A DNA stretch of 64,000 bases from a virus: IMG/VR virus record IMGVR_UViG_3300033571_009404, positions 1 to 64,000 of that record, one strand, 5' to 3'. Numbering within the stretch: position 1 is the first letter of the stretch; the number at the start of each line of letters is the position of its first letter. This document shows positions 1 to 64,000 of the stretch, piece after piece. The translations under genes were made by a program, and so were the position numbers. The notes below the pieces were generated by a model. The model worked only from the letters and a program-made list of their open reading frames with translations. It made no database searches and was not told the origin of the DNA.

Positions 1-2
1 TG

Positions 3-422
3 CGCGTGTTGCGTGAACGTTACCCGCTGCGCTCGCAGAAGGTGGAGTTCGAAACCGTACTGCGCGTGCTGTCCAACCACAACAGCAATTCGCCGTACAC
101 CCATGCCAACATCGACCTGACTTTCGACGACATCGAGCGTCTGGCCGTGGTGTACGGTGTGACGGTGGTGGTCAAGCCTGTGCAGCGTGAAATCTTCAAC
201 GTGGCATTCCGCCGTGGTGACTACACCATCTCGCGTCTGCAGCAATTACTGGAAGCACGTGGTCGTAAGACCGACGTGGGTCACGTGATTGGCATGCTTG
301 ATCCTGATCGCAAACTGGGCATTACTGCCCACACCATCCTCTCCCGCGAGGATATCCGCTACCTGGCATATCGGCTGGATTTCAAGGCCCACTTTAAGTT
401 CGGCCTGCGTCGCATGCACTAA
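3..422 (+). CDS. 3' end of an unknown gene (cut by window edge)
   Basis: The frame is open to the left edge, so this is the tail of a gene beginning before the window; the GTG at 6 need not be a start. About 139 residues remain and end in a basic stretch (FGLRRMH). No motif is recognised. Codons are GC-rich (CTG, GGC, CGT), like the genes here that appear to encode abundant proteins. A 30-bp gap separates it from the next gene. Confidence 0.75.
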   Translation, partial: RVLRERYPLRSQKVEFETVLRVLSNHNSNSPYTHANIDLTFDDIERLAVVYGVTVVVKPVQREIFNVAFRRGDYTISRLQQLLEARGRKTDVGHVIGMLDPDRKLGITAHTILSREDIRYLAYRLDFKAHFKFGLRRMH

Positions 423-452
423 CCATCAACCTCAATCAATAGAAAGAGCAAA

Positions 453-992
453 ATGACTGATACCAATGTTGACTCGCCGCAAGCTTTTGAAGACGTCATG
501 CGAGTCAAGGAAAAAGTGGCGGACTACGATGACGTGTTGATTGGCTTGGGTCGTTTGGCTCAAGCCTTCAAAGACGACATGACCATGTACGCCATTCTGA
601 TCATGAACGATCGGCGTAACGAGTCTCAGCGTACGGTCGCGGTGGCCAGCTACTATCAGAAGTTTGGTCACCTTCCCGACACCCAGGCGAAGATGGGCAT
701 TGCCTGGGAAGAGTACGAGGGTGTTCTGAAGCCTCGTATGCAGCGGTTGCTGTCGGAAGCCATCAACAGCGAGATCGAAGCTGAAAATCGTGAAATGCAA
801 GCCAAGATCACCAAGCTGCAAAACGAGATGCTTGCACAAATGCGCAAGACCCATCAACCGCATCAACTGGGTACCGTCAATGAGATCGCACAGAAGTACG
901 GGATCTCGAAGTCGGAAGTTCGCCGTCTGAAGTCCGAAGGCAAGCTGGAAGAGTTCGTGCAAGAACGTGAAAGTGGTTCTGGTAAGTCATAA
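453..992 (+). CDS. Hypothetical protein with coiled coil and HTH-like C-terminus
   Basis: The 179-residue product is not recognised as a whole. Residues about 95-135 are Glu/Lys/Gln-rich with heptad-like spacing, suggesting a coiled coil. Residues about 142-172 (VNEIAQKYGISKSEVRRLKSEGK) have the pattern of a helix-turn-helix in which the second helix would contact DNA. A DNA-binding oligomer is possible but inferred. The start follows AGAAAGAGC at normal distance; the downstream gene begins 27 bp later. Confidence 0.8.
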   Translation: MTDTNVDSPQAFEDVMRVKEKVADYDDVLIGLGRLAQAFKDDMTMYAILIMNDRRNESQRTVAVASYYQKFGHLPDTQAKMGIAWEEYEGVLKPRMQRLLSEAINSEIEAENREMQAKITKLQNEMLAQMRKTHQPHQLGTVNEIAQKYGISKSEVRRLKSEGKLEEFVQERESGSGKS

Positions 993-1019
993 CAACCAAT
1001 AGAAAGGAGTACATCGCAA

Positions 1020-1475
1020 ATGTCCAATAACCTGACGTTTTCTACTTCGGTTCAACGTATCGTTGATATTGCTCAAGTACTGAAGCTTTTCAACGATACG
1101 TGCAAGTACATGCGCACACCGCGTTTTCGTGTGTCCATGAACATTCAGACCTATGAAACCGTCCCGCTGTACGGGGACTTTGACCAACTCTCGATCCGCC
1201 AGAACATGGTGGTGGCAGTAGTGGAGTTGCGTGACATGGATCTGAACAAGGTGGTAGAGAAGGTCGGGTTCGTCATCAATGATCGTCTGATGGCTGATAT
1301 CTGGCCGTTTGTCTACTATCGTGGTGACGGTTTGGAACGCGTGACTCACTATGACCATTCGTCTGTGCTGGGTGCGGGCTATATGGCTCGCTACCTGGCC
1401 ATTCAACTGGATCGTTACATCAACCCTGAAATGATTAGCCAAGTCTTGGCAGATAAGGCAAGCTATGTCGGCTAG
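1020..1475 (+). CDS. Hypothetical protein
   Basis: A 151-residue soluble protein that I do not recognise. AGAAAGGAG precedes the start. The composition is balanced, with no membrane segment or signal peptide. The 3' end overlaps the next gene by 11 bp, which suggests translational coupling. Confidence 0.8.
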   Translation: MSNNLTFSTSVQRIVDIAQVLKLFNDTCKYMRTPRFRVSMNIQTYETVPLYGDFDQLSIRQNMVVAVVELRDMDLNKVVEKVGFVINDRLMADIWPFVYYRGDGLERVTHYDHSSVLGAGYMARYLAIQLDRYINPEMISQVLADKASYVG

Positions 1476-1875
1476 TTCTGTTTCTGGATTGCGCCGTCCT
1501 GGTCTACTCGCCCAGTTGCGCATACTGTTAATTGAGTGTGCCCACACCGCCAGTAAAAAGGAACCCGAATTCGACTTGGAACGCATTGTCGATGACGGGG
1601 AACTGGTTACAGCGGTGTGGACTAAATGGATTAATGCGTATCCCGAGGCGCGCCAGTACAACGTAATCGATAATATCGATTACACGCTGACCAAGATCAT
1701 CCACTACAATCCGAATGCATTCATGAGTGCGCGTGCAAGGGATAAATGGATGAAAGAAATCATGGAAAGTTATAACAGTGCTAGACTGTTGCAAGAAGCA
1801 TTGGGTAACTATCCGTCGGATACGCAATTCCGTTTCCCTGAAATTAAAACTCTGAGAGACTTCTCAGTTAAATAA
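1465..1875 (+). CDS. Hypothetical protein
   Basis: A 136-residue unknown protein whose ATG lies inside the end of the previous gene. The N-terminus is basic and hydrophobic (SGLRRPGLLAQLRILLI), but the length and polarity do not make a convincing membrane span. The rest is rich in Asp, Tyr and Asn. A later start cannot be excluded because no strong Shine-Dalgarno site is visible. Confidence 0.7.
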   Translation: MSASSVSGLRRPGLLAQLRILLIECAHTASKKEPEFDLERIVDDGELVTAVWTKWINAYPEARQYNVIDNIDYTLTKIIHYNPNAFMSARARDKWMKEIMESYNSARLLQEALGNYPSDTQFRFPEIKTLRDFSVK

Positions 1876-1887
1876 AAAGGATTACCT

Positions 1888-2697
1888 ATGGAACTTACTT
1901 TTTTCACCAAGACCCTCGACGGTATTGTCAAAAGCTTGGAGCGGTCCGGTGAAACCGGTGTTGGTTACCGCAATGGTTATTTGTTGATCCAGAAGGTCGA
2001 ACTCTACAGTGCGACTTCCCGTATGGTTCATCAAGATTTCCTGAGCATCGTTTATCAGGAAATCGACAACAGCTACGATGAGCGTTTCGATGGTCAGGTC
2101 AGACATCGTTACTTCAATCGTCGGTATTACAAGACGGATTACATCAGCATGATCCAATTACTGGATGCGTTCGATCGCCGTCAGCAGGATGGATCTGATG
2201 AACTCGATGATAGCTTCGGTATGACGTACCGTCAGGCCATGGAGTACATGTGTGAAAAGAACTTGCGTGACTTCATCAGAATCTACACACCGCAAGTACG
2301 CATCGAACATCTGATCAAGCGTGTCAATGACACACTCAGTAAGAGAAATTCTAACTGTCTGATGTTCGACTTGGAACAGGCGATGGCTATACTTGGTTGT
2401 CAGTTGAGACCAGGTTATTACGTAACCAAACAACAAGCTGACGAACTGGTCAATATGTTCTCTATCGAGGTGATTGAAGCATATGACCTGGCTCGCACAA
2501 TCAACGTTCGTCGTTCTATGACGATTGATAAGTACTGTGAGCGATTCAATCAGCCATTGAGCGATGTTATTAATGCCATCAGTGCTGATCCGACCTTTGC
2601 AGGTAAGGTTGTGGAACCTTCCACGAAGCTTACACCATCCGTCATCGAGAGCCTGTTGTACATGCATTTCGATGACGTTGTTGTTAATCGTAAATAA
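1888..2697 (+). CDS. Hypothetical protein
   Basis: A 269-residue protein with no recognised domain. It starts after AAAAGGATT, 12 bp beyond the previous stop. It is predicted soluble, with many Asp/Arg/Tyr residues and short amphipathic segments. The shadow frame on the other strand has no start signal or codon bias and is discounted. Confidence 0.8.
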   Translation: MELTFFTKTLDGIVKSLERSGETGVGYRNGYLLIQKVELYSATSRMVHQDFLSIVYQEIDNSYDERFDGQVRHRYFNRRYYKTDYISMIQLLDAFDRRQQDGSDELDDSFGMTYRQAMEYMCEKNLRDFIRIYTPQVRIEHLIKRVNDTLSKRNSNCLMFDLEQAMAILGCQLRPGYYVTKQQADELVNMFSIEVIEAYDLARTINVRRSMTIDKYCERFNQPLSDVINAISADPTFAGKVVEPSTKLTPSVIESLLYMHFDDVVVNRK

Positions 2698-2709
2698 GGA
2701 GTAGTAAAT

Positions 2710-2907
2710 ATGGAACAAAAGATGTTCGAACGTCAGTTGAAGGAAGCAAAGGAATCACTGACGCAAGCACAAAACATCGTGGACGCATTGATGAACGAAC
2801 CCGATCAAGCCGATTTGTCACAACGTGTTGTATCGGCTGCTCGTATCGCTTCTCAGGCAGCTGCGGATCTTAACATGCTGGGCGGCGCACTGCGCTATAA
2901 CAAGTAA
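2710..2907 (+). CDS. Small helical hypothetical protein
   Basis: This 65-residue protein is almost entirely helix-forming (Gln, Ala, Glu, Lys) with a probable short coiled coil over residues 1-55 and no Cys or Trp. AAGGAG precedes its ATG. It sits between two larger unknown genes with 12-bp gaps, in an evident operon. Confidence 0.75.
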   Translation: MEQKMFERQLKEAKESLTQAQNIVDALMNEPDQADLSQRVVSAARIASQAAADLNMLGGALRYNK

Positions 2908-2919
2908 GGAGCAGTAATT

Positions 2920-3660
2920 ATGCAACTCATGATGTCTCTGCCTGTCCAGGCTGTTATCAATTCTTTCGTTGCTTTCGAGAAAGCCATCGAAGATCTCGAT
3001 CAACCCTTCGCCGTAGAAGTTCACCACTTCGAATGGCATCAAGGTCAGTTCGGTCTCATCGCTACCATCACTGGTGATGATGGCAAGAGTGGCAAGAGTG
3101 GTCTCGATAAGACTTCGGTTACGATCCACTTCTTCTACCCGAACAACAAGATCGTGGTGGAAGTTCTCGAACGCTACACCAATAATCCGGTTACGAAGTT
3201 CAGCCGGGCATTCGATGCATCTGACTTCAAGGAAGCGGTCAAGCATGCGGTGGATTCGCTTGTGGCTGAGCATATCGCCAGCATGCAAGCCAAACCAACG
3301 GTCAAGCCTTTGGTCTATGCCCCGGACACAGCCTTCTTCCTCAAGCTGTTGTCCGTGGCGCACACGAGCCTGTTCAACAACACCAAGTACCCGGTGGAAG
3401 TGAACATCGGCTCCGAGGACTTCAATCCTTACATGAAGTTCGAGATTCGTGAAGGCGACTACGACAAGGTCTTCGTCAAGTACGAGATCGATGGTCATCG
3501 TATCGAATTCGGTGTGGAAGAAGGTGGCGAGGAATGCTTCGGCGCCTTGATCGATGACGTCGTGTTCCATGAAACTCAGGTCGATGAGATCATGGCACAC
3601 GTGCTGAAGTTGCTCGACATCCTCTACACCAGCCAAGAAGCTGGCAAGTGGGACCGTTAA
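2920..3660 (+). CDS. Hypothetical protein
   Basis: A 246-residue unknown soluble protein. Its codons (CTC, GTG, AAG, ATC) are more GC-biased than those of its small neighbours, hinting at good expression. It is acidic and beta-rich, without an obvious catalytic signature. AAGGAGC precedes the start. Confidence 0.8.
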   Translation: MQLMMSLPVQAVINSFVAFEKAIEDLDQPFAVEVHHFEWHQGQFGLIATITGDDGKSGKSGLDKTSVTIHFFYPNNKIVVEVLERYTNNPVTKFSRAFDASDFKEAVKHAVDSLVAEHIASMQAKPTVKPLVYAPDTAFFLKLLSVAHTSLFNNTKYPVEVNIGSEDFNPYMKFEIREGDYDKVFVKYEIDGHRIEFGVEEGGEECFGALIDDVVFHETQVDEIMAHVLKLLDILYTSQEAGKWDR

Positions 3661-3681
3661 TTAATAAGTAAAGGAGTAGTC

Positions 3682-4347
3682 ATGCGGTATAACGTCGGTG
3701 AAAAGTTGTATGTGGTGAACTTCGCCTTCCATGGCCAAGAACCTGAAGAGAACGCGCTGTATCAGTCTCCGTATCTCCGGGGCCTGATGCCGCGCATCTC
3801 CCAGATCCGTCTGAATCAGTTGACGGTGGAAGAACACCACAAGGTGCCGTATATCCATGATCCGGAACAAAAACTGGAACATGACGGTTACATCCTGAAA
3901 GATGACTCGGGTCAGGTTTTCTACAACCAATACCCTTCGTCCCACTATGGTCAATTCAGCGACCACATGGACTATCGCTTCCGGATGAAAGATCCGGATA
4001 CCGATGAGGCGCGTGAAGCCTACGTCAACGACATGGAACTCAACGACCCGCTCCCGCATGAATACATGTTGCTGGAGCAATTCCTGAAGGAACTGCGTCG
4101 TGGCATCACAGCAGTATTCGATGTCATCGCCAAGTATGAAGTCGCTGGTGTTGAGGAGATGGAGAACTATCGTCCTCTGCGCTGGCAGCGTGAGTACCAT
4201 GCGGTGTTGTCCGAGCTGTTGACTGAACTCAACAAGGCATTCAGGCACGCATTCGAAGGTCATGACTACGATCTGGTCCTGAAGCCCATCGATGAGAACG
4301 ATCCCGGCAGTATGAAGTTCTGGGAAGTGGAGTTCAAGACGGTGTAA
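3682..4347 (+). CDS. Hypothetical protein
   Basis: A 221-residue unknown acidic protein, rich in Tyr, His and Pro in its first half and helical in its second. AAAGGAG precedes the ATG. A perfect 10-bp hairpin lies just after the stop, so this is probably the last gene of its transcription segment. Confidence 0.8.
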   Translation: MRYNVGEKLYVVNFAFHGQEPEENALYQSPYLRGLMPRISQIRLNQLTVEEHHKVPYIHDPEQKLEHDGYILKDDSGQVFYNQYPSSHYGQFSDHMDYRFRMKDPDTDEAREAYVNDMELNDPLPHEYMLLEQFLKELRRGITAVFDVIAKYEVAGVEEMENYRPLRWQREYHAVLSELLTELNKAFRHAFEGHDYDLVLKPIDENDPGSMKFWEVEFKTV

Positions 4348-4355
4348 CGTCATAA

Positions 4356-4379
4356 AGGCTACCGGTTTCCCGGTAGCCT
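4356..4379 (+). terminator. Hairpin after gene 3682-4347
   Basis: Perfect 10-bp stem (AGGCTACCGG / CCGGTAGCCT) with a TTTC loop. The 3' flank is AAAATAAAAGG, so there is no T-tract on the + strand. It may be a weak terminator, a processing site or an mRNA-stabilising hairpin. Confidence 0.5.
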
Positions 4380-4400
4380 AAAATAAAAGGAGTAGTACCT

Positions 4401-4772
4401 ATGAAAACAGTAGCAGGAATAAATGCATTTGTTCTCAGTCAACTTTACGTGGCACTGTATAATGCTGCTTCCGTAAAGGAGAGTGAGAACTCGGTGACCA
4501 TGAAACAGTTCTTTAGTGCGAACATGGTTGAAGTGGTTATGGGCGATGTCGCATGCAACTCAGTCAAAGCATCTTTCAAACTGATCACAGATGATGATCA
4601 TCAGGCTGAGTCGATTCAAATCGTCGTCCATCATCGCGCCAATTCCGACAAGATCATTTACAGTTCACGTGATCGTATCAAGGACTACAACTACGCGAAC
4701 CACATGAAGTTCGTGATTGATCTGATGGATAACGAGTACAATCACTTAAAGGAGTGCAATACCTATGGTTAA
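4401..4772 (+). CDS. Hypothetical protein
   Basis: A 123-residue unknown protein. The N-terminus is mildly hydrophobic (GINAFVLSQLYVALYNA), followed by a beta-rich body (residues about 55-85). It starts after AAAAGGAG and overlaps the next gene by 8 bp. Confidence 0.75.
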   Translation: MKTVAGINAFVLSQLYVALYNAASVKESENSVTMKQFFSANMVEVVMGDVACNSVKASFKLITDDDHQAESIQIVVHHRANSDKIIYSSRDRIKDYNYANHMKFVIDLMDNEYNHLKECNTYG

Positions 4773-5013
4773 AGTAATATTGCTGATAAGGCATCTCGGT
4801 CCGGATGGTCCTCCGGCCGTTACCAGTTCCATGAAGGTCGAAGACGATGTCTACAAGATCGAGAACTACATGAAGGAAGACATGGAAAAGGCACGCGATG
4901 AATTCATCAGCACTTTCCCTGAATTCCGTCGCGCCCATTGGGCTATTCAGCTGGTGGATATCCGTAACCACGGTATGTCCAGTCTCGACCACATCAAGTT
5001 GGACCCTATTTAA
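4765..5013 (+). CDS. Hypothetical protein
   Basis: An 82-residue unknown protein whose start overlaps the previous stop; AAAGGAGTG lies 12-16 bp upstream. The N-terminus is a short beta strand (VKVILLIRHLG) followed by a charged helix. Translational coupling is likely. Confidence 0.7.
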   Translation: MVKVILLIRHLGPDGPPAVTSSMKVEDDVYKIENYMKEDMEKARDEFISTFPEFRRAHWAIQLVDIRNHGMSSLDHIKLDPI

Positions 5014-5027
5014 AGGAGGTATTACCT

Positions 5028-6311
5028 ATGCGAAACAATCATTTCATCATGGAGACCATCCATGCTAAACGTGCAGTGGATACGGTGTTTGATTCCGTAC
5101 TCCATGGACTGTTGACGGAGGGTGTCTATCATCAACGTAACACAGTTGTTGGTGTTGACTACATGCTGAAGATCATGGAGTCTCCGCCGCCCAACAGGAT
5201 GCCGATCATCCAATTCAAGAGTTCGGCTATGAGTGCTCCCTGGAAACTGGAACGCTACTACACGCTGAGTGAAGGGCTGATGGCGGCGGTCTTCGGCATC
5301 TGGTCGTGCTGCGAGTACGGCATCAGTCCGCCTGAAAACATCATGATCGGGGACATCACCAAAGATGTTCTGGACTGCATCGAACGTCTGAAAAGTACGG
5401 AGCAATCACATCGACTACGGATGTTCTCCGATTTGCCGCGCTTTGGTTATTCGGGGGATGCAGGTGGTCCTCTGCATCAGACCGCTCAGGAGACTTATGG
5501 GCGCGGCATTTCCCCGCAGTTCGGCAGAGGCAATAGCAATATGGGATACCACCACACCATGCTTCAACCTCGGATCACGCCCGTGAATTTCCGCAGTGGT
5601 ATACGTCTGGATGTGGCGGCTCATCTGGCACATCGTTGGTGTCCTGCTGCGTTTCATGGTCTATTGGATCCGACCGCTGGTATGGTCGGCTTTTGCAATC
5701 ACTGGTGGCCAGGTCCGCAGTATACGAACGACTTCATCATGACTGAGTCCATGCTGACGACGTTCGTGAATGAGCTGGAAAGGGTACATCACGTTCGTGC
5801 TGGTGTGTCTAGCAACATCGCTGAAACGGACATCGTGTTGAAGGCGGGTGTGGAGTACACTCCACTGAGTTTTGTCGAGGAGATCCTGAAACAAGGTAAT
5901 CCTGGTCATACTCGTGATGAGTACCTGACACATCTGGGTTGTCTCGGGGTCGATTTGACCAAACCGTTGACAGATACGATGATGCATCTGTTCGCCTTCG
6001 ACTACTACCTATCGCTCAAGTTCATATCCGAGCAGAACGTTGACAAGGTGAAGCTGAAGGAAGAACTCCTGGCCAAGATCCAACCCAAGTCCAAGAGCGT
6101 AACCGTCAGGGGTGGCATCTGGCTGCGTCAGTTCGGTCGTAATGCGAAGATCGCTGATATCGACTCGCTGATCACTTACTACACGGTCTTCTATCCTGGC
6201 TGGATATCGAATGGCAGTAAACCTGGCAGGAGTGATGACTTCTGGCTGGAACCCTCGCAGGTGAGCATCATGGCCGAAGACATCGGTATCCCGAAGGTGA
6301 TTGTGAAGTAA
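5028..6311 (+). CDS. Hypothetical protein
   Basis: A 427-residue protein that I do not recognise. A strong AAAGGAGG precedes the start. The middle third is Gly-, His- and aromatic-rich (residues about 140-235, including LAHRWCPAAF and FCNHWWPGPQY). The C-terminal third is helical and charged. There is no membrane segment. It is the last gene before a clear UUCG terminator. Confidence 0.8.
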   Translation: MRNNHFIMETIHAKRAVDTVFDSVLHGLLTEGVYHQRNTVVGVDYMLKIMESPPPNRMPIIQFKSSAMSAPWKLERYYTLSEGLMAAVFGIWSCCEYGISPPENIMIGDITKDVLDCIERLKSTEQSHRLRMFSDLPRFGYSGDAGGPLHQTAQETYGRGISPQFGRGNSNMGYHHTMLQPRITPVNFRSGIRLDVAAHLAHRWCPAAFHGLLDPTAGMVGFCNHWWPGPQYTNDFIMTESMLTTFVNELERVHHVRAGVSSNIAETDIVLKAGVEYTPLSFVEEILKQGNPGHTRDEYLTHLGCLGVDLTKPLTDTMMHLFAFDYYLSLKFISEQNVDKVKLKEELLAKIQPKSKSVTVRGGIWLRQFGRNAKIADIDSLITYYTVFYPGWISNGSKPGRSDDFWLEPSQVSIMAEDIGIPKVIVK

Positions 6312-6343
6312 TTAGTTACTAGCGTACATTACGTTATGTAAAT

Positions 6344-6372
6344 GCCCTCCCTTCGGGGAGGGCTTCTTTCTC
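6344..6372 (+). terminator. Rho-independent terminator
   Basis: An 8-bp GC-rich stem (GCCCTCCC / GGGAGGGC) closes a TTCG tetraloop at 6352-6355 and is followed by TTCTTTCTC and more T-rich sequence. It separates the first gene block from the promoter-like site at 6407. Confidence 0.85.
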
Positions 6373-6406
6373 ATCCCTTTTCTTTTTGTATTCAAACGCA
6401 ATTAGA

Positions 6407-6428
6407 ACACATATTACTAAGTTGATAA
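6407..6428 (+). promoter_or_regulatory. Repeated promoter-like motif (copy 1)
   Basis: ACACATATTACTA then AGTTGATAA lies in an AT-rich gap 50 bp before the next start and just after a terminator. Close relatives occur at 17479, 27390, 37164, 42846 and 55765, always upstream of a gene. The core resembles the TATATTAC early-promoter consensus reported for phiKZ-like phages; the assignment is inference. Confidence 0.5.
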
Positions 6429-6477
6429 TAGAACGGTCTATTGTCCTCTTTTTAACTATGTTTAAGGAAGCCCTATA

Positions 6478-7083
6478 ATGGCACTGCTCACTACCAAGAA
6501 ATACAACATCAAAGAAGTCATCTATCGTTCCAACCCGAACCTGGGTCTGCAAGAGAACATCATGATGGCCATGGACAAGAAGAAATCCGATTTGCTGTTC
6601 CCCGGTCAAGTCAAGCCCAAGCCAGTCATCAACTACGAGTTCTATCTGGACTACGATGGCTACAAAGCCAAACTGCCGGACAGCGCCAAGTGCACGATCA
6701 CCAAATCGTACATGGACACGCTCATCAACAACGCCACCAAGCAATTCGAATCCACTCGCCTGGCGTACAACAAGTTCGTCAAGGCCGATGACAAGAGCAT
6801 CGAATACTGGCATGAGTTGAAGCGTTTCGTGGTCGATGATGAAACCTATGTCAATGACATCGACGCAGCTATCGAAAATGCATGCTACCACAGTACGCGT
6901 GCATTCGCAGAAGGTCGCTACATGCCACGTCGTGTCGTCCGTACGCAGTATCTCATCATCACAACCCACAACCTGTTCGCATTCAATCCGTGGGCTGAAG
7001 GTGAAGCACTGCGCTTGCGTCGTCTGTTTGAAGAGATGCAAGAAGAACGTCTGAAGAATCTGTCCATCACTCCTTGTAAGTAA
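6478..7083 (+). CDS. Hypothetical protein, first gene after promoter-like site
   Basis: A 201-residue unknown protein preceded by TTAAGGAAG. It is Lys/Asn/Tyr-rich and mostly helical, with a charged C-terminal helix (EALRLRRLFEEMQEERLKN). Codon use is strongly biased (CTG, AAG, AAC, ATC), suggesting high expression. It is followed 26 bp later by the NADAR protein, so the two are probably co-transcribed. Confidence 0.8.
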   Translation: MALLTTKKYNIKEVIYRSNPNLGLQENIMMAMDKKKSDLLFPGQVKPKPVINYEFYLDYDGYKAKLPDSAKCTITKSYMDTLINNATKQFESTRLAYNKFVKADDKSIEYWHELKRFVVDDETYVNDIDAAIENACYHSTRAFAEGRYMPRRVVRTQYLIITTHNLFAFNPWAEGEALRLRRLFEEMQEERLKNLSITPCK

Positions 7084-7109
7084 GGAGCAATTAAGAGGAT
7101 ATCCCCATT

Positions 7110-8843
7110 ATGTTTTCTCATCCATTTTATTTCTTCTGGCAAAACAAGTCTCCGTTTTCCAATTGGTATATCCGGAACTTCAAAGTCAGAGAAATGATCT
7201 TCAATTGCGTTGAGCAATACATGATGTACCAGAAGGCTGTGTTCTTTGGTGATTTGGAAACTGCTAAGCTTATCATGGCAGAATCCAAACCAAAGAAGCA
7301 GAAAGAACTGGGACGTCAGGTCAAAGGCTTCAATCGCATTGATTGGGATTCTGTAGTTGAGGATATCCTCTACACGGCTATCAAGGCCAAGTTCACCCAG
7401 CATCGTGATCTGGGTGAATTGATGCTAAGCATCACTGCGAAAGAATTCGTCGAAGCATCTCCGTATGACCGGATCTATGGTGTGCGATTGTCAATGAATG
7501 ACCCTCGCATCCAGTCAAAGAAATTATGGCTCGGCCTAAACAAGCTTGGGCGTGTGCTGACCCGAGTACGTAACTGGCTGTATGTCAAGAAGAAAGGAAA
7601 GAACATGATCGATCTGTCCCCGCATCATCCAGAAGTCATTATTCTGGATTTGACAGATGTGTTTGCCGATGCACAACGGCGGCTGGCACATACGGGTGAT
7701 GTGAATCTGCTGTTGCCCTCGATGGTCAGTAGCATCATGACGTGTGTGGAATGTCGTGATCCCGATATGACCCGGTTGGAAGTCTATGTCTCTGACTTGA
7801 TCGAACAGTTCAAGAATGATGGCATGCCAACTGAGGATGGTGAAATTGCCGCAGCTATCGCTAAAGACATCGGACGTAAGCTTGTCTATGAGATCGAGAA
7901 GATCGGCGGTTACGATGAGAACGATAATTTCGATTACGATGTCTATCGTGTGGAAATCTCCGGAGCTGTGGTACTGACTCGTCTGGATCCTGTGGGCGCT
8001 CGTGCTCAAGAGAAGAGGAAAGAATGGTTTCCTGATCCGGAAGCTGTTGGTAAATCGATTTCTTCAGGTAGCAGGGTTGACCATATGGTCATGGTCGATG
8101 ACGACGGCAATCCAATCAAGACGTCTGTAGTGGATATCCCTGAACCCACTCAAGAACAGAAGGATCATATTGCTTCTTTCGAAGTTAAACTTCCTTCGCT
8201 TGAAGAAATGGAGAATCATCCGCATCAAGGATACTTCCAAGGCCAACACAATGTGCAATATGCTGCTAAGTTAGGAGAAGTAGTCACTCCTGAACAGCAG
8301 CTGCAGAACTACGAAGCACATGAGCGTCGTGTGGTTATCGAGGAGAATGTCCCGGCTGCTGGTTTCCGTAGTCGTACGGAGTACGATCTCCCCAGTGAAG
8401 ACTTTACTTCATCGACTGTTGAGTCCAATATCAGCAACAAAATCGATAAGATGCTTCATAGCCCTAAGTTCAATATGAAGTTTGCTCCTTGCGATGATCT
8501 GGGAGAAATCTCTGTCAGATTGAACGGTCAAACCATTCAGAATCCAACACCTGAACAATTGTCCGAAGTTGCCAATAAGTTGGGTTTCGATGCAGCTGAC
8601 GTCATCATGGGACAAGACAAAGGTTATCGTGAGGTTCCCTTGTCTGAAGTCAAAGAGTCTCCTTATAAAGAGATTCTCGACAATGCGTTCCAGGATCAGG
8701 AAAGGGTTATCATCAATGCAGCTCCACGCTACGTACCCCTTGGTATCGTAGACGGCGATCAACAACAACAGAAGTGGAAAGACACTACAACAGGGGAAGT
8801 GCTTACCAACGAAGAACGATTTAATCGAGTTTCAAAAGACTAA
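7110..8843 (+). CDS. NADAR-family (YbiA-like) protein with long C-terminal extension
   Basis: Residues about 1-157 match the NADAR/YbiA family: SPFSNW (14-19), VEQYMMYQKA (34-43, Glu35 at the usual catalytic place), LGR (67-69), DW (78-79), KF (94-95), EASPYDRIYGVRL (115-127) and LG..L..VR at the end. NADAR enzymes act on N-glycosidic bonds of ADP-ribose or riboflavin intermediates, and some remove ADP-ribose from guanine. Family members are usually about 150-200 residues; this one has 577. Residues 160-577 are unrecognised: an acidic domain (about 165-300) and a polar, partly disordered tail. ADP-ribose processing in defence evasion is an inference. Confidence 0.8.
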   Translation: MFSHPFYFFWQNKSPFSNWYIRNFKVREMIFNCVEQYMMYQKAVFFGDLETAKLIMAESKPKKQKELGRQVKGFNRIDWDSVVEDILYTAIKAKFTQHRDLGELMLSITAKEFVEASPYDRIYGVRLSMNDPRIQSKKLWLGLNKLGRVLTRVRNWLYVKKKGKNMIDLSPHHPEVIILDLTDVFADAQRRLAHTGDVNLLLPSMVSSIMTCVECRDPDMTRLEVYVSDLIEQFKNDGMPTEDGEIAAAIAKDIGRKLVYEIEKIGGYDENDNFDYDVYRVEISGAVVLTRLDPVGARAQEKRKEWFPDPEAVGKSISSGSRVDHMVMVDDDGNPIKTSVVDIPEPTQEQKDHIASFEVKLPSLEEMENHPHQGYFQGQHNVQYAAKLGEVVTPEQQLQNYEAHERRVVIEENVPAAGFRSRTEYDLPSEDFTSSTVESNISNKIDKMLHSPKFNMKFAPCDDLGEISVRLNGQTIQNPTPEQLSEVANKLGFDAADVIMGQDKGYREVPLSEVKESPYKEILDNAFQDQERVIINAAPRYVPLGIVDGDQQQQKWKDTTTGEVLTNEERFNRVSKD

Positions 8844-8870
8844 TCTTCTTAATTATCTCAGGGGCGAGAT

Positions 8871-9125
8871 ATGAGCGCTGTAAATCAGGGGACTGTTGTC
8901 CATCAGCAAACTCTGTTAAATGAGGACAACACCAAAGCAGCTACTTTGACTTATCGTAATGGTTCTAACATTCCAGCGGAGTGGGAGTTATCTCAGGATG
9001 GGGATTCTGAACGTAACTTCCTTACACTGGAATTGTACCTAGCGATCAAAGGCATTGCTTTGACCAGACAGGAATGTGGTTTGACACCGGTTGATACGGT
9101 GCAAGCTTCTTTGGAATTCGAATAG
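8871..9125 (+). CDS. Hypothetical protein
   Basis: An 84-residue unknown acidic protein (many Thr, Glu, Asn) beginning after CAGGGGCGAG. It ends 10 bp before the preferred start of the thymidylate kinase gene. No domain is recognised. Confidence 0.7.
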   Translation: MSAVNQGTVVHQQTLLNEDNTKAATLTYRNGSNIPAEWELSQDGDSERNFLTLELYLAIKGIALTRQECGLTPVDTVQASLEFE

Positions 9126-9135
9126 GAATTGTGCG

Positions 9136-9903
9136 ATGGAAAAGAGATTGAAAATGAAGAAGGCGTCCTTCATTGTCTGCGAAGGCATGGATGGATCTGG
9201 TAAGACGACAGTGTCTAAGTATCTACTGGAGTTAATGGGTTTATTTGGCTATGATGTCAAGTGGACGCGTGAACCTGGTGGTACTCCACTGGCTGAAAGT
9301 ATCCGTAACCTGATACTGACAACTGAGATGGATTCTACTACTGAACTTCTGCTGTTTAACGCAGCACGTCGTGATCATGTAGAAAACCTGATCAAGCCGT
9401 CTTTAGCAAAGGACATCACAGTGGTATCGGATCGCTTTGTGGATTCGACCATTGCTTACCAGTGCTACGCTAATCAGCGTTCACCTCTTCATCAAGTACT
9501 ATCTCTGCACCAGACTTGTATCGATTTCGATCCTGACTATGTCATTTACCTTGACATTCTCCCTGAAGTAGCAGCAGCTCGTGCAAATCAGCGTGGCGCT
9601 GGTGACCGTTTCGACAACATGCCAGCCGACTATAAGAAGCGTCTGGAGATGGGGTACCAAGTAGGGATGCTCATGCATAAAGCTAGCACCTCTACTGAAG
9701 TCGTTACCATCGATGCCAATCAAAACCTACTCGATGTATTTGAGCAAGTGTTTAATTGGTTTGTTCGCTACTACTGCGCCACGCATCAACCTGCAGCGTC
9801 ATTCGTCTTTGATAATGAAAAGCATACTAAAGCGCTCGAAAACCCTGTACTCCAGGCGGCGTTAGAACAGCATCGTCAGCACTGGCGTCTTAACTTTAGC
9901 TAA
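9136..9903 (+). CDS. tmk: Thymidylate kinase (dTMP kinase)
   Basis: Phosphorylates dTMP to dTDP with ATP for dTTP synthesis. From the ATG at 9136 (AGGA upstream, just after the previous stop) the product has 255 residues. The P-loop GMDGSGKT is at 17-24, TREPGGTPLAE follows, and the DRF motif (VVSDRFVDSTIAYQ) and LID-like RGAGDRFD segment are present. The frame is open back to 9091, but that would overlap the upstream gene without a good ribosome site. The C-terminal about 45 residues exceed the usual 205-215-residue length and are unassigned. It pairs functionally with the thymidylate synthase at 22344. Confidence 0.92.
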   Translation: MEKRLKMKKASFIVCEGMDGSGKTTVSKYLLELMGLFGYDVKWTREPGGTPLAESIRNLILTTEMDSTTELLLFNAARRDHVENLIKPSLAKDITVVSDRFVDSTIAYQCYANQRSPLHQVLSLHQTCIDFDPDYVIYLDILPEVAAARANQRGAGDRFDNMPADYKKRLEMGYQVGMLMHKASTSTEVVTIDANQNLLDVFEQVFNWFVRYYCATHQPAASFVFDNEKHTKALENPVLQAALEQHRQHWRLNFS

Positions 9904-9919
9904 TACGGTAACGTCTACA

Positions 9920-10291
9920 ATGGATGAAAAATACGCATTCTTTGATGACAATGGTCGAGTAAAGGAAATTGAGTATCCGATCTTTACTAAACCATTCGAG
10001 AAAAAGGAACACTGGTTTATCAAGTTCTTGATCTGGACTGGTGCTTTAACTCGTCAGTATGAGTGGTTAAATTTCCATCAACGATACATCATGTTATCGT
10101 TAGCCAATCCCATGCGTTGGTCGATTGCGCTCATGATCCAGATCGATAGCTTAATCGATAGTAAGACTATTGACCCAAATACTCTGAGAGAGGTGAATCT
10201 CTTAATGCACGTGCATGGGGTGCCCGTTGCCCTTGCATGGTATCGTATCTTCGGATACAAGATTCCTATTAACTCAGAGGTGAGAGTATGA
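9920..10291 (+). CDS. Hypothetical protein
   Basis: A 123-residue unknown protein with aromatic-rich segments (HWFIKFLIWTGALTRQYEWLNFHQRY) and hydrophobic patches near 70-80 and 100-112 that could be buried helices or membrane-associated. The stop overlaps the next start (ATGA). Confidence 0.75.
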   Translation: MDEKYAFFDDNGRVKEIEYPIFTKPFEKKEHWFIKFLIWTGALTRQYEWLNFHQRYIMLSLANPMRWSIALMIQIDSLIDSKTIDPNTLREVNLLMHVHGVPVALAWYRIFGYKIPINSEVRV

Positions 10292-10728
10292 TAGCCCTAC
10301 CTAGCTACGATTCTCCAGACATTCAAGATGAAGAAGGTACTCTGTCCCACAAGGTCAGGATTCCTATGTTCCAGTACCACATGGAACAAGATCACTTTAT
10401 CTGGAAGGTACTGGATAAGTTGCGTTGTTTGGATCGTGTTTTCATTCCCATTGACAGACGTTCTCGTTTGGTCAAGTACAGGGACCACCCTGAAATCATC
10501 AATGGTAAGTTCGATGCTAATCGTGTCTCCATGACGCGCGAGCAACTCGACGGTATTATCAAGACCATTGATGATGATGCATTTTCAGGTCGTGCTAGTG
10601 CGCGTGACTATTATTGTTATCGCGTGGATCGTTTGATGAACATCGCTAAAGTGCCGGTAGGTACATGCGATTACATCGTACTGGGTATTCGCGTCTACAC
10701 CAAGGATGTGATTTATCCAGTGAATTAA
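10288..10728 (+). CDS. Hypothetical protein
   Basis: A 146-residue unknown soluble protein, Asp/Arg-rich, translationally coupled to the upstream gene by a 4-bp overlap. A long hairpin immediately downstream suggests the transcription unit ends here. Confidence 0.75.
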   Translation: MIALPSYDSPDIQDEEGTLSHKVRIPMFQYHMEQDHFIWKVLDKLRCLDRVFIPIDRRSRLVKYRDHPEIINGKFDANRVSMTREQLDGIIKTIDDDAFSGRASARDYYCYRVDRLMNIAKVPVGTCDYIVLGIRVYTKDVIYPVN

Positions 10729-10743
10729 TTATTGGCAAAAATT

Positions 10744-10787
10744 AGAGGATGCTTGTATTCTTTTGAATAGAATGCAAGTATTCCTCT
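10744..10787 (+). terminator. Long hairpin, probable terminator
   Basis: Arms 10744-10761 and 10769-10787 pair over about 17 bp with two G-U pairs and one bulge, closing a 7-nt loop (TTTGAAT). TTTATGTC follows at once; the same TTATGnC sequence follows several other hairpins in this window. Confidence 0.6.
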
Positions 10788-10818
10788 AGTGCCTTTATGT
10801 CTTTCATTTAGGAAGAGT

Positions 10819-10983
10819 ATGTCTAATTTAGGTTTTATGTGGTTTAGTTTTGGTGTCATCGTTTTGATCATGTGGATTATCAAGATGTGTGAGAAACCAA
10901 AAGAACCTCCCAAACTCGATCCCAACACCCTGCCGCCAGAAGTGTTAGATGAAATCCGTAAGGAGAACAAACATGGCTTGTAA
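10819..10983 (+). CDS. Small single-span membrane protein
   Basis: The preferred ATG at 10819 follows TTAGGAAGAG; the frame is open to 10789. The 54 residues hold one transmembrane helix (about 5-21, MWFSFGVIVLIMWIIKM), then a Pro-rich stretch (KPKEPPKLDPNTLPP) and a charged tail. First of a run of tiny membrane proteins with similar architecture. Confidence 0.7.
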   Translation: MSNLGFMWFSFGVIVLIMWIIKMCEKPKEPPKLDPNTLPPEVLDEIRKENKHGL

Positions 10984-11107
10984 TGATGCTTTCGTGGAAT
11001 CGATGATTGTCCTCTATAGTCCTGTAGTGGCGGCAATCATCTTAACCGTGTTCACTTATGGTGCTTACCTGTTCCATAAGTACCTGAAACGTAAAGGATG
11101 GGCATGA
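10973..11107 (+). CDS. Very small single-span membrane protein
   Basis: A 44-residue frame starting at ATG 10973, with AAGGAG 9-14 bp upstream, inside the end of the previous gene. The hydrophobic span is about residues 12-34 (IVLYSPVVAAIILTVFTYGAY), followed by a basic tail (HKYLKRKGWA). The overlap arrangement and matching topology of its neighbours support a real gene. Confidence 0.6.
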   Translation: MACNDAFVESMIVLYSPVVAAIILTVFTYGAYLFHKYLKRKGWA

Positions 11108-11316
11108 TTCAAAACGACCCACTCTTAACAGGTTTCTGCTATGGACTCCTGATTCTCTTTGTCATCTTCTTTGTGTTCTGGACTTGGATCTGGTTTATTG
11201 ATCCTCCTAAGCCTCCTTCTTACTGGGAATGGCAGGCGACAAGACGGAAGTTCGATAGCGAGATGAAGAAGATCAAAGAAAGGAAAGAAGCATGCCAGAC
11301 GAAAGAGTCGTCCTAA
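11104..11316 (+). CDS. Small single-span membrane protein
   Basis: The ATG at 11104 has AAAGGA five bases upstream; ATG 11098 in the same frame is too close to that site. About 70 residues: a transmembrane helix rich in Phe and Trp (TGFCYGLLILFVIFFVFWTW), a Pro turn (DPPKPPSYWEW) and a highly charged helix (KFDSEMKKIKERKEA). Same plan as the gene at 10819. Confidence 0.7.
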   Translation: MIQNDPLLTGFCYGLLILFVIFFVFWTWIWFIDPPKPPSYWEWQATRRKFDSEMKKIKERKEACQTKESS

Positions 11317-11498
11317 TTCGCATGGGTAATGACTGGGATTGGTGGCAGTGGTTGTTGTTATTTGTTGTCAGTCTGGTTGCTACGCTTTGCATCATTGTCT
11401 TCCCCGATAAGGGTCCTCGCATGGGTCCTGAAGTCAGGAAGATTTACAAGAGAAAGAAGATTAACAAGCTTAAAGCAAGGAGGCGCTATGGACGTTAG
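11292..11498 (+). CDS. Small single-span membrane protein
   Basis: 68 residues with GAAAGGAAAG upstream of the ATG. A Trp-rich start (NDWDWWQW) leads into one transmembrane helix (about 19-36, LLLFVVSLVATLCIIVF), then PDKGPRMGPE and a very basic tail (KRKKINKLKARRRYG). The 3' end overlaps the next gene by 11 bp. Confidence 0.7.
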   Translation: MPDERVVLIRMGNDWDWWQWLLLFVVSLVATLCIIVFPDKGPRMGPEVRKIYKRKKINKLKARRRYGR

Positions 11499-12072
11499 TG
11501 CAACGATGGTGCTGACGGTTCTGGCCTGCGCCATCGTCATCATACTCTCAATTGCAGTAGGTGGTATCATCCGGGCCATGAACCCTAAAAGGATGATTCA
11601 AGAATATCGCTTTGTGAAATTGCACGGCGAAAATCATCTACCCATGGTGAGTCAACGATCCACCGACGGTGTGACTTACAAAGTAGCTGTAGGTACAGAA
11701 GATCAATTCGATGCATGGATGTCGATGGGTGTTTTTGATGATGAATTTCCCTACTTCGATTTTGATTTCTTATTAGATCATCGTGGCTGGACGATGTCTG
11801 ACGGTAGCGTCTATATGGTCAACCGTAGTTCCAAAGACAACTACCATGAATATCAGAGCATCATGCATGATCTGATCAAGGAACACCAAAAGCTTTATGG
11901 CGATGAGATTGGCCTTGAATCAACGGGTATGTATATCCCCAGTTATTTACAAGCAGCCATGGAGTATGAATACGCCGATCGTTTCCCAGGGGAATGGGAA
12001 AAGTTCAAAGGTGAAAAAGAAGCAAAGAACTACGTAGAACCCATTGACCATTTCGTCAAACAACTCGCTTAA
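11488..12072 (+). CDS. Membrane-anchored hypothetical protein
   Basis: The ATG at 11488 is preceded by AAGGAGG, so the open extension upstream is ignored. The 194-residue product has an N-terminal transmembrane helix (about 6-29, MVLTVLACAIVIILSIAVGGII) and a soluble acidic domain of about 160 residues, Tyr/Asp/Phe-rich and unrecognised. Last and largest of the membrane-protein run. Confidence 0.75.
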   Translation: MDVSATMVLTVLACAIVIILSIAVGGIIRAMNPKRMIQEYRFVKLHGENHLPMVSQRSTDGVTYKVAVGTEDQFDAWMSMGVFDDEFPYFDFDFLLDHRGWTMSDGSVYMVNRSSKDNYHEYQSIMHDLIKEHQKLYGDEIGLESTGMYIPSYLQAAMEYEYADRFPGEWEKFKGEKEAKNYVEPIDHFVKQLA

Positions 12073-12088
12073 CTCAAGGAGCATCAAC

Positions 12089-13081
12089 ATGCCTCGTACC
12101 CTGAAAGACCTGATCAGCAATTCCATCTCGCAATCCAAGGTGCCAACCTTCAACGACATCAAAGCACCAGCATCATCGAAACCCCTGCCCTGGGAAAACA
12201 AGCAATCTCGTCTGACTCCGGAACAAGAGTTCCAGAAGTCGCTGAAGAAAGACGACAAGCCTGCTACGGTTGACCGCAGTGGCCTGGAACAAGTGAGCGA
12301 TCCGGTCATGAAAGAAAACCTCACGCGTCTGGCTGATGCTGCTGAACGTATCGTGGCCAAGAAGCCTACCATCAAGGCAGTGGTCAAGCCCAAGAAGAAG
12401 CCGATGGTTTCCAAGGGTAAGGTCAAGCCGATCGATAAGCCTGCTCCGAAGCGTGAATCGATCACCCCCAAGGCCAAACCTACCGTGATCAAGACCAAGG
12501 CTGTGACGCCTATCAAGTCTGGTAAAATGTCGGTCGGTGGTTTCGTGCAAGAGCTTAACAAAGCTGTCGGTAACACCAACGTGACTGCGGCACCGGAACA
12601 AAAGAAAGGGGATGTGAATGCAGGTCAAAAGAAGGCTGGTCCCGGTCGTCCGAAGAGTGAAGGTAAGACCGCAGCACAAAAGCCGGGTAAGAGTGCACCT
12701 GCTAAGGGGGCTCCGGTGGGTAAGGCAGCAGCTGATAAACAAGCAGCTGTGAAGAAGGAAGTCAACAAGCCCAAGACGATGAAGAAGATCATCGACGCGG
12801 TTTCCGATCGCAAAGCATCGCCCAAGGAAATCGGTAAGAAGGTCGCTGACATCGTCGTGGAAGCCAAGAACGTGGCTACTAACAAAGAGATCGTTATCAA
12901 TGCAAAAAACACCCCGGTTCAAGACAAGAAGGTTCCGGCCAAAGCGCTTCAATCTGCAGAAAAGCCCGCACCGAAGAAAGTCGTTCACGGTAAGGGTAAT
13001 GTGTCTGCGCATAGCAGCAAGGCAAAACCGGTTCAATCTGGCAAAGCAGCTGGCAAAGCTGGCGTGAAGGCTAAGAAGTAA
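12089..13081 (+). CDS. Lys/Ala/Pro-rich basic protein, histone H1-like
   Basis: 330 residues starting at ATG 12089 (CAAGGAG upstream). From about residue 85 the sequence is low-complexity, rich in Lys, Ala, Pro and Val, with recurring units such as KAKPTVIK, KKPMVSKGK and KPAPKKVV; there are almost no aromatics. The basic, disordered composition resembles histone H1-like or nucleoid-associated tails, so DNA or RNA binding is likely, but no specific family is established. A packaged or nucleoid-condensing protein is possible. Codon bias suggests strong expression. Confidence 0.75.
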   Translation: MPRTLKDLISNSISQSKVPTFNDIKAPASSKPLPWENKQSRLTPEQEFQKSLKKDDKPATVDRSGLEQVSDPVMKENLTRLADAAERIVAKKPTIKAVVKPKKKPMVSKGKVKPIDKPAPKRESITPKAKPTVIKTKAVTPIKSGKMSVGGFVQELNKAVGNTNVTAAPEQKKGDVNAGQKKAGPGRPKSEGKTAAQKPGKSAPAKGAPVGKAAADKQAAVKKEVNKPKTMKKIIDAVSDRKASPKEIGKKVADIVVEAKNVATNKEIVINAKNTPVQDKKVPAKALQSAEKPAPKKVVHGKGNVSAHSSKAKPVQSGKAAGKAGVKAKK

Positions 13082-13101
13082 TTTTCACAAAAGGTGAGTA
13101 C

Positions 13102-13284
13102 ATGATGAAGAAAAGGAAACTGCGTTACAGACGCTGGCAAGTACCACGAGAAAGAGATCCGAACTTCCGTCGGATGTTTATCAAGTCGTGGCGTCGTGAA
13201 CATTCTCGTATTCGTTATCCCTTGATGTTCCGGGAATGCTACATGATCCATCCTGAGTATTCCAGCTACCTGTTACACGGTTAA
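13102..13284 (+). CDS. Small very basic protein
   Basis: 60 residues with an Arg/Lys-rich start (MMKKRKLRYRRWQVPRERD) and aromatic residues throughout; no known domain. AAAGGTGAG precedes the start. Its basic N-terminus resembles the small proteins at 57267, 57461 and 57781. Confidence 0.65.
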   Translation: MMKKRKLRYRRWQVPRERDPNFRRMFIKSWRREHSRIRYPLMFRECYMIHPEYSSYLLHG

Positions 13285-13319
13285 GTACTCACCACCCTCA
13301 ACTAAAAAGAAAGCTATTC

Positions 13320-14183
13320 ATGCTGAAAGTTCAAGTCGATTACCACGATGATGCTTTGTTCGACAGCACAGACTTCGAGCCGAAGATCATTACTTTCCCT
13401 GGCGGGGAATGTCATGTGACTCTACCGGATGAATTGCTGGACAATCCACGTGCCCGTGCGTTTACCATTAAGACGCTGATCAAGAACGCCGACCACATCA
13501 TGCATTTGCTGATGGTTACAGACGCGATTCGTCGCCACTACGCGGGCTATCCGATTTTCCTACACATGCCGTACATTCCGTACGCACGTCAAGACCGCGT
13601 AGCCAACCACGGCGAGTCTTTGTCGGCTCGTGTGTTCTGTGATCTGATCAATGCTCAGAACTACGAAGTCGTCAGCGTCGCTGATCCGCACAGCCCGGTG
13701 GTGGAAGCGCTGCTGAACCGCATCGACGTGGTCGATCCGATTTACATGGTCGAAGAAGTGCTGCAAAGCGATCTCTTCAAGGACGGTGTGGCGCTGGTTG
13801 CACCGGACGCAGGTGCCCGAAAGCGTGTGCTGAATATGGCCATGGAAGTCAACGTCGAAGACGTGATCTTTGCTGACAAGGTACGCGATACCAAGACTGG
13901 CAAGATCACCGGTACCGTGGTCAACAACGAAGTTCCTCAAGGTAAAGCTATTCTGGTCGTGGATGACATCTGTGACGGTGGTCGTACCTTCCTGGAACTG
14001 GGTAAGGTCTTAAAGGAGAAGACCGACCAACCGCTGTACCTGTACATTACCCATGGCATCTTCAGCAAAGGTCTGGAAGAACTCGGTAAGTATTACGACC
14101 GTATCTTCACTGCCTACAACTGGAATGATGAAGAAGCCAACAATCCCCAACTGACCTTGATCAAGGAAGGAAATCTGCTGTGA
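13320..14183 (+). CDS. prs: Ribose-phosphate pyrophosphokinase-like enzyme (PRPP or ADPR-PP synthetase)
   Basis: Family members transfer pyrophosphate from ATP to the C1 hydroxyl of ribose 5-phosphate; phage NARP1 relatives use ADP-ribose instead. Seen here in 287 residues: FPGGE (26-30), PYARQDR (87-93), DPHSP (122-126, the catalytic-His region), APDAGARKR (161-169) and the PRPP-type loop VVDDICDGGRT (213-223). Cellular Prs is about 310-315 residues, so this is slightly short. Its stop overlaps the NAMPT-like gene by 4 bp (ATGA), tying the two in one pathway. Substrate choice cannot be read from sequence. Confidence 0.88.
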   Translation: MLKVQVDYHDDALFDSTDFEPKIITFPGGECHVTLPDELLDNPRARAFTIKTLIKNADHIMHLLMVTDAIRRHYAGYPIFLHMPYIPYARQDRVANHGESLSARVFCDLINAQNYEVVSVADPHSPVVEALLNRIDVVDPIYMVEEVLQSDLFKDGVALVAPDAGARKRVLNMAMEVNVEDVIFADKVRDTKTGKITGTVVNNEVPQGKAILVVDDICDGGRTFLELGKVLKEKTDQPLYLYITHGIFSKGLEELGKYYDRIFTAYNWNDEEANNPQLTLIKEGNLL

Positions 14184-15883
14184 GCGAACAACAAGAAAAC
14201 ATCGTCGAGAAAGTTGCCAATGGTCTCGTGCCATTCAACCTGGCAGACTTCTACAAGACTGGTCACCCAGCCATGTATCCTCAGGGTACTGAAACCCTGG
14301 TGGCCAACTTTACCCCGCGCTCGGCCAAGTACGCTCCGGTACTGCCGGAATTGTTCGATAACAAGATCGTTTGGTTCGGCCTGCGTGGTTTCATCCAGGA
14401 ATGGCTGATCGATGTCTTCAATCGCGAGTTCTTCCAAAAACCCAAGGAAGAAGCCATCAAGAAGTACCGTCGTCGTATGGACACTTCTCTCGGTCCTGGT
14501 GCTGTCAGCATGAAGAAGCTGGAACTGCTCCATGATCTGGGTTACCTTCCGCTGGAAATTCGCGCCCTACCTGAAGGCGCTCGTGTGAACATCAAGGTAC
14601 CGCCGGTACTGTTCATCAACACCGCTGGCCCTGAACTGTCGTGGGTGGCTACCTACTTCGAAACTCTGATGTCCTGCGAAAGCTGGAAAATCTCGACGGT
14701 CGGTACCATTGCTTTCGAGTTCCACAAGCTGCTGACCTACTTCGCTGTGTCCACTGGCGCGCCTCTGGACTTTGTGCGTTGGCAAGGTCACGACTTCTCG
14801 TTCCGTGGCATGTCGGGTGTGCATGATGCAATGCGTACCTGCTCGGCTCACTTGCTGTCGTTCATGGGTACCGATACCATCCCGTCTATCGACTACCTGG
14901 AAGACTACTACGACGCCGATTCCGACAAGGAACTGGTGGGTGGTTCGATCCCAGCATCGGAACACAGTGTGATGGCTCTGCGCATTCTGCTGAAGCTGAA
15001 GGAACTGGCCAAGCTGCCGGAGAACGCAGGTCTGACTCACAAGCAACTACGTAAGGCAGCTGAGCTGGAAGTGGTGCGTGACTATGCCATCAAGGAATAC
15101 GACACTGGTCTGGTCTCCATGGTCTCGGATACCTTCGACTTCTGGAATGTGATCACTCACATCGCCAAGGTCCTGAAGCCTGAAATCATGCAACGCAAGC
15201 CGGATGTGTTCGGTAATGCCAAGGTCGTCTTCCGTCCTGATTCGGGTGATCCAGTGTACATCCTGACCGGTTACAAGAACAGTGAAATCGTTGCTAATGG
15301 CGATGGTACTTTCACTGTCAATGCAACTGGCAGAGTCATCCAAGATCACGAGCGTCGTGGTGCTGTGGAATGCCTGTGGGATATCTTCGGTGGTACCGAA
15401 ACCAGTCTCGGCTACAAGCTGCTGGATTCCCACGTCGGTCTGATCTACGGTGACTCGATCACTCTGCCGCGTGCTATGCGTATCCTGCGTCGTCTGCAAG
15501 ACAAGGGCTTCGCATCCACCAACGTAGTCTTCGGTATCGGTTCGTACACTTACAACATGCTCTCCCGTGACGTCTTCGGTTGGGCCATGAAGGCGGTGTA
15601 CGCGGTAGTCGATGGTGAGCCGGTTGAGATCTACAAGGATCCAGCAACTGACGACGGTATGAAGAAGTCGGCCAAGGGTCTGCTGCGTGTGGATAAGGTA
15701 GGTAACAACTACTTCCTGACGGAGAACTGCACCCCGGAAGAGTTCGAAGGCGGTGAACTCAAGCCGGTGTTCCGTAATGGTGAGATGTTGGTCAAGCCTA
15801 CCTTTAAGGAAGCCAAGGAACGTCTGCACCTTTCTTGGACGTGTCCGGAACCTAATAGCATCGTCTGGCAAGACGCTGCTTAA
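14180..15883 (+). CDS. nadV: Nicotinamide phosphoribosyltransferase-like enzyme (NAMPT/NadV or Namat)
   Basis: Joins nicotinamide to PRPP giving NMN or, in NARP1 systems, to ADPR-pyrophosphate giving NAD+ directly. Conserved blocks: FRGMSG (208-213), SAHLLSFMGTDT (222-233), GSIPASEHS (255-263, His262 matching human His247), SDTFD (316-320), FRPDSGDP (351-358) and YGDSITL (423-429). At 567 residues it exceeds the common 460-495; extra length lies partly in an insert of about 23 residues after His262 and in the C-terminus. The start is GTG, overlapping the upstream synthetase. A hairpin terminator follows. Family assignment is firm; substrate is open. Confidence 0.92.
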   Translation: MSEQQENIVEKVANGLVPFNLADFYKTGHPAMYPQGTETLVANFTPRSAKYAPVLPELFDNKIVWFGLRGFIQEWLIDVFNREFFQKPKEEAIKKYRRRMDTSLGPGAVSMKKLELLHDLGYLPLEIRALPEGARVNIKVPPVLFINTAGPELSWVATYFETLMSCESWKISTVGTIAFEFHKLLTYFAVSTGAPLDFVRWQGHDFSFRGMSGVHDAMRTCSAHLLSFMGTDTIPSIDYLEDYYDADSDKELVGGSIPASEHSVMALRILLKLKELAKLPENAGLTHKQLRKAAELEVVRDYAIKEYDTGLVSMVSDTFDFWNVITHIAKVLKPEIMQRKPDVFGNAKVVFRPDSGDPVYILTGYKNSEIVANGDGTFTVNATGRVIQDHERRGAVECLWDIFGGTETSLGYKLLDSHVGLIYGDSITLPRAMRILRRLQDKGFASTNVVFGIGSYTYNMLSRDVFGWAMKAVYAVVDGEPVEIYKDPATDDGMKKSAKGLLRVDKVGNNYFLTENCTPEEFEGGELKPVFRNGEMLVKPTFKEAKERLHLSWTCPEPNSIVWQDAA

Positions 15884-15896
15884 TTAGGGCATAAGG

Positions 15897-15925
15897 ACCG
15901 GTGTGGGTAACTCCACACCGGTTTT
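15897..15925 (+). terminator. Rho-independent terminator after NAD genes
   Basis: Perfect 10-bp stem (ACCGGTGTGG / CCACACCGGT), 6-nt loop, then TTT. GGGCATAA lies just upstream. It closes the 13320-15883 pair, supporting a discrete two-gene module. Confidence 0.8.
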
Positions 15926-15943
15926 CAACTTTACTTTACTCTC

Positions 15944-16543
15944 ATGGAAAACAATCTTATCGTATTAGACGGTGATGGTGTATTGGTCGACTACCATCAC
16001 GCCTATGCTCAGGCATGGGGTAAAGCATTCGGTGAAGTACCTGCAATCAAAGATCCCGATGCTTACTGGGCATTGGATCGTTACGATGTTCGTAAGCTTC
16101 ATGGTGATGAACTGGATCACTTCAAGAAGCATATGGACTATGAATTCTGGGCTACCATGCCCGCCATGCCTGGTGCTGTAGAGGCATGTCAAAAACTGGT
16201 AGATGCAGGTTACAAATTGATCTGTGTAACCGCATTGGAAGATGAACACAAATCTGCGCGCTGGAAGAATCTGTTAGATCTGGGTATGCCTCTGGAAGGT
16301 ATAGTTTGTACAGGACATGGGAATGATACGGCCAGTCCCAAGGCATCAGTCTTAAGTGTCTTGAATCCGGTGGCATTCGCAGATGACTTCGTGCACTATA
16401 TGCGCGGCATTCCACCACACATCCATGCAGCTTTGATCATGCGTTCTAAGAACGGTACACCGAACGTCGGTCCTGATCTTAAGTTAGCTCATTCTCAACA
16501 TGCTGATATTCTTAGCTTTGCGGAATATTGGGTCAATCGTTAA
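15944..16543 (+). CDS. HAD-superfamily hydrolase
   Basis: 199 residues. Motif I is VLDGDGVLVDY (nucleophile Asp9 and general acid Asp11), followed by a helical cap segment; a Thr motif is plausible at ICVTA and the acidic motif is AFADDF. HAD proteins are mainly phosphatases of small phosphorylated molecules; here a nucleotide or NAD-related phosphate is possible because of the neighbours, but that is inference. Flanked by terminators on both sides, so transcribed as a single gene. Confidence 0.8.
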   Translation: MENNLIVLDGDGVLVDYHHAYAQAWGKAFGEVPAIKDPDAYWALDRYDVRKLHGDELDHFKKHMDYEFWATMPAMPGAVEACQKLVDAGYKLICVTALEDEHKSARWKNLLDLGMPLEGIVCTGHGNDTASPKASVLSVLNPVAFADDFVHYMRGIPPHIHAALIMRSKNGTPNVGPDLKLAHSQHADILSFAEYWVNR

Positions 16544-16548
16544 CCCGG

Positions 16549-16580
16549 AAGGGGAGTTTTGCGACTCCCTTTCTTTTTTG
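16549..16580 (+). terminator. Rho-independent terminator
   Basis: A 9-bp stem (AAGGGGAGT with ACTCCCTTT, one G-U pair) and TTTGCG loop, followed by CTTTTTTG. It separates the HAD gene from the next unit. Confidence 0.8.
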
Positions 16581-16599
16581 TCTTAAATAAGGAACTATC

Positions 16600-17472
16600 A
16601 TGTCCGATCAACCCCAAGACCAAACACACACCTTATTGCCTGAACGCTTATATACCACAGCTGTCCAGTGGTCCAAGTTCGTCTCGATGACTGACCCCAT
16701 CGTTGAAGAGACGGTGCCCAACGTGGTGCAGCTGCACAAGAACCTCCTGCAGTACACCTCCCTCATGGGCGGTAACCTGTACTGCCTGCCTGCTGGTAAT
16801 GGCGGTCGCTTCGCTATCCTCCACAAACATCGTGCTGGTGTGAACCTGCGCGGTTGGGTGATGGGTGTTTATCAGGGTGATCTCGAACAGCTGTTCGAAC
16901 GTTTCACCGAAGAACTCCCTCCCAACATCGGTTACAACATCCAGTTCGCTCGTCCACTGGTATTGACCAAGGACATCAACTCGATGGACTTCGCTGGTAT
17001 TCTCGACGGCTATAGCGAAGCTGGTGATGAAGGATCGACTGGCATTAAGGGTAAGTTCATTACGAATACCGATGAACTGCTTCCGTATGACGAGATGATC
17101 AGCGAACTGTTGCAGGTCATGTCCGAGATGCCGGAGTATGAAAGCTACAAGATCGAAATGGTGCGTGCGCTGAAGATTGACTCCGTCACAGCTAATGTGA
17201 TTAAGGTTGAACTGATCATCGCCATCACCTGGAAGTCCTGGGTCAAACAGGATAACTCGGTCGACAAGCTGTCGCAGCATGTGACCATCAATTTCTATCC
17301 AGAAATCGAATCAAGTGCAGACTTCACGACCAAAGAGGGATGCGAACGTCACCTGCGTGCATTGCAACAGCGCAAAGAAGCCGGTGGTGAAGTCAATGAG
17401 GTGACGATCAATGCACTGAATGATCGCATCAAGACTTTCGTCTCGATGACCCAAGGCGGCGAACTGAATTAA
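16600..17472 (+). CDS. Hypothetical protein, member of a repeated family
   Basis: 290 residues, unknown. The C-terminal half (PEYESYKIEMVRALKI ... HVTINFYPE) resembles the C-terminal halves of the proteins at 20486 and 21101 (P.Y.GY.I, alternating beta strands, Q.VT.NF), suggesting a shared beta domain. TAAGGAAC precedes the start. No catalytic motif is seen. Confidence 0.8.
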   Translation: MSDQPQDQTHTLLPERLYTTAVQWSKFVSMTDPIVEETVPNVVQLHKNLLQYTSLMGGNLYCLPAGNGGRFAILHKHRAGVNLRGWVMGVYQGDLEQLFERFTEELPPNIGYNIQFARPLVLTKDINSMDFAGILDGYSEAGDEGSTGIKGKFITNTDELLPYDEMISELLQVMSEMPEYESYKIEMVRALKIDSVTANVIKVELIIAITWKSWVKQDNSVDKLSQHVTINFYPEIESSADFTTKEGCERHLRALQQRKEAGGEVNEVTINALNDRIKTFVSMTQGGELN

Positions 17473-17478
17473 TTTGTA

Positions 17479-17501
17479 GATACATATCACTAAAGTGTAG
17501 G
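17479..17501 (+). promoter_or_regulatory. Repeated promoter-like motif (copy 2) with palindrome
   Basis: GATACATATCACTA followed by AAGTGTAGG, nearly identical to the copy at 37164 in its right half. It overlaps a 12-bp palindrome TAGGTTAACCTA (17498-17509) that could be an operator. The next gene starts 32 bp downstream. Confidence 0.5.
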
Positions 17502-17532
17502 TTAACCTAACTTACTCTTGTAAAGAGAAATC

Positions 17533-18345
17533 ATGAACACGAAATATCTGGACGAAGTATTGAAGCAAAAGGGCTACTCTTTAGTGATTAACGAACACCG
17601 CTACGGTAGTGGGTTGTACGCGGTTATCTCTTACGGCATCGAGAATGCGTCTGATATTGCTGACAGCTTTACCGGCGGTGATGATGATTACGATATCGTA
17701 GAACAGTTCTACGGTAGTGGTAATCCGATTGCACTCTATAGCACCAAAGAAACTATCAGTGAACTGATGGTTGATCTTGATGAGAAATGTCGTCGTCTTC
17801 TGGCTATTGGCTGGTACGACTGGACAGATCTCATGTGTTATGTAGCAGATGAGTATCGAGCATGTTGTGAGAACCCTGGTGGTGAGCGTGATTTCTCAGC
17901 TGCCCTTCAGGTTAAGATCAGTGACATGAAGGCAAGGCTAGATGCAGTCTATAGTCTAGGCGGTACAGCACCTCCTATGAAGAAAGAAGATGGTCAGCAG
18001 TTAATTCGACTGCTTAAAATGAACATCGAAGTCAAACCTGAATTGAAGGATTTGTTCAGAGGCTTGTTTGGTGGCTATGTCGCTGACGGTGTCCAAGGTG
18101 AGCATTCTATTTATGCAAGTAATTGGAAGGTAATCAACAATTACCTATTAGCACCGTTTCGTGCAATACCTGAATTGAGTGGTGATGAAATTCTGGATCC
18201 GAAAGAGGGTATTCCACTGCTGCGTTGTTTGTCTTCAGGTGAATCGCAGATCTTTGAACTGACATTGGAATCATGTCCTAGGGGTAGTCCGATTCCCTTG
18301 CGTCTACCAGTGCAGTTTGTTCTCGTTATCGACAACTTCAATTAA
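17533..18345 (+). CDS. Hypothetical protein, paralogue of 21874 gene
   Basis: 270 residues. The N-terminal about 130 residues align by eye with the 152-residue product at 21874: a start containing L..L.. ..G, a ..E.RYG motif, a DD[YF]DxxxxxYGS.NPI segment and a helical part with A...GW..W.DLM. Residues 150-270 form a second, acidic beta-rich domain. Unknown function. First gene after a promoter-like site. Confidence 0.8.
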   Translation: MNTKYLDEVLKQKGYSLVINEHRYGSGLYAVISYGIENASDIADSFTGGDDDYDIVEQFYGSGNPIALYSTKETISELMVDLDEKCRRLLAIGWYDWTDLMCYVADEYRACCENPGGERDFSAALQVKISDMKARLDAVYSLGGTAPPMKKEDGQQLIRLLKMNIEVKPELKDLFRGLFGGYVADGVQGEHSIYASNWKVINNYLLAPFRAIPELSGDEILDPKEGIPLLRCLSSGESQIFELTLESCPRGSPIPLRLPVQFVLVIDNFN

Positions 18346-18359
18346 TCGAAAGGGTTGTT

Positions 18360-18638
18360 ATGTTTGGTTGGATCAAGAAATTGTTGGGTGTCAGGGAGTA
18401 CGCAGAGAATGGAGAAGTGGTTCGTCTCTACAAACGAGGTAGCATTCAAGGTGAGGTTATCGAACAACCTCCTGGTGTGATCACGAACATGAAGGAAGTA
18501 AAGCTCCCCAATGAAGGTGGTCACTTTATCGAAAAACAAGTCACTGTCCGCCGGGCTGATGGTACGACGTTCAATGTAGCTTTTGATCGTCTGCGTATCA
18601 GTGGTCATGATCGTGGCTTCTACCTCTTCGAGGATTAA
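18360..18638 (+). CDS. Hypothetical protein
   Basis: 92 residues, unknown; basic N-terminus (MFGWIKKLLGVREY), then beta-rich. GAAAGGG precedes the start. It ends one base before the next ATG. Confidence 0.75.
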   Translation: MFGWIKKLLGVREYAENGEVVRLYKRGSIQGEVIEQPPGVITNMKEVKLPNEGGHFIEKQVTVRRADGTTFNVAFDRLRISGHDRGFYLFED

Positions 18639-18992
18639 ATGCTGAAAGAGTTATTGAGTAAGCTCTTTAAACCTACAATAACCATTTTCGACACCCCTCA
18701 GGATAAGGTTGATGAATCCTTTCCGGATCGTATCTTTCTTATGGGAATGTACGGTATGATGGAATGCGTCACAGGCGATGATGAACAGTTTGATCATTTA
18801 TTCAACTCCGACATCTGGAGGTCTCATCCCAAGGATGTCCGTCAGAAGTTTAAAGACATGGCGCGTGGGTATGAATCAGGTCTGTGGTTAATGCCATATA
18901 TGACCATCCCTACTGAGGATGACTTCATGTTAGCCTGTGAAGAGTTCTCCAGTATCATCGGAAGCGAGATCAATGCCGTAGGTATTGGATAA
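18639..18992 (+). CDS. Hypothetical protein
   Basis: 117 residues, unknown, acidic, Met/Phe/Asp-rich. The start is immediately adjacent to the previous stop, so it is coupled. It is the last gene before a non-coding structured region. Confidence 0.75.
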   Translation: MLKELLSKLFKPTITIFDTPQDKVDESFPDRIFLMGMYGMMECVTGDDEQFDHLFNSDIWRSHPKDVRQKFKDMARGYESGLWLMPYMTIPTEDDFMLACEEFSSIIGSEINAVGIG

Positions 18993-19241
18993 ATTTACCG
19001 TCCTAGCCTATAGTGTGTTGAGAAGAGAAATATCTTGAAGACGAGTGCCAGAATTGGTATATGGAACCGATAGCTACATGCTTGTGGTGCATGGATGTTG
19101 ATCGGTGAGTCGGTGGAGCACCACTGATCGGCTGTCATTGGCCGGACGCTAAGCGCAATTGGGGATTCGCATTCCCCCTCAGAGAGCAATGACCATACTT
19201 CGAGAGGCTACAAAAAGCGGGAGGATTCGTCCTCTCGTTTT
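18993..19241 (+). ncRNA. Putative structured non-coding RNA
   Basis: No plausible + strand frame exists across about 270 bp, yet the sequence is rich in helices: ATTGGT/ACCGAT (19053-19071), CATGC/GCATG closing a 7-nt loop (19077-19093), GATCGGT/ACTGATC enclosing GGTG/CACC (19100-19129), a long-range perfect 7-bp pairing GTCATTG (19134-19140) with CAATGAC (19187-19193), and GGGGA/TCCCC (19161-19177) inside it. A terminator closes the region. It has tRNA-like pieces (a TTGTGGT loop with U33 and a would-be GTG anticodon) but no canonical tRNA fold. The 5' end is unknown. Confidence 0.5.
19218..19241 (+). terminator. Rho-independent terminator of the structured RNA region
   Basis: An 8-bp stem (CGGGAGGA / TCCTCTCG, one G-U pair) with TTCG tetraloop, followed by TTTT and then ATGCCC. 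Strong terminator features. Confidence 0.85.
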
Positions 19242-19268
19242 ATGCCCTTAACCTAAAAAGGAAAACAA

Positions 19269-19937
19269 ATGGGCCACTACAATTACCACGCATCTAAGTT
19301 CAAAATCAAGAAAGAGACGCCACCTGAAGTCATGGGTATACTGAACAGTCTCTTCGCACATGACCCTGATTACGAAGAATTCATCAAGGATCCGTCTAAC
19401 GATGTCTTGATTGATCGTAACTCCACGGTCTATAACTACAGAGAGTTTTGGCGTTTCTTCCAAGGCAATAGCGTCGGTATGTCTTGCAATGGTTGGCGGG
19501 TCAAAGAAGACATGGGTGACCATTGGTTGTTCGAGTCTCGTTCCAACTGCAAATACCAGAGTGGTATGGACATCTCGATCTGTGAATTCTTCTCCAAGCT
19601 CAAGCCGTGGTTGATCGCTGAAGAAGGTGATATCCTTCATCGCCAGATCTTTGAATCGGCTAACCGTGAAACACTCTTCTGTATCAAAGATGGAGAGGTT
19701 CAGATCGATACCAAGTCGGGATGTCGTTACGAGGTGGACTACGAGTATGTCTTAGATGATCGTCATCCCGTGCGACATGAGGATCTCTCTGATGATATTA
19801 ACATGAGTCCTTTGGGTCGTGGTCGCAATAATCCGAGCAACTGGATGCCGCCCTGGACAGTGAAAGAATTAGCACCCATCAATGAAGAGTTCGAAAAGAA
19901 TAAGCGCGGGCAGGCGGACTCTCATTGGGGTTTCTAA
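19269..19937 (+). CDS. Hypothetical protein
   Basis: 222 residues, unknown. Aromatic- and Asp-rich, soluble. AAAAAGGAAAAC precedes the ATG. It may start from a TTTATGCC motif 25 bp upstream, just after the terminator. Confidence 0.8.
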   Translation: MGHYNYHASKFKIKKETPPEVMGILNSLFAHDPDYEEFIKDPSNDVLIDRNSTVYNYREFWRFFQGNSVGMSCNGWRVKEDMGDHWLFESRSNCKYQSGMDISICEFFSKLKPWLIAEEGDILHRQIFESANRETLFCIKDGEVQIDTKSGCRYEVDYEYVLDDRHPVRHEDLSDDINMSPLGRGRNNPSNWMPPWTVKELAPINEEFEKNKRGQADSHWGF

Positions 19938-19963
19938 GAAACAGTATTTAAAAGGAAGAAGTA

Positions 19964-20209
19964 ATGCAAATTCCCCCTCATTGGAACCATGTCTCCAGTC
20001 GTAGTGAGACTGCTACTCGTGTGATGGTCGCACTGGGTGTATATGAGACTTACAAGAATGTCATCGAAGAAGCTTACGAGTACTTCGAAGATCAACTCTG
20101 GAACAAACACATGGAGTTAGGTGAAGTCCAGTTGTTGCTGAAGAACAACAAGGAAGAACTGGTCAAGTTATTTACTGAGCAAAAAGCCAGTAAGTGCCTT
20201 GTCAACTAA
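19964..20209 (+). CDS. Small helical hypothetical protein
   Basis: 81 residues, mostly charged helix (ETYKNVIEEAYEYFEDQLWNKHMELGEVQLL); unknown. AAAAGGAAG precedes the start. Confidence 0.75.
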   Translation: MQIPPHWNHVSSRSETATRVMVALGVYETYKNVIEEAYEYFEDQLWNKHMELGEVQLLLKNNKEELVKLFTEQKASKCLVN

Positions 20210-20218
20210 GGAGTTATC

Positions 20219-20482
20219 ATGCTGCTGTATCGTGGTGTGGTCGTAGGGTCTTCTGATCTGTATACAGCGCTACGTGAAAAGAAGAAGGAAGCTGCAAGAG
20301 ATATCTTCAAGGACACGAAGCGACGTTATGAAGAGTTGTATTCGAAAGAAGACCGAGAGTGGTTCGATAAGAAATCCCAAGAGGGATGGCCTATGGACCT
20401 GATGAGGAAAAAGAAAGAGGAAGATGAAGATGCAATCATTGATCTACTCGCTCGTTTCCTTAAAATGAAAAAGAAAGGATAG
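20219..20482 (+). CDS. Small charged hypothetical protein
   Basis: 87 residues, nearly half Lys/Glu/Asp/Arg, probably a long helix over residues 20-87. Unknown. TAAGGAG precedes the start. A similar size and charge to the preceding gene suggests related roles. Confidence 0.75.
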   Translation: MLLYRGVVVGSSDLYTALREKKKEAARDIFKDTKRRYEELYSKEDREWFDKKSQEGWPMDLMRKKKEEDEDAIIDLLARFLKMKKKG

Positions 20483-20485
20483 GTC

Positions 20486-21097
20486 ATGATTACCGTTAAG
20501 CGATACGTGCCAGGCTTTGTTGACATTGATGAAGAAGAGAAGGTTCCGACCAATGTCGATTGCCCCGTAGAGATTTTGAAGATTCCATTCGTTGCTCGAT
20601 TGTTTACCGAAGGCTTCAGTCTCACAGTCAAGAAGTATCCTGAAGAAGAACGAATTCATCTGAAGGCTATGTTAGTGAACGACGAGGCTTCGCATACTGT
20701 TGCTTTCATCAATGGTGTTAGCATCAGTGAATTGCTTACTGTATTTCCCATCGAAGAACTCACGTTTAAAGAACGTGCTGTACGAAACGTTATAACCCCA
20801 CTTACCATCAACATACTGGATAACGATGGGCGTTCCGGATTGCTCTTTTTATCCATCCAGCAGCAGTGGGGTATGCCTGGTGATAAATTAGATTGGGCGA
20901 TTGAAGTATTGAAAGAAGTCATCAGTAACAGTCCTCCATACGAAGGTTATGAGATCGTCAATATCTTCGACCTTGAAGTACATCTGAAGACTGGTAAACA
21001 TTACAGTTTGGAAGTTAGTGCTACAGTGCAGGGTATGAGCAGCGGACAGTCACTTGCTTTTCAACATCGCGTCACTGTTAACTTTCTGAAAGGATAA
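20486..21097 (+). CDS. Hypothetical protein, tandem paralogue of 21101 gene
   Basis: 203 residues. It begins ITVKRYVPGFVDID and resembles the next product (IQIRRYVAGDYDP), then shares P.EIL..PF and a C-terminal beta domain (PYEGYEIVNIFDLEV ... VTVNF). Probably a tandem duplication; the C-terminal module also occurs at 16600. Function unknown. Confidence 0.8.
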   Translation: MITVKRYVPGFVDIDEEEKVPTNVDCPVEILKIPFVARLFTEGFSLTVKKYPEEERIHLKAMLVNDEASHTVAFINGVSISELLTVFPIEELTFKERAVRNVITPLTINILDNDGRSGLLFLSIQQQWGMPGDKLDWAIEVLKEVISNSPPYEGYEIVNIFDLEVHLKTGKHYSLEVSATVQGMSSGQSLAFQHRVTVNFLKG

Positions 21098-21100
21098 ATC

Positions 21101-21829
21101 GTGATTCAAATTCGTCGTTATGTAGCGGGTGATTACGATCCCCGCACAGGTCCACTGCATTTCGCAGTGCAGACCCCACAGGAAATCCTGCAACAACCAT
21201 TCATTCGTAGCGTCGTCGAAGAAGATGGCTTCGTCTTGAAGTTCACTGACGATGGTCAAGGTCGCATCATCATTCAAGGTGAGTGCCCGATGTCCAAACA
21301 ACGCAAGATCGTTGCTGTGGTTGAAGGTACTAACGTTGATGAGATGAAGAAAATCATGCCGTACCTTCAGCATACCTTGGCTACCATTGCTGAACGTAAC
21401 CGTATTGCACCGGTGGAGATTCGTTACGAGCCGCCGTCGATTGACTTCCTCGAACGTTTCATGGATAGCTTTGTAGCAGCTGTCCGTTATAACGACTACA
21501 AGGGTGTGGCGCATCTCATCAAGAATGAGATCCTGAAGAACTCTCCAGTCTTCATCGGTTACACGGTATACGAAGCCATGAAGTTCGCTATGTCTTTGAA
21601 CACTCGTGGCAACGGTATTGAACTGGTGGTGCTGTGTGGTGTTCATGCATGTCGTAACGGTCTGAAGGTAGAAGAGTTCATGTTCTCTCAAGAAGTGAAG
21701 ATCACTTTCGGTACGATGCCACATGCTGAGAAGGAACCGACTGCAGCACCACGGACAGCAGTCCAAGAGACATCGCTGATCGACACCCCCATCGTCTCGT
21801 CTGGACTGCACTCGAATCTGGCACTCTAG
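21101..21829 (+). CDS. Hypothetical protein, tandem paralogue of 20486 gene
   Basis: 242 residues from a GTG start three bases after the preceding stop (AAAGGATAAATC upstream). It is more GC-biased in codon use than its sister and carries an extra Thr/Pro/Ser tail (EKEPTAAPRTAVQETS). Function unknown. Confidence 0.8.
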   Translation: MIQIRRYVAGDYDPRTGPLHFAVQTPQEILQQPFIRSVVEEDGFVLKFTDDGQGRIIIQGECPMSKQRKIVAVVEGTNVDEMKKIMPYLQHTLATIAERNRIAPVEIRYEPPSIDFLERFMDSFVAAVRYNDYKGVAHLIKNEILKNSPVFIGYTVYEAMKFAMSLNTRGNGIELVVLCGVHACRNGLKVEEFMFSQEVKITFGTMPHAEKEPTAAPRTAVQETSLIDTPIVSSGLHSNLAL

Positions 21830-21873
21830 TCAGATTTTAAAGAAGTCAACGATCAGTATGTAAAGGAGTAGTA

Positions 21874-22332
21874 ATGGGTATTTGTCCAACTGTAGATTTG
21901 AGAAGTTTAGATGCATTCTTGAAAAATCGCGGTATGGCGTTTGGTGAGTCGCGCTATGGTGATAAAGACTATCAGTTGATGATCTCGCATAGCGTGAAAC
22001 ACGCCCACAGCGTCATCGATACTGAAAATGAATCAGGTGATGGATTCTCGTGGGTTGATGACTATTATGGAAGTAATCCCATTTCCATGTATCTCACCGG
22101 ACCCAATCTCCTGACATGCTTGCGAGAAGCTAACCGTCGTGCTTATGCGATTCAGTCGGTAGGTGTGAAGGAATGGGAAGATCTGATGGGTGAATTTAAT
22201 CAACTCTTCTATCTCGCTTGCAATAGTTTCCGAGAAGGCGTGTCTCGTAAACCCATTAGTCCAGAGCTTCAAGCTAAACGCGATGATTATGCGCAACGCA
22301 TGGAAAAAGCACTGAGAACATTTATCTATTAA
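21874..22332 (+). CDS. Hypothetical protein, short paralogue of 17533 gene
   Basis: 152 residues corresponding to the N-terminal part of the 17533 product (shared ..SRYG/HRYG, DDYYGSNPIS, AIQSVGVKEWEDLM). The second domain of the relative is absent. AAAGGAG precedes the start. Confidence 0.8.
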   Translation: MGICPTVDLRSLDAFLKNRGMAFGESRYGDKDYQLMISHSVKHAHSVIDTENESGDGFSWVDDYYGSNPISMYLTGPNLLTCLREANRRAYAIQSVGVKEWEDLMGEFNQLFYLACNSFREGVSRKPISPELQAKRDDYAQRMEKALRTFIY

Positions 22333-22343
22333 GGAATAAAACA

Positions 22344-23399
22344 ATGCAACAATATTTAGCCGTCATGCGTGACATCCGTGAGAACGGGGAATGGAAAGAA
22401 AACCGCACTGGCATTCGCACCCTGATGATCGATGGTGCTATGGCACGCTACGATCTGCGTAAAGGCTTTCCTGCCGTAACCACTAAGAAGCTGGCATGGA
22501 ATGCCGTTAAGGGTGAGCTGTGCGGTTTCCTGCGCGGTTTCACCAGCGCTGCTGACTTCCGTGACTTCGGTTGTCGCGTCTGGGATCAAAATGCAAATGA
22601 AAACAAGCAATGGCTGGACAATCCTTTCCGTAAGGGCACTGATCATCTGGGTCCGGTCTATGGTGCTCAATGGCGTAACTGGAAAGCTTACAAGAAGATC
22701 AATGACTATTCACAGAACGCTACTAACATCGCACACAAGTTGATCAAAGAAGACGGCTGGGAATCCATTGTCGACGATGCTGAAAACATTGACTTCGCTA
22801 TCTACTACAAGGAGATCGATCAGATCCGTGAATGTATCACCAAGATCTTCAAGGATCCTGACAACCGTCGCAACATCTTCCACGCCTGGAACTTCGCTGA
22901 ACTGGATGAGATGGCTCTGGTACCGTGCCACCTGCTGTACCAGTTCCTGCCGAACAAGGATACCAAGGAAATGTCGCTGGTCATGTACCAACGCAGCTGC
23001 GACTACTTCCTGGGCGTGCCGTTCAATGTGGCGTCGGCTTCTCTGTTGTTGGAGATCGTCTGTCACCTGACTGGCTACAAGCCTAAGAACTTCGTTCACT
23101 TCATGGCTGATGTACATCTTTACGAAAACCATCTGGATCAAGTTGATGAACAGCTGTCGCGTGAACCGCTCCCACTGCCGACTTTGAAGATCACGGGTCT
23201 GAAGTCCTACGATGAGATCTACAAGCAAGCTTTCATCGAACGTCCGCCGCGTGATGGTGTATATCCGGCAGGATACGATCCTCAAGCAGACACCATGATC
23301 GATCTGGTCATGAAGGAAATCGACAACCTCCACCCCGACATGTTCGAGTTGGAGAACTATCAACATCACGCCGCTATCAAAGCACCGATGGCAGTCTAA
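22344..23399 (+). CDS. thyA: Thymidylate synthase (ThyA type)
   Basis: Methylates dUMP to dTMP using methylenetetrahydrofolate. 351 residues. Visible signatures: an N-terminal block ENGEWKENRTGIRT (the family's Arg in the phosphate site), AWNFAELDEMALVPCHLLYQF with the active-site Cys in PCH, YQRSCDYFLGVPFN (dUMP-binding RSCD and Asn) and HLYENHLDQ. E. coli ThyA has 264 residues; an insert of about 50 residues after the VYGAQWRNW block accounts for much of the excess, plus a short C-terminal extension. GC-biased codons suggest high expression. It works with the kinase at 9136. Confidence 0.95.
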   Translation: MQQYLAVMRDIRENGEWKENRTGIRTLMIDGAMARYDLRKGFPAVTTKKLAWNAVKGELCGFLRGFTSAADFRDFGCRVWDQNANENKQWLDNPFRKGTDHLGPVYGAQWRNWKAYKKINDYSQNATNIAHKLIKEDGWESIVDDAENIDFAIYYKEIDQIRECITKIFKDPDNRRNIFHAWNFAELDEMALVPCHLLYQFLPNKDTKEMSLVMYQRSCDYFLGVPFNVASASLLLEIVCHLTGYKPKNFVHFMADVHLYENHLDQVDEQLSREPLPLPTLKITGLKSYDEIYKQAFIERPPRDGVYPAGYDPQADTMIDLVMKEIDNLHPDMFELENYQHHAAIKAPMAV

Positions 23400-23438
23400 G
23401 GGTACGTGTTCGATTGGTGTTAAAAGATAGGAGTTAAT

Positions 23439-23819
23439 ATGGGGGTTCTTATCCAGGTCTCCAAATTTAATGCTGATTACTTCGATGACAACTTCATATA
23501 CGACGGATACAATAATCGAGTGTTGGATTTTGATGCAGCGCATCGTGCACTTGATGGCGTGAAGTCTGAGTTTTCCAATTACACACGTAGTCAGGCAATT
23601 ATTGAGAATGTTCTCTTTGTCCTGTCTGGCGTTCGTTGTTGGAGTAATGTTAGTCCAATGTGTTACGAACTAACTAAGGAAAACTTATTGGAATTGAAGC
23701 AGTGTATGCCTGAAGGATATACTGATAATCTGTGGGATGACTTCTTAGAAGACGTAGATGAAATTTTGTCTAAGTTAGAAAAATCTGATCATTACGTCTT
23801 CACAATTGACTGGGGTTAA
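23439..23819 (+). CDS. Hypothetical protein
   Basis: 126 residues, unknown, acidic, AT-richer codon use than the thymidylate synthase before it. ATAGGAG precedes the ATG. A hairpin follows the stop. Confidence 0.75.
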   Translation: MGVLIQVSKFNADYFDDNFIYDGYNNRVLDFDAAHRALDGVKSEFSNYTRSQAIIENVLFVLSGVRCWSNVSPMCYELTKENLLELKQCMPEGYTDNLWDDFLEDVDEILSKLEKSDHYVFTIDWG

Positions 23820-23825
23820 TAGGAT

Positions 23826-23849
23826 GGAGGGTGTAATGCCCTCCGTCTT
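23826..23849 (+). terminator. Hairpin terminator-like
   Basis: A 6-bp GC stem (GGAGGG / CCCTCC, 23826-23844) with TGTAATG loop, then GTCTTATGAC. Weak T-tract; the CTTATGAC follower matches other post-hairpin sites. Confidence 0.55.
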
Positions 23850-23868
23850 ATGACTGAAAGAATTCAAG

Positions 23869-24351
23869 ATGAACATTCGTATTGAACAAGCAGTAAATCT
23901 GGATCGCTGCGATGAATTCAGTCAGGTCTACGATCATTACTGGCGTGAAAATAGTCCAGATGAAGAAAGTGCTGCAGATACAGCAGCTGTCGCGTTTAAG
24001 AATTACCTTGCCAGTCCAGACAAGTATCGGTCTTTCTTCTTGATTGACGGTGATACTAATGCGATCGTTGGCTTTGCTAACATCCACATTAACGTAGAGT
24101 TCTGCTCCTATGAACATGCGGTGTATGTAGCTGACCTATATGTTGCTCCGGAGTATCGGTATTACGGATTAGCAACACGAATGATAAACCATCTAGTAGA
24201 ACTCTGCCAGCAAAATAACTGGAAGAAACTCTACTGGGTAACAGTATTGGAAAATGCTGAAGTAGAAGGTATTTGTACCAGACTTGCGAAGAGAAGAACG
24301 CATGTCTGGTATGAAATTCCAGTTCTGTATCAAGATCCAATTGATGAATAA
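23869..24351 (+). CDS. GNAT-family N-acetyltransferase
   Basis: 160 residues. The acetyl-CoA loop region is VADLYVAPEYRYYGLATRM (about 86-104), fitting GNAT motif A (R/Q-x-x-G-x-G/A). Beta-4 ends in LYV and the following helix is MINHLVELCQ. Substrate unknown. One of three GNATs in this window (also 26403 and 52055). Confidence 0.85.
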   Translation: MNIRIEQAVNLDRCDEFSQVYDHYWRENSPDEESAADTAAVAFKNYLASPDKYRSFFLIDGDTNAIVGFANIHINVEFCSYEHAVYVADLYVAPEYRYYGLATRMINHLVELCQQNNWKKLYWVTVLENAEVEGICTRLAKRRTHVWYEIPVLYQDPIDE

Positions 24352-24363
24352 AATAGTTCTTAA

Positions 24364-26846
<2,483 letters not shown>

Positions 26847-26848
26847 AT

Positions 26849-27040
26849 ATGGCTGATGAAGTACCAGATCGTCCTGATTCACCGTGTGTAGCGGTTTGCA
26901 CCACAACCTTCGATCCCGTTTGTCGTGGTTGTGGGAGAACCGTTTACGAGGCTGCGAATTGGGTAGCAATGACTCCAGAAGAAAAGGAAGTCGTATGGAA
27001 AAGGATAACGTTACAAGGTTTCCCGAAAAGAAACCCGTAG
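26849..27040 (+). CDS. DUF1289-like four-Cys protein
   Basis: 63 residues with the DUF1289 pattern: SPCVAVC (Cys13, Cys17), then DPVCRGCGRT (Cys25, Cys28), then a W..M..EEK helix. The four cysteines probably bind zinc or an Fe-S cluster. The family's function is not established. Uncommon in phages. Confidence 0.8.
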   Translation: MADEVPDRPDSPCVAVCTTTFDPVCRGCGRTVYEAANWVAMTPEEKEVVWKRITLQGFPKRNP

Positions 27041-27354
27041 TAAAAGAGAAGGGATCATTGGACTGGGTGGATACTCCGGTACGTCGTGATTACTTTGTTG
27101 AACCGCCAACGGTTGCGATGACTATGATGTCCACCGTTAGTCCAGCTGCATTGAAAGCAGCTAAGCAGCGGGTATTGGCTAGACGTCGTGCAAAGGTAAT
27201 AAGAGACCTGAAGCTCAATGAAGGGTTGGAGCACCACATCGTAGCACAAGGTCAACTCCAGATCAATGAAATGATCAGGAAGAAAGAAGAACGCGGTGAG
27301 AAGCACGGTATGGAGTATTACCTTATGCTTCAGCTTGTAGTTGACAATACCTAA
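26995..27354 (+). CDS. Hypothetical basic protein
   Basis: 119 residues from ATG 26995, preceded by AAAAGGAAG and overlapping the DUF1289 gene by 46 bp in another frame. The middle is a basic helix (AKQRVLARRRAKVIRDLK). Unknown. The overlap is long, so a later start remains possible. Confidence 0.65.
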   Translation: MEKDNVTRFPEKKPVVKEKGSLDWVDTPVRRDYFVEPPTVAMTMMSTVSPAALKAAKQRVLARRRAKVIRDLKLNEGLEHHIVAQGQLQINEMIRKKEERGEKHGMEYYLMLQLVVDNT

Positions 27355-27389
27355 AAAGCCAGTAAAATAGTGGATTCTAAATAATTTCA

Positions 27390-27413
27390 GATCTATATAA
27401 CTGGCTTGAGTAG
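27390..27413 (+). promoter_or_regulatory. Repeated promoter-like motif (copy 3)
   Basis: GATCTATATAACTGG then CTTGAGTA aligns with the copy at 55765 over its full length (both end GCTTGAGTA). It lies in a 128-bp non-coding gap, 70 bp before the next gene. Confidence 0.5.
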
Positions 27414-27433
27414 TAAGAGAAGTAAAGTTTCAA

Positions 27434-27466
27434 AGAGGTAATTTGGGCTCCTCTATTCTAGCCCAA
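27434..27466 (+). promoter_or_regulatory. Leader hairpin with alternative pairing
   Basis: TTGGGCT (27443-27449) pairs with AGCCCAA (27460-27466). An overlapping alternative pairs AGAGG (27434-27438) with CCTCT (27450-27454). It lies between a promoter-like motif and the start of 27483, so it would be in the 5' leader. Attenuator or processing site is speculative. Confidence 0.35.
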
Positions 27467-27482
27467 CCATAAGGAGTTACGC

Positions 27483-27866
27483 ATGCAATTCGAAAGCATG
27501 GTCAGGAAGCCTGAAGAAATCATTCCAGGGAATATTCTCTGGCGGGTTCAAGTCACTCTGAATGAAGACGGTAGCGTAAATGTTGCCGCCCCATACAAAG
27601 TGATTCCTCGCACTGAAGCTAAGCAACTGTCGGATACTCAATATTTCGTCGGTATCCGTAACGTCATGGGCGGATTCATTATCCCTCTCGCCCTGGACGC
27701 ATTTGCTGTTGGTCACAGTGAGGATTCAGATGAGTTTCGGTTCACTCATTCCCGGTTGTTCCGCAAACGTAAGGATGCGATCAACTACGGGCGTGAGATG
27801 CAATCCTATCAACCTCCCTTAGAAGAAATGAAGTATCATTTCACCATCAAAGGAGATGAAAAGTGA
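27483..27866 (+). CDS. Hypothetical protein
   Basis: 127 residues, unknown, soluble. TAAGGAG precedes the start and its stop overlaps the large wing-helix gene by 4 bp, so the two are coupled. Confidence 0.8.
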   Translation: MQFESMVRKPEEIIPGNILWRVQVTLNEDGSVNVAAPYKVIPRTEAKQLSDTQYFVGIRNVMGGFIIPLALDAFAVGHSEDSDEFRFTHSRLFRKRKDAINYGREMQSYQPPLEEMKYHFTIKGDEK

Positions 27867-29566
27867 AAGCACCGAAACCCAAGTCAGAACCCATCAAGGA
27901 TTTCATGACAATGGCGCAAGTCATTGGCAAAGACACCCTGCCTGAAACATCCCAAAACAACAAGGAGCAACAAGCTATGCAAATGCAATCGAATGTGAAC
28001 ATCATCGACACCGACTTCGTCAACCGCGACTGGCTGTGCCGTATCGATCCTGATGCCGAGATGCAAGCCAACATCGTGAATCTGATGGCAGACCGCCGTC
28101 CGTTCACGGTCAAGGAAATCGGCGACGTCTTCGAATTCTTCGGCGACGCTGGTGATCGTGTGAAGTCCGCGCATGTCATGCTGCAGATGAATGCCAAGGG
28201 TTTCTTCAAGACCGTCTCCGGTGGCAACATCGAGATGTACATCCTGAAGGATCGTTTGCCTGGCATGGATCGCCCGAAGCAACCGAAGCTGTTCCGTACT
28301 CCTGATTACTTCGATCGTGATCCGATCGGCGAGATCAAGCGTGCTGATGGCGTCGACATGGCGATCTTCAAGATCCTGTTGTCCGATGGCGAAAAGCGCA
28401 CCGCACAAGAACTGCGTGCTCTGCTCTATCCCTTCGGCTTCACGGCTAATGAAATCTCTGGCAAGCTGAAGACCCTGATGCTGGGGTCCAGTGGCGATGT
28501 CTGGATCGAACGCATCCAACGTGGTTCCGATGTCTGGTACACGGTCAAGAAGGGCTGGAACCTGGCTCGCTTCATCAAGGCACGCAAGGGCAAGCCATCC
28601 GTCGTTTACACGGGTGACGAGCCGGAACTGCCTGCAGCAAAGATCGATGACAAGCAAGAGTCTCTGACTCCGGCAGTCACCGGTCGTGCTGGTACGCACG
28701 TGTCTGTCAGCGAAGTTCAAGCTGCATCTCAGGAGGAAGCTGTGGAAACCAACCAAGTCGACCTGGTCGTGACTGCCAAGGACACGATGGATCAAGCGAT
28801 CTGGAAGGTTACGCAAGACCGCGCAACCTACCTGGTCTCTGAAGTCGCTGCTCTGATCGAAGACTTCGGCTTCAACAAGGGCACTGTCGGTGTGCGCATG
28901 GCCAAGCTGGCTGAAATGGGTTGGTTCACGCGTACTCCTGAGGGTCGTGCTTTCAAGTACACCATGGTGGAAGGTACTGCTTTCCCTATGGCGCAACTTG
29001 AAGTGGTCAAGCCGACTTCGCAAGTTCAGTCTGAACCTGCTGAAGGTAACAAGGTCGAAACCAAGGCACAAGAAGCCATCGTCACCACCAAGGCCGGTCC
29101 GAAGGTCGTGGCTCTGGATGAAGTCCAGAAACCGCGTATCAGCGTGACCGAACTGGCTCAAGAACTGGATGTGACGCCTACTGGCCTGATGTTCTACATC
29201 AAGTCGCGCGGTTTCACCGGTGTCCTGGACATCGATACCCAGTTGACCATCGAACACGCTGCTGCATTGCGTGTTAACTTCAACAAGAACGATGCAAAGG
29301 AAATCGATATGGGTACTGTCACCAATCTGGCAGATGCAGTGAAGAACGACCAAGAACAACCGGCTCTGTTCACCATGATCGTCCAGATCAAGGGTGTGAA
29401 CTTCAGCCTGGTTGAACTGAAGGAACTGACTGTGGAACTGGACGAAGCCATTTCGTTCCTGACCAAGGTCAAGTCCCTGGATGCGAAGATCACCATCAAG
29501 ACCATCCCGCTGTCGCTGGATGAAATGAAGGAACTCGCAGAACGCATCCGCGAACTGAAGCTGTAA
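27863..29566 (+). CDS. Large protein with three winged-helix-like segments and an IF2N-like segment
   Basis: 567 residues. Three segments read as winged helices: about 75-135 (RPFTVKEIGDVFEFF ... AKGFFKTV), about 165-235 (KILLSDGEKRTAQELRALL ... WYTVKKG) and about 310-375 (ATYLVSEVAALIEDFGFNKG ... GWFTRTPEGRAFKYTM). A fourth segment (ISVTELAQELDVTPTGLMFYI, about 425-450) resembles the IF2 N-terminal or MerR-like helical fold. Linkers are Lys/Glu/Thr/Val-rich. DNA binding or transcription control is inferred; no exact relative is recognised. GC-rich preferred codons and a strong terminator suggest abundant expression. An internal ATG at 27977 cannot be excluded. Confidence 0.8.
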   Translation: MKAPKPKSEPIKDFMTMAQVIGKDTLPETSQNNKEQQAMQMQSNVNIIDTDFVNRDWLCRIDPDAEMQANIVNLMADRRPFTVKEIGDVFEFFGDAGDRVKSAHVMLQMNAKGFFKTVSGGNIEMYILKDRLPGMDRPKQPKLFRTPDYFDRDPIGEIKRADGVDMAIFKILLSDGEKRTAQELRALLYPFGFTANEISGKLKTLMLGSSGDVWIERIQRGSDVWYTVKKGWNLARFIKARKGKPSVVYTGDEPELPAAKIDDKQESLTPAVTGRAGTHVSVSEVQAASQEEAVETNQVDLVVTAKDTMDQAIWKVTQDRATYLVSEVAALIEDFGFNKGTVGVRMAKLAEMGWFTRTPEGRAFKYTMVEGTAFPMAQLEVVKPTSQVQSEPAEGNKVETKAQEAIVTTKAGPKVVALDEVQKPRISVTELAQELDVTPTGLMFYIKSRGFTGVLDIDTQLTIEHAAALRVNFNKNDAKEIDMGTVTNLADAVKNDQEQPALFTMIVQIKGVNFSLVELKELTVELDEAISFLTKVKSLDAKITIKTIPLSLDEMKELAERIRELKL

Positions 29567-29586
29567 CAGGCATAACTGACTGAGCT

Positions 29587-29650
29587 AGCTAGGATAGAAT
29601 CTTAATTGATTCTATCCTAGCTGCTCTTTCTCTTATGTCTTTTTTTTTTT
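29587..29650 (+). terminator. Strong hairpin terminator with T-run
   Basis: Perfect 14-bp stem (AGCTAGGATAGAAT / ATTCTATCCTAGCT, 29587-29622) with an 8-nt loop, then GCTCTTTCTCTTATGTC and an 11-T run (29640-29650). The longest perfect stem among the hairpins I found. Confidence 0.8.
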
Positions 29651-29707
29651 GATGTGAAATTTACAGACTTGCTATATGGTCTGACTAATAACCTAGAAGG
29701 AGTCACT

Positions 29708-30853
29708 ATGGCTTTGATTTCCCAATCAGTAGACGGCGAGCGTCTGGATCAGCTGGTGCAAAACCGCATCAACACCAATGAAATTATGGACCGTATCCGT
29801 CAGATCAAGAAAGAATCTGAAGGTGTGATCGGTGGTCCTGATGGTGAGTACATCGCCTTATCCGCACTGTTCAAAGAGATCGCTGATATTGGCATTGATG
29901 AGATGGCCAAAGCCGCTGCAGTCCATGTCAAGCGCAAACCGCCAATGAGTGAGGTGGAGTTTGCTAAGCTGTTCTCCAGTGGTAACGATGAAAGCGAGAA
30001 AAGCGAGAAAGATGACTTCATCGTGAATACGCATCGTGATGATCATAAGGACGGTGGTTTCGCATTCACTCCCGGATATTCGCAAGAAGAGTTCGATGCA
30101 TTGCCGCCAGCTACTCAGATCCTTCGTATTGCTGATGAGACTGTACGCGTTATCGTAAGTGATAAAGTACCCGCTAATGGTAAAGAATCGGTGATCCACA
30201 CCATGCAGTCTTTACAATGGGTTAGTAAGTTCGTACAACTGATTGAGAAGTATCTGGGCGTTCAGTATACTGAGAAGTTCACATCGATTCTCGGTTCATA
30301 TGCTGAACAATTGGAGATCTATCAGAATAACAAAAACAGCGCTCTATGGATGCCTGTTCAGATGGTACGTAATGAAATCGAAGACGAGATCAAGATGATC
30401 ATGAACATCCATCCGGATAAGATTCCTGAACTAACCAAACATGAACCCAAGATCGACATCGTCATACGTTCCAATGGACGTCAACAAGGCGCTAGCTATC
30501 TGTCTAACACCATTTATGATTCTCTGAAGATATTGGGTTATCGCAATCTCAGTCAGAACAATCTGCAAGAAGGTAACGGTAGTATTCACAGTCATCACCG
30601 CACGAACTACGAACGCAATGGCATAGCTGTTCAGTATCTACTGGAAATACCGATCACTATCGAAATTGAACAGTTCGATAATGAAGACAAGCAGTGGCGT
30701 GATGGTAAGGGTAATGTGATCGGTGAGCGTAAAGTCAAATTCGATTTTGATGTCGATACCTCTAACCTGCCAGAACATCTGAAAGCACATGGGACTTTGG
30801 TTGATATTCCCAAAGTCTGGCCGAGTACTACTGACACTAACAATAAAGGATAA
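29708..30853 (+). CDS. Hypothetical protein
   Basis: 381 residues from ATG 29708 (AGAAGGAG upstream); the frame is open to 29654. Acidic, largely helical. A C-terminal segment (IDIVIRSNGRQQGASYLSNT ... LGYRN) resembles the N-terminus of the 31358 product (IEVDVKCNKGHIGGNFMAQL ... GYSQ). Unknown function. Confidence 0.8.
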   Translation: MALISQSVDGERLDQLVQNRINTNEIMDRIRQIKKESEGVIGGPDGEYIALSALFKEIADIGIDEMAKAAAVHVKRKPPMSEVEFAKLFSSGNDESEKSEKDDFIVNTHRDDHKDGGFAFTPGYSQEEFDALPPATQILRIADETVRVIVSDKVPANGKESVIHTMQSLQWVSKFVQLIEKYLGVQYTEKFTSILGSYAEQLEIYQNNKNSALWMPVQMVRNEIEDEIKMIMNIHPDKIPELTKHEPKIDIVIRSNGRQQGASYLSNTIYDSLKILGYRNLSQNNLQEGNGSIHSHHRTNYERNGIAVQYLLEIPITIEIEQFDNEDKQWRDGKGNVIGERKVKFDFDVDTSNLPEHLKAHGTLVDIPKVWPSTTDTNNKG

Positions 30854-30858
30854 GAAAC

Positions 30859-31356
30859 ATGGCGTACGACCGTCAACTCCCATTTGAAATGGGAGAAGGT
30901 ACTACCAAGGCAGCGGTGCTTGCAAACTACCCCGCAATCACAGAAGTCAGTAGACGTGTCCGAGAAGAACACGCTAAAGTCAATCCGGTACTTCCGAAAG
31001 GACCTACGGTGGAAAAAGAGAACCCCATACAAGTTTTCCGGAGTGAATACTTCGCAAATGATCCAGAGATGATCAAACGCCTGCTATTCACTCATCGTCA
31101 AAATCTCCCCAAGACTTCTGACTCGTACTGTGATTACAATCGCTTCAGGGATGTGCATAATAACTACACCAGATCGATCTTAGAAATCGTTCGTGAAGTT
31201 GCTCATGTCGGTACTGGCATCCGGTGCAAGAGCTTTGGCATTGTGTTCGATATTTACAACGGTGCTGAAATCATTTATCAAGAGGTTAACTCTAATGTGG
31301 AACACCGCATTAAGATCACACAACCTCCCAAATATTCTTTTCCTGAAAGGACCTGA
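30859..31356 (+). CDS. Hypothetical protein
   Basis: 165 residues, unknown; Arg/Glu-rich helical N-terminal half and beta-rich C-terminus. ATAAAGGATAAG precedes the start, 5 bp after the previous stop. Confidence 0.75.
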   Translation: MAYDRQLPFEMGEGTTKAAVLANYPAITEVSRRVREEHAKVNPVLPKGPTVEKENPIQVFRSEYFANDPEMIKRLLFTHRQNLPKTSDSYCDYNRFRDVHNNYTRSILEIVREVAHVGTGIRCKSFGIVFDIYNGAEIIYQEVNSNVEHRIKITQPPKYSFPERT

Positions 31357-31357
31357 A

Positions 31358-32509
31358 GTGGAACAAAACAACTCTGCTGTTTCTCATCGACCACTGCCAT
31401 TGATCGAAGTCGACGTCAAATGCAATAAAGGACACATCGGCGGTAACTTCATGGCACAGCTGATCGGGCAAGCTCTGACCATTGCCGGGTATAGCCAAAT
31501 CAACTTAAGTCCTACGGTCATGGAGGGTGGTGATCTGCTCTCCAACAAACACCACATCCAAGGACTGCGTCAACGCGTTCACGACATTCCAGTGTTCATC
31601 CATAGTCAGATCATAGAGCGTGATCCTTACCTGCCTCTGCCGACTACGGTAGAATCAGAAATGGAGAAGGTCATGAACGCCGCCATGGAGTACGCCCACA
31701 AGTATTCATTCGTGGGTGATGACTCGATGGTTATTGCCAAGAATCATCTGCAAGAAGTACTGAGTCAATACGGTCAGGAGCTGTATCGCTTAGGCAAACA
31801 ACCAGTACATGGTCTTCCTCTGGAGCAAGAACCCAAGTACACCGTGGATGGCAATCACGTCATCAATCGTTCTTCGGGTGAAGCTATTCCACATGAAGAA
31901 CCTGTCTTCATCTTCCGTGGTCGTGACTCTCTGGCGGTAACAGCACTCATGCTGTATGTGACGTACTTCAATGAAGCCACACCGCACTACAAAGCCATCA
32001 TGAATCGCATTGATGACTTTAAGAAGTTCGCCAAAGAGTATCCGGATCGCATGAAGATGCCTGACACGGTATTGCAAGCCGGTCCTCTGGAACAGCTGAC
32101 CAAAGAGAACGTCATTGCACATAACGTCAATCTGACCAAGAATACCTTGGCTACATTGGCTAACATCTGGCGAGATGGTGTTAAGCGTGATTCGCGCATC
32201 GTAGCTGGTCTTGAGTACTTGATCGAACGTCTGGATCACATTCATGATGATCGCTGGAAATGGGCAGGTGACGAAGCCGAATATGAACGTATGCGTTTAG
32301 CTGCTTGTGGTATTGCAGCGCTGGGTAATACGGAAGAAGCCGTCAAACAGCGCATCGGTCGTGACCATCAATACTTCTCAGCTAGCTACGATGACGTCTG
32401 TCGTTCAGTTGACGCTGAGATCAAGTATCGCGATGAAGCCGCAGCGCTCAAAGATGAAAATGAGAAACTGCGTGCCGAGATTGCTCAACTGAAGAAGTTC
32501 AACGGTTAA
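31358..32509 (+). CDS. Hypothetical protein with C-terminal coiled coil
   Basis: 383 residues from GTG 31358 (GAAAGGACC upstream); the open frame further 5' lies within another gene and is ignored. The N-terminal region shares a short motif with the 29708 protein. The middle contains EPVFIFRGRDSLAVTALM, a phrase reminiscent of a segment seen in some phage proteins of unknown function. The last about 45 residues (DEAAALKDENEKLRAEIAQL) are a clear coiled coil. Function unknown. Confidence 0.75.
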   Translation: MEQNNSAVSHRPLPLIEVDVKCNKGHIGGNFMAQLIGQALTIAGYSQINLSPTVMEGGDLLSNKHHIQGLRQRVHDIPVFIHSQIIERDPYLPLPTTVESEMEKVMNAAMEYAHKYSFVGDDSMVIAKNHLQEVLSQYGQELYRLGKQPVHGLPLEQEPKYTVDGNHVINRSSGEAIPHEEPVFIFRGRDSLAVTALMLYVTYFNEATPHYKAIMNRIDDFKKFAKEYPDRMKMPDTVLQAGPLEQLTKENVIAHNVNLTKNTLATLANIWRDGVKRDSRIVAGLEYLIERLDHIHDDRWKWAGDEAEYERMRLAACGIAALGNTEEAVKQRIGRDHQYFSASYDDVCRSVDAEIKYRDEAAALKDENEKLRAEIAQLKKFNG

Positions 32510-32539
32510 TTAATAACCATCAACCAATAGGAGAATACC

Positions 32540-32851
32540 ATGCCTGAAGTAAGCCCTATCGAAACCCCATTGACCCGTGACAGCATCGACGATCTGGACA
32601 TCCTGATCCGTAACCAGATCAATGCCGTCTTCCTGAATCTCGGCAGCCTGGAACTGGAACTGAGTTCCATCCTGAACTACCAGCCCAATCTCAAGAGCGA
32701 TGAGGAAAGCGAGACCGTAGAAGTTAAACGCAATGACGAAAGTGAAAAGCCGTCGTCTGAAATGGTTTCGCGTCTGCGTGTCCGTCTGGAACGTCTGGAA
32801 GAACTGAACGCCGCTATCACCAAGATCAAGACGGGCTCGACCCTGAATTAA
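32540..32851 (+). CDS. Hypothetical acidic helical protein
   Basis: 103 residues, unknown; helices at about 12-50 and 72-97 separated by an acidic, Glu/Ser-rich linker. AATAGGAGAA precedes the start. GC-biased codons. Confidence 0.75.
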   Translation: MPEVSPIETPLTRDSIDDLDILIRNQINAVFLNLGSLELELSSILNYQPNLKSDEESETVEVKRNDESEKPSSEMVSRLRVRLERLEELNAAITKIKTGSTLN

Positions 32852-32859
32852 GGAGAGTC

Positions 32860-33480
32860 ATGTCCAGAATCGCTTCTGGGAAATACATTGACTGTCTGAT
32901 ACAAGCCAGACCCGTAATGGCACGTAAGTCAGACTTACGTGCTGCCCAGCTGAGGAAAGAACAACCTCAGCTGGGTATCGGTGAAGATGAAGAGATCCTA
33001 TTTGGTCCAGCTGTACCTTCGTTCATGGATTTTCATGAAGGACCAAATTGGCCTGCGTCCTTTGGTATTGAGGATAGGGATCAACGTCAATTCTCGGCAG
33101 CGACATTCCAAGTCAATCGTCCTAATCCCAAGGACACCATCCGTAGTTTGCATCTGTTTCGTAAACCCACATTAACAGAGATTCTCTTTGATAATGAGAA
33201 GTTCGCATTGATGCATGCGTCGTCCATGAGAATCGAAGTACCGTTTATCGGTGGTCGGTTGTTAGACAGTACGATGACGCTTTGGCAAGAACTCTTCATG
33301 GATAAAGAGTATCTTTACAAAGGTGAACGATTTACTCTGTCATCTCTGGATTTCGTAACGGAGATCTATGACCAGCGTCAGCGTCATTTCACCATGTATG
33401 CACGTACTGAGTCCATTGATGTACGTGGGACGTTGTGGGTAGAACGTGAAGACCACAAACTAATCATCAAACCGCTATGA
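32860..33480 (+). CDS. Hypothetical protein, paralogue of 33477 gene
   Basis: 206 residues. The C-terminal part (TLWQELFMDKEYLYKGERFTL) resembles TFWQKVKGFLFEGKHFTL in the next product, so the two are probably tandem relatives; this one has about 85 additional N-terminal residues. Function unknown. Stop overlaps the next start by 4 bp. Confidence 0.75.
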   Translation: MSRIASGKYIDCLIQARPVMARKSDLRAAQLRKEQPQLGIGEDEEILFGPAVPSFMDFHEGPNWPASFGIEDRDQRQFSAATFQVNRPNPKDTIRSLHLFRKPTLTEILFDNEKFALMHASSMRIEVPFIGGRLLDSTMTLWQELFMDKEYLYKGERFTLSSLDFVTEIYDQRQRHFTMYARTESIDVRGTLWVEREDHKLIIKPL

Positions 33481-33848
33481 TTAAAATCAAATCACTTTAC
33501 CTAAAGTCAGTTATCGGCACCATTGAAGTGGATATCGAGAATGCTCCTGGTAGTGTCTGTAACAAAGAGGACAAGTTGTGGGTCATTGATTTCAGTGTAG
33601 AAAGACTGATTAAAGATGAGCGCACATTCTGGCAAAAGGTAAAGGGATTCCTCTTTGAAGGTAAACACTTTACTCTGAAGCAATTCATGATGACATTCCA
33701 CGTCCATGGTTGGGCCGACTTCAGAGACAGTACTTTAGACATCAATACCGACGGTGTTGGCAACACGAAGTATCTTCCTGAAGTTGTTGGCTACGGTACA
33801 GAAGCATGGCGTGTGAGCGTCAAACCAGAACTAATAGGTCAATCATGA
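33477..33848 (+). CDS. Hypothetical protein, paralogue of 32860 gene
   Basis: 123 residues; beta-rich with the shared (T/F)WQ...F.G..FTL segment. Coupled to both neighbours through 4-bp overlaps. Function unknown. Confidence 0.75.
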   Translation: MIKIKSLYLKSVIGTIEVDIENAPGSVCNKEDKLWVIDFSVERLIKDERTFWQKVKGFLFEGKHFTLKQFMMTFHVHGWADFRDSTLDINTDGVGNTKYLPEVVGYGTEAWRVSVKPELIGQS

Positions 33849-34153
33849 AGCTATTTGTATTTCGTCCTAATGGACACGGTAGTGAGACGTTTATGGTTGT
33901 GCAAGAAGATGAAGCTGCTGCTCGGACTGCAGTAGATAATCTAATTGCTAAGAACAAGCAAGAATACCAAGAGTACCGACAACGATGCGATAAGGTGCGA
34001 GGTCTACGTGGTACTCGTACTTACATTCCACCTGGTCCTGAGTATCGATATCCTGAGCCAGTGTATGAATTGAATTCTGATGGCTGGGGTACTGATTACT
34101 ACGAGATGGAAGTCTACGAACCCGGTCAAGTGGCCACTAACGAGAATTCGTGA
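33845..34153 (+). CDS. Hypothetical protein
   Basis: 102 residues from ATG 33845, overlapping the previous stop. It begins with a beta strand (MKLFVFRPNG), then a helix, then a Tyr/Pro-rich tail (PPGPEYRYPEPVYEL). Unknown. Confidence 0.75.
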   Translation: MKLFVFRPNGHGSETFMVVQEDEAAARTAVDNLIAKNKQEYQEYRQRCDKVRGLRGTRTYIPPGPEYRYPEPVYELNSDGWGTDYYEMEVYEPGQVATNENS

Positions 34154-34154
34154 T

Positions 34155-34961
34155 ATGGAAGAACCTAATCCATTTGAGTTATCCCCAGAGCAGATCAAGC
34201 AGTTTCATGAGGAACTTCCTCGTGTAATGAGTCAGCGGCTTGATCTCGATGAGGTAATAAGGGTACAACGAATTCGTAATGAGAGAAAAATGAAAGATCC
34301 AACATACGCACCGGTGTATGCAGCGCTGTACCCTGAGCTGACAAAGATAGCCCGTAAACACGGCTATGCGATGGCGGTTCATGGAACACTTGCAAGGGAT
34401 ATGGACTTGATCTGTGTCCCGTGGATGGACCACGCATCCAAACCTGACGATGTGATTGATGAGATTGTCAATTCGTTCCACATCGTTCGTGTGGGCGGTC
34501 TCACCAGACATGCTCACAATCGTGTTGTTCAAACGATCAGCATCGGACATGGTGAATGCTTCCTCGATCTGTCTTTCATGTATCGTTGGAATACGATTGA
34601 TGAAGTCGATGGCATGCAACGTAGTGAACTTGCTGTATGGAATCTGATTGATTTTTGTGGCAAGAACCCAGTCGAAATCAAAGCAGTCGATCAGAGAGCG
34701 TGGGAGCATCTGATGATCTATATCCCTAAAGAAACACTTCTGAAGGGATTGGAGTTCAAGATGAAACATTCGGATGACCCTGAGAAGCTGCAAAAGGAAA
34801 TCACCCGTATCACAGGTAAGCAACCGGATACATTAGCATCTGTCGAAGAAGCTGAGTTAAACGGTGGTCAGCCTATTGTTCAAGGTGAGTCACACAAGGT
34901 ATTTCAACGGGTAGGGGATCCTATTCCAGACCCATCTAATCAAAAGGAAAACAACACATGA
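34155..34961 (+). CDS. Nucleotidyltransferase-like protein (pol-beta superfamily, probable)
   Basis: 268 residues from ATG 34155. The segment YAMAVHGTLARDMDLICVPW (about 74-93) has the GS/GT..RD.D.. arrangement of minimal nucleotidyltransferases, and LDLSFM (about 134) can supply the third acidic residue. Similar phage proteins are often called nucleotidyltransferases, but the activity is not proven for them. The C-terminal about 60 residues are polar and probably disordered. It overlaps the SPFH gene by 4 bp. Confidence in the fold is moderate and in the function low. Confidence 0.6.
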   Translation: MEEPNPFELSPEQIKQFHEELPRVMSQRLDLDEVIRVQRIRNERKMKDPTYAPVYAALYPELTKIARKHGYAMAVHGTLARDMDLICVPWMDHASKPDDVIDEIVNSFHIVRVGGLTRHAHNRVVQTISIGHGECFLDLSFMYRWNTIDEVDGMQRSELAVWNLIDFCGKNPVEIKAVDQRAWEHLMIYIPKETLLKGLEFKMKHSDDPEKLQKEITRITGKQPDTLASVEEAELNGGQPIVQGESHKVFQRVGDPIPDPSNQKENNT

Positions 34962-35851
34962 ACTACGAAGAAATGCAACAGGCTAAAGTCGATGCCGCAG
35001 AACAGAAACAAAAACAACTTTACCGTCGTATCAAAATAATCGCGGCGGTATTCTTCCTCTTGGTTGTGGGGGTTGTCTTAAATCCGGTGGTGATCGTACA
35101 GCCGGGTTATCGCGGTGTGGTGACACACATGGGCGCTACCCAAAAGGTTGTCTTGGAAGAAGGCTTGAATTTCGTCATGCCGATCCGTGACTCCGTACAT
35201 CAGATTTACGTCGGTATCAAGAAGACTGAAACTGATGGTGAATCGGGTACATCGGATTCCCAGAAAGTCGATGTGAAGGTAGCGATCAATTGGCACCAAC
35301 TGCCGAACTCGACACCTTACATCTACAAAGAACTGGGTAATGATGCTGAATCTCGTATTCTCATGCCAGCAATTCTGGATGCGATGAAGGGTGCTGTTGG
35401 TAAGTTCCGTGCAGAAGAATTGATTGTACAGCGTGACGAAGCACGGAACAAGATTACCGAACGTCTGCGCAAGATCGTTAACCCTCATGGTATCGAAATT
35501 GATGAGACGTCTATCACCAGTCTGTCATTCTCCAAAGCATTCGATAAATCGATCGAAGAGAAGATCGTAGCTGAGCAAAAGAAGAAACAAGCTGAATTCG
35601 ATTTGGCTCGTATCGAAGTGGAAGTGCGCCAAGAGTTAGCCAAGGCTACTGGTGTTGCTGCTCAGATGAAAGCTAAGAGTAAGGAAATCACTCCTGACCT
35701 TCTGGCACAGCAAAAGCTGGATAATGAGCGCGCAGCCATTGATAACCAGAAAGACTTCATTGCTAAGTGGGATGGCAAGCTGTCTAATGTTTCTGGTAGC
35801 GGCGGCATGCCGTTCTTTATGACTTTGCCTTCTACTGGCTCTGGTAAATAA
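34958..35851 (+). CDS. SPFH / band-7 (prohibitin-like) membrane protein
   Basis: 297 residues. One N-terminal membrane helix (about 25-47, IKIIAAVFFLLVVGVVLNPVV) is followed at once by the band-7 start (VIVQPGYRGVVTHMGA ... EEGLNFVMPI), the core domain, and a long charged coiled coil (about 190-270, KIVAEQKKKQAEFDLARIEVEV). SPFH proteins build oligomeric cages or microdomains on membranes and, as HflK/C, restrain FtsH protease. A phage copy could modify host membrane proteolysis or defend the envelope; this is inference. A hairpin follows the stop. Confidence 0.88.
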   Translation: MNYEEMQQAKVDAAEQKQKQLYRRIKIIAAVFFLLVVGVVLNPVVIVQPGYRGVVTHMGATQKVVLEEGLNFVMPIRDSVHQIYVGIKKTETDGESGTSDSQKVDVKVAINWHQLPNSTPYIYKELGNDAESRILMPAILDAMKGAVGKFRAEELIVQRDEARNKITERLRKIVNPHGIEIDETSITSLSFSKAFDKSIEEKIVAEQKKKQAEFDLARIEVEVRQELAKATGVAAQMKAKSKEITPDLLAQQKLDNERAAIDNQKDFIAKWDGKLSNVSGSGGMPFFMTLPSTGSGK

Positions 35852-35860
35852 CGACATAAG

Positions 35861-35882
35861 TGGAGTGGGTGATCCCACTCCA
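35861..35882 (+). terminator. Hairpin after SPFH gene
   Basis: Perfect 9-bp stem (TGGAGTGGG / CCCACTCCA) with TGAT loop. No T-tract follows, so termination may be partial. CATAA lies just upstream, as at other hairpins here. Confidence 0.5.
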
Positions 35883-35898
35883 TTAACAAGGATAATAA

Positions 35899-37149
35899 AT
35901 GGAAGATACTCGCGTTTTAGCACGCATCGTCCGTATCGACGATGTTTTACCTCACCCCAATGCCGACAAGATGCAACTGGGCATCGTCGGTGGTTGGCAG
36001 TGCTGCATCAAACTGGACGAATTTAAGAAGGGCGATCTGGCCTTGTACTGCGAGATCGATTCTCTCTTGCCTGTCTCGGTCCCTGAATTTGCTTTCCTGG
36101 AAGACCGTAAGGAATCCATCAAGGTAGTCAACGAAGTCGTCTACTCCCGTATCAAGACGATCCGGCTGCGTAAGGAACTGTCCCAAGGTCTGTTGGGTAA
36201 GATCCCACGTCAACTGGGTAAAGTAGTTGAAGGTCAAGACGTGACTGAAGCACTTGGCATCATCAAATACGAGAAGAAGCAAACTCGTGTCAGTGACGGT
36301 CCTGAACTGAAACCTGGTCTGATCAAACGCTTCTGCGAATGGCTGAGGAAAGACATCAAGGATGATCTGCTGCTGCCATGGCCTTACTTCATCAAGAAGA
36401 CAGAACAAGAGCGCGTTCAGAATCTGCATTCCCAGTACCTCAAAGCAGTTGAGGATGGTGAGACCTTTGAAGAATCGGTGAAGTTAAACGGTGAATCGTT
36501 TACTGCCTTCTTCGTATTCAAAGATGGTGTCCATGGTCACGCTGGTGTTTGCTCACGCAACTATGAGATCCAGACTACTGATGTAGTTTGGACCTGGAAG
36601 CAATCCTTCCGTTATTGGCTGTCTCGCTTCGTGGGTGGTAACTCTCGTATTCTGCGGACCCGGCACTTTGTCTGGCCTGATTGGCGTACTGGCGTCAAAG
36701 CCGATGATGATCCATTCGTACGCCACTGGAAACGTTTGGATCTGGCTAAGAAGCTGGAAGACTACCAGTACAAGTCAGGTGTACAGATTGCCATTCAGGG
36801 TGAGTTAGCTGGTCCTGGACATCAGAGCAATAAGGAAGGTCTGGAGACTGCTGACGTCTACGTGTATCAAGTATACGTGATCGATTCTGACTTCGGTATG
36901 AAGATGGGTCTGCTATTACCAGAAGACGCACGTCGGGTGACAGAGGAACTTGGTCTGAAGTACGTTCCTGTTCCTGAGAAGAACGCTAAGCTACCACCTA
37001 CCATCAAGGAAGCCTTGCTGCGTGCGGATGGTCCGGCTTATTTCGATAAGAGCCGCAGTCGTGAAGGTCTGGTCTACAAGAGCAATACCCGTGACTTCTC
37101 GTTCAAGGTGATTAGTAACAAGTTCTTGGAAAAGAACGAGGACGAATAA
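35899..37149 (+). CDS. RNA ligase with N-terminal OB-like domain
   Basis: 416 residues. The nucleotidyl motif I is VKLNGESFT (Lys195), with motif IV EGLVYKS and motif V FSFKVISNKFL near the C-terminus. The first about 120 residues (ARIVRIDDVLPHPNADKMQLGIV ... GDLALYCEIDSLLP) resemble the N-terminal OB domain of DraRnl-type RNA ligases. Such enzymes join RNA ends, for example nicked tRNA cut by host anticodon nucleases. No polynucleotide kinase partner is recognised nearby. ATAATAAATGG start follows AAGGATAAT. Confidence 0.88.
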   Translation: MEDTRVLARIVRIDDVLPHPNADKMQLGIVGGWQCCIKLDEFKKGDLALYCEIDSLLPVSVPEFAFLEDRKESIKVVNEVVYSRIKTIRLRKELSQGLLGKIPRQLGKVVEGQDVTEALGIIKYEKKQTRVSDGPELKPGLIKRFCEWLRKDIKDDLLLPWPYFIKKTEQERVQNLHSQYLKAVEDGETFEESVKLNGESFTAFFVFKDGVHGHAGVCSRNYEIQTTDVVWTWKQSFRYWLSRFVGGNSRILRTRHFVWPDWRTGVKADDDPFVRHWKRLDLAKKLEDYQYKSGVQIAIQGELAGPGHQSNKEGLETADVYVYQVYVIDSDFGMKMGLLLPEDARRVTEELGLKYVPVPEKNAKLPPTIKEALLRADGPAYFDKSRSREGLVYKSNTRDFSFKVISNKFLEKNEDE

Positions 37150-37163
37150 CCTAGAAAATTGAA

Positions 37164-37189
37164 GACACTTATTATTAAAGTGTAGTAGG
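37164..37189 (+). promoter_or_regulatory. Repeated promoter-like motif (copy 4)
   Basis: GACACTTATTATTA followed by AAGTGTAGTAGG; the right half is nearly the same as at 17479. It opens a 122-bp gap that precedes the gene at 37272. Confidence 0.5.
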
Positions 37190-37191
37190 AA

Positions 37192-37219
37192 ACAGGAGTT
37201 GCTTACAGAGAACTCCTGT
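37192..37219 (+). promoter_or_regulatory. Structured leader hairpin
   Basis: Perfect 9-bp stem ACAGGAGTT / AACTCCTGT with a 10-nt loop, directly downstream of the promoter-like motif and therefore in the 5' leader of the next gene. A smaller GCAC/GTGC pairing follows. It may stabilise or regulate the message. Confidence 0.4.
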
Positions 37220-37271
37220 CGTAGCACCTTTAGGCAACTGTGCCGCTAACTGAGTGATGAAAGGAATGATC

Positions 37272-37949
37272 ATGGAAATGATGAAGATGATGTTACGCAA
37301 TACCAATAGTGAACTGATCGTTCACGATGACAATCTGATTACGCTGCGAACCATGCGTGGCGTTATCGTCAGTCAAAACCCTGAAGAGGATTCCAATCCT
37401 CGTGAGGGTAAGTTCTACCGTTTGCTGAAACAGTTGTATCTCAGCGAGTTCTACAAGAACCCGTGGGACAACATGATCTGGTCGGCTCACTACAATGCGG
37501 ACGACGCCATCAAAGATACCTACCTCAGCATCTTGAACGAATACAGCAAGAAGTTCTACGGTACTGATCTGGCGAAGTGGGCAATTCAAAATGAGTTCGC
37601 CTACACGAAGAAAGTAAAAGTCGAAGTGCTGGGCATCAAGCGCGATCTTCGTCTGAAGTATACGTTCAATACTCATGGTGAGACGATGAACATCCTCCTG
37701 GAGGGATACATTGCTCACAGCACTGAGAAAGACGAGCAAGCTGTTTGGCCGACTGATGAAGTTGGTGCCTCATTCATCCAGTCTGTTTTCGATGACAACA
37801 ATATCGAGTTGACGATGAAGATTAAACCGAAGTCCATTGGTCGTGGCGAGGTTGAAATCCCTACGTTCATCCCTACCTCGGATGACATCATCGCAGCCAA
37901 CATGAAGAAGTTGGAAGCGTTCTATCACACCACTGAATTCAAATTCTAA
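37272..37949 (+). CDS. Hypothetical protein
   Basis: 225 residues from ATG 37272 (AAAGGA six bases upstream), although the frame is open from GTG 37254. Met-rich start (MEMMKMM), then a soluble mixed domain; unknown. Preferred-codon use suggests strong expression from the promoter-like site upstream. Confidence 0.75.
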   Translation: MEMMKMMLRNTNSELIVHDDNLITLRTMRGVIVSQNPEEDSNPREGKFYRLLKQLYLSEFYKNPWDNMIWSAHYNADDAIKDTYLSILNEYSKKFYGTDLAKWAIQNEFAYTKKVKVEVLGIKRDLRLKYTFNTHGETMNILLEGYIAHSTEKDEQAVWPTDEVGASFIQSVFDDNNIELTMKIKPKSIGRGEVEIPTFIPTSDDIIAANMKKLEAFYHTTEFKF

Positions 37950-38019
37950 TAAAATGAGCAGCCAATATCTCACTCCAGATGACGAAACCGTAATCGTTAC
38001 TACTAGATCAAAAGGTAAT

Positions 38020-38175
38020 ATGAACAATCAAGAACTGCTGGCTGTTCTGCGTCAAACAGGTGGCGGGTTCGCTGCCGCTATGATCAACACCATCGGTGAA
38101 TTCGATCAAGAAATTCATCTGGTTCAAGGTTATAGCGGTGAAGATGATCCCGCTAAGAAACCCACTCTGAATTAA
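38020..38175 (+). CDS. Small hypothetical protein
   Basis: 51 residues from ATG 38020, which has AAAAGG five bases upstream; an in-frame ATG at 37954 would give 73 residues but lacks a ribosome site. Sequence includes a helix and AAAMINTIGEFDQEIH; unknown. Confidence 0.6.
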   Translation: MNNQELLAVLRQTGGGFAAAMINTIGEFDQEIHLVQGYSGEDDPAKKPTLN

Positions 38176-38188
38176 TAAGGAGAAGTTC

Positions 38189-38584
38189 ATGTATCAAGGT
38201 ATCATCAATTTTCAAGACATCGAAAAGATGCAGCGTCAGTTCGTAGGACGTTTTGCTCCTCTGAAAGATGCTCCGATCAGTTTCAACTTCGTCAATTCGT
38301 TGGGTCTGTGTGGTCTGTACGGGAAGATCATCAACATGCGCATGATCGACGGTAAAGAAGACGGTCACTTCTTTGTCGATCTGGCTCTGGAAACTCCGGT
38401 CGATGGCTTCTACACCGTGCACAAGGATATGCTCTGCGTATTCATGCTCGGTGATGATGGCAACAGCACTCATCCGGATGGTGTCTGGGCACTTTGCTTG
38501 GCTGAAGAATACAGTCAGGTTAAGGCACTCCTGGATCAGTATCACGACAGCCTGGAAGCTGGCGACGATTCACCACCACATTGA
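38189..38584 (+). CDS. Hypothetical protein
   Basis: 131 residues, unknown, acidic with a His/Pro tail. AAGGAGAAG precedes the ATG. Confidence 0.75.
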   Translation: MYQGIINFQDIEKMQRQFVGRFAPLKDAPISFNFVNSLGLCGLYGKIINMRMIDGKEDGHFFVDLALETPVDGFYTVHKDMLCVFMLGDDGNSTHPDGVWALCLAEEYSQVKALLDQYHDSLEAGDDSPPH

Positions 38585-38596
38585 TAAGGACTCATC

Positions 38597-39346
38597 ATGC
38601 CTCGGGAAATTACTGAGATGGAAGGATGGGTAGATATGGAGGTGCGTCTGCGCATCTTCCCGTTCTACTACAAGAAGAAGCTCGAACAGTTGTACAAGGA
38701 CGGTAAGGTCAAGAAGGAAGAAGACTTCGCTGTCGTCAAAGAACTGATGCGCGTACTGGATGGGTTCGGTGTCCCCTTCTATGGTGGTGACTTCGAGATG
38801 ATCAAGGGTCAGTGGCCCGAGGCTGAAGTACAGTTCTCTGAGATGTTGGAACCATCTGCACGTTTGAAGTATCTGACTCCAGAACAGCGCAAGCAGTTAG
38901 AGGACGTCATGGGTGACTGTAATCCAGAGAACAACACCGTCTGGGATAACATCCTGAGGGCACTGGAAGTAGCGCGTCAACTGGATCAGTGGGGTATTCC
39001 TCACCATGAATTCCCGCCACCGAAGAGTGACATGGACTGGATGATGCAGGAAATGAAGACGTATCGTCCTTATTACTCTGTACCTTACCATGAAATGATC
39101 ACTAAGCAATGGCAGAAAGGTCTCTCAACTCAGCAGCAGATCGATTGTCTATTCCCACATGAGAAGGAGATCTTGGCTCCTGAACTGATCGCCTACATCG
39201 AAGCCAACACCCCTGAGAAGCGATGGAATTGTGAGAAAGCATTGGAGCGAGCCATGAAGGTGTTGGGTGTTCCCAGTACGGTCAGTGAACTCAATTCCCG
39301 TAATGCATTCAAAGATCGTATTTTGGCTGTTATCGAAAAGGAGTAA
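38597..39346 (+). CDS. Hypothetical protein, possible relative of 45960 gene
   Basis: 249 residues, unknown. The phrase IFPFYYKKKLEQL ... LDGFGVPFY resembles SIFPFYKHRKWLFPWA ... NGFPSWY in the 45960 product, and both keep a periodic helix plus G-(I/V)-P pattern that may be a degenerate repeat (DGFGVPFY, DQWGIPHH, KVLGVPST). Confidence 0.75.
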   Translation: MPREITEMEGWVDMEVRLRIFPFYYKKKLEQLYKDGKVKKEEDFAVVKELMRVLDGFGVPFYGGDFEMIKGQWPEAEVQFSEMLEPSARLKYLTPEQRKQLEDVMGDCNPENNTVWDNILRALEVARQLDQWGIPHHEFPPPKSDMDWMMQEMKTYRPYYSVPYHEMITKQWQKGLSTQQQIDCLFPHEKEILAPELIAYIEANTPEKRWNCEKALERAMKVLGVPSTVSELNSRNAFKDRILAVIEKE

Positions 39347-39349
39347 TTG

Positions 39350-39922
39350 ATGGCGAACTTCACCAAGGTGAGGGAGGGTGTCTACATCGTCCGTACACAG
39401 GCTGGCTTCAGACGAGCCTTTAAGGACTGGGATGGTGGTAGCTCAGATAACCTGAGTGAATCATTACGTCGTATGTCCGGATATCCAAAGTCGTACCCGT
39501 CCTTGGTGATGTTTTCCTATGGCGGGCGTGACTGGGATCCATACCCGGTATGTACAGACGTGCACGTCAACGTGTTGCAAGGAGCGATTGTTGAATCTGA
39601 GCAACAACAGCGTATTAAGTTAGGATTACCTGTGGAAAAGACCAAAGAAGAATTAGCAGCTGAAGTACATCAGTTGCGCAAAGAGAATCAACTGATGCAT
39701 TATCGCATGGCTGCGCTGGAACTCAAAGCCAAGCAGTACAAGATGCATTATGAGTCCGCTAACAAGGCTCGTCTGAAAGCAGATGATTTCCGGGCAGAGA
39801 CATGGTCTGGATTGAATGCGTCCGTGGACAAAGCCTATAGCGAAATCAAGAATGATCCGAGTATGCTGAGCGCGACCTTTGTTGAACTGAAAGAACGTAT
39901 CGTTTCGTTGTTTAGCAAGTGA
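39350..39922 (+). CDS. Hypothetical protein with central coiled coil
   Basis: 190 residues from ATG 39350 (AAAAGGAG upstream). A globular first half (about 1-85, aromatic- and Gly-rich) precedes a coiled coil (about 95-150, ELAAEVHQLRKENQL). Unknown. A terminator follows directly. Confidence 0.75.
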   Translation: MANFTKVREGVYIVRTQAGFRRAFKDWDGGSSDNLSESLRRMSGYPKSYPSLVMFSYGGRDWDPYPVCTDVHVNVLQGAIVESEQQQRIKLGLPVEKTKEELAAEVHQLRKENQLMHYRMAALELKAKQYKMHYESANKARLKADDFRAETWSGLNASVDKAYSEIKNDPSMLSATFVELKERIVSLFSK

Positions 39923-39927
39923 TTATT

Positions 39928-39954
39928 GGGAGAGGGCTTAGGCTCTCTCCCTTT
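39928..39954 (+). terminator. Rho-independent terminator-like hairpin
   Basis: 10-bp stem (GGGAGAGGGC / GCTCTCTCCC, one G-U) with a TTAG loop, then TTTATGCCTTCTTATTTTT. Confidence 0.75.
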
Positions 39955-40006
39955 ATGCCTTCTTATTTTTACTGTACTGTTCTATTGGATGTAGCTATTA
40001 ACTAAC

Positions 40007-41023
40007 ATGGAAATGAACATGAACAAAGTCGCCCTGAAAGAACTCCTGCTGGAAAAGATCGAAGATGAAGAATACGTAGCTTCGATCTGGAGAGGTATCC
40101 CTAACAATGTCGCCGATACCCAGCAGCTGGGGATGGCTTTGGTTACTGCAATCAACGACACCCGTAAACTCACGGGTAAGAAAGAGATGATCGAACTGAC
40201 AGAACTGGACTTTGAGTTCCAGTACCTGCTGGCAGTTCATAAGCTGGGTAGCCACAGCGTCATCCTGAACGCACATCACCAATCTGAAAAGGTGGAGGGT
40301 TCCATTGAAGTTTCTTTCATGAAAAATGGTCATGTCATCCGTGTGTCTGAAACGCCGGAAGAGATCCGTGCCAGTATGGCTGAGATCGCTGTCGATCCGA
40401 ATGCATCGGCAGACGAACGTTTAGCCGCTCAAGCTGTTGAACTGGGGAAAGATCAGGTTGAGAACCTGTCTCAAGCACTGGCCGCTACCCAAGCCAAACT
40501 GAACGATCTGCAGATGCTCCATGATGACGTCATGAACCGTCTGACTGGTCGTGATCTGACGATTGTGGTGCATGGTGGTTCTGATGAGCATAACAGCATC
40601 ATCACCAACTACATCGTCAAAAACATCGTCGACCAGATGTTCATCGAAGAAGATGGCGTTCGCCGTCTGAAGCCTGAAATCTTTGATACCGAAGATGTTA
40701 CCACTGGTGAAGACCTTCGCTACGTGATCGGCGAACTGATTCTGGTACACCCGCACTTGAAGACTATTCAGCTGCGTGAACTGTACACTGCAGTGGTTCA
40801 GGCTATCAGTAACATGAACGTTTTGCAGAGCGCTGCAAGTGATCTGGGTATCCGTCTGATGGATGAGAGCGGTGCACCGTCTGGTGAACCACAAGCCGAA
40901 CGTCTGGGCAGGCTTTGCGCCGACGTCATGAGCGTGACTGCTTTCGTACTGGCTGAAGGTTTGGAAGTAGCACTGATCGACAATCGCGACATTAACCGTG
41001 AAGAGGTGAATGATGCCAACTGA
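40007..41023 (+). CDS. Hypothetical protein
   Basis: 338 residues, unknown, acidic and helical; residues about 150-185 look like a short coiled coil. Codons are GC-biased, so likely well expressed. The start follows a TTTATGCC motif after a terminator. It overlaps the next gene by 14 bp. Confidence 0.8.
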   Translation: MEMNMNKVALKELLLEKIEDEEYVASIWRGIPNNVADTQQLGMALVTAINDTRKLTGKKEMIELTELDFEFQYLLAVHKLGSHSVILNAHHQSEKVEGSIEVSFMKNGHVIRVSETPEEIRASMAEIAVDPNASADERLAAQAVELGKDQVENLSQALAATQAKLNDLQMLHDDVMNRLTGRDLTIVVHGGSDEHNSIITNYIVKNIVDQMFIEEDGVRRLKPEIFDTEDVTTGEDLRYVIGELILVHPHLKTIQLRELYTAVVQAISNMNVLQSAASDLGIRLMDESGAPSGEPQAERLGRLCADVMSVTAFVLAEGLEVALIDNRDINREEVNDAN

Positions 41024-41363
41024 AGGTGAGCACGTAGATAAACCGGTGGATGATAGATATTATCAGGCCAGACCGACGTTCTATTCCGGCATTGTCAATG
41101 AACGGACATCGGACGCCATGACCAGTCTGAAGTGTAATCTCATTGTCGCATTGATAAATGCTGGTGTTGTCGATGCGCGTGTTGGTATGGAACCCTGTGA
41201 ACTGAGCATCATTTTGAATGATACTCGTGTACGGGTTGAGATGAACAACTGGGGAATGAAGTCGACCTTTGAGATCGATATCAGTGAGCAGACCAAAGTG
41301 GCAGCGGCAAGAAGCGGCTCTATGGTCGATTCCCTCTCAATAGCTGCGATGAAATGTACCTAA
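41010..41363 (+). CDS. Hypothetical protein
   Basis: 117 residues (ATG 41010 or 41013), unknown; a beta-rich central domain (about 45-90, ELSIILNDTRVRVEM) resembles the general build of the 4401 product, but relation is uncertain. It overlaps both neighbours. Confidence 0.7.
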   Translation: MMPTEGEHVDKPVDDRYYQARPTFYSGIVNERTSDAMTSLKCNLIVALINAGVVDARVGMEPCELSIILNDTRVRVEMNNWGMKSTFEIDISEQTKVAAARSGSMVDSLSIAAMKCT

Positions 41364-41626
41364 CCCCTCTTGGTTGGGCAATTGTGTCAGGGGTGATCAT
41401 TCTGTTGATCACCCTGCTCTTGCTCATTGGCTATGGAATACATCGTTTCTTCCAGACCTTAAAAGAAATCTCCGAACACTTAGGTGAAGTCAGAGATGAA
41501 CTGGATCGGGCTGGAGATAAACTAGACAACTCTTTTAAATCTATCAAAGACGGTCTGGATGACTGTCAGTTGTCATTAAAAGAGATCGATACCACCTTAG
41601 ATGCTGAATATCGATTAAAAAGGTAA
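41354..41626 (+). CDS. Membrane-anchored coiled-coil protein
   Basis: 90 residues. One transmembrane helix (about 8-28, AIVSGVIILLITLLLLIGYG) precedes a charged coiled coil (about 34-80, EISEHLGEVRDELDRAGDKL). The layout resembles phage spanin or holin-like anchors, but no lysis gene is near, so no function is assigned. Confidence 0.75.
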   Translation: MYLTPLGWAIVSGVIILLITLLLLIGYGIHRFFQTLKEISEHLGEVRDELDRAGDKLDNSFKSIKDGLDDCQLSLKEIDTTLDAEYRLKR

Positions 41627-41629
41627 ATC

Positions 41630-42241
41630 ATGCTGATCAAAAAGAATGACGACGGTTCATTTCAAGTACTGCTGGCTTATGAAGGTCAGACTATCGGTAA
41701 TCTCAAAGCAGTGGTGTCTGCTAAGGTCTTGGATGAAACTTATCTCGACTTCAAGACGGGTAAACGCCACTTCCAATCGGAACTGGATCATCCTCGCTAT
41801 AAGTTTGATCCGATGAAACAAGCGCAAGCAATCATCGATGATAACTTAGGTGATCCTCAGATGGAAGCGATGGAGCGCGCTATGACGATCAAGCTTGAGA
41901 ACGTCTGCGGTTACATCACTGACATGTTACTGCTTCGTCCTGAGTCTATCGGGATCGACATTCTGATTGGTACGTGGAAGTTCAACGGACCGATGAAAGA
42001 AGTAGCAGAGAAGTGCTATAAGGAAACAGGTGATGTGAAACTGTCTCTGCGTGCATTCTCCAATGGTACCGGTACCTGCAACGGTATTAATGTCGTCAAG
42101 GTCATCACCTGGGACTTCGTTGACCCCAACGAAAAGTACAAGCAGGATCTGTACGAGACGCTTGGCCAAGAGAAGGCAGATAGCCTGATTCGTTATCTGA
42201 ACAACGAACCCCTTACTCAACCGGATAATCATGCTGATTGA
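41630..42241 (+). CDS. Protein resembling the T4 gp21 prohead-protease fold
   Basis: 203 residues. SELDHPRYKFDPMKQAQAII (50-69) resembles the His block of gp21-like prohead proteases (GELNHP....DPMQAA), with His54. GTWKFNGPMKEV, then VKLSLRAF (Ser139, Arg141) and VITWDFVDP resemble their G....GP, S-x-R and (T)-x-D-x-V blocks. A serine protease or a catalytically altered relative is possible. Typical capsid genes are not adjacent, so the biological role is uncertain. The 3' end overlaps the next, sister gene by 11 bp. Confidence 0.5.
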   Translation: MLIKKNDDGSFQVLLAYEGQTIGNLKAVVSAKVLDETYLDFKTGKRHFQSELDHPRYKFDPMKQAQAIIDDNLGDPQMEAMERAMTIKLENVCGYITDMLLLRPESIGIDILIGTWKFNGPMKEVAEKCYKETGDVKLSLRAFSNGTGTCNGINVVKVITWDFVDPNEKYKQDLYETLGQEKADSLIRYLNNEPLTQPDNHAD

Positions 42242-42845
42242 AAAATACGACGATGGTTCATGTTTGGTTCTGCTGGCGTTTACCGAACAGATCATGAACA
42301 ACAATGCGATCCTGACGTATACGGCGATCGATAAACTGATGCAGCGTTATAATAACGAAGAATGTCGTCGCAGTCCGTTTTATACGGAATACGGTCATCC
42401 GCATCTGGATCGTCGGGATTACTATACAGATGAACTGGATGGTGAAGGTAAGGTATTGAACGACCGCCTATTCCAGTTCAACATGGATCGTGTTTGCGGG
42501 ATGATCGATGATCTGCATGTGGAGAAGCGCCCTAACCTGCGGCACATCTTGACCGGTGTTTGGTCACCCTATGGACCATATGCTTCTGAAGCAGCGAAGC
42601 TGATCCATGAAACAGGTCAAATCAAATTGGGTCCACGGTCACTGTGTGATTTGGTTTCCAATGGTAAAGGCGGTATGACTGGTACAGTAGCCAAACTCAT
42701 TGGTTGGGACTTCATGAACCCGTATGACCAATCCATCACTTCCATGGCTAAACTGGATACACACATCTGTCATCCTGTTCGCTACTGGATAGATGACAGT
42801 GCTCCTCCAGTCCCACTCCCAGAAAAACAACTCGAACTAGGTTGA
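42231..42845 (+). CDS. Tandem paralogue of 41630 gene, likely inactive as a protease
   Basis: 204 residues sharing the start (MLIEKYDDGS.LVLLAF), the GHP block (His56), GVWSPYGPYASEA and IGWDFMNP with the preceding protein. At the serine position the text is KLGPRSL, so Gly134 replaces the Ser of its sister. Substituted active site suggests a structural or regulatory role, if the fold assignment holds. Confidence 0.5.
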   Translation: MLIEKYDDGSCLVLLAFTEQIMNNNAILTYTAIDKLMQRYNNEECRRSPFYTEYGHPHLDRRDYYTDELDGEGKVLNDRLFQFNMDRVCGMIDDLHVEKRPNLRHILTGVWSPYGPYASEAAKLIHETGQIKLGPRSLCDLVSNGKGGMTGTVAKLIGWDFMNPYDQSITSMAKLDTHICHPVRYWIDDSAPPVPLPEKQLELG

Positions 42846-42868
42846 GATACATATCACTACTTTGGTAA
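42846..42868 (+). promoter_or_regulatory. Repeated promoter-like motif (copy 5)
   Basis: GATACATATCACTAC followed by TTTGGTAA begins right after the preceding stop codon; the next gene starts 17 bp downstream. The left 14 bases are identical to the copy at 17479. Confidence 0.5.
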
Positions 42869-42884
42869 AACAAAGGAGAAAGTA

Positions 42885-43115
42885 ATGGTCTGGATCTTAA
42901 TCATGTTCTCGATGCCCATGTGGGAGCGCACGGCACCGGCGATGTACAGTGTTGAATTCAATGACGAGGCTGCATGTCAAACGGCGATGGAGAGTCGTAT
43001 TCGCTTCATCCGCCGTGTTGACCGTCGTAGCTACGAGTCTGGTCGCATTGATTTCGAATGTGTCCCGAAGACTACTCCCAAGAACAAACAACAATCCCCT
43101 GCTAACCGAGGTTAA
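42885..43115 (+). CDS. Hypothetical small protein
   Basis: 76 residues. A short hydrophobic N-terminus (MVWILIMFSMPMW) may be a signal or membrane-anchor segment but is only about 13 residues. The rest is charged with two Cys. AAAGGAGAA precedes the start. Unknown. Confidence 0.7.
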   Translation: MVWILIMFSMPMWERTAPAMYSVEFNDEAACQTAMESRIRFIRRVDRRSYESGRIDFECVPKTTPKNKQQSPANRG

Positions 43116-43117
43116 GT

Positions 43118-43729
43118 ATGCAGAAATTCCGTACCTTCCAGATGGTCACAACGAACCAAGCGTTGTCCTCTGTGAAGAACAACAACATCAAGCTACCAGC
43201 AGGTAGCGAGGTCATTGTCCGTAGGTTCGTCACTGGTGGGGTGTTTAACCATTACGAAGTCTTTGAAATTGAAGACTACGATCAAGAACGTCCCTTCCAA
43301 GCACAGACACACCAACTGGTTGAAAGTTACGTCAAAGGTAATTCAGCCATGCGTGTGTATCTGGCTGGACCGATGGCTGGTTACCCTGAGAATAACTACC
43401 CCGCATTCCATCGAGGAGCGGCGTGGCTGCGTTCTAAAGGCTACGAGGTAGTTTCTCCCGCCGAGATTAACTTCGACGCTCCTAAGCGCTATAAAGAGCT
43501 TGAGAGTAAATTCACAGGCGATGAACTGAGTCTTGAAAAACAAAGCATTGTCAATGAATGCCTGAAGAAAGACTTTGTTGAACTGTTGAGTTGTGAACTC
43601 ATTGTCAAGATGAAGGGTTGGCAAGAATCGACGGGTGTCAACAAAGAAATTGATCTGGGTAACTTTGTCGCTATTGGCAGCGTTGAGCTGAGTGAAATCA
43701 TGATGATCACCGACGGGGTGGTGACGTGA
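43118..43729 (+). CDS. DUF4406 / nucleoside 2-deoxyribosyltransferase-like protein with N-terminal extension
   Basis: 203 residues. From about residue 78, MRVYLAGPMAGYPENNYPAF plus AWLRSKGYEVVSPAEI is the hallmark of DUF4406, a family in the nucleoside deoxyribosyltransferase-like fold; later helices and the KMKGW block agree. Residues 1-77 are a separate beta-rich domain (KLPAGSEVIVRRFVTGG) not usual for the family. The activity of DUF4406 proteins is unproven; cleavage or transfer at N-glycosidic bonds is the natural guess. GTGA overlap couples it to the next gene. Confidence 0.82.
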   Translation: MQKFRTFQMVTTNQALSSVKNNNIKLPAGSEVIVRRFVTGGVFNHYEVFEIEDYDQERPFQAQTHQLVESYVKGNSAMRVYLAGPMAGYPENNYPAFHRGAAWLRSKGYEVVSPAEINFDAPKRYKELESKFTGDELSLEKQSIVNECLKKDFVELLSCELIVKMKGWQESTGVNKEIDLGNFVAIGSVELSEIMMITDGVVT

Positions 43730-44172
43730 GCGTCTATGAAGTGGGTTGTGTATTAGGCCCACGACCAGAGGAGAAAGAAATGGCTTGTATGGATGGAAGT
43801 GATGACACACTAACGGCAGAGGAAGTCCAGGATCGTCGCCGGGAGCAACATCTTCTGGATGAAGCTGAGAAAGAACGCAATAGTCGTCGTACCACGCACA
43901 ACGACATTATCGAGAAAGCACTCTCGATTAAGCGTAACCTCAGCTACAATAACACGCCGACCGAAGCCGCTGCAAAACACATCATCAATGAACTCTGTCA
44001 TCGCTTTGGCGACACCATTGTCAAGGTGAAGCATGAAAGTAATGGCGGTGGTGGTCCCAAGGTGTGGTTCATTATCAGTCTCTTTGGCCGTCGTCGTGAG
44101 ATGACCTGGTTTGAAGTCCGGATGTGGAAGTGGTTTGGTTGGCCACCCAAAGGCGCTATCTTAGATGAGTGA
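43726..44172 (+). CDS. Hypothetical protein
   Basis: 148 residues from GTG 43726, coupled to the preceding stop; ATG 43780 with GAGGAG upstream is an alternative giving 130 residues. Charged helix (about 35-60, EVQDRRREQHLLDEAEKERN), then a mixed domain ending in W-rich sequence (WFEVRMWKWFGWP). Unknown. Confidence 0.7.
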   Translation: MSVYEVGCVLGPRPEEKEMACMDGSDDTLTAEEVQDRRREQHLLDEAEKERNSRRTTHNDIIEKALSIKRNLSYNNTPTEAAAKHIINELCHRFGDTIVKVKHESNGGGGPKVWFIISLFGRRREMTWFEVRMWKWFGWPPKGAILDE

Positions 44173-44179
44173 GGACAAC

Positions 44180-44371
44180 ATGGCTGTATGCATGACGTGT
44201 GGTAAAGGTTTCAAAGAAGGCGTGAGTCTGTTCCGCGTCAATGAGAAGGGTCAATCTGGTATCTGGGCATGTGAATCTCACTTCCCGAAAGAGAAGAAGA
44301 TCGACCCCACGGTGTACGAAACCGTTTCTGCAATCGAGAAGGGTCAAACTCCACCGGGTTCGATCCAGTAA
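44180..44371 (+). CDS. Small zinc-ribbon-like protein
   Basis: 63 residues from ATG 44180 (in-frame ATG 44165 is an alternative). CMTCGKGF and, about 26 residues later, ACESHF supply Cys-x2-Cys and Cys/His ligands of a possible zinc site. Unknown function. Confidence 0.65.
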   Translation: MAVCMTCGKGFKEGVSLFRVNEKGQSGIWACESHFPKEKKIDPTVYETVSAIEKGQTPPGSIQ

Positions 44372-44416
44372 GACCAAGCTCAATCTGTATGTGATTAACC
44401 AACCTCAGGAGGCGCT

Positions 44417-44437
44417 ATGCGGGATCTATCTAAATAA
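44417..44437 (+). other. Possible minigene (six codons) with strong ribosome site
   Basis: AGGAGGCGCT precedes an ATG whose frame is only MRDLSK then TAA, 15 bp before the next start. The same GGAGGCGCTATG string occurs before the 11488 gene. It may be a leader peptide, a remnant of a deleted gene, or chance. Confidence 0.25.
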
Positions 44438-44452
44438 CCGCAAGGAGCTATC

Positions 44453-44635
44453 ATGAGCAGGACGAAGAAGGGTGGTAAATCATTCGGACACGAGTTTTGG
44501 GCAGGGCGTGGTGGTGGTATCGTTGACGGCTGGTCCGCTGGCGGTCACACCTCCAAGAAGTACAAAACCCTGACGCACAAGCGTGAACGTAGATTGCAGA
44601 CCATCGACCTGCGCAAGCAATTGAAGGACGTGTAA
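44453..44635 (+). CDS. Small basic Gly-rich protein
   Basis: 60 residues with an Arg/Lys/Gly-rich sequence (RTKKGGKSFGHEFWAGRGGGIV and KYKTLTHKRERRLQ); probably nucleic-acid-binding by charge, but unrecognised. CAAGGAG precedes the start. A hairpin follows. Confidence 0.7.
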   Translation: MSRTKKGGKSFGHEFWAGRGGGIVDGWSAGGHTSKKYKTLTHKRERRLQTIDLRKQLKDV

Positions 44636-44641
44636 GAACTA

Positions 44642-44673
44642 TAAATAGGGAGAGGGCAACTTCTCCCTATTTA
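44642..44673 (+). terminator. Hairpin terminator-like
   Basis: 12-bp stem (TAAATAGGGAGA / TCTCCCTATTTA) with an 8-nt loop, followed by TGCCC. TTTATGCC at 44670 overlaps the 3' arm. The next gene starts 23 bp later. Confidence 0.65.
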
Positions 44674-44695
44674 TGCCCATCGTAAAGGAAATGTA

Positions 44696-44977
44696 ATGCC
44701 TGAACAAGAAATCAAACCTACTGTTAAGATGCGTCTGAAAGTTGGTGCATCTGTCTTTCAAGACTTCGGGTTCTATCGCTGGCCTGAACTGCGTCGTGGT
44801 GCCGCGCCGGTGGACACCCTGTTTAACGTAGAGTTCATGGATGATGGTAAGCGTGCTCGCTTGTCTGCACCAGGGTACGGGGATGACAGTAGTCCCAATG
44901 CCTATGGTTCCGGTGCCATTCATGTGTTCGTCAGCAATCTTCAATTCGTCAAAGAAGACGTGAAAGAAGCTGCATGA
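44696..44977 (+). CDS. Hypothetical protein
   Basis: 93 residues, unknown; beta-rich with a Gly/Ser/Asn loop (PGYGDDSSPNAYGSGA). TAAAGGAAATG precedes the start. The stop overlaps the next small gene. Confidence 0.7.
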   Translation: MPEQEIKPTVKMRLKVGASVFQDFGFYRWPELRRGAAPVDTLFNVEFMDDGKRARLSAPGYGDDSSPNAYGSGAIHVFVSNLQFVKEDVKEAA

Positions 44978-45126
44978 TCACCGTTACCACATACTCTCAG
45001 ATGCTATCTCTGACCATCGATGGTGAACGGTCACTGACTGGTTTAGAACTCGCCATCACAATCGCCGTCGTTGTAGTTGGTGTATTGGCGATTGCATTGA
45101 TGTATCGAGCAATGAAGAAAGGTTGA
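44974..45126 (+). CDS. Very small single-span membrane protein
   Basis: 50 residues from ATG 44974, coupled by an ATGA overlap to the preceding stop. A polar first half precedes one transmembrane helix (about 23-44, LELAITIAVVVVGVLAIALM) and ends YRAMKKG. The next gene begins at 45128, so the frame fills the interval exactly. Unknown. Confidence 0.7.
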   Translation: MITVTTYSQMLSLTIDGERSLTGLELAITIAVVVVGVLAIALMYRAMKKG

Positions 45127-45127
45127 C

Positions 45128-45559
45128 ATGCTGAAAGTTCAAATCATCTATCCGGCTTATAATCAGAGTTTAGATCAGCCGGGTATGTGGGAGTTGTTAA
45201 GGCATATGTGGAGTGAAACACCTGGTGGTTTGATGGTCAGGGGCGCATACATCACTAACATTCCTAACGATCCTTCCACAGGAGTTGATCCCATCTACTT
45301 CTTTGGACGTCGTCCAGATTCACCAGAGGTCTGGCATGGCGATGTTGCACATGCTCAACTGTTTAGCAACATCCAAGACCTGATCAGTGAACTAGAGAAG
45401 ATGCGTCAAGAGTCTTCTCGTGGGAACGATGATGGTCAGTACTTTAACCATGAGCATCGTAGTCAGTTGGGTTACAGGGTATCGGTTTATCCGGTTTACT
45501 GGAATCCGCTTTATACGCCCCATTTTGAAATGGTAAGGGATAAACAACACTATGGCTAA
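45128..45559 (+). CDS. Hypothetical protein, repeated family (with 47021 and 48772)
   Basis: 143 residues. Shared plan with the products at 47021 and 48772: (Y/F)(Y/F)G....P..W segment, then a helix L...L..(M/I), then a beta hairpin ending in Y(R/E/W). Here PIYFFGRRPDSPEVW, LISELEKM, RVSVYPVYW. Unknown function; similarity is by eye. Confidence 0.7.
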   Translation: MLKVQIIYPAYNQSLDQPGMWELLRHMWSETPGGLMVRGAYITNIPNDPSTGVDPIYFFGRRPDSPEVWHGDVAHAQLFSNIQDLISELEKMRQESSRGNDDGQYFNHEHRSQLGYRVSVYPVYWNPLYTPHFEMVRDKQHYG

Positions 45560-45950
45560 GACGCTCCTTGAATTGGTCAAAGGCACGATTGAACGCGGCA
45601 TCGCGTGCCCTTATGATGATGAACCCGTTGCACCGCATGACCTTGGTCGTATTGCAGCAGTGTCAGTCATTGCTGATCTGACCGATCGTCGAGGCATCAA
45701 GAATGGTTTCAATGACATTGATGACGATGTCCGTAAATCTATCGTTGATGATCTGACCAACATCATCAACGCCGTTCACTCTCCTGAATTCAAGTTCGAA
45801 GACTTTACTGGATTTCGTGATCAACTGATCGAATCGGAGAAGAGATTTGAAGCATTGACCGAAGAGGAGTTGAAAGAACTTGCAGAATATGTCGAGCGAC
45901 GTGATCGAGAGTTCTACGCTTCATTAAACAGAGTTAACCAAATATTTTAG
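45552..45950 (+). CDS. Hypothetical protein
   Basis: 132 residues, unknown, acidic and helical (C-terminus EEELKELAEYVERRDREFY). It overlaps the preceding gene by 8 bp. Confidence 0.75.
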   Translation: MAKTLLELVKGTIERGIACPYDDEPVAPHDLGRIAAVSVIADLTDRRGIKNGFNDIDDDVRKSIVDDLTNIINAVHSPEFKFEDFTGFRDQLIESEKRFEALTEEELKELAEYVERRDREFYASLNRVNQIF

Positions 45951-45959
45951 GACGACGTG

Positions 45960-47021
45960 ATGAATGTTGACAAAAGACAATATATCGATCACGACACATT
46001 AGATATTGAAGAACGTGTCATTGTCGCAGTTAATTATCTCCCCAAGGATATTGATCCCCGGTTTGAAGGTCTGGGGATTGAAAACTATTCAAGCAAGTAC
46101 AACGAGTATTTTTGCTGGGGTAGGCACTATCAAACTAAGGTTGATAAGGAACTTCAGGAATTAGGCATTCCGGGTAATAAATACGGTTTCGTCCCCAAGA
46201 AGATACCGCGAATCATCCAATGCTTGGAGTATTACGGTGTGCCGCGTTTTAAAGAAGAATTAACGAACGATGACGTAGATGCATTGATGAAACACATAGC
46301 GTATCAGTGGAACTTCAATGGATTCGAAGAACATATGTGTAGTTCAGCAGAAAGAGCTTTTTCTGATGATCTGGAATCTCGTGACGAATATGTCTATAAT
46401 AAACTGTCGCAGATGGTTTATGAAGATTACATCACGACCATCGAAGCAGGTTATCTTGAGGCTAAAAGTTTGCAACTAGGGATGGAGTATTCCATATTCC
46501 CTTTCTACAAACATCGTAAATGGTTGTTTCCATGGGCTGCTGATTTATTGACCGACTTTCGTTTGAATGGGTTCCCCAGCTGGTATATTGGATCAGTGCT
46601 CAGTTACTACCGTAAACCAATCAGTGAAGACGAGAAATATCATTACCGTCCAGTTTATACTGCATTTTTATTTGGTGATATCGAACGTAAGTACGAAAAG
46701 CTATTAGTAGATATCGCTAAGTACCATGGTATTGATGAATATATTGCCAAAGTCCGCTACATCGATCAAAACGAGACTCTGACATACCACCGTCATCATA
46801 CCAGGCTGAAGTTGGAGAAACTGAGGAAAGAGTCAAGACAGGCAGATGAGGAATTGAAAGACCTCTTGCAAAAATGCACTAATGCCACCGAGGTTTCAGT
46901 TCAAAGTAAACCTAATAACGACGACATCACGATGAAAGAGTTTTTGCTCGATACCGTGATGTTCTGGCGTAGTCTACTCAAATTAGCGAAACGCTATTTC
47001 GCTAAGAATAAGGAGAAATAA
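45960..47021 (+). CDS. Hypothetical protein
   Basis: 353 residues from ATG 45960 (TAGGACG upstream). Tyr-, Trp- and Phe-rich, with repeats of a helix followed by G-(I/V/F)-P (LGIPGNKYG, YGVPRFKEE, NGFPSWYIG), also seen in the 38597 product. The last quarter is basic with a coiled segment (LEKLRKESRQADEELKDL). AT-rich codons. Unknown. Confidence 0.75.
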   Translation: MNVDKRQYIDHDTLDIEERVIVAVNYLPKDIDPRFEGLGIENYSSKYNEYFCWGRHYQTKVDKELQELGIPGNKYGFVPKKIPRIIQCLEYYGVPRFKEELTNDDVDALMKHIAYQWNFNGFEEHMCSSAERAFSDDLESRDEYVYNKLSQMVYEDYITTIEAGYLEAKSLQLGMEYSIFPFYKHRKWLFPWAADLLTDFRLNGFPSWYIGSVLSYYRKPISEDEKYHYRPVYTAFLFGDIERKYEKLLVDIAKYHGIDEYIAKVRYIDQNETLTYHRHHTRLKLEKLRKESRQADEELKDLLQKCTNATEVSVQSKPNNDDITMKEFLLDTVMFWRSLLKLAKRYFAKNKEK

Positions 47022-47818
47022 TGCATTTAGGTAAACTGACGTTAAGTGAACTCCAAAAGATCGTCCACGCATTGTTCAACGAGGACAAACCTGAATCACC
47101 GATGAAGATCGTCGGTGCGTACATCGTGGCTGATTTCGTTGATCCGGAACTGGGTCGTCGTTACTATGGTTATCATGACCATCGACCACGTGAGTTGTGG
47201 TTCGAACAGAAGAGTTTGGCTCACCTCTACATCGCTGACGATTGTGCAGTGGATATCGCTCATGCATTGGTCGGTATTCTGAATGAGATGGAAGAGGTCA
47301 TCAATGTCACGGGTGGTGCTGATCCCGATAAGGAATATCAGGTCTTCTCTTACTGGAATATCAACCGTCTGAAGACACTCAAGGGTGTGACTATCAGTCT
47401 TTTGCCAGTGTACGAACTGAAGGAAGAAGGAGAAGACCTACGCGCGATTAAGGTTGTTCCTCGTATCAGGACAATCGGTGAGCTGAGGGATGAGATGTTG
47501 AAAGTCGCGCGCGGAGATACCCCAATTCCATCCAGTGCGTCACATCCATCTGTAGAACCAAACGCATCGATGAATTACCGCACGTTGGCTAAGGTTCATG
47601 CTGAAGCGAGCGCCGTCGACGCACATGCCGTACAAGGCGAAAACGTTACTGCGATTATGGACATATTGAAAGATCCTCATTTGGTTCATGTCAATATGTT
47701 GGCTGGTAAAATAGCCAAGATCGGCATGCGTGAATTAGCACACGTGCATGGTGATGAGATGTCAGCCCGCTGGCGTGCTTTCGAAGAATGGGAAGCTTCC
47801 CAAAAGGAAGGTAAATGA
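47021..47818 (+). CDS. Hypothetical protein, repeated family
   Basis: 265 residues. The first about 150 residues follow the same plan as the 45128 and 48772 products (RRYYGYHDHRPRELW, IAHALVGILNEM, VTISLLPVYEL). Residues 150-265 are additional, helical and Ala-rich. Unknown. Coupled to the previous gene by one base. Confidence 0.75.
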   Translation: MHLGKLTLSELQKIVHALFNEDKPESPMKIVGAYIVADFVDPELGRRYYGYHDHRPRELWFEQKSLAHLYIADDCAVDIAHALVGILNEMEEVINVTGGADPDKEYQVFSYWNINRLKTLKGVTISLLPVYELKEEGEDLRAIKVVPRIRTIGELRDEMLKVARGDTPIPSSASHPSVEPNASMNYRTLAKVHAEASAVDAHAVQGENVTAIMDILKDPHLVHVNMLAGKIAKIGMRELAHVHGDEMSARWRAFEEWEASQKEGK

Positions 47819-48012
47819 CCCCATATCTCATCAATCGTGCTGATGGCGTTAAAGGCCACTTCGTCATCGCTCGTAATACTTCTCGTGGTGGCTTGGAGTT
47901 TTGGAGCAAGAAGAATAAATGCTGGTGTGGCTGCGCTGACTTTAAACCCCTGGGTAAAAAGAAAGCAAAGAAGCTCTTGGCTAAAATCATTAAAAAGGAG
48001 TCCAATGAATAA
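47815..48012 (+). CDS. Small basic protein
   Basis: 65 residues; WSKKNKCWCGCADFKPLGKKK holds three Cys in a basic context, so zinc or nucleic-acid binding is possible. ATGA coupling to the previous gene. Unknown. Confidence 0.7.
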   Translation: MTPYLINRADGVKGHFVIARNTSRGGLEFWSKKNKCWCGCADFKPLGKKKAKKLLAKIIKKESNE

Positions 48013-48190
48013 ACGTTGTACCTGTGGTCGCATGCGTTATTGCGATACAGTTGTGACTTGCCCTCGCGCTGGTATTAATCAAATGGGCGATGCACGTAAG
48101 CGTCAGCAGATGGGTGGTTTTATTGTCCCACTGCATAAGCAACCTGATCGTCCACGTAACAAACATCAACAGGAGCAGCCATATGGCTAA
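48005..48190 (+). CDS. Small four-Cys protein
   Basis: 61 residues from ATG 48005 (AAAGGAGTCC upstream), overlapping the previous stop. CTCGRMRYC and TCP give four clustered Cys, suggesting a zinc knuckle; the tail is basic and Gln/Pro-rich. Unknown. Confidence 0.65.
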   Translation: MNKRCTCGRMRYCDTVVTCPRAGINQMGDARKRQQMGGFIVPLHKQPDRPRNKHQQEQPYG

Positions 48191-48365
48191 GGGTAAGTAT
48201 AAGTCACCTCCGAAGTATCCCGAATTGCAAGGGGATGTACTGAAGAACAAAGCAAAAGACTTTATGCTGACCGTGCCACCCACTGCTGTGGGTGGTAACT
48301 TCGATCAAAAGAGAAACATCGCCTACTTTGGTAAAGAGGCTATCGATAAGAAAGAACCCCAATGA
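48183..48365 (+). CDS. Small basic protein
   Basis: 60 residues from ATG 48183 (CAGGAGCAGCC upstream), overlapping both neighbours by a few bases. Lys/Pro-rich. Unknown. Confidence 0.65.
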   Translation: MAKGKYKSPPKYPELQGDVLKNKAKDFMLTVPPTAVGGNFDQKRNIAYFGKEAIDKKEPQ

Positions 48366-48763
48366 TTCCATTCCTGCAAGACCCCGCTCATATCTGGCAC
48401 GTTGCCATTCTCCTGGTGTTTGCGCATTGTTTGGCAGACTATCCCCTGCAAGGTGATTTCATGGCTCAAGCCAAGAATCGTAACCATCCAGTATTCAACG
48501 CCCATGGGGACCCCAAGAAACCCGTTTACTGGAAATGGGTATTGCCGTCCCATGGGTTGATCCATGCCGGGTTCGTATACCTGATCACAGGGATGTGGGT
48601 GCTGTTCTTGGCTGAGTTCGTCATGCACACCGTGATTGACTTCTTCAAGTGCGATGAGAAGATTTCGTATAACACCGATCAAGCCCTGCATCTGTTTTGC
48701 AAGGTTGCATGGCTGATTGTGTTTTATTCAGAAATCACTTTCAAAATCTATCTGGCTAAATAG
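48362..48763 (+). CDS. DUF3307-like membrane protein
   Basis: 133 residues with three or four hydrophobic segments (about 12-28, 60-75, 78-92, 112-130). FAHCLADYPLQGDF, HGLIHAGF and HTVIDFFKCDEKIS ... DQALH fit the conserved His/Asp/Gln pattern of the DUF3307 integral membrane family. Function unknown; conserved polar residues inside the membrane suggest an enzyme or channel. Found in bacteria and phages. Confidence 0.78.
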   Translation: MIPFLQDPAHIWHVAILLVFAHCLADYPLQGDFMAQAKNRNHPVFNAHGDPKKPVYWKWVLPSHGLIHAGFVYLITGMWVLFLAEFVMHTVIDFFKCDEKISYNTDQALHLFCKVAWLIVFYSEITFKIYLAK

Positions 48764-48771
48764 GAGATATA

Positions 48772-49188
48772 ATGCCAACTGGACTGAACCTCGATTCGAT
48801 CTACCAAGCATCGAAGAAGGCAATCGAAGTACCCATCCATACCGATGACCTGCTGGGTTTCGATCTGATCGTCGCTGAATCTCTGATTAAACTCTCGTTC
48901 ATCGACGGTCATTCGTACTACTACGGTGAACCCGATGGTCGACCGCACCAGCCACGTACTCACTGGTATCACGATCAAACCGATCCCAATGTGTTCCGTT
49001 ATACCGACGCCAAGTCGTTAGCTGAGGCGCTGGAATCTCTGCGCAAGATCATCGACGGTGAATCTGAAGGCGATATCTTCTCCATCGTACCTGAAGGTAT
49101 CCCTGCTCTGGTGTCGGTGGTGCACCTCTATCGTCTTTCCCCTGAAACATCGCCAGTCGTGGTGATGAAGTACGACAGAGAAATTTAA
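48772..49188 (+). CDS. Hypothetical protein, repeated family
   Basis: 138 residues, sharing HSYYYGEPDGRP..THW, LAEALESLRKI and VSVVHLYRL with the 45128 and 47021 products. GC-biased codons. Unknown. Confidence 0.75.
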   Translation: MPTGLNLDSIYQASKKAIEVPIHTDDLLGFDLIVAESLIKLSFIDGHSYYYGEPDGRPHQPRTHWYHDQTDPNVFRYTDAKSLAEALESLRKIIDGESEGDIFSIVPEGIPALVSVVHLYRLSPETSPVVVMKYDREI

Positions 49189-49197
49189 GGAGTCGTA

Positions 49198-49623
49198 ATG
49201 ACAAACCGTATGATCGCAGCGTCGTATGGTCAGCAAAGACCGCTCGACCTGAAGTTTGAACTATCACGCGTCTCATGCGTGAAGATCGAGAAAGAAGTCT
49301 TCCACCTTGACCAGTTCAAGAATGGTACATGGCGTTTGACCTACACCGATTCTCTGATTCCTCACATCGATCGTTTCAACAGGTTGATTATCAACCAAGT
49401 CGAGAAGAAGATTGAAGTCTGGCAAAAGGATATCGAGGGTACGTCTGGCAAGATCCGAGAACTTTCCCTGAAGTCGATCATCAAGACTGGCAGCGAAGTC
49501 GGCATGCTCCATATCGAACCAGATGCTCGGGGTAACTACCGTATCTTGGTCTCGCCCGGTCTGATCAATGACTTTAAGTTGTTCGATGGTCTGCTCATGT
49601 TGCGTGAGGTCGTCAAGACTTAA
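49198..49623 (+). CDS. Hypothetical protein
   Basis: 141 residues, unknown; basic and beta-rich. TTAAGGAG precedes the start. Confidence 0.75.
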   Translation: MTNRMIAASYGQQRPLDLKFELSRVSCVKIEKEVFHLDQFKNGTWRLTYTDSLIPHIDRFNRLIINQVEKKIEVWQKDIEGTSGKIRELSLKSIIKTGSEVGMLHIEPDARGNYRILVSPGLINDFKLFDGLLMLREVVKT

Positions 49624-49644
49624 ATTACAGGAGTCGATTAAGGT

Positions 49645-49995
49645 ATGAGTATCTTCAAGTGGCAGCGTGGACGTCAGGACACAGGCTATGACAAGGTGCT
49701 TCTTCTGACGGGTAAATGGCCATTAGGCTTTGATTGTTATTTGATCAAGTATCCTGAAGGATCGTCTATTCCACCCCATAAAGACCCAGTGGCTACTGGG
49801 CGGCATTACAGACTCAATATCATCCTCTGGAAGTCTCCAGAAGGTGGTGAGTTCGTATGTGACAATCCCATCCTCAGTTTACCGAGGATCAAACTCTTCC
49901 GACCAGATCAATCTGAACATAGCGTAACCACTGTTAAAGGTGGATCACGTTACATCTTATCGATCGGTTGGATATTCAAAAAGGAACCGCAGTGA
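49645..49995 (+). CDS. 2-oxoglutarate/Fe(II)-dependent oxygenase-like protein
   Basis: 116 residues. The facial triad is visible as His45-x-Asp47 (IPPHKDP) and His92 (SEHSV), with Arg102 in SRYILSIGW as the likely 2-oxoglutarate anchor; RHYRLNIILW and GGEFVCDN match the family's strands. This compact form is about as small as such enzymes get. It could hydroxylate a protein or nucleic acid; substrate unknown. Start after ACAGGAGTCG. Confidence 0.82.
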   Translation: MSIFKWQRGRQDTGYDKVLLLTGKWPLGFDCYLIKYPEGSSIPPHKDPVATGRHYRLNIILWKSPEGGEFVCDNPILSLPRIKLFRPDQSEHSVTTVKGGSRYILSIGWIFKKEPQ

Positions 49996-50651
49996 GCGAT
50001 CAACAACCCCAAGCACAAAACGAACAACAAGGTTACACCGACGAGCAAGTCGAGACCATGAACCTGCTGGAGCAATTCAAGATCCCAGCTGGTACTTCCT
50101 CCGATGTACTGACCAAAGCCATCCCCCTGCTGGAAGTTGCAGCTGGTGCTGTGAAAGCCGCCATCGAGCACATGGAAGAACAACGTAACTTCATGGGTGC
50201 TGACTGGAAGGCACTGCCGGTGGCTGAAGACACGCTGAACAAGTGGGTCCAAGAACACACTGCACGCATCGAGTTCATTGCACACCTCCAATACATGCTC
50301 GAAGCCTGCAAGAAGTGGGAAGAACAACTCGATGAAGGTCACCTGGAACAAATGCGTCTGGTCGTTGACCTGGACAAGGCCATCAGCGAAATCGCCAGCC
50401 TGAATGCCGACATTGACAAACTCAATGCGAAGTTCCCGCAGATGTTTGTCAATGCAGAAGAATCTCCACTGATCCAGCGTCGTACCGAACTGGTTGGCGA
50501 GATCTCTGACAAGCTGCGTTTCCTGGTGCGGCCGTCTCTGCCTGCTTATTACCTGCACAATCAGAACGGCAATCAACCGCGTCACTTCGGTGAACCGGTC
50601 TGGGGCGTGGAAGACATCGTTGCCAACTTCAAGGTTGCTGCACCTACCTAA
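49992..50651 (+). CDS. Hypothetical coiled-coil protein
   Basis: 219 residues from GTG 49992 (AAAAAGGAACC upstream), overlapping the oxygenase stop by 4 bp. Helical with a coiled coil (about 120-150), a Gln-rich N-terminus (SDQQPQAQNEQQGY) and GC-rich preferred codons that suggest high expression. Unknown; a strong hairpin follows. Confidence 0.78.
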   Translation: MSDQQPQAQNEQQGYTDEQVETMNLLEQFKIPAGTSSDVLTKAIPLLEVAAGAVKAAIEHMEEQRNFMGADWKALPVAEDTLNKWVQEHTARIEFIAHLQYMLEACKKWEEQLDEGHLEQMRLVVDLDKAISEIASLNADIDKLNAKFPQMFVNAEESPLIQRRTELVGEISDKLRFLVRPSLPAYYLHNQNGNQPRHFGEPVWGVEDIVANFKVAAPT

Positions 50652-50665
50652 ACCGTAAGGCATAA

Positions 50666-50689
50666 AGAGGAGGGGAATTCCCCTCCTCT
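50666..50689 (+). terminator. Hairpin terminator-like
   Basis: Perfect 10-bp stem (AGAGGAGGGG / CCCCTCCTCT) with AATT loop; GGCATAA lies immediately 5'. No T-tract. Confidence 0.6.
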
Positions 50690-50710
50690 ATGACAACAAA
50701 GGAAATTACC

Positions 50711-51289
50711 ATGGCGTATGGTGACGAATTCGGTATTAGCAAAGAAGAGTTTCAAACACTCTTCCAAGTTGAAATCAACATCGCACTTGATATGTTGATT
50801 GCCAAGTTTAAGCCGGTGATCAATCAGTTGCAAATTCAGCCTTATGAAATTGCATCCTTCGTTGGTCGAGCACTGGCCCACAAGATCAGTACTGACCTAT
50901 TGATCAGTGACAACGATACCTTGCCACCTGATGGTCACATGCAGGCAGTGCGTTGCGGTATGAATGCAATGACGGCTTATCTACAAGGTGTGGATGAAAT
51001 CCACCATCCTGAAATGCGTGAAGATCTTTACCAGCGCATCCAGAAGGTGATTGATGCTAAGATCGATAAATCCTTGCCTGAAGGTATCGATGTTAATTAT
51101 CAAATCAGTGTGGGTGTAGTTCGTCCAGAATCCATGCGGGCAGCAAATGCCTTATTGAGTGATCTTTCGGTTAAGGATGCAACTGGCAAAGAGATGGGTC
51201 GTGATTACATGATCGCACTCATTGCAAATGCACTGGATCAATACCGTGAAACCGTCACTGGTTCGCAGTATCGTTTCCTGAAGGGATAA
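50711..51289 (+). CDS. Hypothetical protein
   Basis: 192 residues from ATG 50711 (AAAGGAAATT upstream); in-frame ATG 50690 lies at the hairpin edge and is unlikely. Helical and soluble; unknown. It heads a group of similar-looking helical proteins (51291, 53029). Confidence 0.78.
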   Translation: MAYGDEFGISKEEFQTLFQVEINIALDMLIAKFKPVINQLQIQPYEIASFVGRALAHKISTDLLISDNDTLPPDGHMQAVRCGMNAMTAYLQGVDEIHHPEMREDLYQRIQKVIDAKIDKSLPEGIDVNYQISVGVVRPESMRAANALLSDLSVKDATGKEMGRDYMIALIANALDQYRETVTGSQYRFLKG

Positions 51290-51290
51290 C

Positions 51291-51677
51291 ATGAACAACA
51301 AACCTGAATTGACAGCAGAACAACATGAAGAACGCATGAACTTTATGCGTGAATTTCAGTTGAGCATGCTGCGCAGTATCAAAGAAGTCTACAACAAGCA
51401 TGAGGACCAAGCAGTAGCGCTGGATCTTCAGCTCGGTGAATTGGTCTGGCATAGTGGTTCATCGTTTGCTGGCGTTGTCTATAGCTTCTTTGCTAACCAC
51501 AGCAATCTGCCAGCTGACTTCGAAATGCGTAAGTACATGCAGGCTTACGGTGAACAGTTCATGCGTGGTTATATGTCCAAAATGGACATCTTGACCGATG
51601 AGGCTAAACTGAAAGAAGCCATCGCATCGGGTAACCTAACTGTCATTAACGGAGAAAACAAAGATGAGCAAGGTTGA
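51291..51677 (+). CDS. Hypothetical protein, relative of 53029 gene
   Basis: 128 residues, unknown. LVWHSGSSFAGVVYSFFANH and KMDILTDEAKLKEA parallel ARVAGSAVASTFYSLARQH and KTDILVDPEKLKAS in the 53029 product. AAGGGATAAC precedes the start. Confidence 0.75.
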   Translation: MNNKPELTAEQHEERMNFMREFQLSMLRSIKEVYNKHEDQAVALDLQLGELVWHSGSSFAGVVYSFFANHSNLPADFEMRKYMQAYGEQFMRGYMSKMDILTDEAKLKEAIASGNLTVINGENKDEQG

Positions 51678-51876
51678 TAAACTGTTTCCTGACTGTCCGA
51701 CGATCTACGATGCAGAAAATCTGAAGGAATACGTCAATACCACTGGTGCGCGGGTAGATGGCAAGATTGTTCCTTGCCGTCCTCTTCCCTTCTGGGGTCT
51801 GATGCTGCGTCAGCGCTTCAAGGCGGCCTGGATGGTCTTCACTGGTAAGGCTGACGTGGTGACTTGGAAGTACTGA
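51664..51876 (+). CDS. Small hypothetical protein
   Basis: 70 residues, unknown; it overlaps the previous gene by 14 bp (GGAGAAAACAAAG upstream). The last part (PFWGLMLRQRFKAAWMVF) is amphipathic. Confidence 0.7.
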   Translation: MSKVDKLFPDCPTIYDAENLKEYVNTTGARVDGKIVPCRPLPFWGLMLRQRFKAAWMVFTGKADVVTWKY

Positions 51877-52058
51877 TGAAGTCAATCAAGGAGAGGGTAT
51901 TAGAGAGACCCTCTCCAGAGGAGCTACAAAGACGGCGTACTGCCGAAATGCTAGATTCTCTGGAAAGGTTAGATCTCATCTTCAGTACACCCAGAAAAGT
52001 GACTGATCCCATCAAGCCATCCATCTGTGAACGTATCTTAAGGAAACTAGGGATATGA
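51876..52058 (+). CDS. Small charged helical protein
   Basis: 60 residues from ATG 51876 (TGATG overlap with the previous stop). Mostly helix, Arg/Glu/Leu-rich. Unknown. It overlaps the GNAT gene by 4 bp. Confidence 0.65.
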   Translation: MKSIKERVLERPSPEELQRRRTAEMLDSLERLDLIFSTPRKVTDPIKPSICERILRKLGI

Positions 52059-52504
52059 AAGTATTGAAAGAAGGACAGCTGTCTATTGCACAGACTAAGC
52101 AATACGACGCAGTTAAGAAAGCAGCACTTCAAGATAAGTTCCTGCAAGATGGACCTCTGGATTATCCAAATCGCAACATCATCGTTACTGACGATGGCGA
52201 TGTAGCTGGATATTACACTCCACATCGTTCGTCGTTGAAGGGTAAACCGGCTTGGCGTCCTGGTGCTCTTTTCATCGCTCCGGCATTCCGTGGGCAGAAT
52301 CTGATGTTCCAAGCTCTTTCGGAATTCTATCAGAAACCTCCACGTAGAGGTGTTGCATGGATTGATGATCGCAATTCAGCATCAATAGCGTTGTTCACTA
52401 AGTTAGGTTTCCTTAAGGACAAACCTTACGAAGATGAAGGCTATCCTGGCCATTGGTGGATTCTCGATAAAGTGAGTCAACCCGGCTATACTCACTGGAA
52501 GTAG
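52055..52504 (+). CDS. GNAT-like acetyltransferase
   Basis: 149 residues. GALFIAPAFRGQNLMFQAL (about 69-87) is a variant motif A (R-G-Q-N in place of R-x-x-G-x-G), and DDRNSASIALFTKLGF is a textbook GNAT motif B. Substrate unknown; the altered CoA loop may lower or change activity. Confidence 0.75.
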   Translation: MKVLKEGQLSIAQTKQYDAVKKAALQDKFLQDGPLDYPNRNIIVTDDGDVAGYYTPHRSSLKGKPAWRPGALFIAPAFRGQNLMFQALSEFYQKPPRRGVAWIDDRNSASIALFTKLGFLKDKPYEDEGYPGHWWILDKVSQPGYTHWK

Positions 52505-52512
52505 GAGAACCA

Positions 52513-52827
52513 ATGACAGATGTACATCTGAAAGACTGTCCTTTCTGTGGGGCAACACCACCGAAGGACTTGTCTGATACTCTGTATCCATCTGGTACCT
52601 GGTGGCGAATTAATGATGGTTATCGCCACTATGTCGCCCATCGAGACCGGGAGCCAGGAGACAACATGTGTTGGCAAGTAATCTGTAATGAAGTCTATGG
52701 CGGATGTGGTGCCGAGATATCAGCAGATAGCGAGCAAGAAGCAATTGATAAGTGGAACCATCGCGATACGTGGTTCAAGCGCACCTGGAGAAAGTTATGC
52801 CGTTTGCTCAAGCGCAGGAAAGTCTGA
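52513..52827 (+). CDS. Lar-type (restriction alleviation-like) zinc protein
   Basis: 104 residues. LKDCPFCGATPP, then VICNEVYGGCGAEISAD and EQEAIDKWNHR give the CxxC ... C....C zinc pattern and the A...WN.R tail of the Lar/restriction-alleviation family. Lac- and Rac-prophage Lar modulates type I restriction, but most members are untested. The C-terminus is basic. Confidence 0.8.
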   Translation: MTDVHLKDCPFCGATPPKDLSDTLYPSGTWWRINDGYRHYVAHRDREPGDNMCWQVICNEVYGGCGAEISADSEQEAIDKWNHRDTWFKRTWRKLCRLLKRRKV

Positions 52828-53009
52828 CGTTATTCGTTCCTCGGAATTCGTATATTTCTCGACGAGGTCGATGGATCAAGGCACCAGGTCAATCGCTTTG
52901 TACAGAAATTCAGTGGCACACTCACGTATTTGTACAAGCTCATGCGTCAGGTGCTGTCCCTACCATCATCCATCATGTTGTTAAGTCACTCTATCCAAGA
53001 GATGTTTAA
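52797..53009 (+). CDS. Small hypothetical protein
   Basis: 70 residues from ATG 52797 (TGGAGAAAG upstream), overlapping the previous gene by 31 bp in another frame. His- and Arg-rich. Unknown. Confidence 0.6.
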   Translation: MPFAQAQESLTLFVPRNSYISRRGRWIKAPGQSLCTEIQWHTHVFVQAHASGAVPTIIHHVVKSLYPRDV

Positions 53010-53028
53010 ATCAGCTTAGGAACTAATA

Positions 53029-53400
53029 ATGTCCAATGAAGACAGAACAACACGTGCTATGAGTGACTTGGAAATAAGACTCCAGTTGAAGCTTTTACAG
53101 TTCATTGATGAGAACCAAGAATTCATTACAGCTAATAAGGTTGATTTCTCCAACCTGGCACGGGTGGCTGGGAGTGCTGTAGCCTCCACGTTTTATAGCC
53201 TGGCACGACAGCACCCAGTGGCTGGTCCGCGCGTTGTGGATAATCCAGTTGGTGCAATGGAAACCATTAAGAGTTACATTGTCGAATCTTTTGACAAAAA
53301 GACAGATATTCTTGTTGACCCTGAAAAATTAAAAGCTTCTACTGTCTCGTACGAAGAAGCTGTAAAGGCTCAAGGAGTGCCAAGGCGTGACCAATCCTGA
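53029..53400 (+). CDS. Hypothetical protein, relative of 51291 gene
   Basis: 123 residues, mostly helix, sharing the GS..A...YS.A.H and DIL.D..KLK stretches with the 51291 product. TTAGGAAC precedes the start. Unknown. Confidence 0.75.
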   Translation: MSNEDRTTRAMSDLEIRLQLKLLQFIDENQEFITANKVDFSNLARVAGSAVASTFYSLARQHPVAGPRVVDNPVGAMETIKSYIVESFDKKTDILVDPEKLKASTVSYEEAVKAQGVPRRDQS

Positions 53401-53776
53401 TAAGGTCGTTATTGTGGGAGGTGGCTACCTCTCGCAAAGCATTCTCTCAGCCATCAACAGCATACCAGGTTATTCTGGCAGAATGGCTCAGGATGTTGAC
53501 GTTTTGGGTCCTATCTATAAAGCAGCTGCGGATGCTCGTAGAGAAATGGATATCATTGGACCAGACATGATGATCGCTTCGGAAGAATATACTGCCTACC
53601 TTGATTATGTATTAAAGTACACTGTCGTGGTCGGTAGTTGTCCTAGTGGTCAAGTCTGGCGTGTTGACAAGCGTTACTTAAGGATACCCAAGGTTCAAGG
53701 TATTCGCCGTCGTAAGTCAGTTCTCTATCAACAGTTGAGTGCTGTCATTCGTAATCGTTTTTCGTTCCCGTATTAA
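53387..53776 (+). CDS. Hypothetical protein
   Basis: 129 residues from a GTG that overlaps the previous gene by 14 bp (CAAGGAGTGCC upstream). The N-terminus (DKVVIVGGGYLSQSILSAI) looks like a Rossmann-type GxGxx strand-loop-helix, but the protein is too short for a full dinucleotide enzyme. Unknown. Confidence 0.7.
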   Translation: MTNPDKVVIVGGGYLSQSILSAINSIPGYSGRMAQDVDVLGPIYKAAADARREMDIIGPDMMIASEEYTAYLDYVLKYTVVVGSCPSGQVWRVDKRYLRIPKVQGIRRRKSVLYQQLSAVIRNRFSFPY

Positions 53777-53801
53777 CCCTCATGACTAAAGGAAAGTCGT
53801 A

Positions 53802-54581
53802 ATGTCTACCAAGAAGAAACCCCAACCGTTCCAATACCAACCGATCGCCTCGGTCAAGATGCAAGAGCAAGCCAAGGCCAAACAAGAGTTCAAGAATCTG
53901 ATCGACAAGCACAATGAGCGCTTGAACTACGAAGCCAGCATGGGCATCCACATCAACGTGGTCAATACCGTGGGTGACCGTGTGGTCATGCCGGTTGATG
54001 AATTCCGCCGCAAGTATCTGGTCACGATCGATCCGCGTCCGGATGCTACCAACGTCTTCGTGGCCATGGATGCACTGACTGGTTCGGTCTATCGCCGTAA
54101 CAATGGCAATCCGGAAGAACTGGTCGAGTACGTCGAGGTCAACATCAATGCCAAGGAACCCGTCTTTACCACCGATCTGGAAAAGACGCTGGCCAAGGCA
54201 GCTACTGACTTCGCCAATGGCGATGAGTCTGCACTGAATCGTCTGGAAGAGAACGCCGAACAACTGGTGAAAGAAGCCGTGGCTGAAGAAGCCAAACAAC
54301 CTCGTGGTCGTGGCGTGATTCCTGGTCTGCAGCCGCTGGATGAATTCGGTAATCCGATTGGTCCGATGGTTCCTCTGGAATCTGCTGACAATGCCGATAA
54401 GTCCACTACCACTGAAGCGTTGGATACGATGCTCGATATGGCCGGTAAGATGGCGGATGCGCGCAATGAAGCCAACGCTGCATTCACAGGTGCACAGGGT
54501 ACCCATGATGTTGGCTTGGAAGGGACTCCATCGGTCAGTGATGCTCCTGCCGACGATGAGTCCTTTTCTCTGCCGGGTTAA
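53802..54581 (+). CDS. Hypothetical abundant-type protein
   Basis: 259 residues. N-terminal basic/Gln-rich region, a mixed domain (about 30-110), a helix, then an acidic, Ala/Thr/Ser-rich disordered tail. Strongly GC-biased codons suggest high expression, as in a structural or scaffolding protein, but nothing identifies it. AAAGGAAAG precedes the start. Confidence 0.78.
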   Translation: MSTKKKPQPFQYQPIASVKMQEQAKAKQEFKNLIDKHNERLNYEASMGIHINVVNTVGDRVVMPVDEFRRKYLVTIDPRPDATNVFVAMDALTGSVYRRNNGNPEELVEYVEVNINAKEPVFTTDLEKTLAKAATDFANGDESALNRLEENAEQLVKEAVAEEAKQPRGRGVIPGLQPLDEFGNPIGPMVPLESADNADKSTTTEALDTMLDMAGKMADARNEANAAFTGAQGTHDVGLEGTPSVSDAPADDESFSLPG

Positions 54582-54610
54582 GTAACACAATCAAGATACA
54601 AGGAAACCAA

Positions 54611-55390
54611 ATGAAAGTAAGTGACATCCCATCAACAATTGGCTGGGAAGTAGTTGTCAATGGTGGACGTGATCTGGGAATGGATACAGAGAAACGTAAA
54701 CTCATTGGGAAGACTTGTATCTTGATCAAGCAGTGCAAGAGCGGTCTCATGCAGATCAGTTACAAGGGTAATCTCTACAGTGTACCCTTGACTGCGCTGG
54801 ATGTCAAGTCAGACAATCCAGCATTAAACATCAGAAAACACAATCAAAGGAATAACATGACTCAAGACGTCATCACCAACGAAACAACCAAGGTTCGCCT
54901 GACCACCAACTTCGGTGAGATCCTGCTGGAACTCAACAATGCCGCTGCCCCGGAAACCGTCAAGAACTTCCTACAATACGTCAACGACAAGTTCTACGAC
55001 GGTACCATCTTCCATCGCGTCATCGACGGCTTCATGATCCAAGGTGGTGGTTACACCTCCATCACGAGCGAAAAGCACGTGCCCAAGGAAACCCGTGAAG
55101 CCATTCCGAACGAAGCCAAGAACGGTCTGAAGAACGAGCCTTACACCATCGCCATGGCACGTACCGCAGCACCTCAATCGGCTACGGCTCAGTTCTTCAT
55201 CAACGTGAAGAACAACAGCTTCCTGGACTATCCGGGTCAAGACGGTTGGGGTTACTGCGTCTTCGGTAAGGTGATCGACGGTGAGAAGACCATCGATCGT
55301 ATCAAGGCAGTCAAGACCGAACGCCGTGGCATGTTTGCTGACGTACCTGTGGATGAAGTTGTCATCCAGAAAGCCGAAGTGGTGGAATGA
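54611..55390 (+). CDS. Cyclophilin-type peptidyl-prolyl isomerase with N-terminal extension
   Basis: 259 residues as one frame. From about residue 83 it is a bacterial-type cyclophilin: VRLTTNFGEILLELN, TVKNFLQYV, YDGTIFHRVIDGFMIQGG, then MARTAAPQSATAQFFINV and VFGKVIDG. The catalytic Arg is in FHRV. Residues 1-82 are a separate beta-rich domain (EVVVNGGRD ... LMQISYKGNLYSVP). An ATG at 54857 with AAAGGAAT upstream would start a standalone cyclophilin of 177 residues, so two products are possible. A foldase for phage or host proteins is the expected role. Confidence 0.88.
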   Translation: MKVSDIPSTIGWEVVVNGGRDLGMDTEKRKLIGKTCILIKQCKSGLMQISYKGNLYSVPLTALDVKSDNPALNIRKHNQRNNMTQDVITNETTKVRLTTNFGEILLELNNAAAPETVKNFLQYVNDKFYDGTIFHRVIDGFMIQGGGYTSITSEKHVPKETREAIPNEAKNGLKNEPYTIAMARTAAPQSATAQFFINVKNNSFLDYPGQDGWGYCVFGKVIDGEKTIDRIKAVKTERRGMFADVPVDEVVIQKAEVVE

Positions 55391-55698
55391 ACAAGATCAT
55401 CCTGGCGGCGTTACTGCTGTTAGCTGGCTGTGGTCCCAAACCAGATACAGCCATGAAGGTGTCGTCTCCCACAATCGGTGACGAAGCAGTCGCTAAGAAA
55501 GACAAAGGCGATGGTCGCTTCAGAATCGAACGTGTGGGTGTGGTTTATGATGATCTCGCTTACGAGAGCAAGCGCGGCATCTACGTCATCATCGATACCA
55601 AGACCGGTAAGGAATACTTCGGTATGTCCGGTATTGGCATTACTGAGACGGGCAATCACAACTGTGGCAAGAACTGCAACAGAGACGACGAGCGGTAA
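55387..55698 (+). CDS. Small lipoprotein
   Basis: 103 residues. The N-terminus MNKIILAALLLLAGCGPK is a signal peptide with lipobox LAGC (Cys15), so the protein should be anchored in the host envelope. The segment GIYVIIDTKTGKEYFGMSG resembles small DUF6440-like proteins. Phage lipoproteins often affect superinfection or envelope traits, which is inference here. Coupled to the cyclophilin by 4 bp; a terminator follows. Confidence 0.82.
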   Translation: MNKIILAALLLLAGCGPKPDTAMKVSSPTIGDEAVAKKDKGDGRFRIERVGVVYDDLAYESKRGIYVIIDTKTGKEYFGMSGIGITETGNHNCGKNCNRDDER

Positions 55699-55707
55699 CA
55701 TTCATTT

Positions 55708-55735
55708 CCCACACTCCTTCGGGGGTGTGGGTTTT
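55708..55735 (+). terminator. Rho-independent terminator
   Basis: 10-bp stem (CCCACACTCC / GGGGTGTGGG with one T-G pair) closing a TTCG tetraloop, followed by TTTTG. Strong. Confidence 0.85.
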
Positions 55736-55764
55736 GATCTCCTCTTTCTTTTTAGAAATAATTA

Positions 55765-55788
55765 GACACATATCACTAGCTTGAGTAA
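55765..55788 (+). promoter_or_regulatory. Repeated promoter-like motif (copy 6)
   Basis: GACACATATCACTAG followed by CTTGAGTAA, directly after a terminator and 40 bp before the next gene. Best full-length match to the consensus of the six copies. Confidence 0.55.
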
Positions 55789-55827
55789 CAAATGCTCTTT
55801 ATGACTAAAACGAAAGAGGAGTAACAA

Positions 55828-56031
55828 ATGAAACAAGATCAAACTGGACCGATTAGTCCGCCCGATAAGAGTCTCATTGAGATTCAAGAAGAATTCGTAC
55901 AGTATCCCATCATCCCGCCACGTATATGCAATCTTCGTGAATCGGCTGAACGTATCCGACAGATGGGGACCTTCAGTCATATCACAGATTCTGTCGAATG
56001 GCAACGAGAGATGCGCTCGGACTGGGACTAA
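55828..56031 (+). CDS. Small hypothetical protein
   Basis: 67 residues, Pro/Ile/Glu-rich with a Trp/Arg tail (EWQREMRSDWD). AAAGAGGAG precedes the ATG. First gene after a promoter-like site. Unknown. Confidence 0.7.
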   Translation: MKQDQTGPISPPDKSLIEIQEEFVQYPIIPPRICNLRESAERIRQMGTFSHITDSVEWQREMRSDWD

Positions 56032-56078
56032 ATCCTACGTCTCGTAGAGACGACTGATTAACTATTTAAATATCAAAC

Positions 56079-56366
56079 ATGACTACTGAAATCCAAACCA
56101 TCGAAGTACAACATCGCAAAGTCGCTCAAGAACCGTTTGAGTGGATGGACAAACAAGGTGCGCGTTACAAGCTGACTGATGGTCACTTCACCGCCAAGCA
56201 TGACGGTCGCGATATTCTGGTCGTGCGCTATGAAGCTGCCTCTGGTACGGAATACAAATACGTCTATCTGGATACCAACAAGGACGTTGAGTTCAAGCTG
56301 GGTAACTGGATCTCCATTCCGGAAAGTGCTGTGCTGGAGCGCGTACCTCTTCCCTGGAAGAAGTAA
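56079..56366 (+). CDS. Hypothetical protein
   Basis: 95 residues, beta-rich, GC-biased codons; unknown. It lacks a strong ribosome site upstream (AAATATCAAAC). Confidence 0.7.
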   Translation: MTTEIQTIEVQHRKVAQEPFEWMDKQGARYKLTDGHFTAKHDGRDILVVRYEAASGTEYKYVYLDTNKDVEFKLGNWISIPESAVLERVPLPWKK

Positions 56367-56367
56367 C

Positions 56368-56559
56368 ATGGAGCCGCAGTTTTATCCGTTCGAAGAGTTC
56401 AGGAAATTTATTGACAATCTTCCCAAATCACTTCGTGAGAAGAGAATCAATCCCGTACCTGACTTCTATGTCAAGCCGGAATACATCACTGAAGTTAAAG
56501 GTGATTGTTTCCAGCTTGACCCCAAACACATCGTCTGGAATAAGGATAAGAAGAAATGA
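56368..56559 (+). CDS. Small hypothetical protein
   Basis: 63 residues from ATG 56368 (GGAAGAAG upstream), one base after the previous stop. Lys/Pro/Phe-rich. It overlaps the next gene by 4 bp. Unknown. Confidence 0.65.
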   Translation: MEPQFYPFEEFRKFIDNLPKSLREKRINPVPDFYVKPEYITEVKGDCFQLDPKHIVWNKDKKK

Positions 56560-56924
56560 AATTCAACAATAGTGACACCATCAACATCGTCAATGCAATC
56601 CAAGGACTGATGTCTTTGGATCGTAACTGCATCTGTTACAAGGACATTGAAGTTACTGTTGATTACATCCAGGACAGGGATGGTAAACAGATGGGGCGCT
56701 TTACCCGGACTACGGGTCTGGCTGCTGGTGAGAAGGTAAGTGTGACGGTCTCTCGCTATGATGCTCCAGATAACAAGATCTACGTCATGGCTCTGTATCA
56801 CAATGGGGAAGACGGTAAGTATACCGATGAACAGTACGATTTCAGTGAACTGCAGGAAGCCGCACAATTCGTAGGGACGCACCTGACTACTACGTGGTGG
56901 GTGCCTGACAAGAAAGGTGAATGA
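56556..56924 (+). CDS. Hypothetical protein
   Basis: 122 residues, unknown, beta-rich with two Cys (NCICYKDIEV). Coupled by 4-bp overlaps on both sides. Confidence 0.75.
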   Translation: MKFNNSDTINIVNAIQGLMSLDRNCICYKDIEVTVDYIQDRDGKQMGRFTRTTGLAAGEKVSVTVSRYDAPDNKIYVMALYHNGEDGKYTDEQYDFSELQEAAQFVGTHLTTTWWVPDKKGE

Positions 56925-57259
56925 TGGACACTTCAGATGTTCGGAAACGGATGATGAATCGGTCTGCTGAAAGACTCTTAGCAACACAAGAAGCCCTTAA
57001 CCAGATCCAAGAGAGGAAGGACGCATTGCAAAGACGATTAATGCTCTTTCCACATGTCGTTGATCGTCAACAACCTCAACCGGGTGACCACATCATCGAT
57101 GTGAATGGCGTTGTTCATATCGCAATGCAGGCGCAGGGTCGCCGCATTCTGACGGGTTACGAAGGGGTACTTGCCAACACGCCTCAAACACCGACCATCA
57201 ATGAAAGCGACATTGAAACTTGTCCTGTAATCGGTAGCAAAGACCATTTGCGATTGTGA
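56921..57259 (+). CDS. Hypothetical protein
   Basis: 112 residues (ATG 56921 or 56924). A coiled N-terminal half (about 10-45, NRSAERLLATQEALNQIQERKD) and a beta-rich second half. Unknown. Confidence 0.7.
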   Translation: MMDTSDVRKRMMNRSAERLLATQEALNQIQERKDALQRRLMLFPHVVDRQQPQPGDHIIDVNGVVHIAMQAQGRRILTGYEGVLANTPQTPTINESDIETCPVIGSKDHLRL

Positions 57260-57266
57260 GGCAAGC

Positions 57267-57461
57267 TTGAAAATCCGCAAACGTAAAAGACTGCTTGACT
57301 TGACTGCCATCCCCTTCATTCAAAACAAATACGATCTGCGTTTCTACGTAGACAGGAATTACTATCGCTTTGTCAAGAACTTGGGATGGCAAAAATCTAA
57401 GCGTGTGTTTGGCATCACTGCTCGCAATCTCGTGGCGGTGCCATTACTTAAGGTGGAGTGA
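57267..57461 (+). CDS. Small basic protein with TTG start
   Basis: 64 residues beginning LKIRKRKRLLDLT from a TTG codon with GAGGC upstream. The KIRKRKR motif recurs at the N-terminus of the next product (NIRKRKRK), suggesting a small basic family. Unknown. Confidence 0.65.
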   Translation: MKIRKRKRLLDLTAIPFIQNKYDLRFYVDRNYYRFVKNLGWQKSKRVFGITARNLVAVPLLKVE

Positions 57462-57769
57462 TGAATATCCGTAAACGTAAGCGCAAGGTCGAAGCTTCTA
57501 CTTGGTTTAACAGGATCGTTCACTATCCTGATGTAGATGCACCCACTCAAACAGCGCAATGCACCCAGCACAACTTTGAATGGAAGGATAAACATTCGCA
57601 GCGTGCTGAGAACAAATACGAGCGTCAAAGCTTGCGTAATTTCCGTCGGCATGGGAAATGGTGGAAGTGGCGCCCCTATGGTACTCTTTCTCCAGTGACT
57701 TACTGGAAGAGAACCAAGAAACGCTTAGCTGAAGAAAAGAAGGCGCTGGCTCAAGCAACTTCAGTCTAA
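57461..57769 (+). CDS. Small basic protein, relative of 57267 gene
   Basis: 102 residues from ATG 57461 (GGTGGAG upstream). Starts NIRKRKRKVEAS and is rich in Arg, Lys, Trp and His. Probably nucleic-acid binding by charge. Unknown. Confidence 0.7.
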   Translation: MNIRKRKRKVEASTWFNRIVHYPDVDAPTQTAQCTQHNFEWKDKHSQRAENKYERQSLRNFRRHGKWWKWRPYGTLSPVTYWKRTKKRLAEEKKALAQATSV

Positions 57770-57780
57770 AGGACATTGAC

Positions 57781-58380
57781 ATGAAGCAAAGGAAACATAA
57801 ACGCCGTCTGTATGGTCGTATTCAATCTGACGCTATTGACTACTACAAGAATTACGACTGGGAAGCTTTCAAGAAAGTTGTAATGGATCGTAGTAAACAT
57901 ACCAAGCTTAGCTGGATAATCTTGGATGCGGAGTTTGCCGATAGTCAGCCGGAACACAAGAAGTGGCAGAGTCTAGCCGCTGAGTCTCTTAAGATTCATC
58001 GCAGGCAGATGTTCCGTAAACGCCGTCCTCGATTGAATATGGCATATGGCGGTCAATTCTCCATGACATCGATTCCCAATCCATTCCCTGATCCTCGTAG
58101 TCGTAGTAATCGTGATCTCGTGACGGTTGGTGAGATCACAGACTTCGATCCTAAGCCATTCATCGTCAAGGAACGTCATTTCATGCGGCGAGTAGCACCT
58201 GCTGCGTTAAAAGGAGAGCATAGCCATCCTGATGTGACTGAAGTCAAGATCGGCAATGGTGACAGGGAGTTCTATGCTGTTGATCCCGGCTCAGATAAAT
58301 GCATAGGTATGCGTGGGTTTATCGATGAGAATGGTCATTTACACCAGACCTCGTTCAATCTAGTCAATCCTGGGAAATAA
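57781..58380 (+). CDS. Hypothetical protein with basic N-terminus
   Basis: 199 residues starting KQRKHKRRLYGR, like its two upstream neighbours, then a soluble domain with F/H/D-rich stretches (EHSHPDVTEVKIG). TAAAGGACA precedes the start. Unknown. Confidence 0.75.
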   Translation: MKQRKHKRRLYGRIQSDAIDYYKNYDWEAFKKVVMDRSKHTKLSWIILDAEFADSQPEHKKWQSLAAESLKIHRRQMFRKRRPRLNMAYGGQFSMTSIPNPFPDPRSRSNRDLVTVGEITDFDPKPFIVKERHFMRRVAPAALKGEHSHPDVTEVKIGNGDREFYAVDPGSDKCIGMRGFIDENGHLHQTSFNLVNPGK

Positions 58381-58383
58381 ATT

Positions 58384-59145
58384 ATGGATGACGATAATGT
58401 CATGAAGCGTCTGACTAATGCATTACAGTCAGAAGAGATGCAAAAGAAGTTGAGGGAGATGCAATTGCGTTTTATGCCTACTTCCGAGATGACTCCAGAA
58501 GATGTAGAGAAAGCATTAAGACGTCGATTCAATGAATTGATCGGTACTGAACAAGGTTCGAGAATCGAGCTTGTTGCGGTTCATCCGGACTCCATTCGTG
58601 AGATGACGGTATCTATGGTTATGCCCCCTGAGGTTAAAGACTTGCTGTTTACCAAAATGGGCAATCTCCCTGCGGCCATTATGCCTCCGATCAAGATCCC
58701 TATGGTCAAACCTGAGAACTTCTCTCGTTCCGTCGAAGGGATTGAGCCTGATGAGATCTCTGGCTGGATCAGTAATGAGAACAACGGTGATGATGACTAT
58801 GTGGTCTTCGTTCGGCAGAAAGATTCCAAAGACTACTGGGATGATAAACCGCTAGCGGATCTCATGCGGGAGAAGTACTCAAATAAGTTAGTCACTATCC
58901 ATTACTGGACCTGTGACCGTGAGTTACCTCCTGAAGTCTTGAAGACAGCTGCCTTAGAACATATCTTCGGTATCACTGAAGCTGACTATCAAACGCACTA
59001 TTCGGATACGACCGGTTATCTCTGGTTGGATCAGGATATCAAGATTGGTGGTCACGATCTGTTAGAAGAACTACGTTCTCATGCAGGCAAGTATCTTTAC
59101 ATGGAGATCTTTGTACATGAACACCCGCCAATTAAAGCGGTATAA
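58384..59145 (+). CDS. Hypothetical protein
   Basis: 253 residues, acidic, mixed alpha/beta, unknown. AATAAATT lies before the start with no strong ribosome site, so translation is likely coupled. Overlaps the next gene by 29 bp. Confidence 0.75.
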   Translation: MDDDNVMKRLTNALQSEEMQKKLREMQLRFMPTSEMTPEDVEKALRRRFNELIGTEQGSRIELVAVHPDSIREMTVSMVMPPEVKDLLFTKMGNLPAAIMPPIKIPMVKPENFSRSVEGIEPDEISGWISNENNGDDDYVVFVRQKDSKDYWDDKPLADLMREKYSNKLVTIHYWTCDRELPPEVLKTAALEHIFGITEADYQTHYSDTTGYLWLDQDIKIGGHDLLEELRSHAGKYLYMEIFVHEHPPIKAV

Positions 59146-59341
59146 AAACAATCAATCTCTTGTGCGCCTTAAGTTCTTGGTGCATGGAGAAATCCAAGCT
59201 TTGATGAAACGGTTCCCTTACCGTCGCATTGAAGACCTGATAGCTTATCACATGGTTCGTAGTGATCAAGTCATTGTGACCAAGATGATGAGCACTTATT
59301 TGAAACAACTACCGGTACCTAGGAGAATCAGAAATGGCTAA
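59117..59341 (+). CDS. Small basic helical protein
   Basis: 74 residues from ATG 59117, inside the end of the preceding gene. Arg/Lys-rich helices (NTRQLKRYKNNQSLVRLKF). Unknown. Confidence 0.6.
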   Translation: MNTRQLKRYKNNQSLVRLKFLVHGEIQALMKRFPYRRIEDLIAYHMVRSDQVIVTKMMSTYLKQLPVPRRIRNG

Positions 59342-59516
59342 AGAACAACAACCTCATCGTGTCCTGAACGGCATCTTCAGCAAGGTCATCGATCAGAGCG
59401 TTAAAGACAAGGGCGTCAGTCCCGGCCTAGCCAAGAAACAGCTGGTGGAGTCGTTCCCTCAGGCTAAGCCCAAGCACAAGCCGAAATCCAAGAAACCGCA
59501 GCAACAGGTGCGTTAA
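59334..59516 (+). CDS. Small basic protein
   Basis: 60 residues with a Lys/Pro tail (PKHKPKSKKPQQQ). TAGGAGAATC precedes the start. Unknown; GC-biased codons. Confidence 0.7.
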   Translation: MAKEQQPHRVLNGIFSKVIDQSVKDKGVSPGLAKKQLVESFPQAKPKHKPKSKKPQQQVR

Positions 59517-59923
59517 TGGATTTCATTAATCCAGCCACGATGCGAGTAGGTGACTTATACTTCATCGTGGCATTGCAATTTAGTAACGATCAATCCTTAG
59601 CTAGCATTGTCCGACTTGGGGTCATAGTGACTTCCAAGCAGGACAGTGCTGATCGAATACAAGTAAAGGTCGTCTTCCGTGCTAAAGGTAATGTTAAAGA
59701 GCACCCAGCATTCGAATATGAATATCTCATCGATGTTAGTAAAAAGGCTAAGATGATTGGGATGGATGAGGTTGCTGTGTTTAACACGGGAGCTAAGGCA
59801 GCGTCGTTTAATCGACATGTTTCTGATGTCATGTGGGCATTTAACGTTGAATCGCTACCAAGGTCGGAAGCGATTCGATTGTTGAAAGTTCCTTTCTTCA
59901 GAAACTTCAATAGTGGGGTATAA
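59516..59923 (+). CDS. Hypothetical protein
   Basis: 135 residues, beta-rich, unknown. TAATG overlap with the previous stop. AT-rich codons. Confidence 0.7.
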   Translation: MDFINPATMRVGDLYFIVALQFSNDQSLASIVRLGVIVTSKQDSADRIQVKVVFRAKGNVKEHPAFEYEYLIDVSKKAKMIGMDEVAVFNTGAKAASFNRHVSDVMWAFNVESLPRSEAIRLLKVPFFRNFNSGV

Positions 59924-60817
59924 ATGGCATCAATTGTCAATTACGAACAAGACCATAATTCATTCATGGCAGAGACTGTTGCGATGTTTGCCCATGAAGC
60001 AACTGGTCAACGTCGTGTTGTCTTTTCAGATGGTCAACGTGAAGAGGGTGATGAACCCTATTACAATCACCCGCTGCGTGTAGCTGGTGGTGTGCGTAAC
60101 TTCTTTAATACGGATGCCTGGAAGCGCATGAGCTTTGTCAACCATGACAAAGACAAACTTCGCTGGGCTGCTATTAATGCGGCCTATCTTCACGACGTTA
60201 TCGAAGACACCAAGATTAAGCGTGAGTATATCGAAGAGTATTTCGGTCTTACCACGATGACCATCGTCATGGGTTGTACTTCGGTGCTGTCAGATCGTAA
60301 GGATCTTCCCCGTGCAGTCAAGAAGGCAGTTAATCGTTGTCGTTTATTTAATGCCAGTCATGCACACGCATACGCACCCTTCATTTACCTGATCAAGACG
60401 GAAGACCATAGCGACAACTGGTTTAACAATAACCGGGATGACCTGAATAATCGCAGTCGTACTCTGACTGAGATCATCATCAATGTAGCGACTTACATCT
60501 GCGCATTACAACGTGGTCCTAACGACAGCGTGTTCCTGCAGGCATATCTGAACGGTGTCATCGATGGGATTATGTCAGACGCCGCTCAACTGGGTATTCA
60601 TCCTACCAGTGTGGCGACGCATTATGTCTCTATGATGGATCTCTGGGCTAAGGCTGGTAAAGACGACAACTTTACCTACAACCTGAAGTCACTCCCACAC
60701 GACTGGGCAAAGAGTATGGCTGACTACATGCCTGTAGTTGATCTTATTAAAGATAACTTAGAGCATCTGTTCTCGCGCTATGTTCGGATCTTCAATCACA
60801 AAAACGAAGCAGGATAA
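59924..60817 (+). CDS. HD-domain hydrolase, RelA/SpoT hydrolase-like
   Basis: 297 residues. His49 (YYNHPLRVAG), His90-Asp91 (AAYLHDVIEDT, with Glu94-Asp95) and Asp161/Asn165 (LIKTEDHSDNW) match the metal site and trailing K..D..N motif of (p)ppGpp hydrolases; the YFG...VMGCTSVL segment also agrees. Small alarmone hydrolases of this type degrade (p)ppGpp or related nucleotides. A phage enzyme could erase a stringent or defence signal. The C-terminal about 90 residues are unassigned. Confidence 0.8.
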   Translation: MASIVNYEQDHNSFMAETVAMFAHEATGQRRVVFSDGQREEGDEPYYNHPLRVAGGVRNFFNTDAWKRMSFVNHDKDKLRWAAINAAYLHDVIEDTKIKREYIEEYFGLTTMTIVMGCTSVLSDRKDLPRAVKKAVNRCRLFNASHAHAYAPFIYLIKTEDHSDNWFNNNRDDLNNRSRTLTEIIINVATYICALQRGPNDSVFLQAYLNGVIDGIMSDAAQLGIHPTSVATHYVSMMDLWAKAGKDDNFTYNLKSLPHDWAKSMADYMPVVDLIKDNLEHLFSRYVRIFNHKNEAG

Positions 60818-60822
60818 CGCTC

Positions 60823-60862
60823 ATTTCTCGTAAATGTTGGGATTACCACCTTTACGAGAAAT
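60823..60862 (+). terminator. Large hairpin after HD gene
   Basis: Perfect 12-bp stem (ATTTCTCGTAAA / TTTACGAGAAAT) with a 16-nt loop. No T-tract, so its role could be termination, processing or binding of a protein. Confidence 0.5.
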
Positions 60863-60891
60863 ACTATCGTAATTCAAAGACGGAATTCTAA

Positions 60892-61722
60892 ATGGACTAT
60901 TCGGAGGGAAGGATGGACGAACATCAGTTCGAAAGTTCCAAGATGACAGATGAGATGTTTAACCAGAATTGGGAAAACACGATCCGGCATTTGGAAGCGA
61001 AGAATCAAGAAGCAATGAAGAAAGAATGGGAATGGGCAGAAAGTCCCTATGCCAATCTCCTTCTGCTGTTGAATCTCGGTAGTCACACGCCACATCAACT
61101 GTTTGCGTTGTTCTTGGATAAGTTGAATATCCCACTGGACATGCGTGCAGTCATCGAGTCGTTCCCAACGCTTTACAATTCGATACTGCGTCGTGTTGAG
61201 TACATGATCCGTCGCTCGTTGCCTAGCCCAGGTAAAACAAGACCGGGTGATGTAGATGAGGCGTTCGGTATGGCTTCGGTTTCACTCCATACATCGGGAC
61301 GTCAGACTGGTAAGAGCTTGATGAACCTTCATGTTCAGTCCAGTGCAGAAGCCATTCTTGCATTCATATTCAAGGGAGCGAATATGGATGTCACTGAGAT
61401 GGTCAAGATACGTGACATCTTTTACAGTAAATACCCGGATCCCATAAGGGAAGGTCGTCATGGTCATGTGGTGATCGATGAAGCCATCATCACCGATCCA
61501 CCAAACCGGATGTTCAAAACCAGAAATTCTTCTATATCAGGTGCGCACTATGCTCCTGTATTAAGTACATCTGTCCGTCCTGATGATCTATCGCCTAAAT
61601 TTGTCAGGCACCGTGTAGAAGAACCAGAACAAACTGATTGCGATGACTACGGGTCGCCGGATCACAACGGCAACCACGCAGCACCATCTGATTTACTCAT
61701 GAGGCTCATGGGTCGCATCTAA
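60892..61722 (+). CDS. P-loop NTPase-like protein
   Basis: 276 residues. SLHTSGRQTGKSLMN holds a GxxxGKS Walker A (Gly136-Ser142), and GHVVIDEA (191-198) a Walker B with catalytic Glu. The G-R-Q-T-G-K-S spelling resembles phage terminase-type ATPases, but the protein is too short to be a large terminase subunit. It may be a packaging-related or AAA-like regulator. AAGACGGAATTC precedes the start; an internal ATG at 60913 is possible. Confidence 0.65.
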   Translation: MDYSEGRMDEHQFESSKMTDEMFNQNWENTIRHLEAKNQEAMKKEWEWAESPYANLLLLLNLGSHTPHQLFALFLDKLNIPLDMRAVIESFPTLYNSILRRVEYMIRRSLPSPGKTRPGDVDEAFGMASVSLHTSGRQTGKSLMNLHVQSSAEAILAFIFKGANMDVTEMVKIRDIFYSKYPDPIREGRHGHVVIDEAIITDPPNRMFKTRNSSISGAHYAPVLSTSVRPDDLSPKFVRHRVEEPEQTDCDDYGSPDHNGNHAAPSDLLMRLMGRI

Positions 61723-61734
61723 GAAAGGAAAACA

Positions 61735-62211
61735 ATGTGTCAACATGATGGCACCAGACGTACTCCGATTATCTGTCCCGTTAAGGATCAGGGTCGGATT
61801 AAGTATTGGACTGGGGTTCAGGAAATGTACACCACTCTCACAGAGAACCTGAACCCTACAGAAGACGCTAACTTGATTCAGTACATCAAGTGTCAGCTGG
61901 ACGAGGTTGAGAGAGTGTTAGAGAACCCTCTGAACCCTTACAGTGTACTGAAGTTCATCTCGACGTGCACGCATCAATATCATCGTGGATTGGTCGTCCA
62001 TGACATTTATGCGATACATTGCAACGATGGTGATGACGCTATTAACATTCCGCGCTATTTCCAGAACTCAAGTAATCCAGATGAAGTAAAGAGCGTTTAC
62101 TGGAGGGCGGAGTTTAAAGTCCGTGAAGTCTTCGTCCCGCATCTGAAGATGTATAAGGTCAATACATTCGAATTTGTGGGTATTTCTGTTCGTAAAGGAA
62201 AGTCAACATGA
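61735..62211 (+). CDS. Hypothetical protein
   Basis: 158 residues, unknown; Cys/His near the start (CQHDG) and middle are scattered. AAAGGAAAAC precedes the ATG. Stop overlaps the next gene by 4 bp. Confidence 0.75.
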   Translation: MCQHDGTRRTPIICPVKDQGRIKYWTGVQEMYTTLTENLNPTEDANLIQYIKCQLDEVERVLENPLNPYSVLKFISTCTHQYHRGLVVHDIYAIHCNDGDDAINIPRYFQNSSNPDEVKSVYWRAEFKVREVFVPHLKMYKVNTFEFVGISVRKGKST

Positions 62212-62813
62212 AAAGCATGACAAAGAAGCAGTTTGAAATCATCGATGCTGTGGTCAAGCAGCGTTTCATCAGCGTGTTGTTCGAGCTATATGAAATCAAA
62301 CAAGGTCTGAGTAAGTTCAAACAGGATGCGGTCTTTGGTGAGTTTCCTGGTTACAACACCAATGGGATGAACGCCTACGTTCACGATGGTTATGTGAACG
62401 TAATCGATGGGTCTTTAGTCATCACGGATAAAGGCGAACAGCTTTTGGCGGACTATATTGGCGCCCATACCGTCATGGATGCCCATACCCGCTATCAGTT
62501 CCTGAAAGAAGATATTCCTCGTAATGTCCGTGTTTACATCGCTCAATCCGTTTTCGGACTTTACACCTTCGGTATGGCGACGACTGACTTCGATAAATGC
62601 GATGAAGACTGCGCGATGAATAATTCGCGTGTTCCTTATAGTTGGGATCAGATCGATCGCATGACGTTTATCAAACTTATTAAATATTTCTCTGAGGATG
62701 TGACGAGTACATTCCCGTTGGTCGATGACGGTCAAGGGTACTACTTCAGTGATCTGGGTGAAAAGGATCTGACGCTGCAAGATGAAGCAGAAGATGCTGA
62801 AAAGGAGAAATGA
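62208..62813 (+). CDS. Hypothetical protein, repeated family (with 63160 and 63771)
   Basis: 201 residues. The first about 90 residues end in VITDKGEQLLADYIGAHT, paralleling QITENGKDLLKQYAGRDHI in the 63160 product. The pattern ITxxGxxLLxxY looks like the end of a winged-helix domain. Tail acidic. Unknown. Confidence 0.75.
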   Translation: MKSMTKKQFEIIDAVVKQRFISVLFELYEIKQGLSKFKQDAVFGEFPGYNTNGMNAYVHDGYVNVIDGSLVITDKGEQLLADYIGAHTVMDAHTRYQFLKEDIPRNVRVYIAQSVFGLYTFGMATTDFDKCDEDCAMNNSRVPYSWDQIDRMTFIKLIKYFSEDVTSTFPLVDDGQGYYFSDLGEKDLTLQDEAEDAEKEK

Positions 62814-63163
62814 TGAGTAGTGTAGAAACCATGGAAGTCATCCTCAAGGCTTTGGAAGAAGCTCGTGACAAAGGCGAACTGAACTATGTAATCGTCGACG
62901 GCGCTTTGGATAGTAAGCGTATCAAGCTGATTCCCAAAGGTCCGTCTATCCATAGTCGCAATGTTCTTATCGTTCAGAAGAACCACAGCGAGCGTGATCT
63001 GGTGTTTAACGATTTGGGTCCTGGTGGTGGATTGCCTCACTATCGCTACTACTTCAAAACAGCAGATCTCATTCCAGGTAAAGAGAATTGCAATGTCGAG
63101 AACATCGGGCGTGACGTTGTTGCTTATCTGATGGATGGCACTCTCCCGGAAGGAACAGCATGA
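62810..63163 (+). CDS. Hypothetical protein
   Basis: 117 residues (ATG 62810 or 62813), unknown, soluble; Gly-rich middle (LGPGGGLPHY). Overlaps both neighbours by 4 bp. Confidence 0.7.
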   Translation: MMSSVETMEVILKALEEARDKGELNYVIVDGALDSKRIKLIPKGPSIHSRNVLIVQKNHSERDLVFNDLGPGGGLPHYRYYFKTADLIPGKENCNVENIGRDVVAYLMDGTLPEGTA

Positions 63164-63774
63164 CCAAACTGTGTATCGATATCCCTCGATACGCTGAGAT
63201 CGACAGAGCAGTCAGGCATGGCACCCTGATTGCTGTGTTTAACGCACAGACCACTTCTGTGAAGATCCACAGCGAACTCGATACCCCAGCCAACCGTGAA
63301 GCTGTAGCTAGAGGTTATCTGCTATATGACGTCCTCTTTGGTCAGTACCAGATCACTGAGAACGGCAAAGATCTCCTAAAGCAGTATGCAGGACGGGATC
63401 ACATTGGCTCAACGATTGCTTACATCAAGCGTCTCCAACGTACTGAGATCCATCCCAGGTGCCGTTATTGGCTGGGTGTGGTGTACTTTGCCAACTATCC
63501 AGATAAGTATCGTTATACCAATGCAGAACTGGCCAAGTTGAACCGTATGCCTGATGAGCTGGGAAAGTATCTGGACATCATCGGGGTACCACGCTACTTG
63601 ATTGATCTGACACGTAAAGACATCAACTTCTTACGGTCGTATCAGTTCGAGGAGTTTGACAACAAGTTCTGGCATAGTTATCAACAGAGTGATCTGGGTC
63701 GCTTTGACCGACACATGGTCATGGACTACGTCGCTGGATGCAATGAAGCCAACAGGAAAGGAACCACACTGTGA
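63160..63774 (+). CDS. Hypothetical protein, repeated family
   Basis: 204 residues. N-terminal half resembles the 62208 product and the truncated product at 63771 (DRAV, then I...G..LL..Y.G). The remainder is helical with Tyr/Arg-rich segments. Unknown. Confidence 0.75.
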   Translation: MTKLCIDIPRYAEIDRAVRHGTLIAVFNAQTTSVKIHSELDTPANREAVARGYLLYDVLFGQYQITENGKDLLKQYAGRDHIGSTIAYIKRLQRTEIHPRCRYWLGVVYFANYPDKYRYTNAELAKLNRMPDELGKYLDIIGVPRYLIDLTRKDINFLRSYQFEEFDNKFWHSYQQSDLGRFDRHMVMDYVAGCNEANRKGTTL

Positions 63775-64000
63775 ACTTAATGGAATATCTCCAGGTAGAC
63801 CGTGCTGTTAAAACCAAGCAACTGTATCTGACTTACGATGTGGTCTATCGTAATGGCGCAATCAATGAAGCAGCGCGCCTTGAAGGATCTGATGCTTGGG
63901 TTGATGAAGCACTGGTACGTCAGTTCATGCGGGTTGAACGTGACGGTAGCTTGGCGATCTGTAATCAAGGCATTAAGCTACTCTTGAATTACACTGGGAC
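63771..64000 (+). CDS. 5' part of a repeated-family gene (cut by window edge)
   Basis: GTG at 63771 (AAAGGA upstream, overlapping the previous stop) opens an uninterrupted frame to the right edge; ATG 63780 is an alternative start. The 76 visible residues (VDRAVKTKQLYLTYDVVY ... ICNQGIKLLLNYTG) parallel the N-terminal part of the preceding product. The end lies outside the window. Confidence 0.7.
   Translation, partial: MNLMEYLQVDRAVKTKQLYLTYDVVYRNGAINEAARLEGSDAWVDEALVRQFMRVERDGSLAICNQGIKLLLNYTG

Follow-up and report, generated by a model that had tools for sequence, protein, structure and literature searches.

A probable NARP1-type NAD+ reconstitution module of Betaproteobacterial kinship in a 310-kb virus genome

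A gene pair that general models label ribose-phosphate diphosphokinase and nicotinamide/nicotinate phosphoribosyltransferase raises the question of whether its products make NMN from PRPP or rebuild NAD+ directly from ADP-ribose. The pair lies in a 64,000-nucleotide window, the first part (bases 1-64000) of a virus record of 310,114 bp (G000). The ends of the record share an exact 87-bp direct repeat (bases 1-87 and 310028-310114), because of which it looks complete, and it is probably a circularly closed assembly; comparison of bases 20000-44000 with known phages gave no long DNA match. NARP1 has been described before as a counter-defence, and such genes are frequent in jumbo phages. Comparative sequence analysis makes it likely that the two genes form a NARP1-type module for NAD+ reconstitution that converts ADP-ribose and nicotinamide to NAD+, and what appears to be new here is a lineage-specific variant of the adenine clamp, with Met in place of Tyr, and a mostly bacterial kinship.

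The first gene (13320..14183, + strand) starts with ATG and encodes a 287-aa putative ADP-ribose pyrophosphokinase (Adps) of the PRPP-synthetase fold, an assignment drawn from the open reading frame, profiles, tree, signature columns and model. The second (14180..15883, + strand) starts with GTG and encodes a 567-aa putative nicotinamide ADP-ribose transferase (Namat) of the NAMPT fold, assigned from the reading frame, profiles, trees and model. Both reading frames are as first predicted, including their 4-bp overlap, in which the upstream stop codon and the GTG start share the letters GTGA; a Shine-Dalgarno-like AAGGAAGG is located upstream of this start. The pair was also predicted to end in its own terminator, and a terminator-like hairpin does follow it (about 15894-15925, + strand), with a folding energy of -21.9 kcal/mol and z = -4.7 for the surrounding 52 nt relative to shuffles, although its short T run (UUUUC) is a point against a terminator. 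Directly beyond it is a HAD-fold protein with an NT5C-like 5'-nucleotidase match (15944-16543). The G+C content of the pair (0.52-0.54) is higher than the mean for reading frames in the window (0.47, sd 0.036) but codon usage is within the ordinary range, so recent transfer of the pair is not demonstrated.

The 287-aa protein matches TIGR01251 (ribose-phosphate diphosphokinase; 9e-36) and PHROG 619 (1e-86) in profile searches, and its AlphaFold model (pLDDT 92.7) has PRPP synthetases as its best PDB matches. The ATP-binding and catalytic residues of Prs are retained (E. coli E39, R96, D98, H131, D170, K194, R196, D220, D221 and T228), and the protein carries PDAGA, an Adps-family signature. 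At four positions that are constant in eight Prs proteins it is substituted, as are the majority of Adps-family members: G173 becomes Ala, T225 Gly, L229 Phe and A246 Leu. Two of these, Thr225 and Leu229, fall in the sugar-phosphate loop (codons 215-224; 13962..13991, + strand), which on alignment with the Prs and Adps families reads DDICDGGRTF as compared with DDMIDTGGTL in Prs, and the replacements are those of the Adps family. We know of no solved Adps structure, and from these substitutions we infer that the loop accommodates ADP-ribose. In a tree with housekeeping Prs as outgroup the protein falls on the Adps side of a split with support of 100, in one 113-row clade with SPbetaL1 Adps (support 95). 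The phylogenetic check proposed with the original prediction thus places the first gene with the verified SPbetaL1 enzyme and apart from ordinary Prs.

The same check places the second gene with verified SPbetaL1 Namat and apart from NadV and NAMPT. The outgroup comprised NadV of KVP40, phi-Grn1, KP27 and Aeromonas 31 together with mammalian NAMPT, and all Namat-like proteins lie on one side of it (100/100), including SPbetaL1 and a Felixounavirus copy. The latter is the VpaE1 pair, used as a stand-in for Bas63, which we take to be a member of the same Felixounavirus group. The 567-aa protein, the sole NAPRTase-family gene product of the 310,114-bp record, matches NF006629 (3e-150), PHROG 448 (6e-172) and Pfam NAPRTase (2e-35). 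Its top PDB match is SPbetaL1 Namat (9w5x) both by sequence (E 4e-124) and, with a model of pLDDT 93.8, by fold (E 1e-54, 41% identity), ranking above Haemophilus ducreyi NadV and mammalian NAMPT. The Namat catalytic core is retained in full (SPbetaL1 D13, Y15, F189, S190, R192, D215, A242, R306, D308, G360, D361, R399 and D400), with Asp215 and Arg306 corresponding to D232 and R352 in the window protein. His262 (14963..14965, + strand) aligns with the NAMPT catalytic His and is invariant in 42 relatives. The original prediction had drawn attention to a short synthetase, a long transferase and an insert after His262. All are present, the insert spanning about residues 268-299 by alignment and model (14981..15076, + strand) and being modelled as confident helices. 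Betaproteobacterial relatives and other jumbo phages have this insert too, or a longer one, and phage Namats are commonly long (538-613 aa); these features are not diagnostic and we give them no evidential weight.

Discrimination between ADPR-pyrophosphate (ADPR-PP) and PRPP is reported to involve an adenine clamp that is missing from PRPP-using Nampt (PMC12774641). In Namat the adenine of ADPR-PP is held by the loop residue R40, or by a Lys/Tyr followed by a stacking residue, and by a helix with the motif GSX-Phi-X-Phi-X-Phi-TRD, in which aromatics at positions 3 and 7 stack on the adenine (PMC12774641). The predicted models are single chains and the clamp, which is built by the dimer, is invisible in them; its two elements were located by mapping to SPbetaL1. 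The loop position of R40 corresponds to K50-Y51 (14327..14332, + strand), which is the published alternative form of Lys followed by an aromatic (PMC12774641). The helix corresponds to codons 454-464 (GSYTYNMLSRD; 15539..15571, + strand), with Tyr456, Met460 and Ser462 at the positions of SPbetaL1 F392, Y396 and T398. Position 3 fits the motif, and Met at position 7 and Ser at position 9 deviate from it; among other Adps-paired members, C, H and L are likewise found at position 7. Because single clamp mutations in SPbetaL1 Namat lower activity merely 1.3- to 1.7-fold (PMC12774641), Met460 alone need not abolish use of ADPR-PP. The equivalent helix is GGGLLQQLDRD in KVP40 NadV and GGALLQKLTRD in mammalian NAMPT, and alignment of this helix shows that the NadV motif GG(A/G)LLQ is absent from the window protein.

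The H. ducreyi NadV (HdNadV; PDB 9ke8) is instructive in this respect. It lies within the Namat clade as the sister of SPbetaL1 Namat (L097), with which it is 58% identical, but it uses PRPP and makes NMN (PMC6095924), and its helix (GAQTYQRNTRD) has lost the clamp aromatics, whereas the window protein keeps Tyr456 and Tyr51. Comparison of HdNadV with SPbetaL1 Namat shows a natural reversal of substrate preference, and that such a flip is possible inside the Namat clade. Clade membership is therefore not enough to settle the substrate, and weight falls on the clamp residues, most of which the window protein retains.

The principal alternative, which we regard as improbable, is that a Prs paralogue, encoded by the first gene, supplies PRPP and a NadV, encoded by the second, makes NMN, which the host then adenylylates to NAD+. 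It accords with the folds of both enzymes and with the general models, which call Prs and NAPRTase, and it gains from the in vitro behaviour of verified Namat, which makes NMN from PRPP roughly half as fast as human Nampt does (PMC12774641), such that host PRPP and NadD/NadR could serve. In E. coli, NMN is likewise the product of NAMPTs from Haemophilus and Chitinophaga (PMC6095924, PMC11681623), and a relative of the pair in Acinetobacter adjoins an NMNAT/Nudix gene, consistent, in that organism at least, with an NMN route. Against it, both proteins separate from Prs and NadV with support of 100, the Thr of the Prs loop is replaced in the first, and in the second most of the clamp is kept and the NadV motif is missing. 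The phage also lacks an NMN adenylyltransferase (NMNAT): this had been noted for the window and holds across the entire 310,114-bp record, in which domain searches found neither PF01467 nor a Nudix domain, although the same searches were positive in 14/14 control genomes. Finally, a canonical NadV and an Adps-Namat pair coexist in Paraburkholderia. The genome of P. sediminicola (L114) encodes the NadV L392 (GGALLQQINRD; 42% identity to KVP40 NadV) in addition to an NrtR-Adps-Namat operon, and the presence of both in one genome suggests separate roles for the two. Direct formation of NAD+, which the original prediction favoured, is thus supported by the trees, the largely Namat-like clamp and the absence of PF01467, from which activity on ADP-ribose is predicted.

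As a NARP1-type module, the pair would act in two steps. The 287-aa enzyme would move pyrophosphate from ATP onto ADP-ribose to give ADPR-PP, and the 567-aa enzyme, presumably as a NAMPT-fold dimer, would join ADPR-PP and nicotinamide to form NAD+ directly, for which an NMN adenylyltransferase is not needed. The most likely benefit would be survival of NAD+ depletion by host defences, since both substrates are products of the NADase defences (TIR, SIR2 and SEFIR). The phage encodes an NAD+-dependent DNA ligase (24373-26406; PHROG 3869, 1e-180) that is closest to those of Serratia jumbo phages such as Moabite (44%); it too would need the rebuilt cofactor, and loss of NAD+ would be expected to hit replication.

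A 577-aa reading frame 4.5 kb upstream of the pair (7110-8843) has an N-terminal NADAR domain (PF08719; residues 8-157, 1.9e-42) and could release ADP-ribose. Its approximately 415 further residues have no family match, and matches in phages are confined to the NADAR part. We considered a special link between NADAR and NARP1 but rejected it, as NADAR is present in 12/50 NARP1 contigs and in 7/24 control contigs; the controls were fetched by thymidylate synthase, and the seven that are NADAR-positive are all of the controls that exceed 200 kb, only one of them having a NAPRTase-family gene. It is accordingly very unlikely that the pair makes NAD+ from ADPR mainly for housekeeping, recycling the phage's own ADPR (as from NADAR) or feeding the DNA ligase: the phage does have both proteins, and the chromosomal, NrtR-linked setting of the bacterial relatives (24/25 loci, L111-L135) suggests homeostasis, but NADAR is not enriched with NARP1, and NAD+-dependent ligases, which more than a thousand phage records contain, are not in themselves a reason to have it.

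The kinship of the pair is largely bacterial. The best true match to the 567-aa protein among annotated phages has 46-47% identity. The top match under a phage name, 'Acinetobacter phage MD-2021a' (L002, CAKLQF020000015.1; 50%), looks like bacterial chromosome, with ABC transporter, AraC regulator and EmrB genes as neighbours, and was rejected as a phage relative; it carries Prs-like, NAMPT-like and NMNAT/Nudix genes consecutively, with a Namat-like clamp (GSFTYNYLTRD). The best matches in bacterial genomes reach 63-70% (Chromobacterium, Duganella, Paraburkholderia, Trinickia, Undibacterium and Novimethylophilus). In the Namat tree the window protein belongs to a 22-row clade (100/100) whose remaining members are 17 bacteria of this kind and four further viral contigs (L302, L303, L304 and L336) that do not form a single group. 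The Adps tree agrees, placing the window in a 10-row Betaproteobacterial group (95) within a 25-row group (99), and the pair thus moves as a unit. From the trees, the lineage of the window pair appears to be mainly that of Betaproteobacterial chromosomes and not of known phages, and the pair evidently shares ancestry with their chromosomal operons; the Betaproteobacterial genomes tested also have a separate housekeeping Prs. Among the viral members, the jumbo phage L303 (323 kb) shares the helix motif (57% and 47% identity) but has no synteny to the window, and the Namat loci of L304 and L336 look to adjoin a large terminase gene. We were unable to demonstrate that the pair occupies the same insertion site in a related jumbo phage, as the gene order of the window is almost entirely lacking in G062 and G076, recurrence in G076 being limited to the pair itself. 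A search baited with the RNA ligase was negative.

The bacterial and phage loci differ in their association with NrtR, a repressor composed of a Nudix domain and a winged helix (PF21906) that is released by ADP-ribose (PMC12735969). NrtR is within 4 kb of the pair in 24/25 loci (L111-L135) and in 70/80 bacterial loci, and in 0 of the phage loci examined. It is a reasonable inference that bacterial NARP1 is induced by its own substrate and that the phage copies have been freed from NrtR control. The question has been raised as to whether NARP1 was first bacterial and was then co-opted by phages (PMC12774641). We suggest, tentatively, that the window pair is a captured Betaproteobacterial host repair operon, held by NrtR until ADP-ribose builds up, that has moved between chromosome and phage more than once; the phage copies may have shed the repressor so as to rebuild NAD+ from the start of infection, and the Met-based clamp may have its own donor range. 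The Betaproteobacterial lineage brings repressor-linked bacterial operons and repressor-less phage copies together in one well-supported clade, such that one set of enzymes would serve to test which way the transfer went, whether ADP-ribose regulates the pair and what a natural clamp variant does.

Comparison with characterized systems reveals several points of likeness and difference. SPbetaL1 NARP1 (Adps and Namat; PDB 9w5w/9w5x) has the same gene order, gene overlap, catalytic core and general clamp architecture, and its Namat is 41-42% identical to that of the window, but the latter has two inserts (about 28 and 18 aa), Met460/Ser462 in place of Tyr/Thr, and Lys-Tyr in place of Arg in the clamp loop. 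The Adps loop also differs, being DDLSSFGGTF in SPbetaL1, and the window sequence is like that of the Felixounavirus. The NrtR-Adps-Namat operons of Chromobacterium, Duganella, Paraburkholderia, Undibacterium and Novimethylophilus are alike in clade (Namat 100/100, about 65-70% identity), inserts, gene order and a near-identical clamp, and differ in having a nearby ADP-ribose-sensing NrtR, whereas NrtR and Nudix domains of any kind are absent from the window phage. The chromosomal pair of Paenibacillus foliorum, for which ADPR-dependent NAD+ synthesis is verified (PMC12774641), is close to SPbetaL1 (72% Namat identity, PMC12774641) and not to the window lineage. NARP2, the KVP40-type NadV with NMNAT-Nudix, shares the NAMPT fold and phage-encoded NAD+ synthesis but has GG(A/G)LLQ, a PRPP donor and a requirement for NMNAT, and both motif and NMNAT are absent from the window phage. 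HdNadV is alike in lying within the Namat clade, and unlike in its lost clamp aromatics and its synthesis of NMN from PRPP.

Other loci show variations in the genes associated with the pair. In the viral contig L336 a GIY-YIG homing endonuclease-like reading frame (2060-2986) is located between Adps and Namat, the same place in which the Felixounavirus has an HNH endonuclease. A PF15891 nucleoside 2-deoxyribosyltransferase-like protein is encoded within 4 kb of a Namat-like gene in nine phage loci (L027, L040, L041, L052, L055, L062, L067, L091 and L096) and nine bacterial loci. Rheinheimera phage Barba19A (L104) has an annotated macro-domain gene (2675-3178) directly upstream of Adps-Namat, a possible supplier of ADP-ribose.
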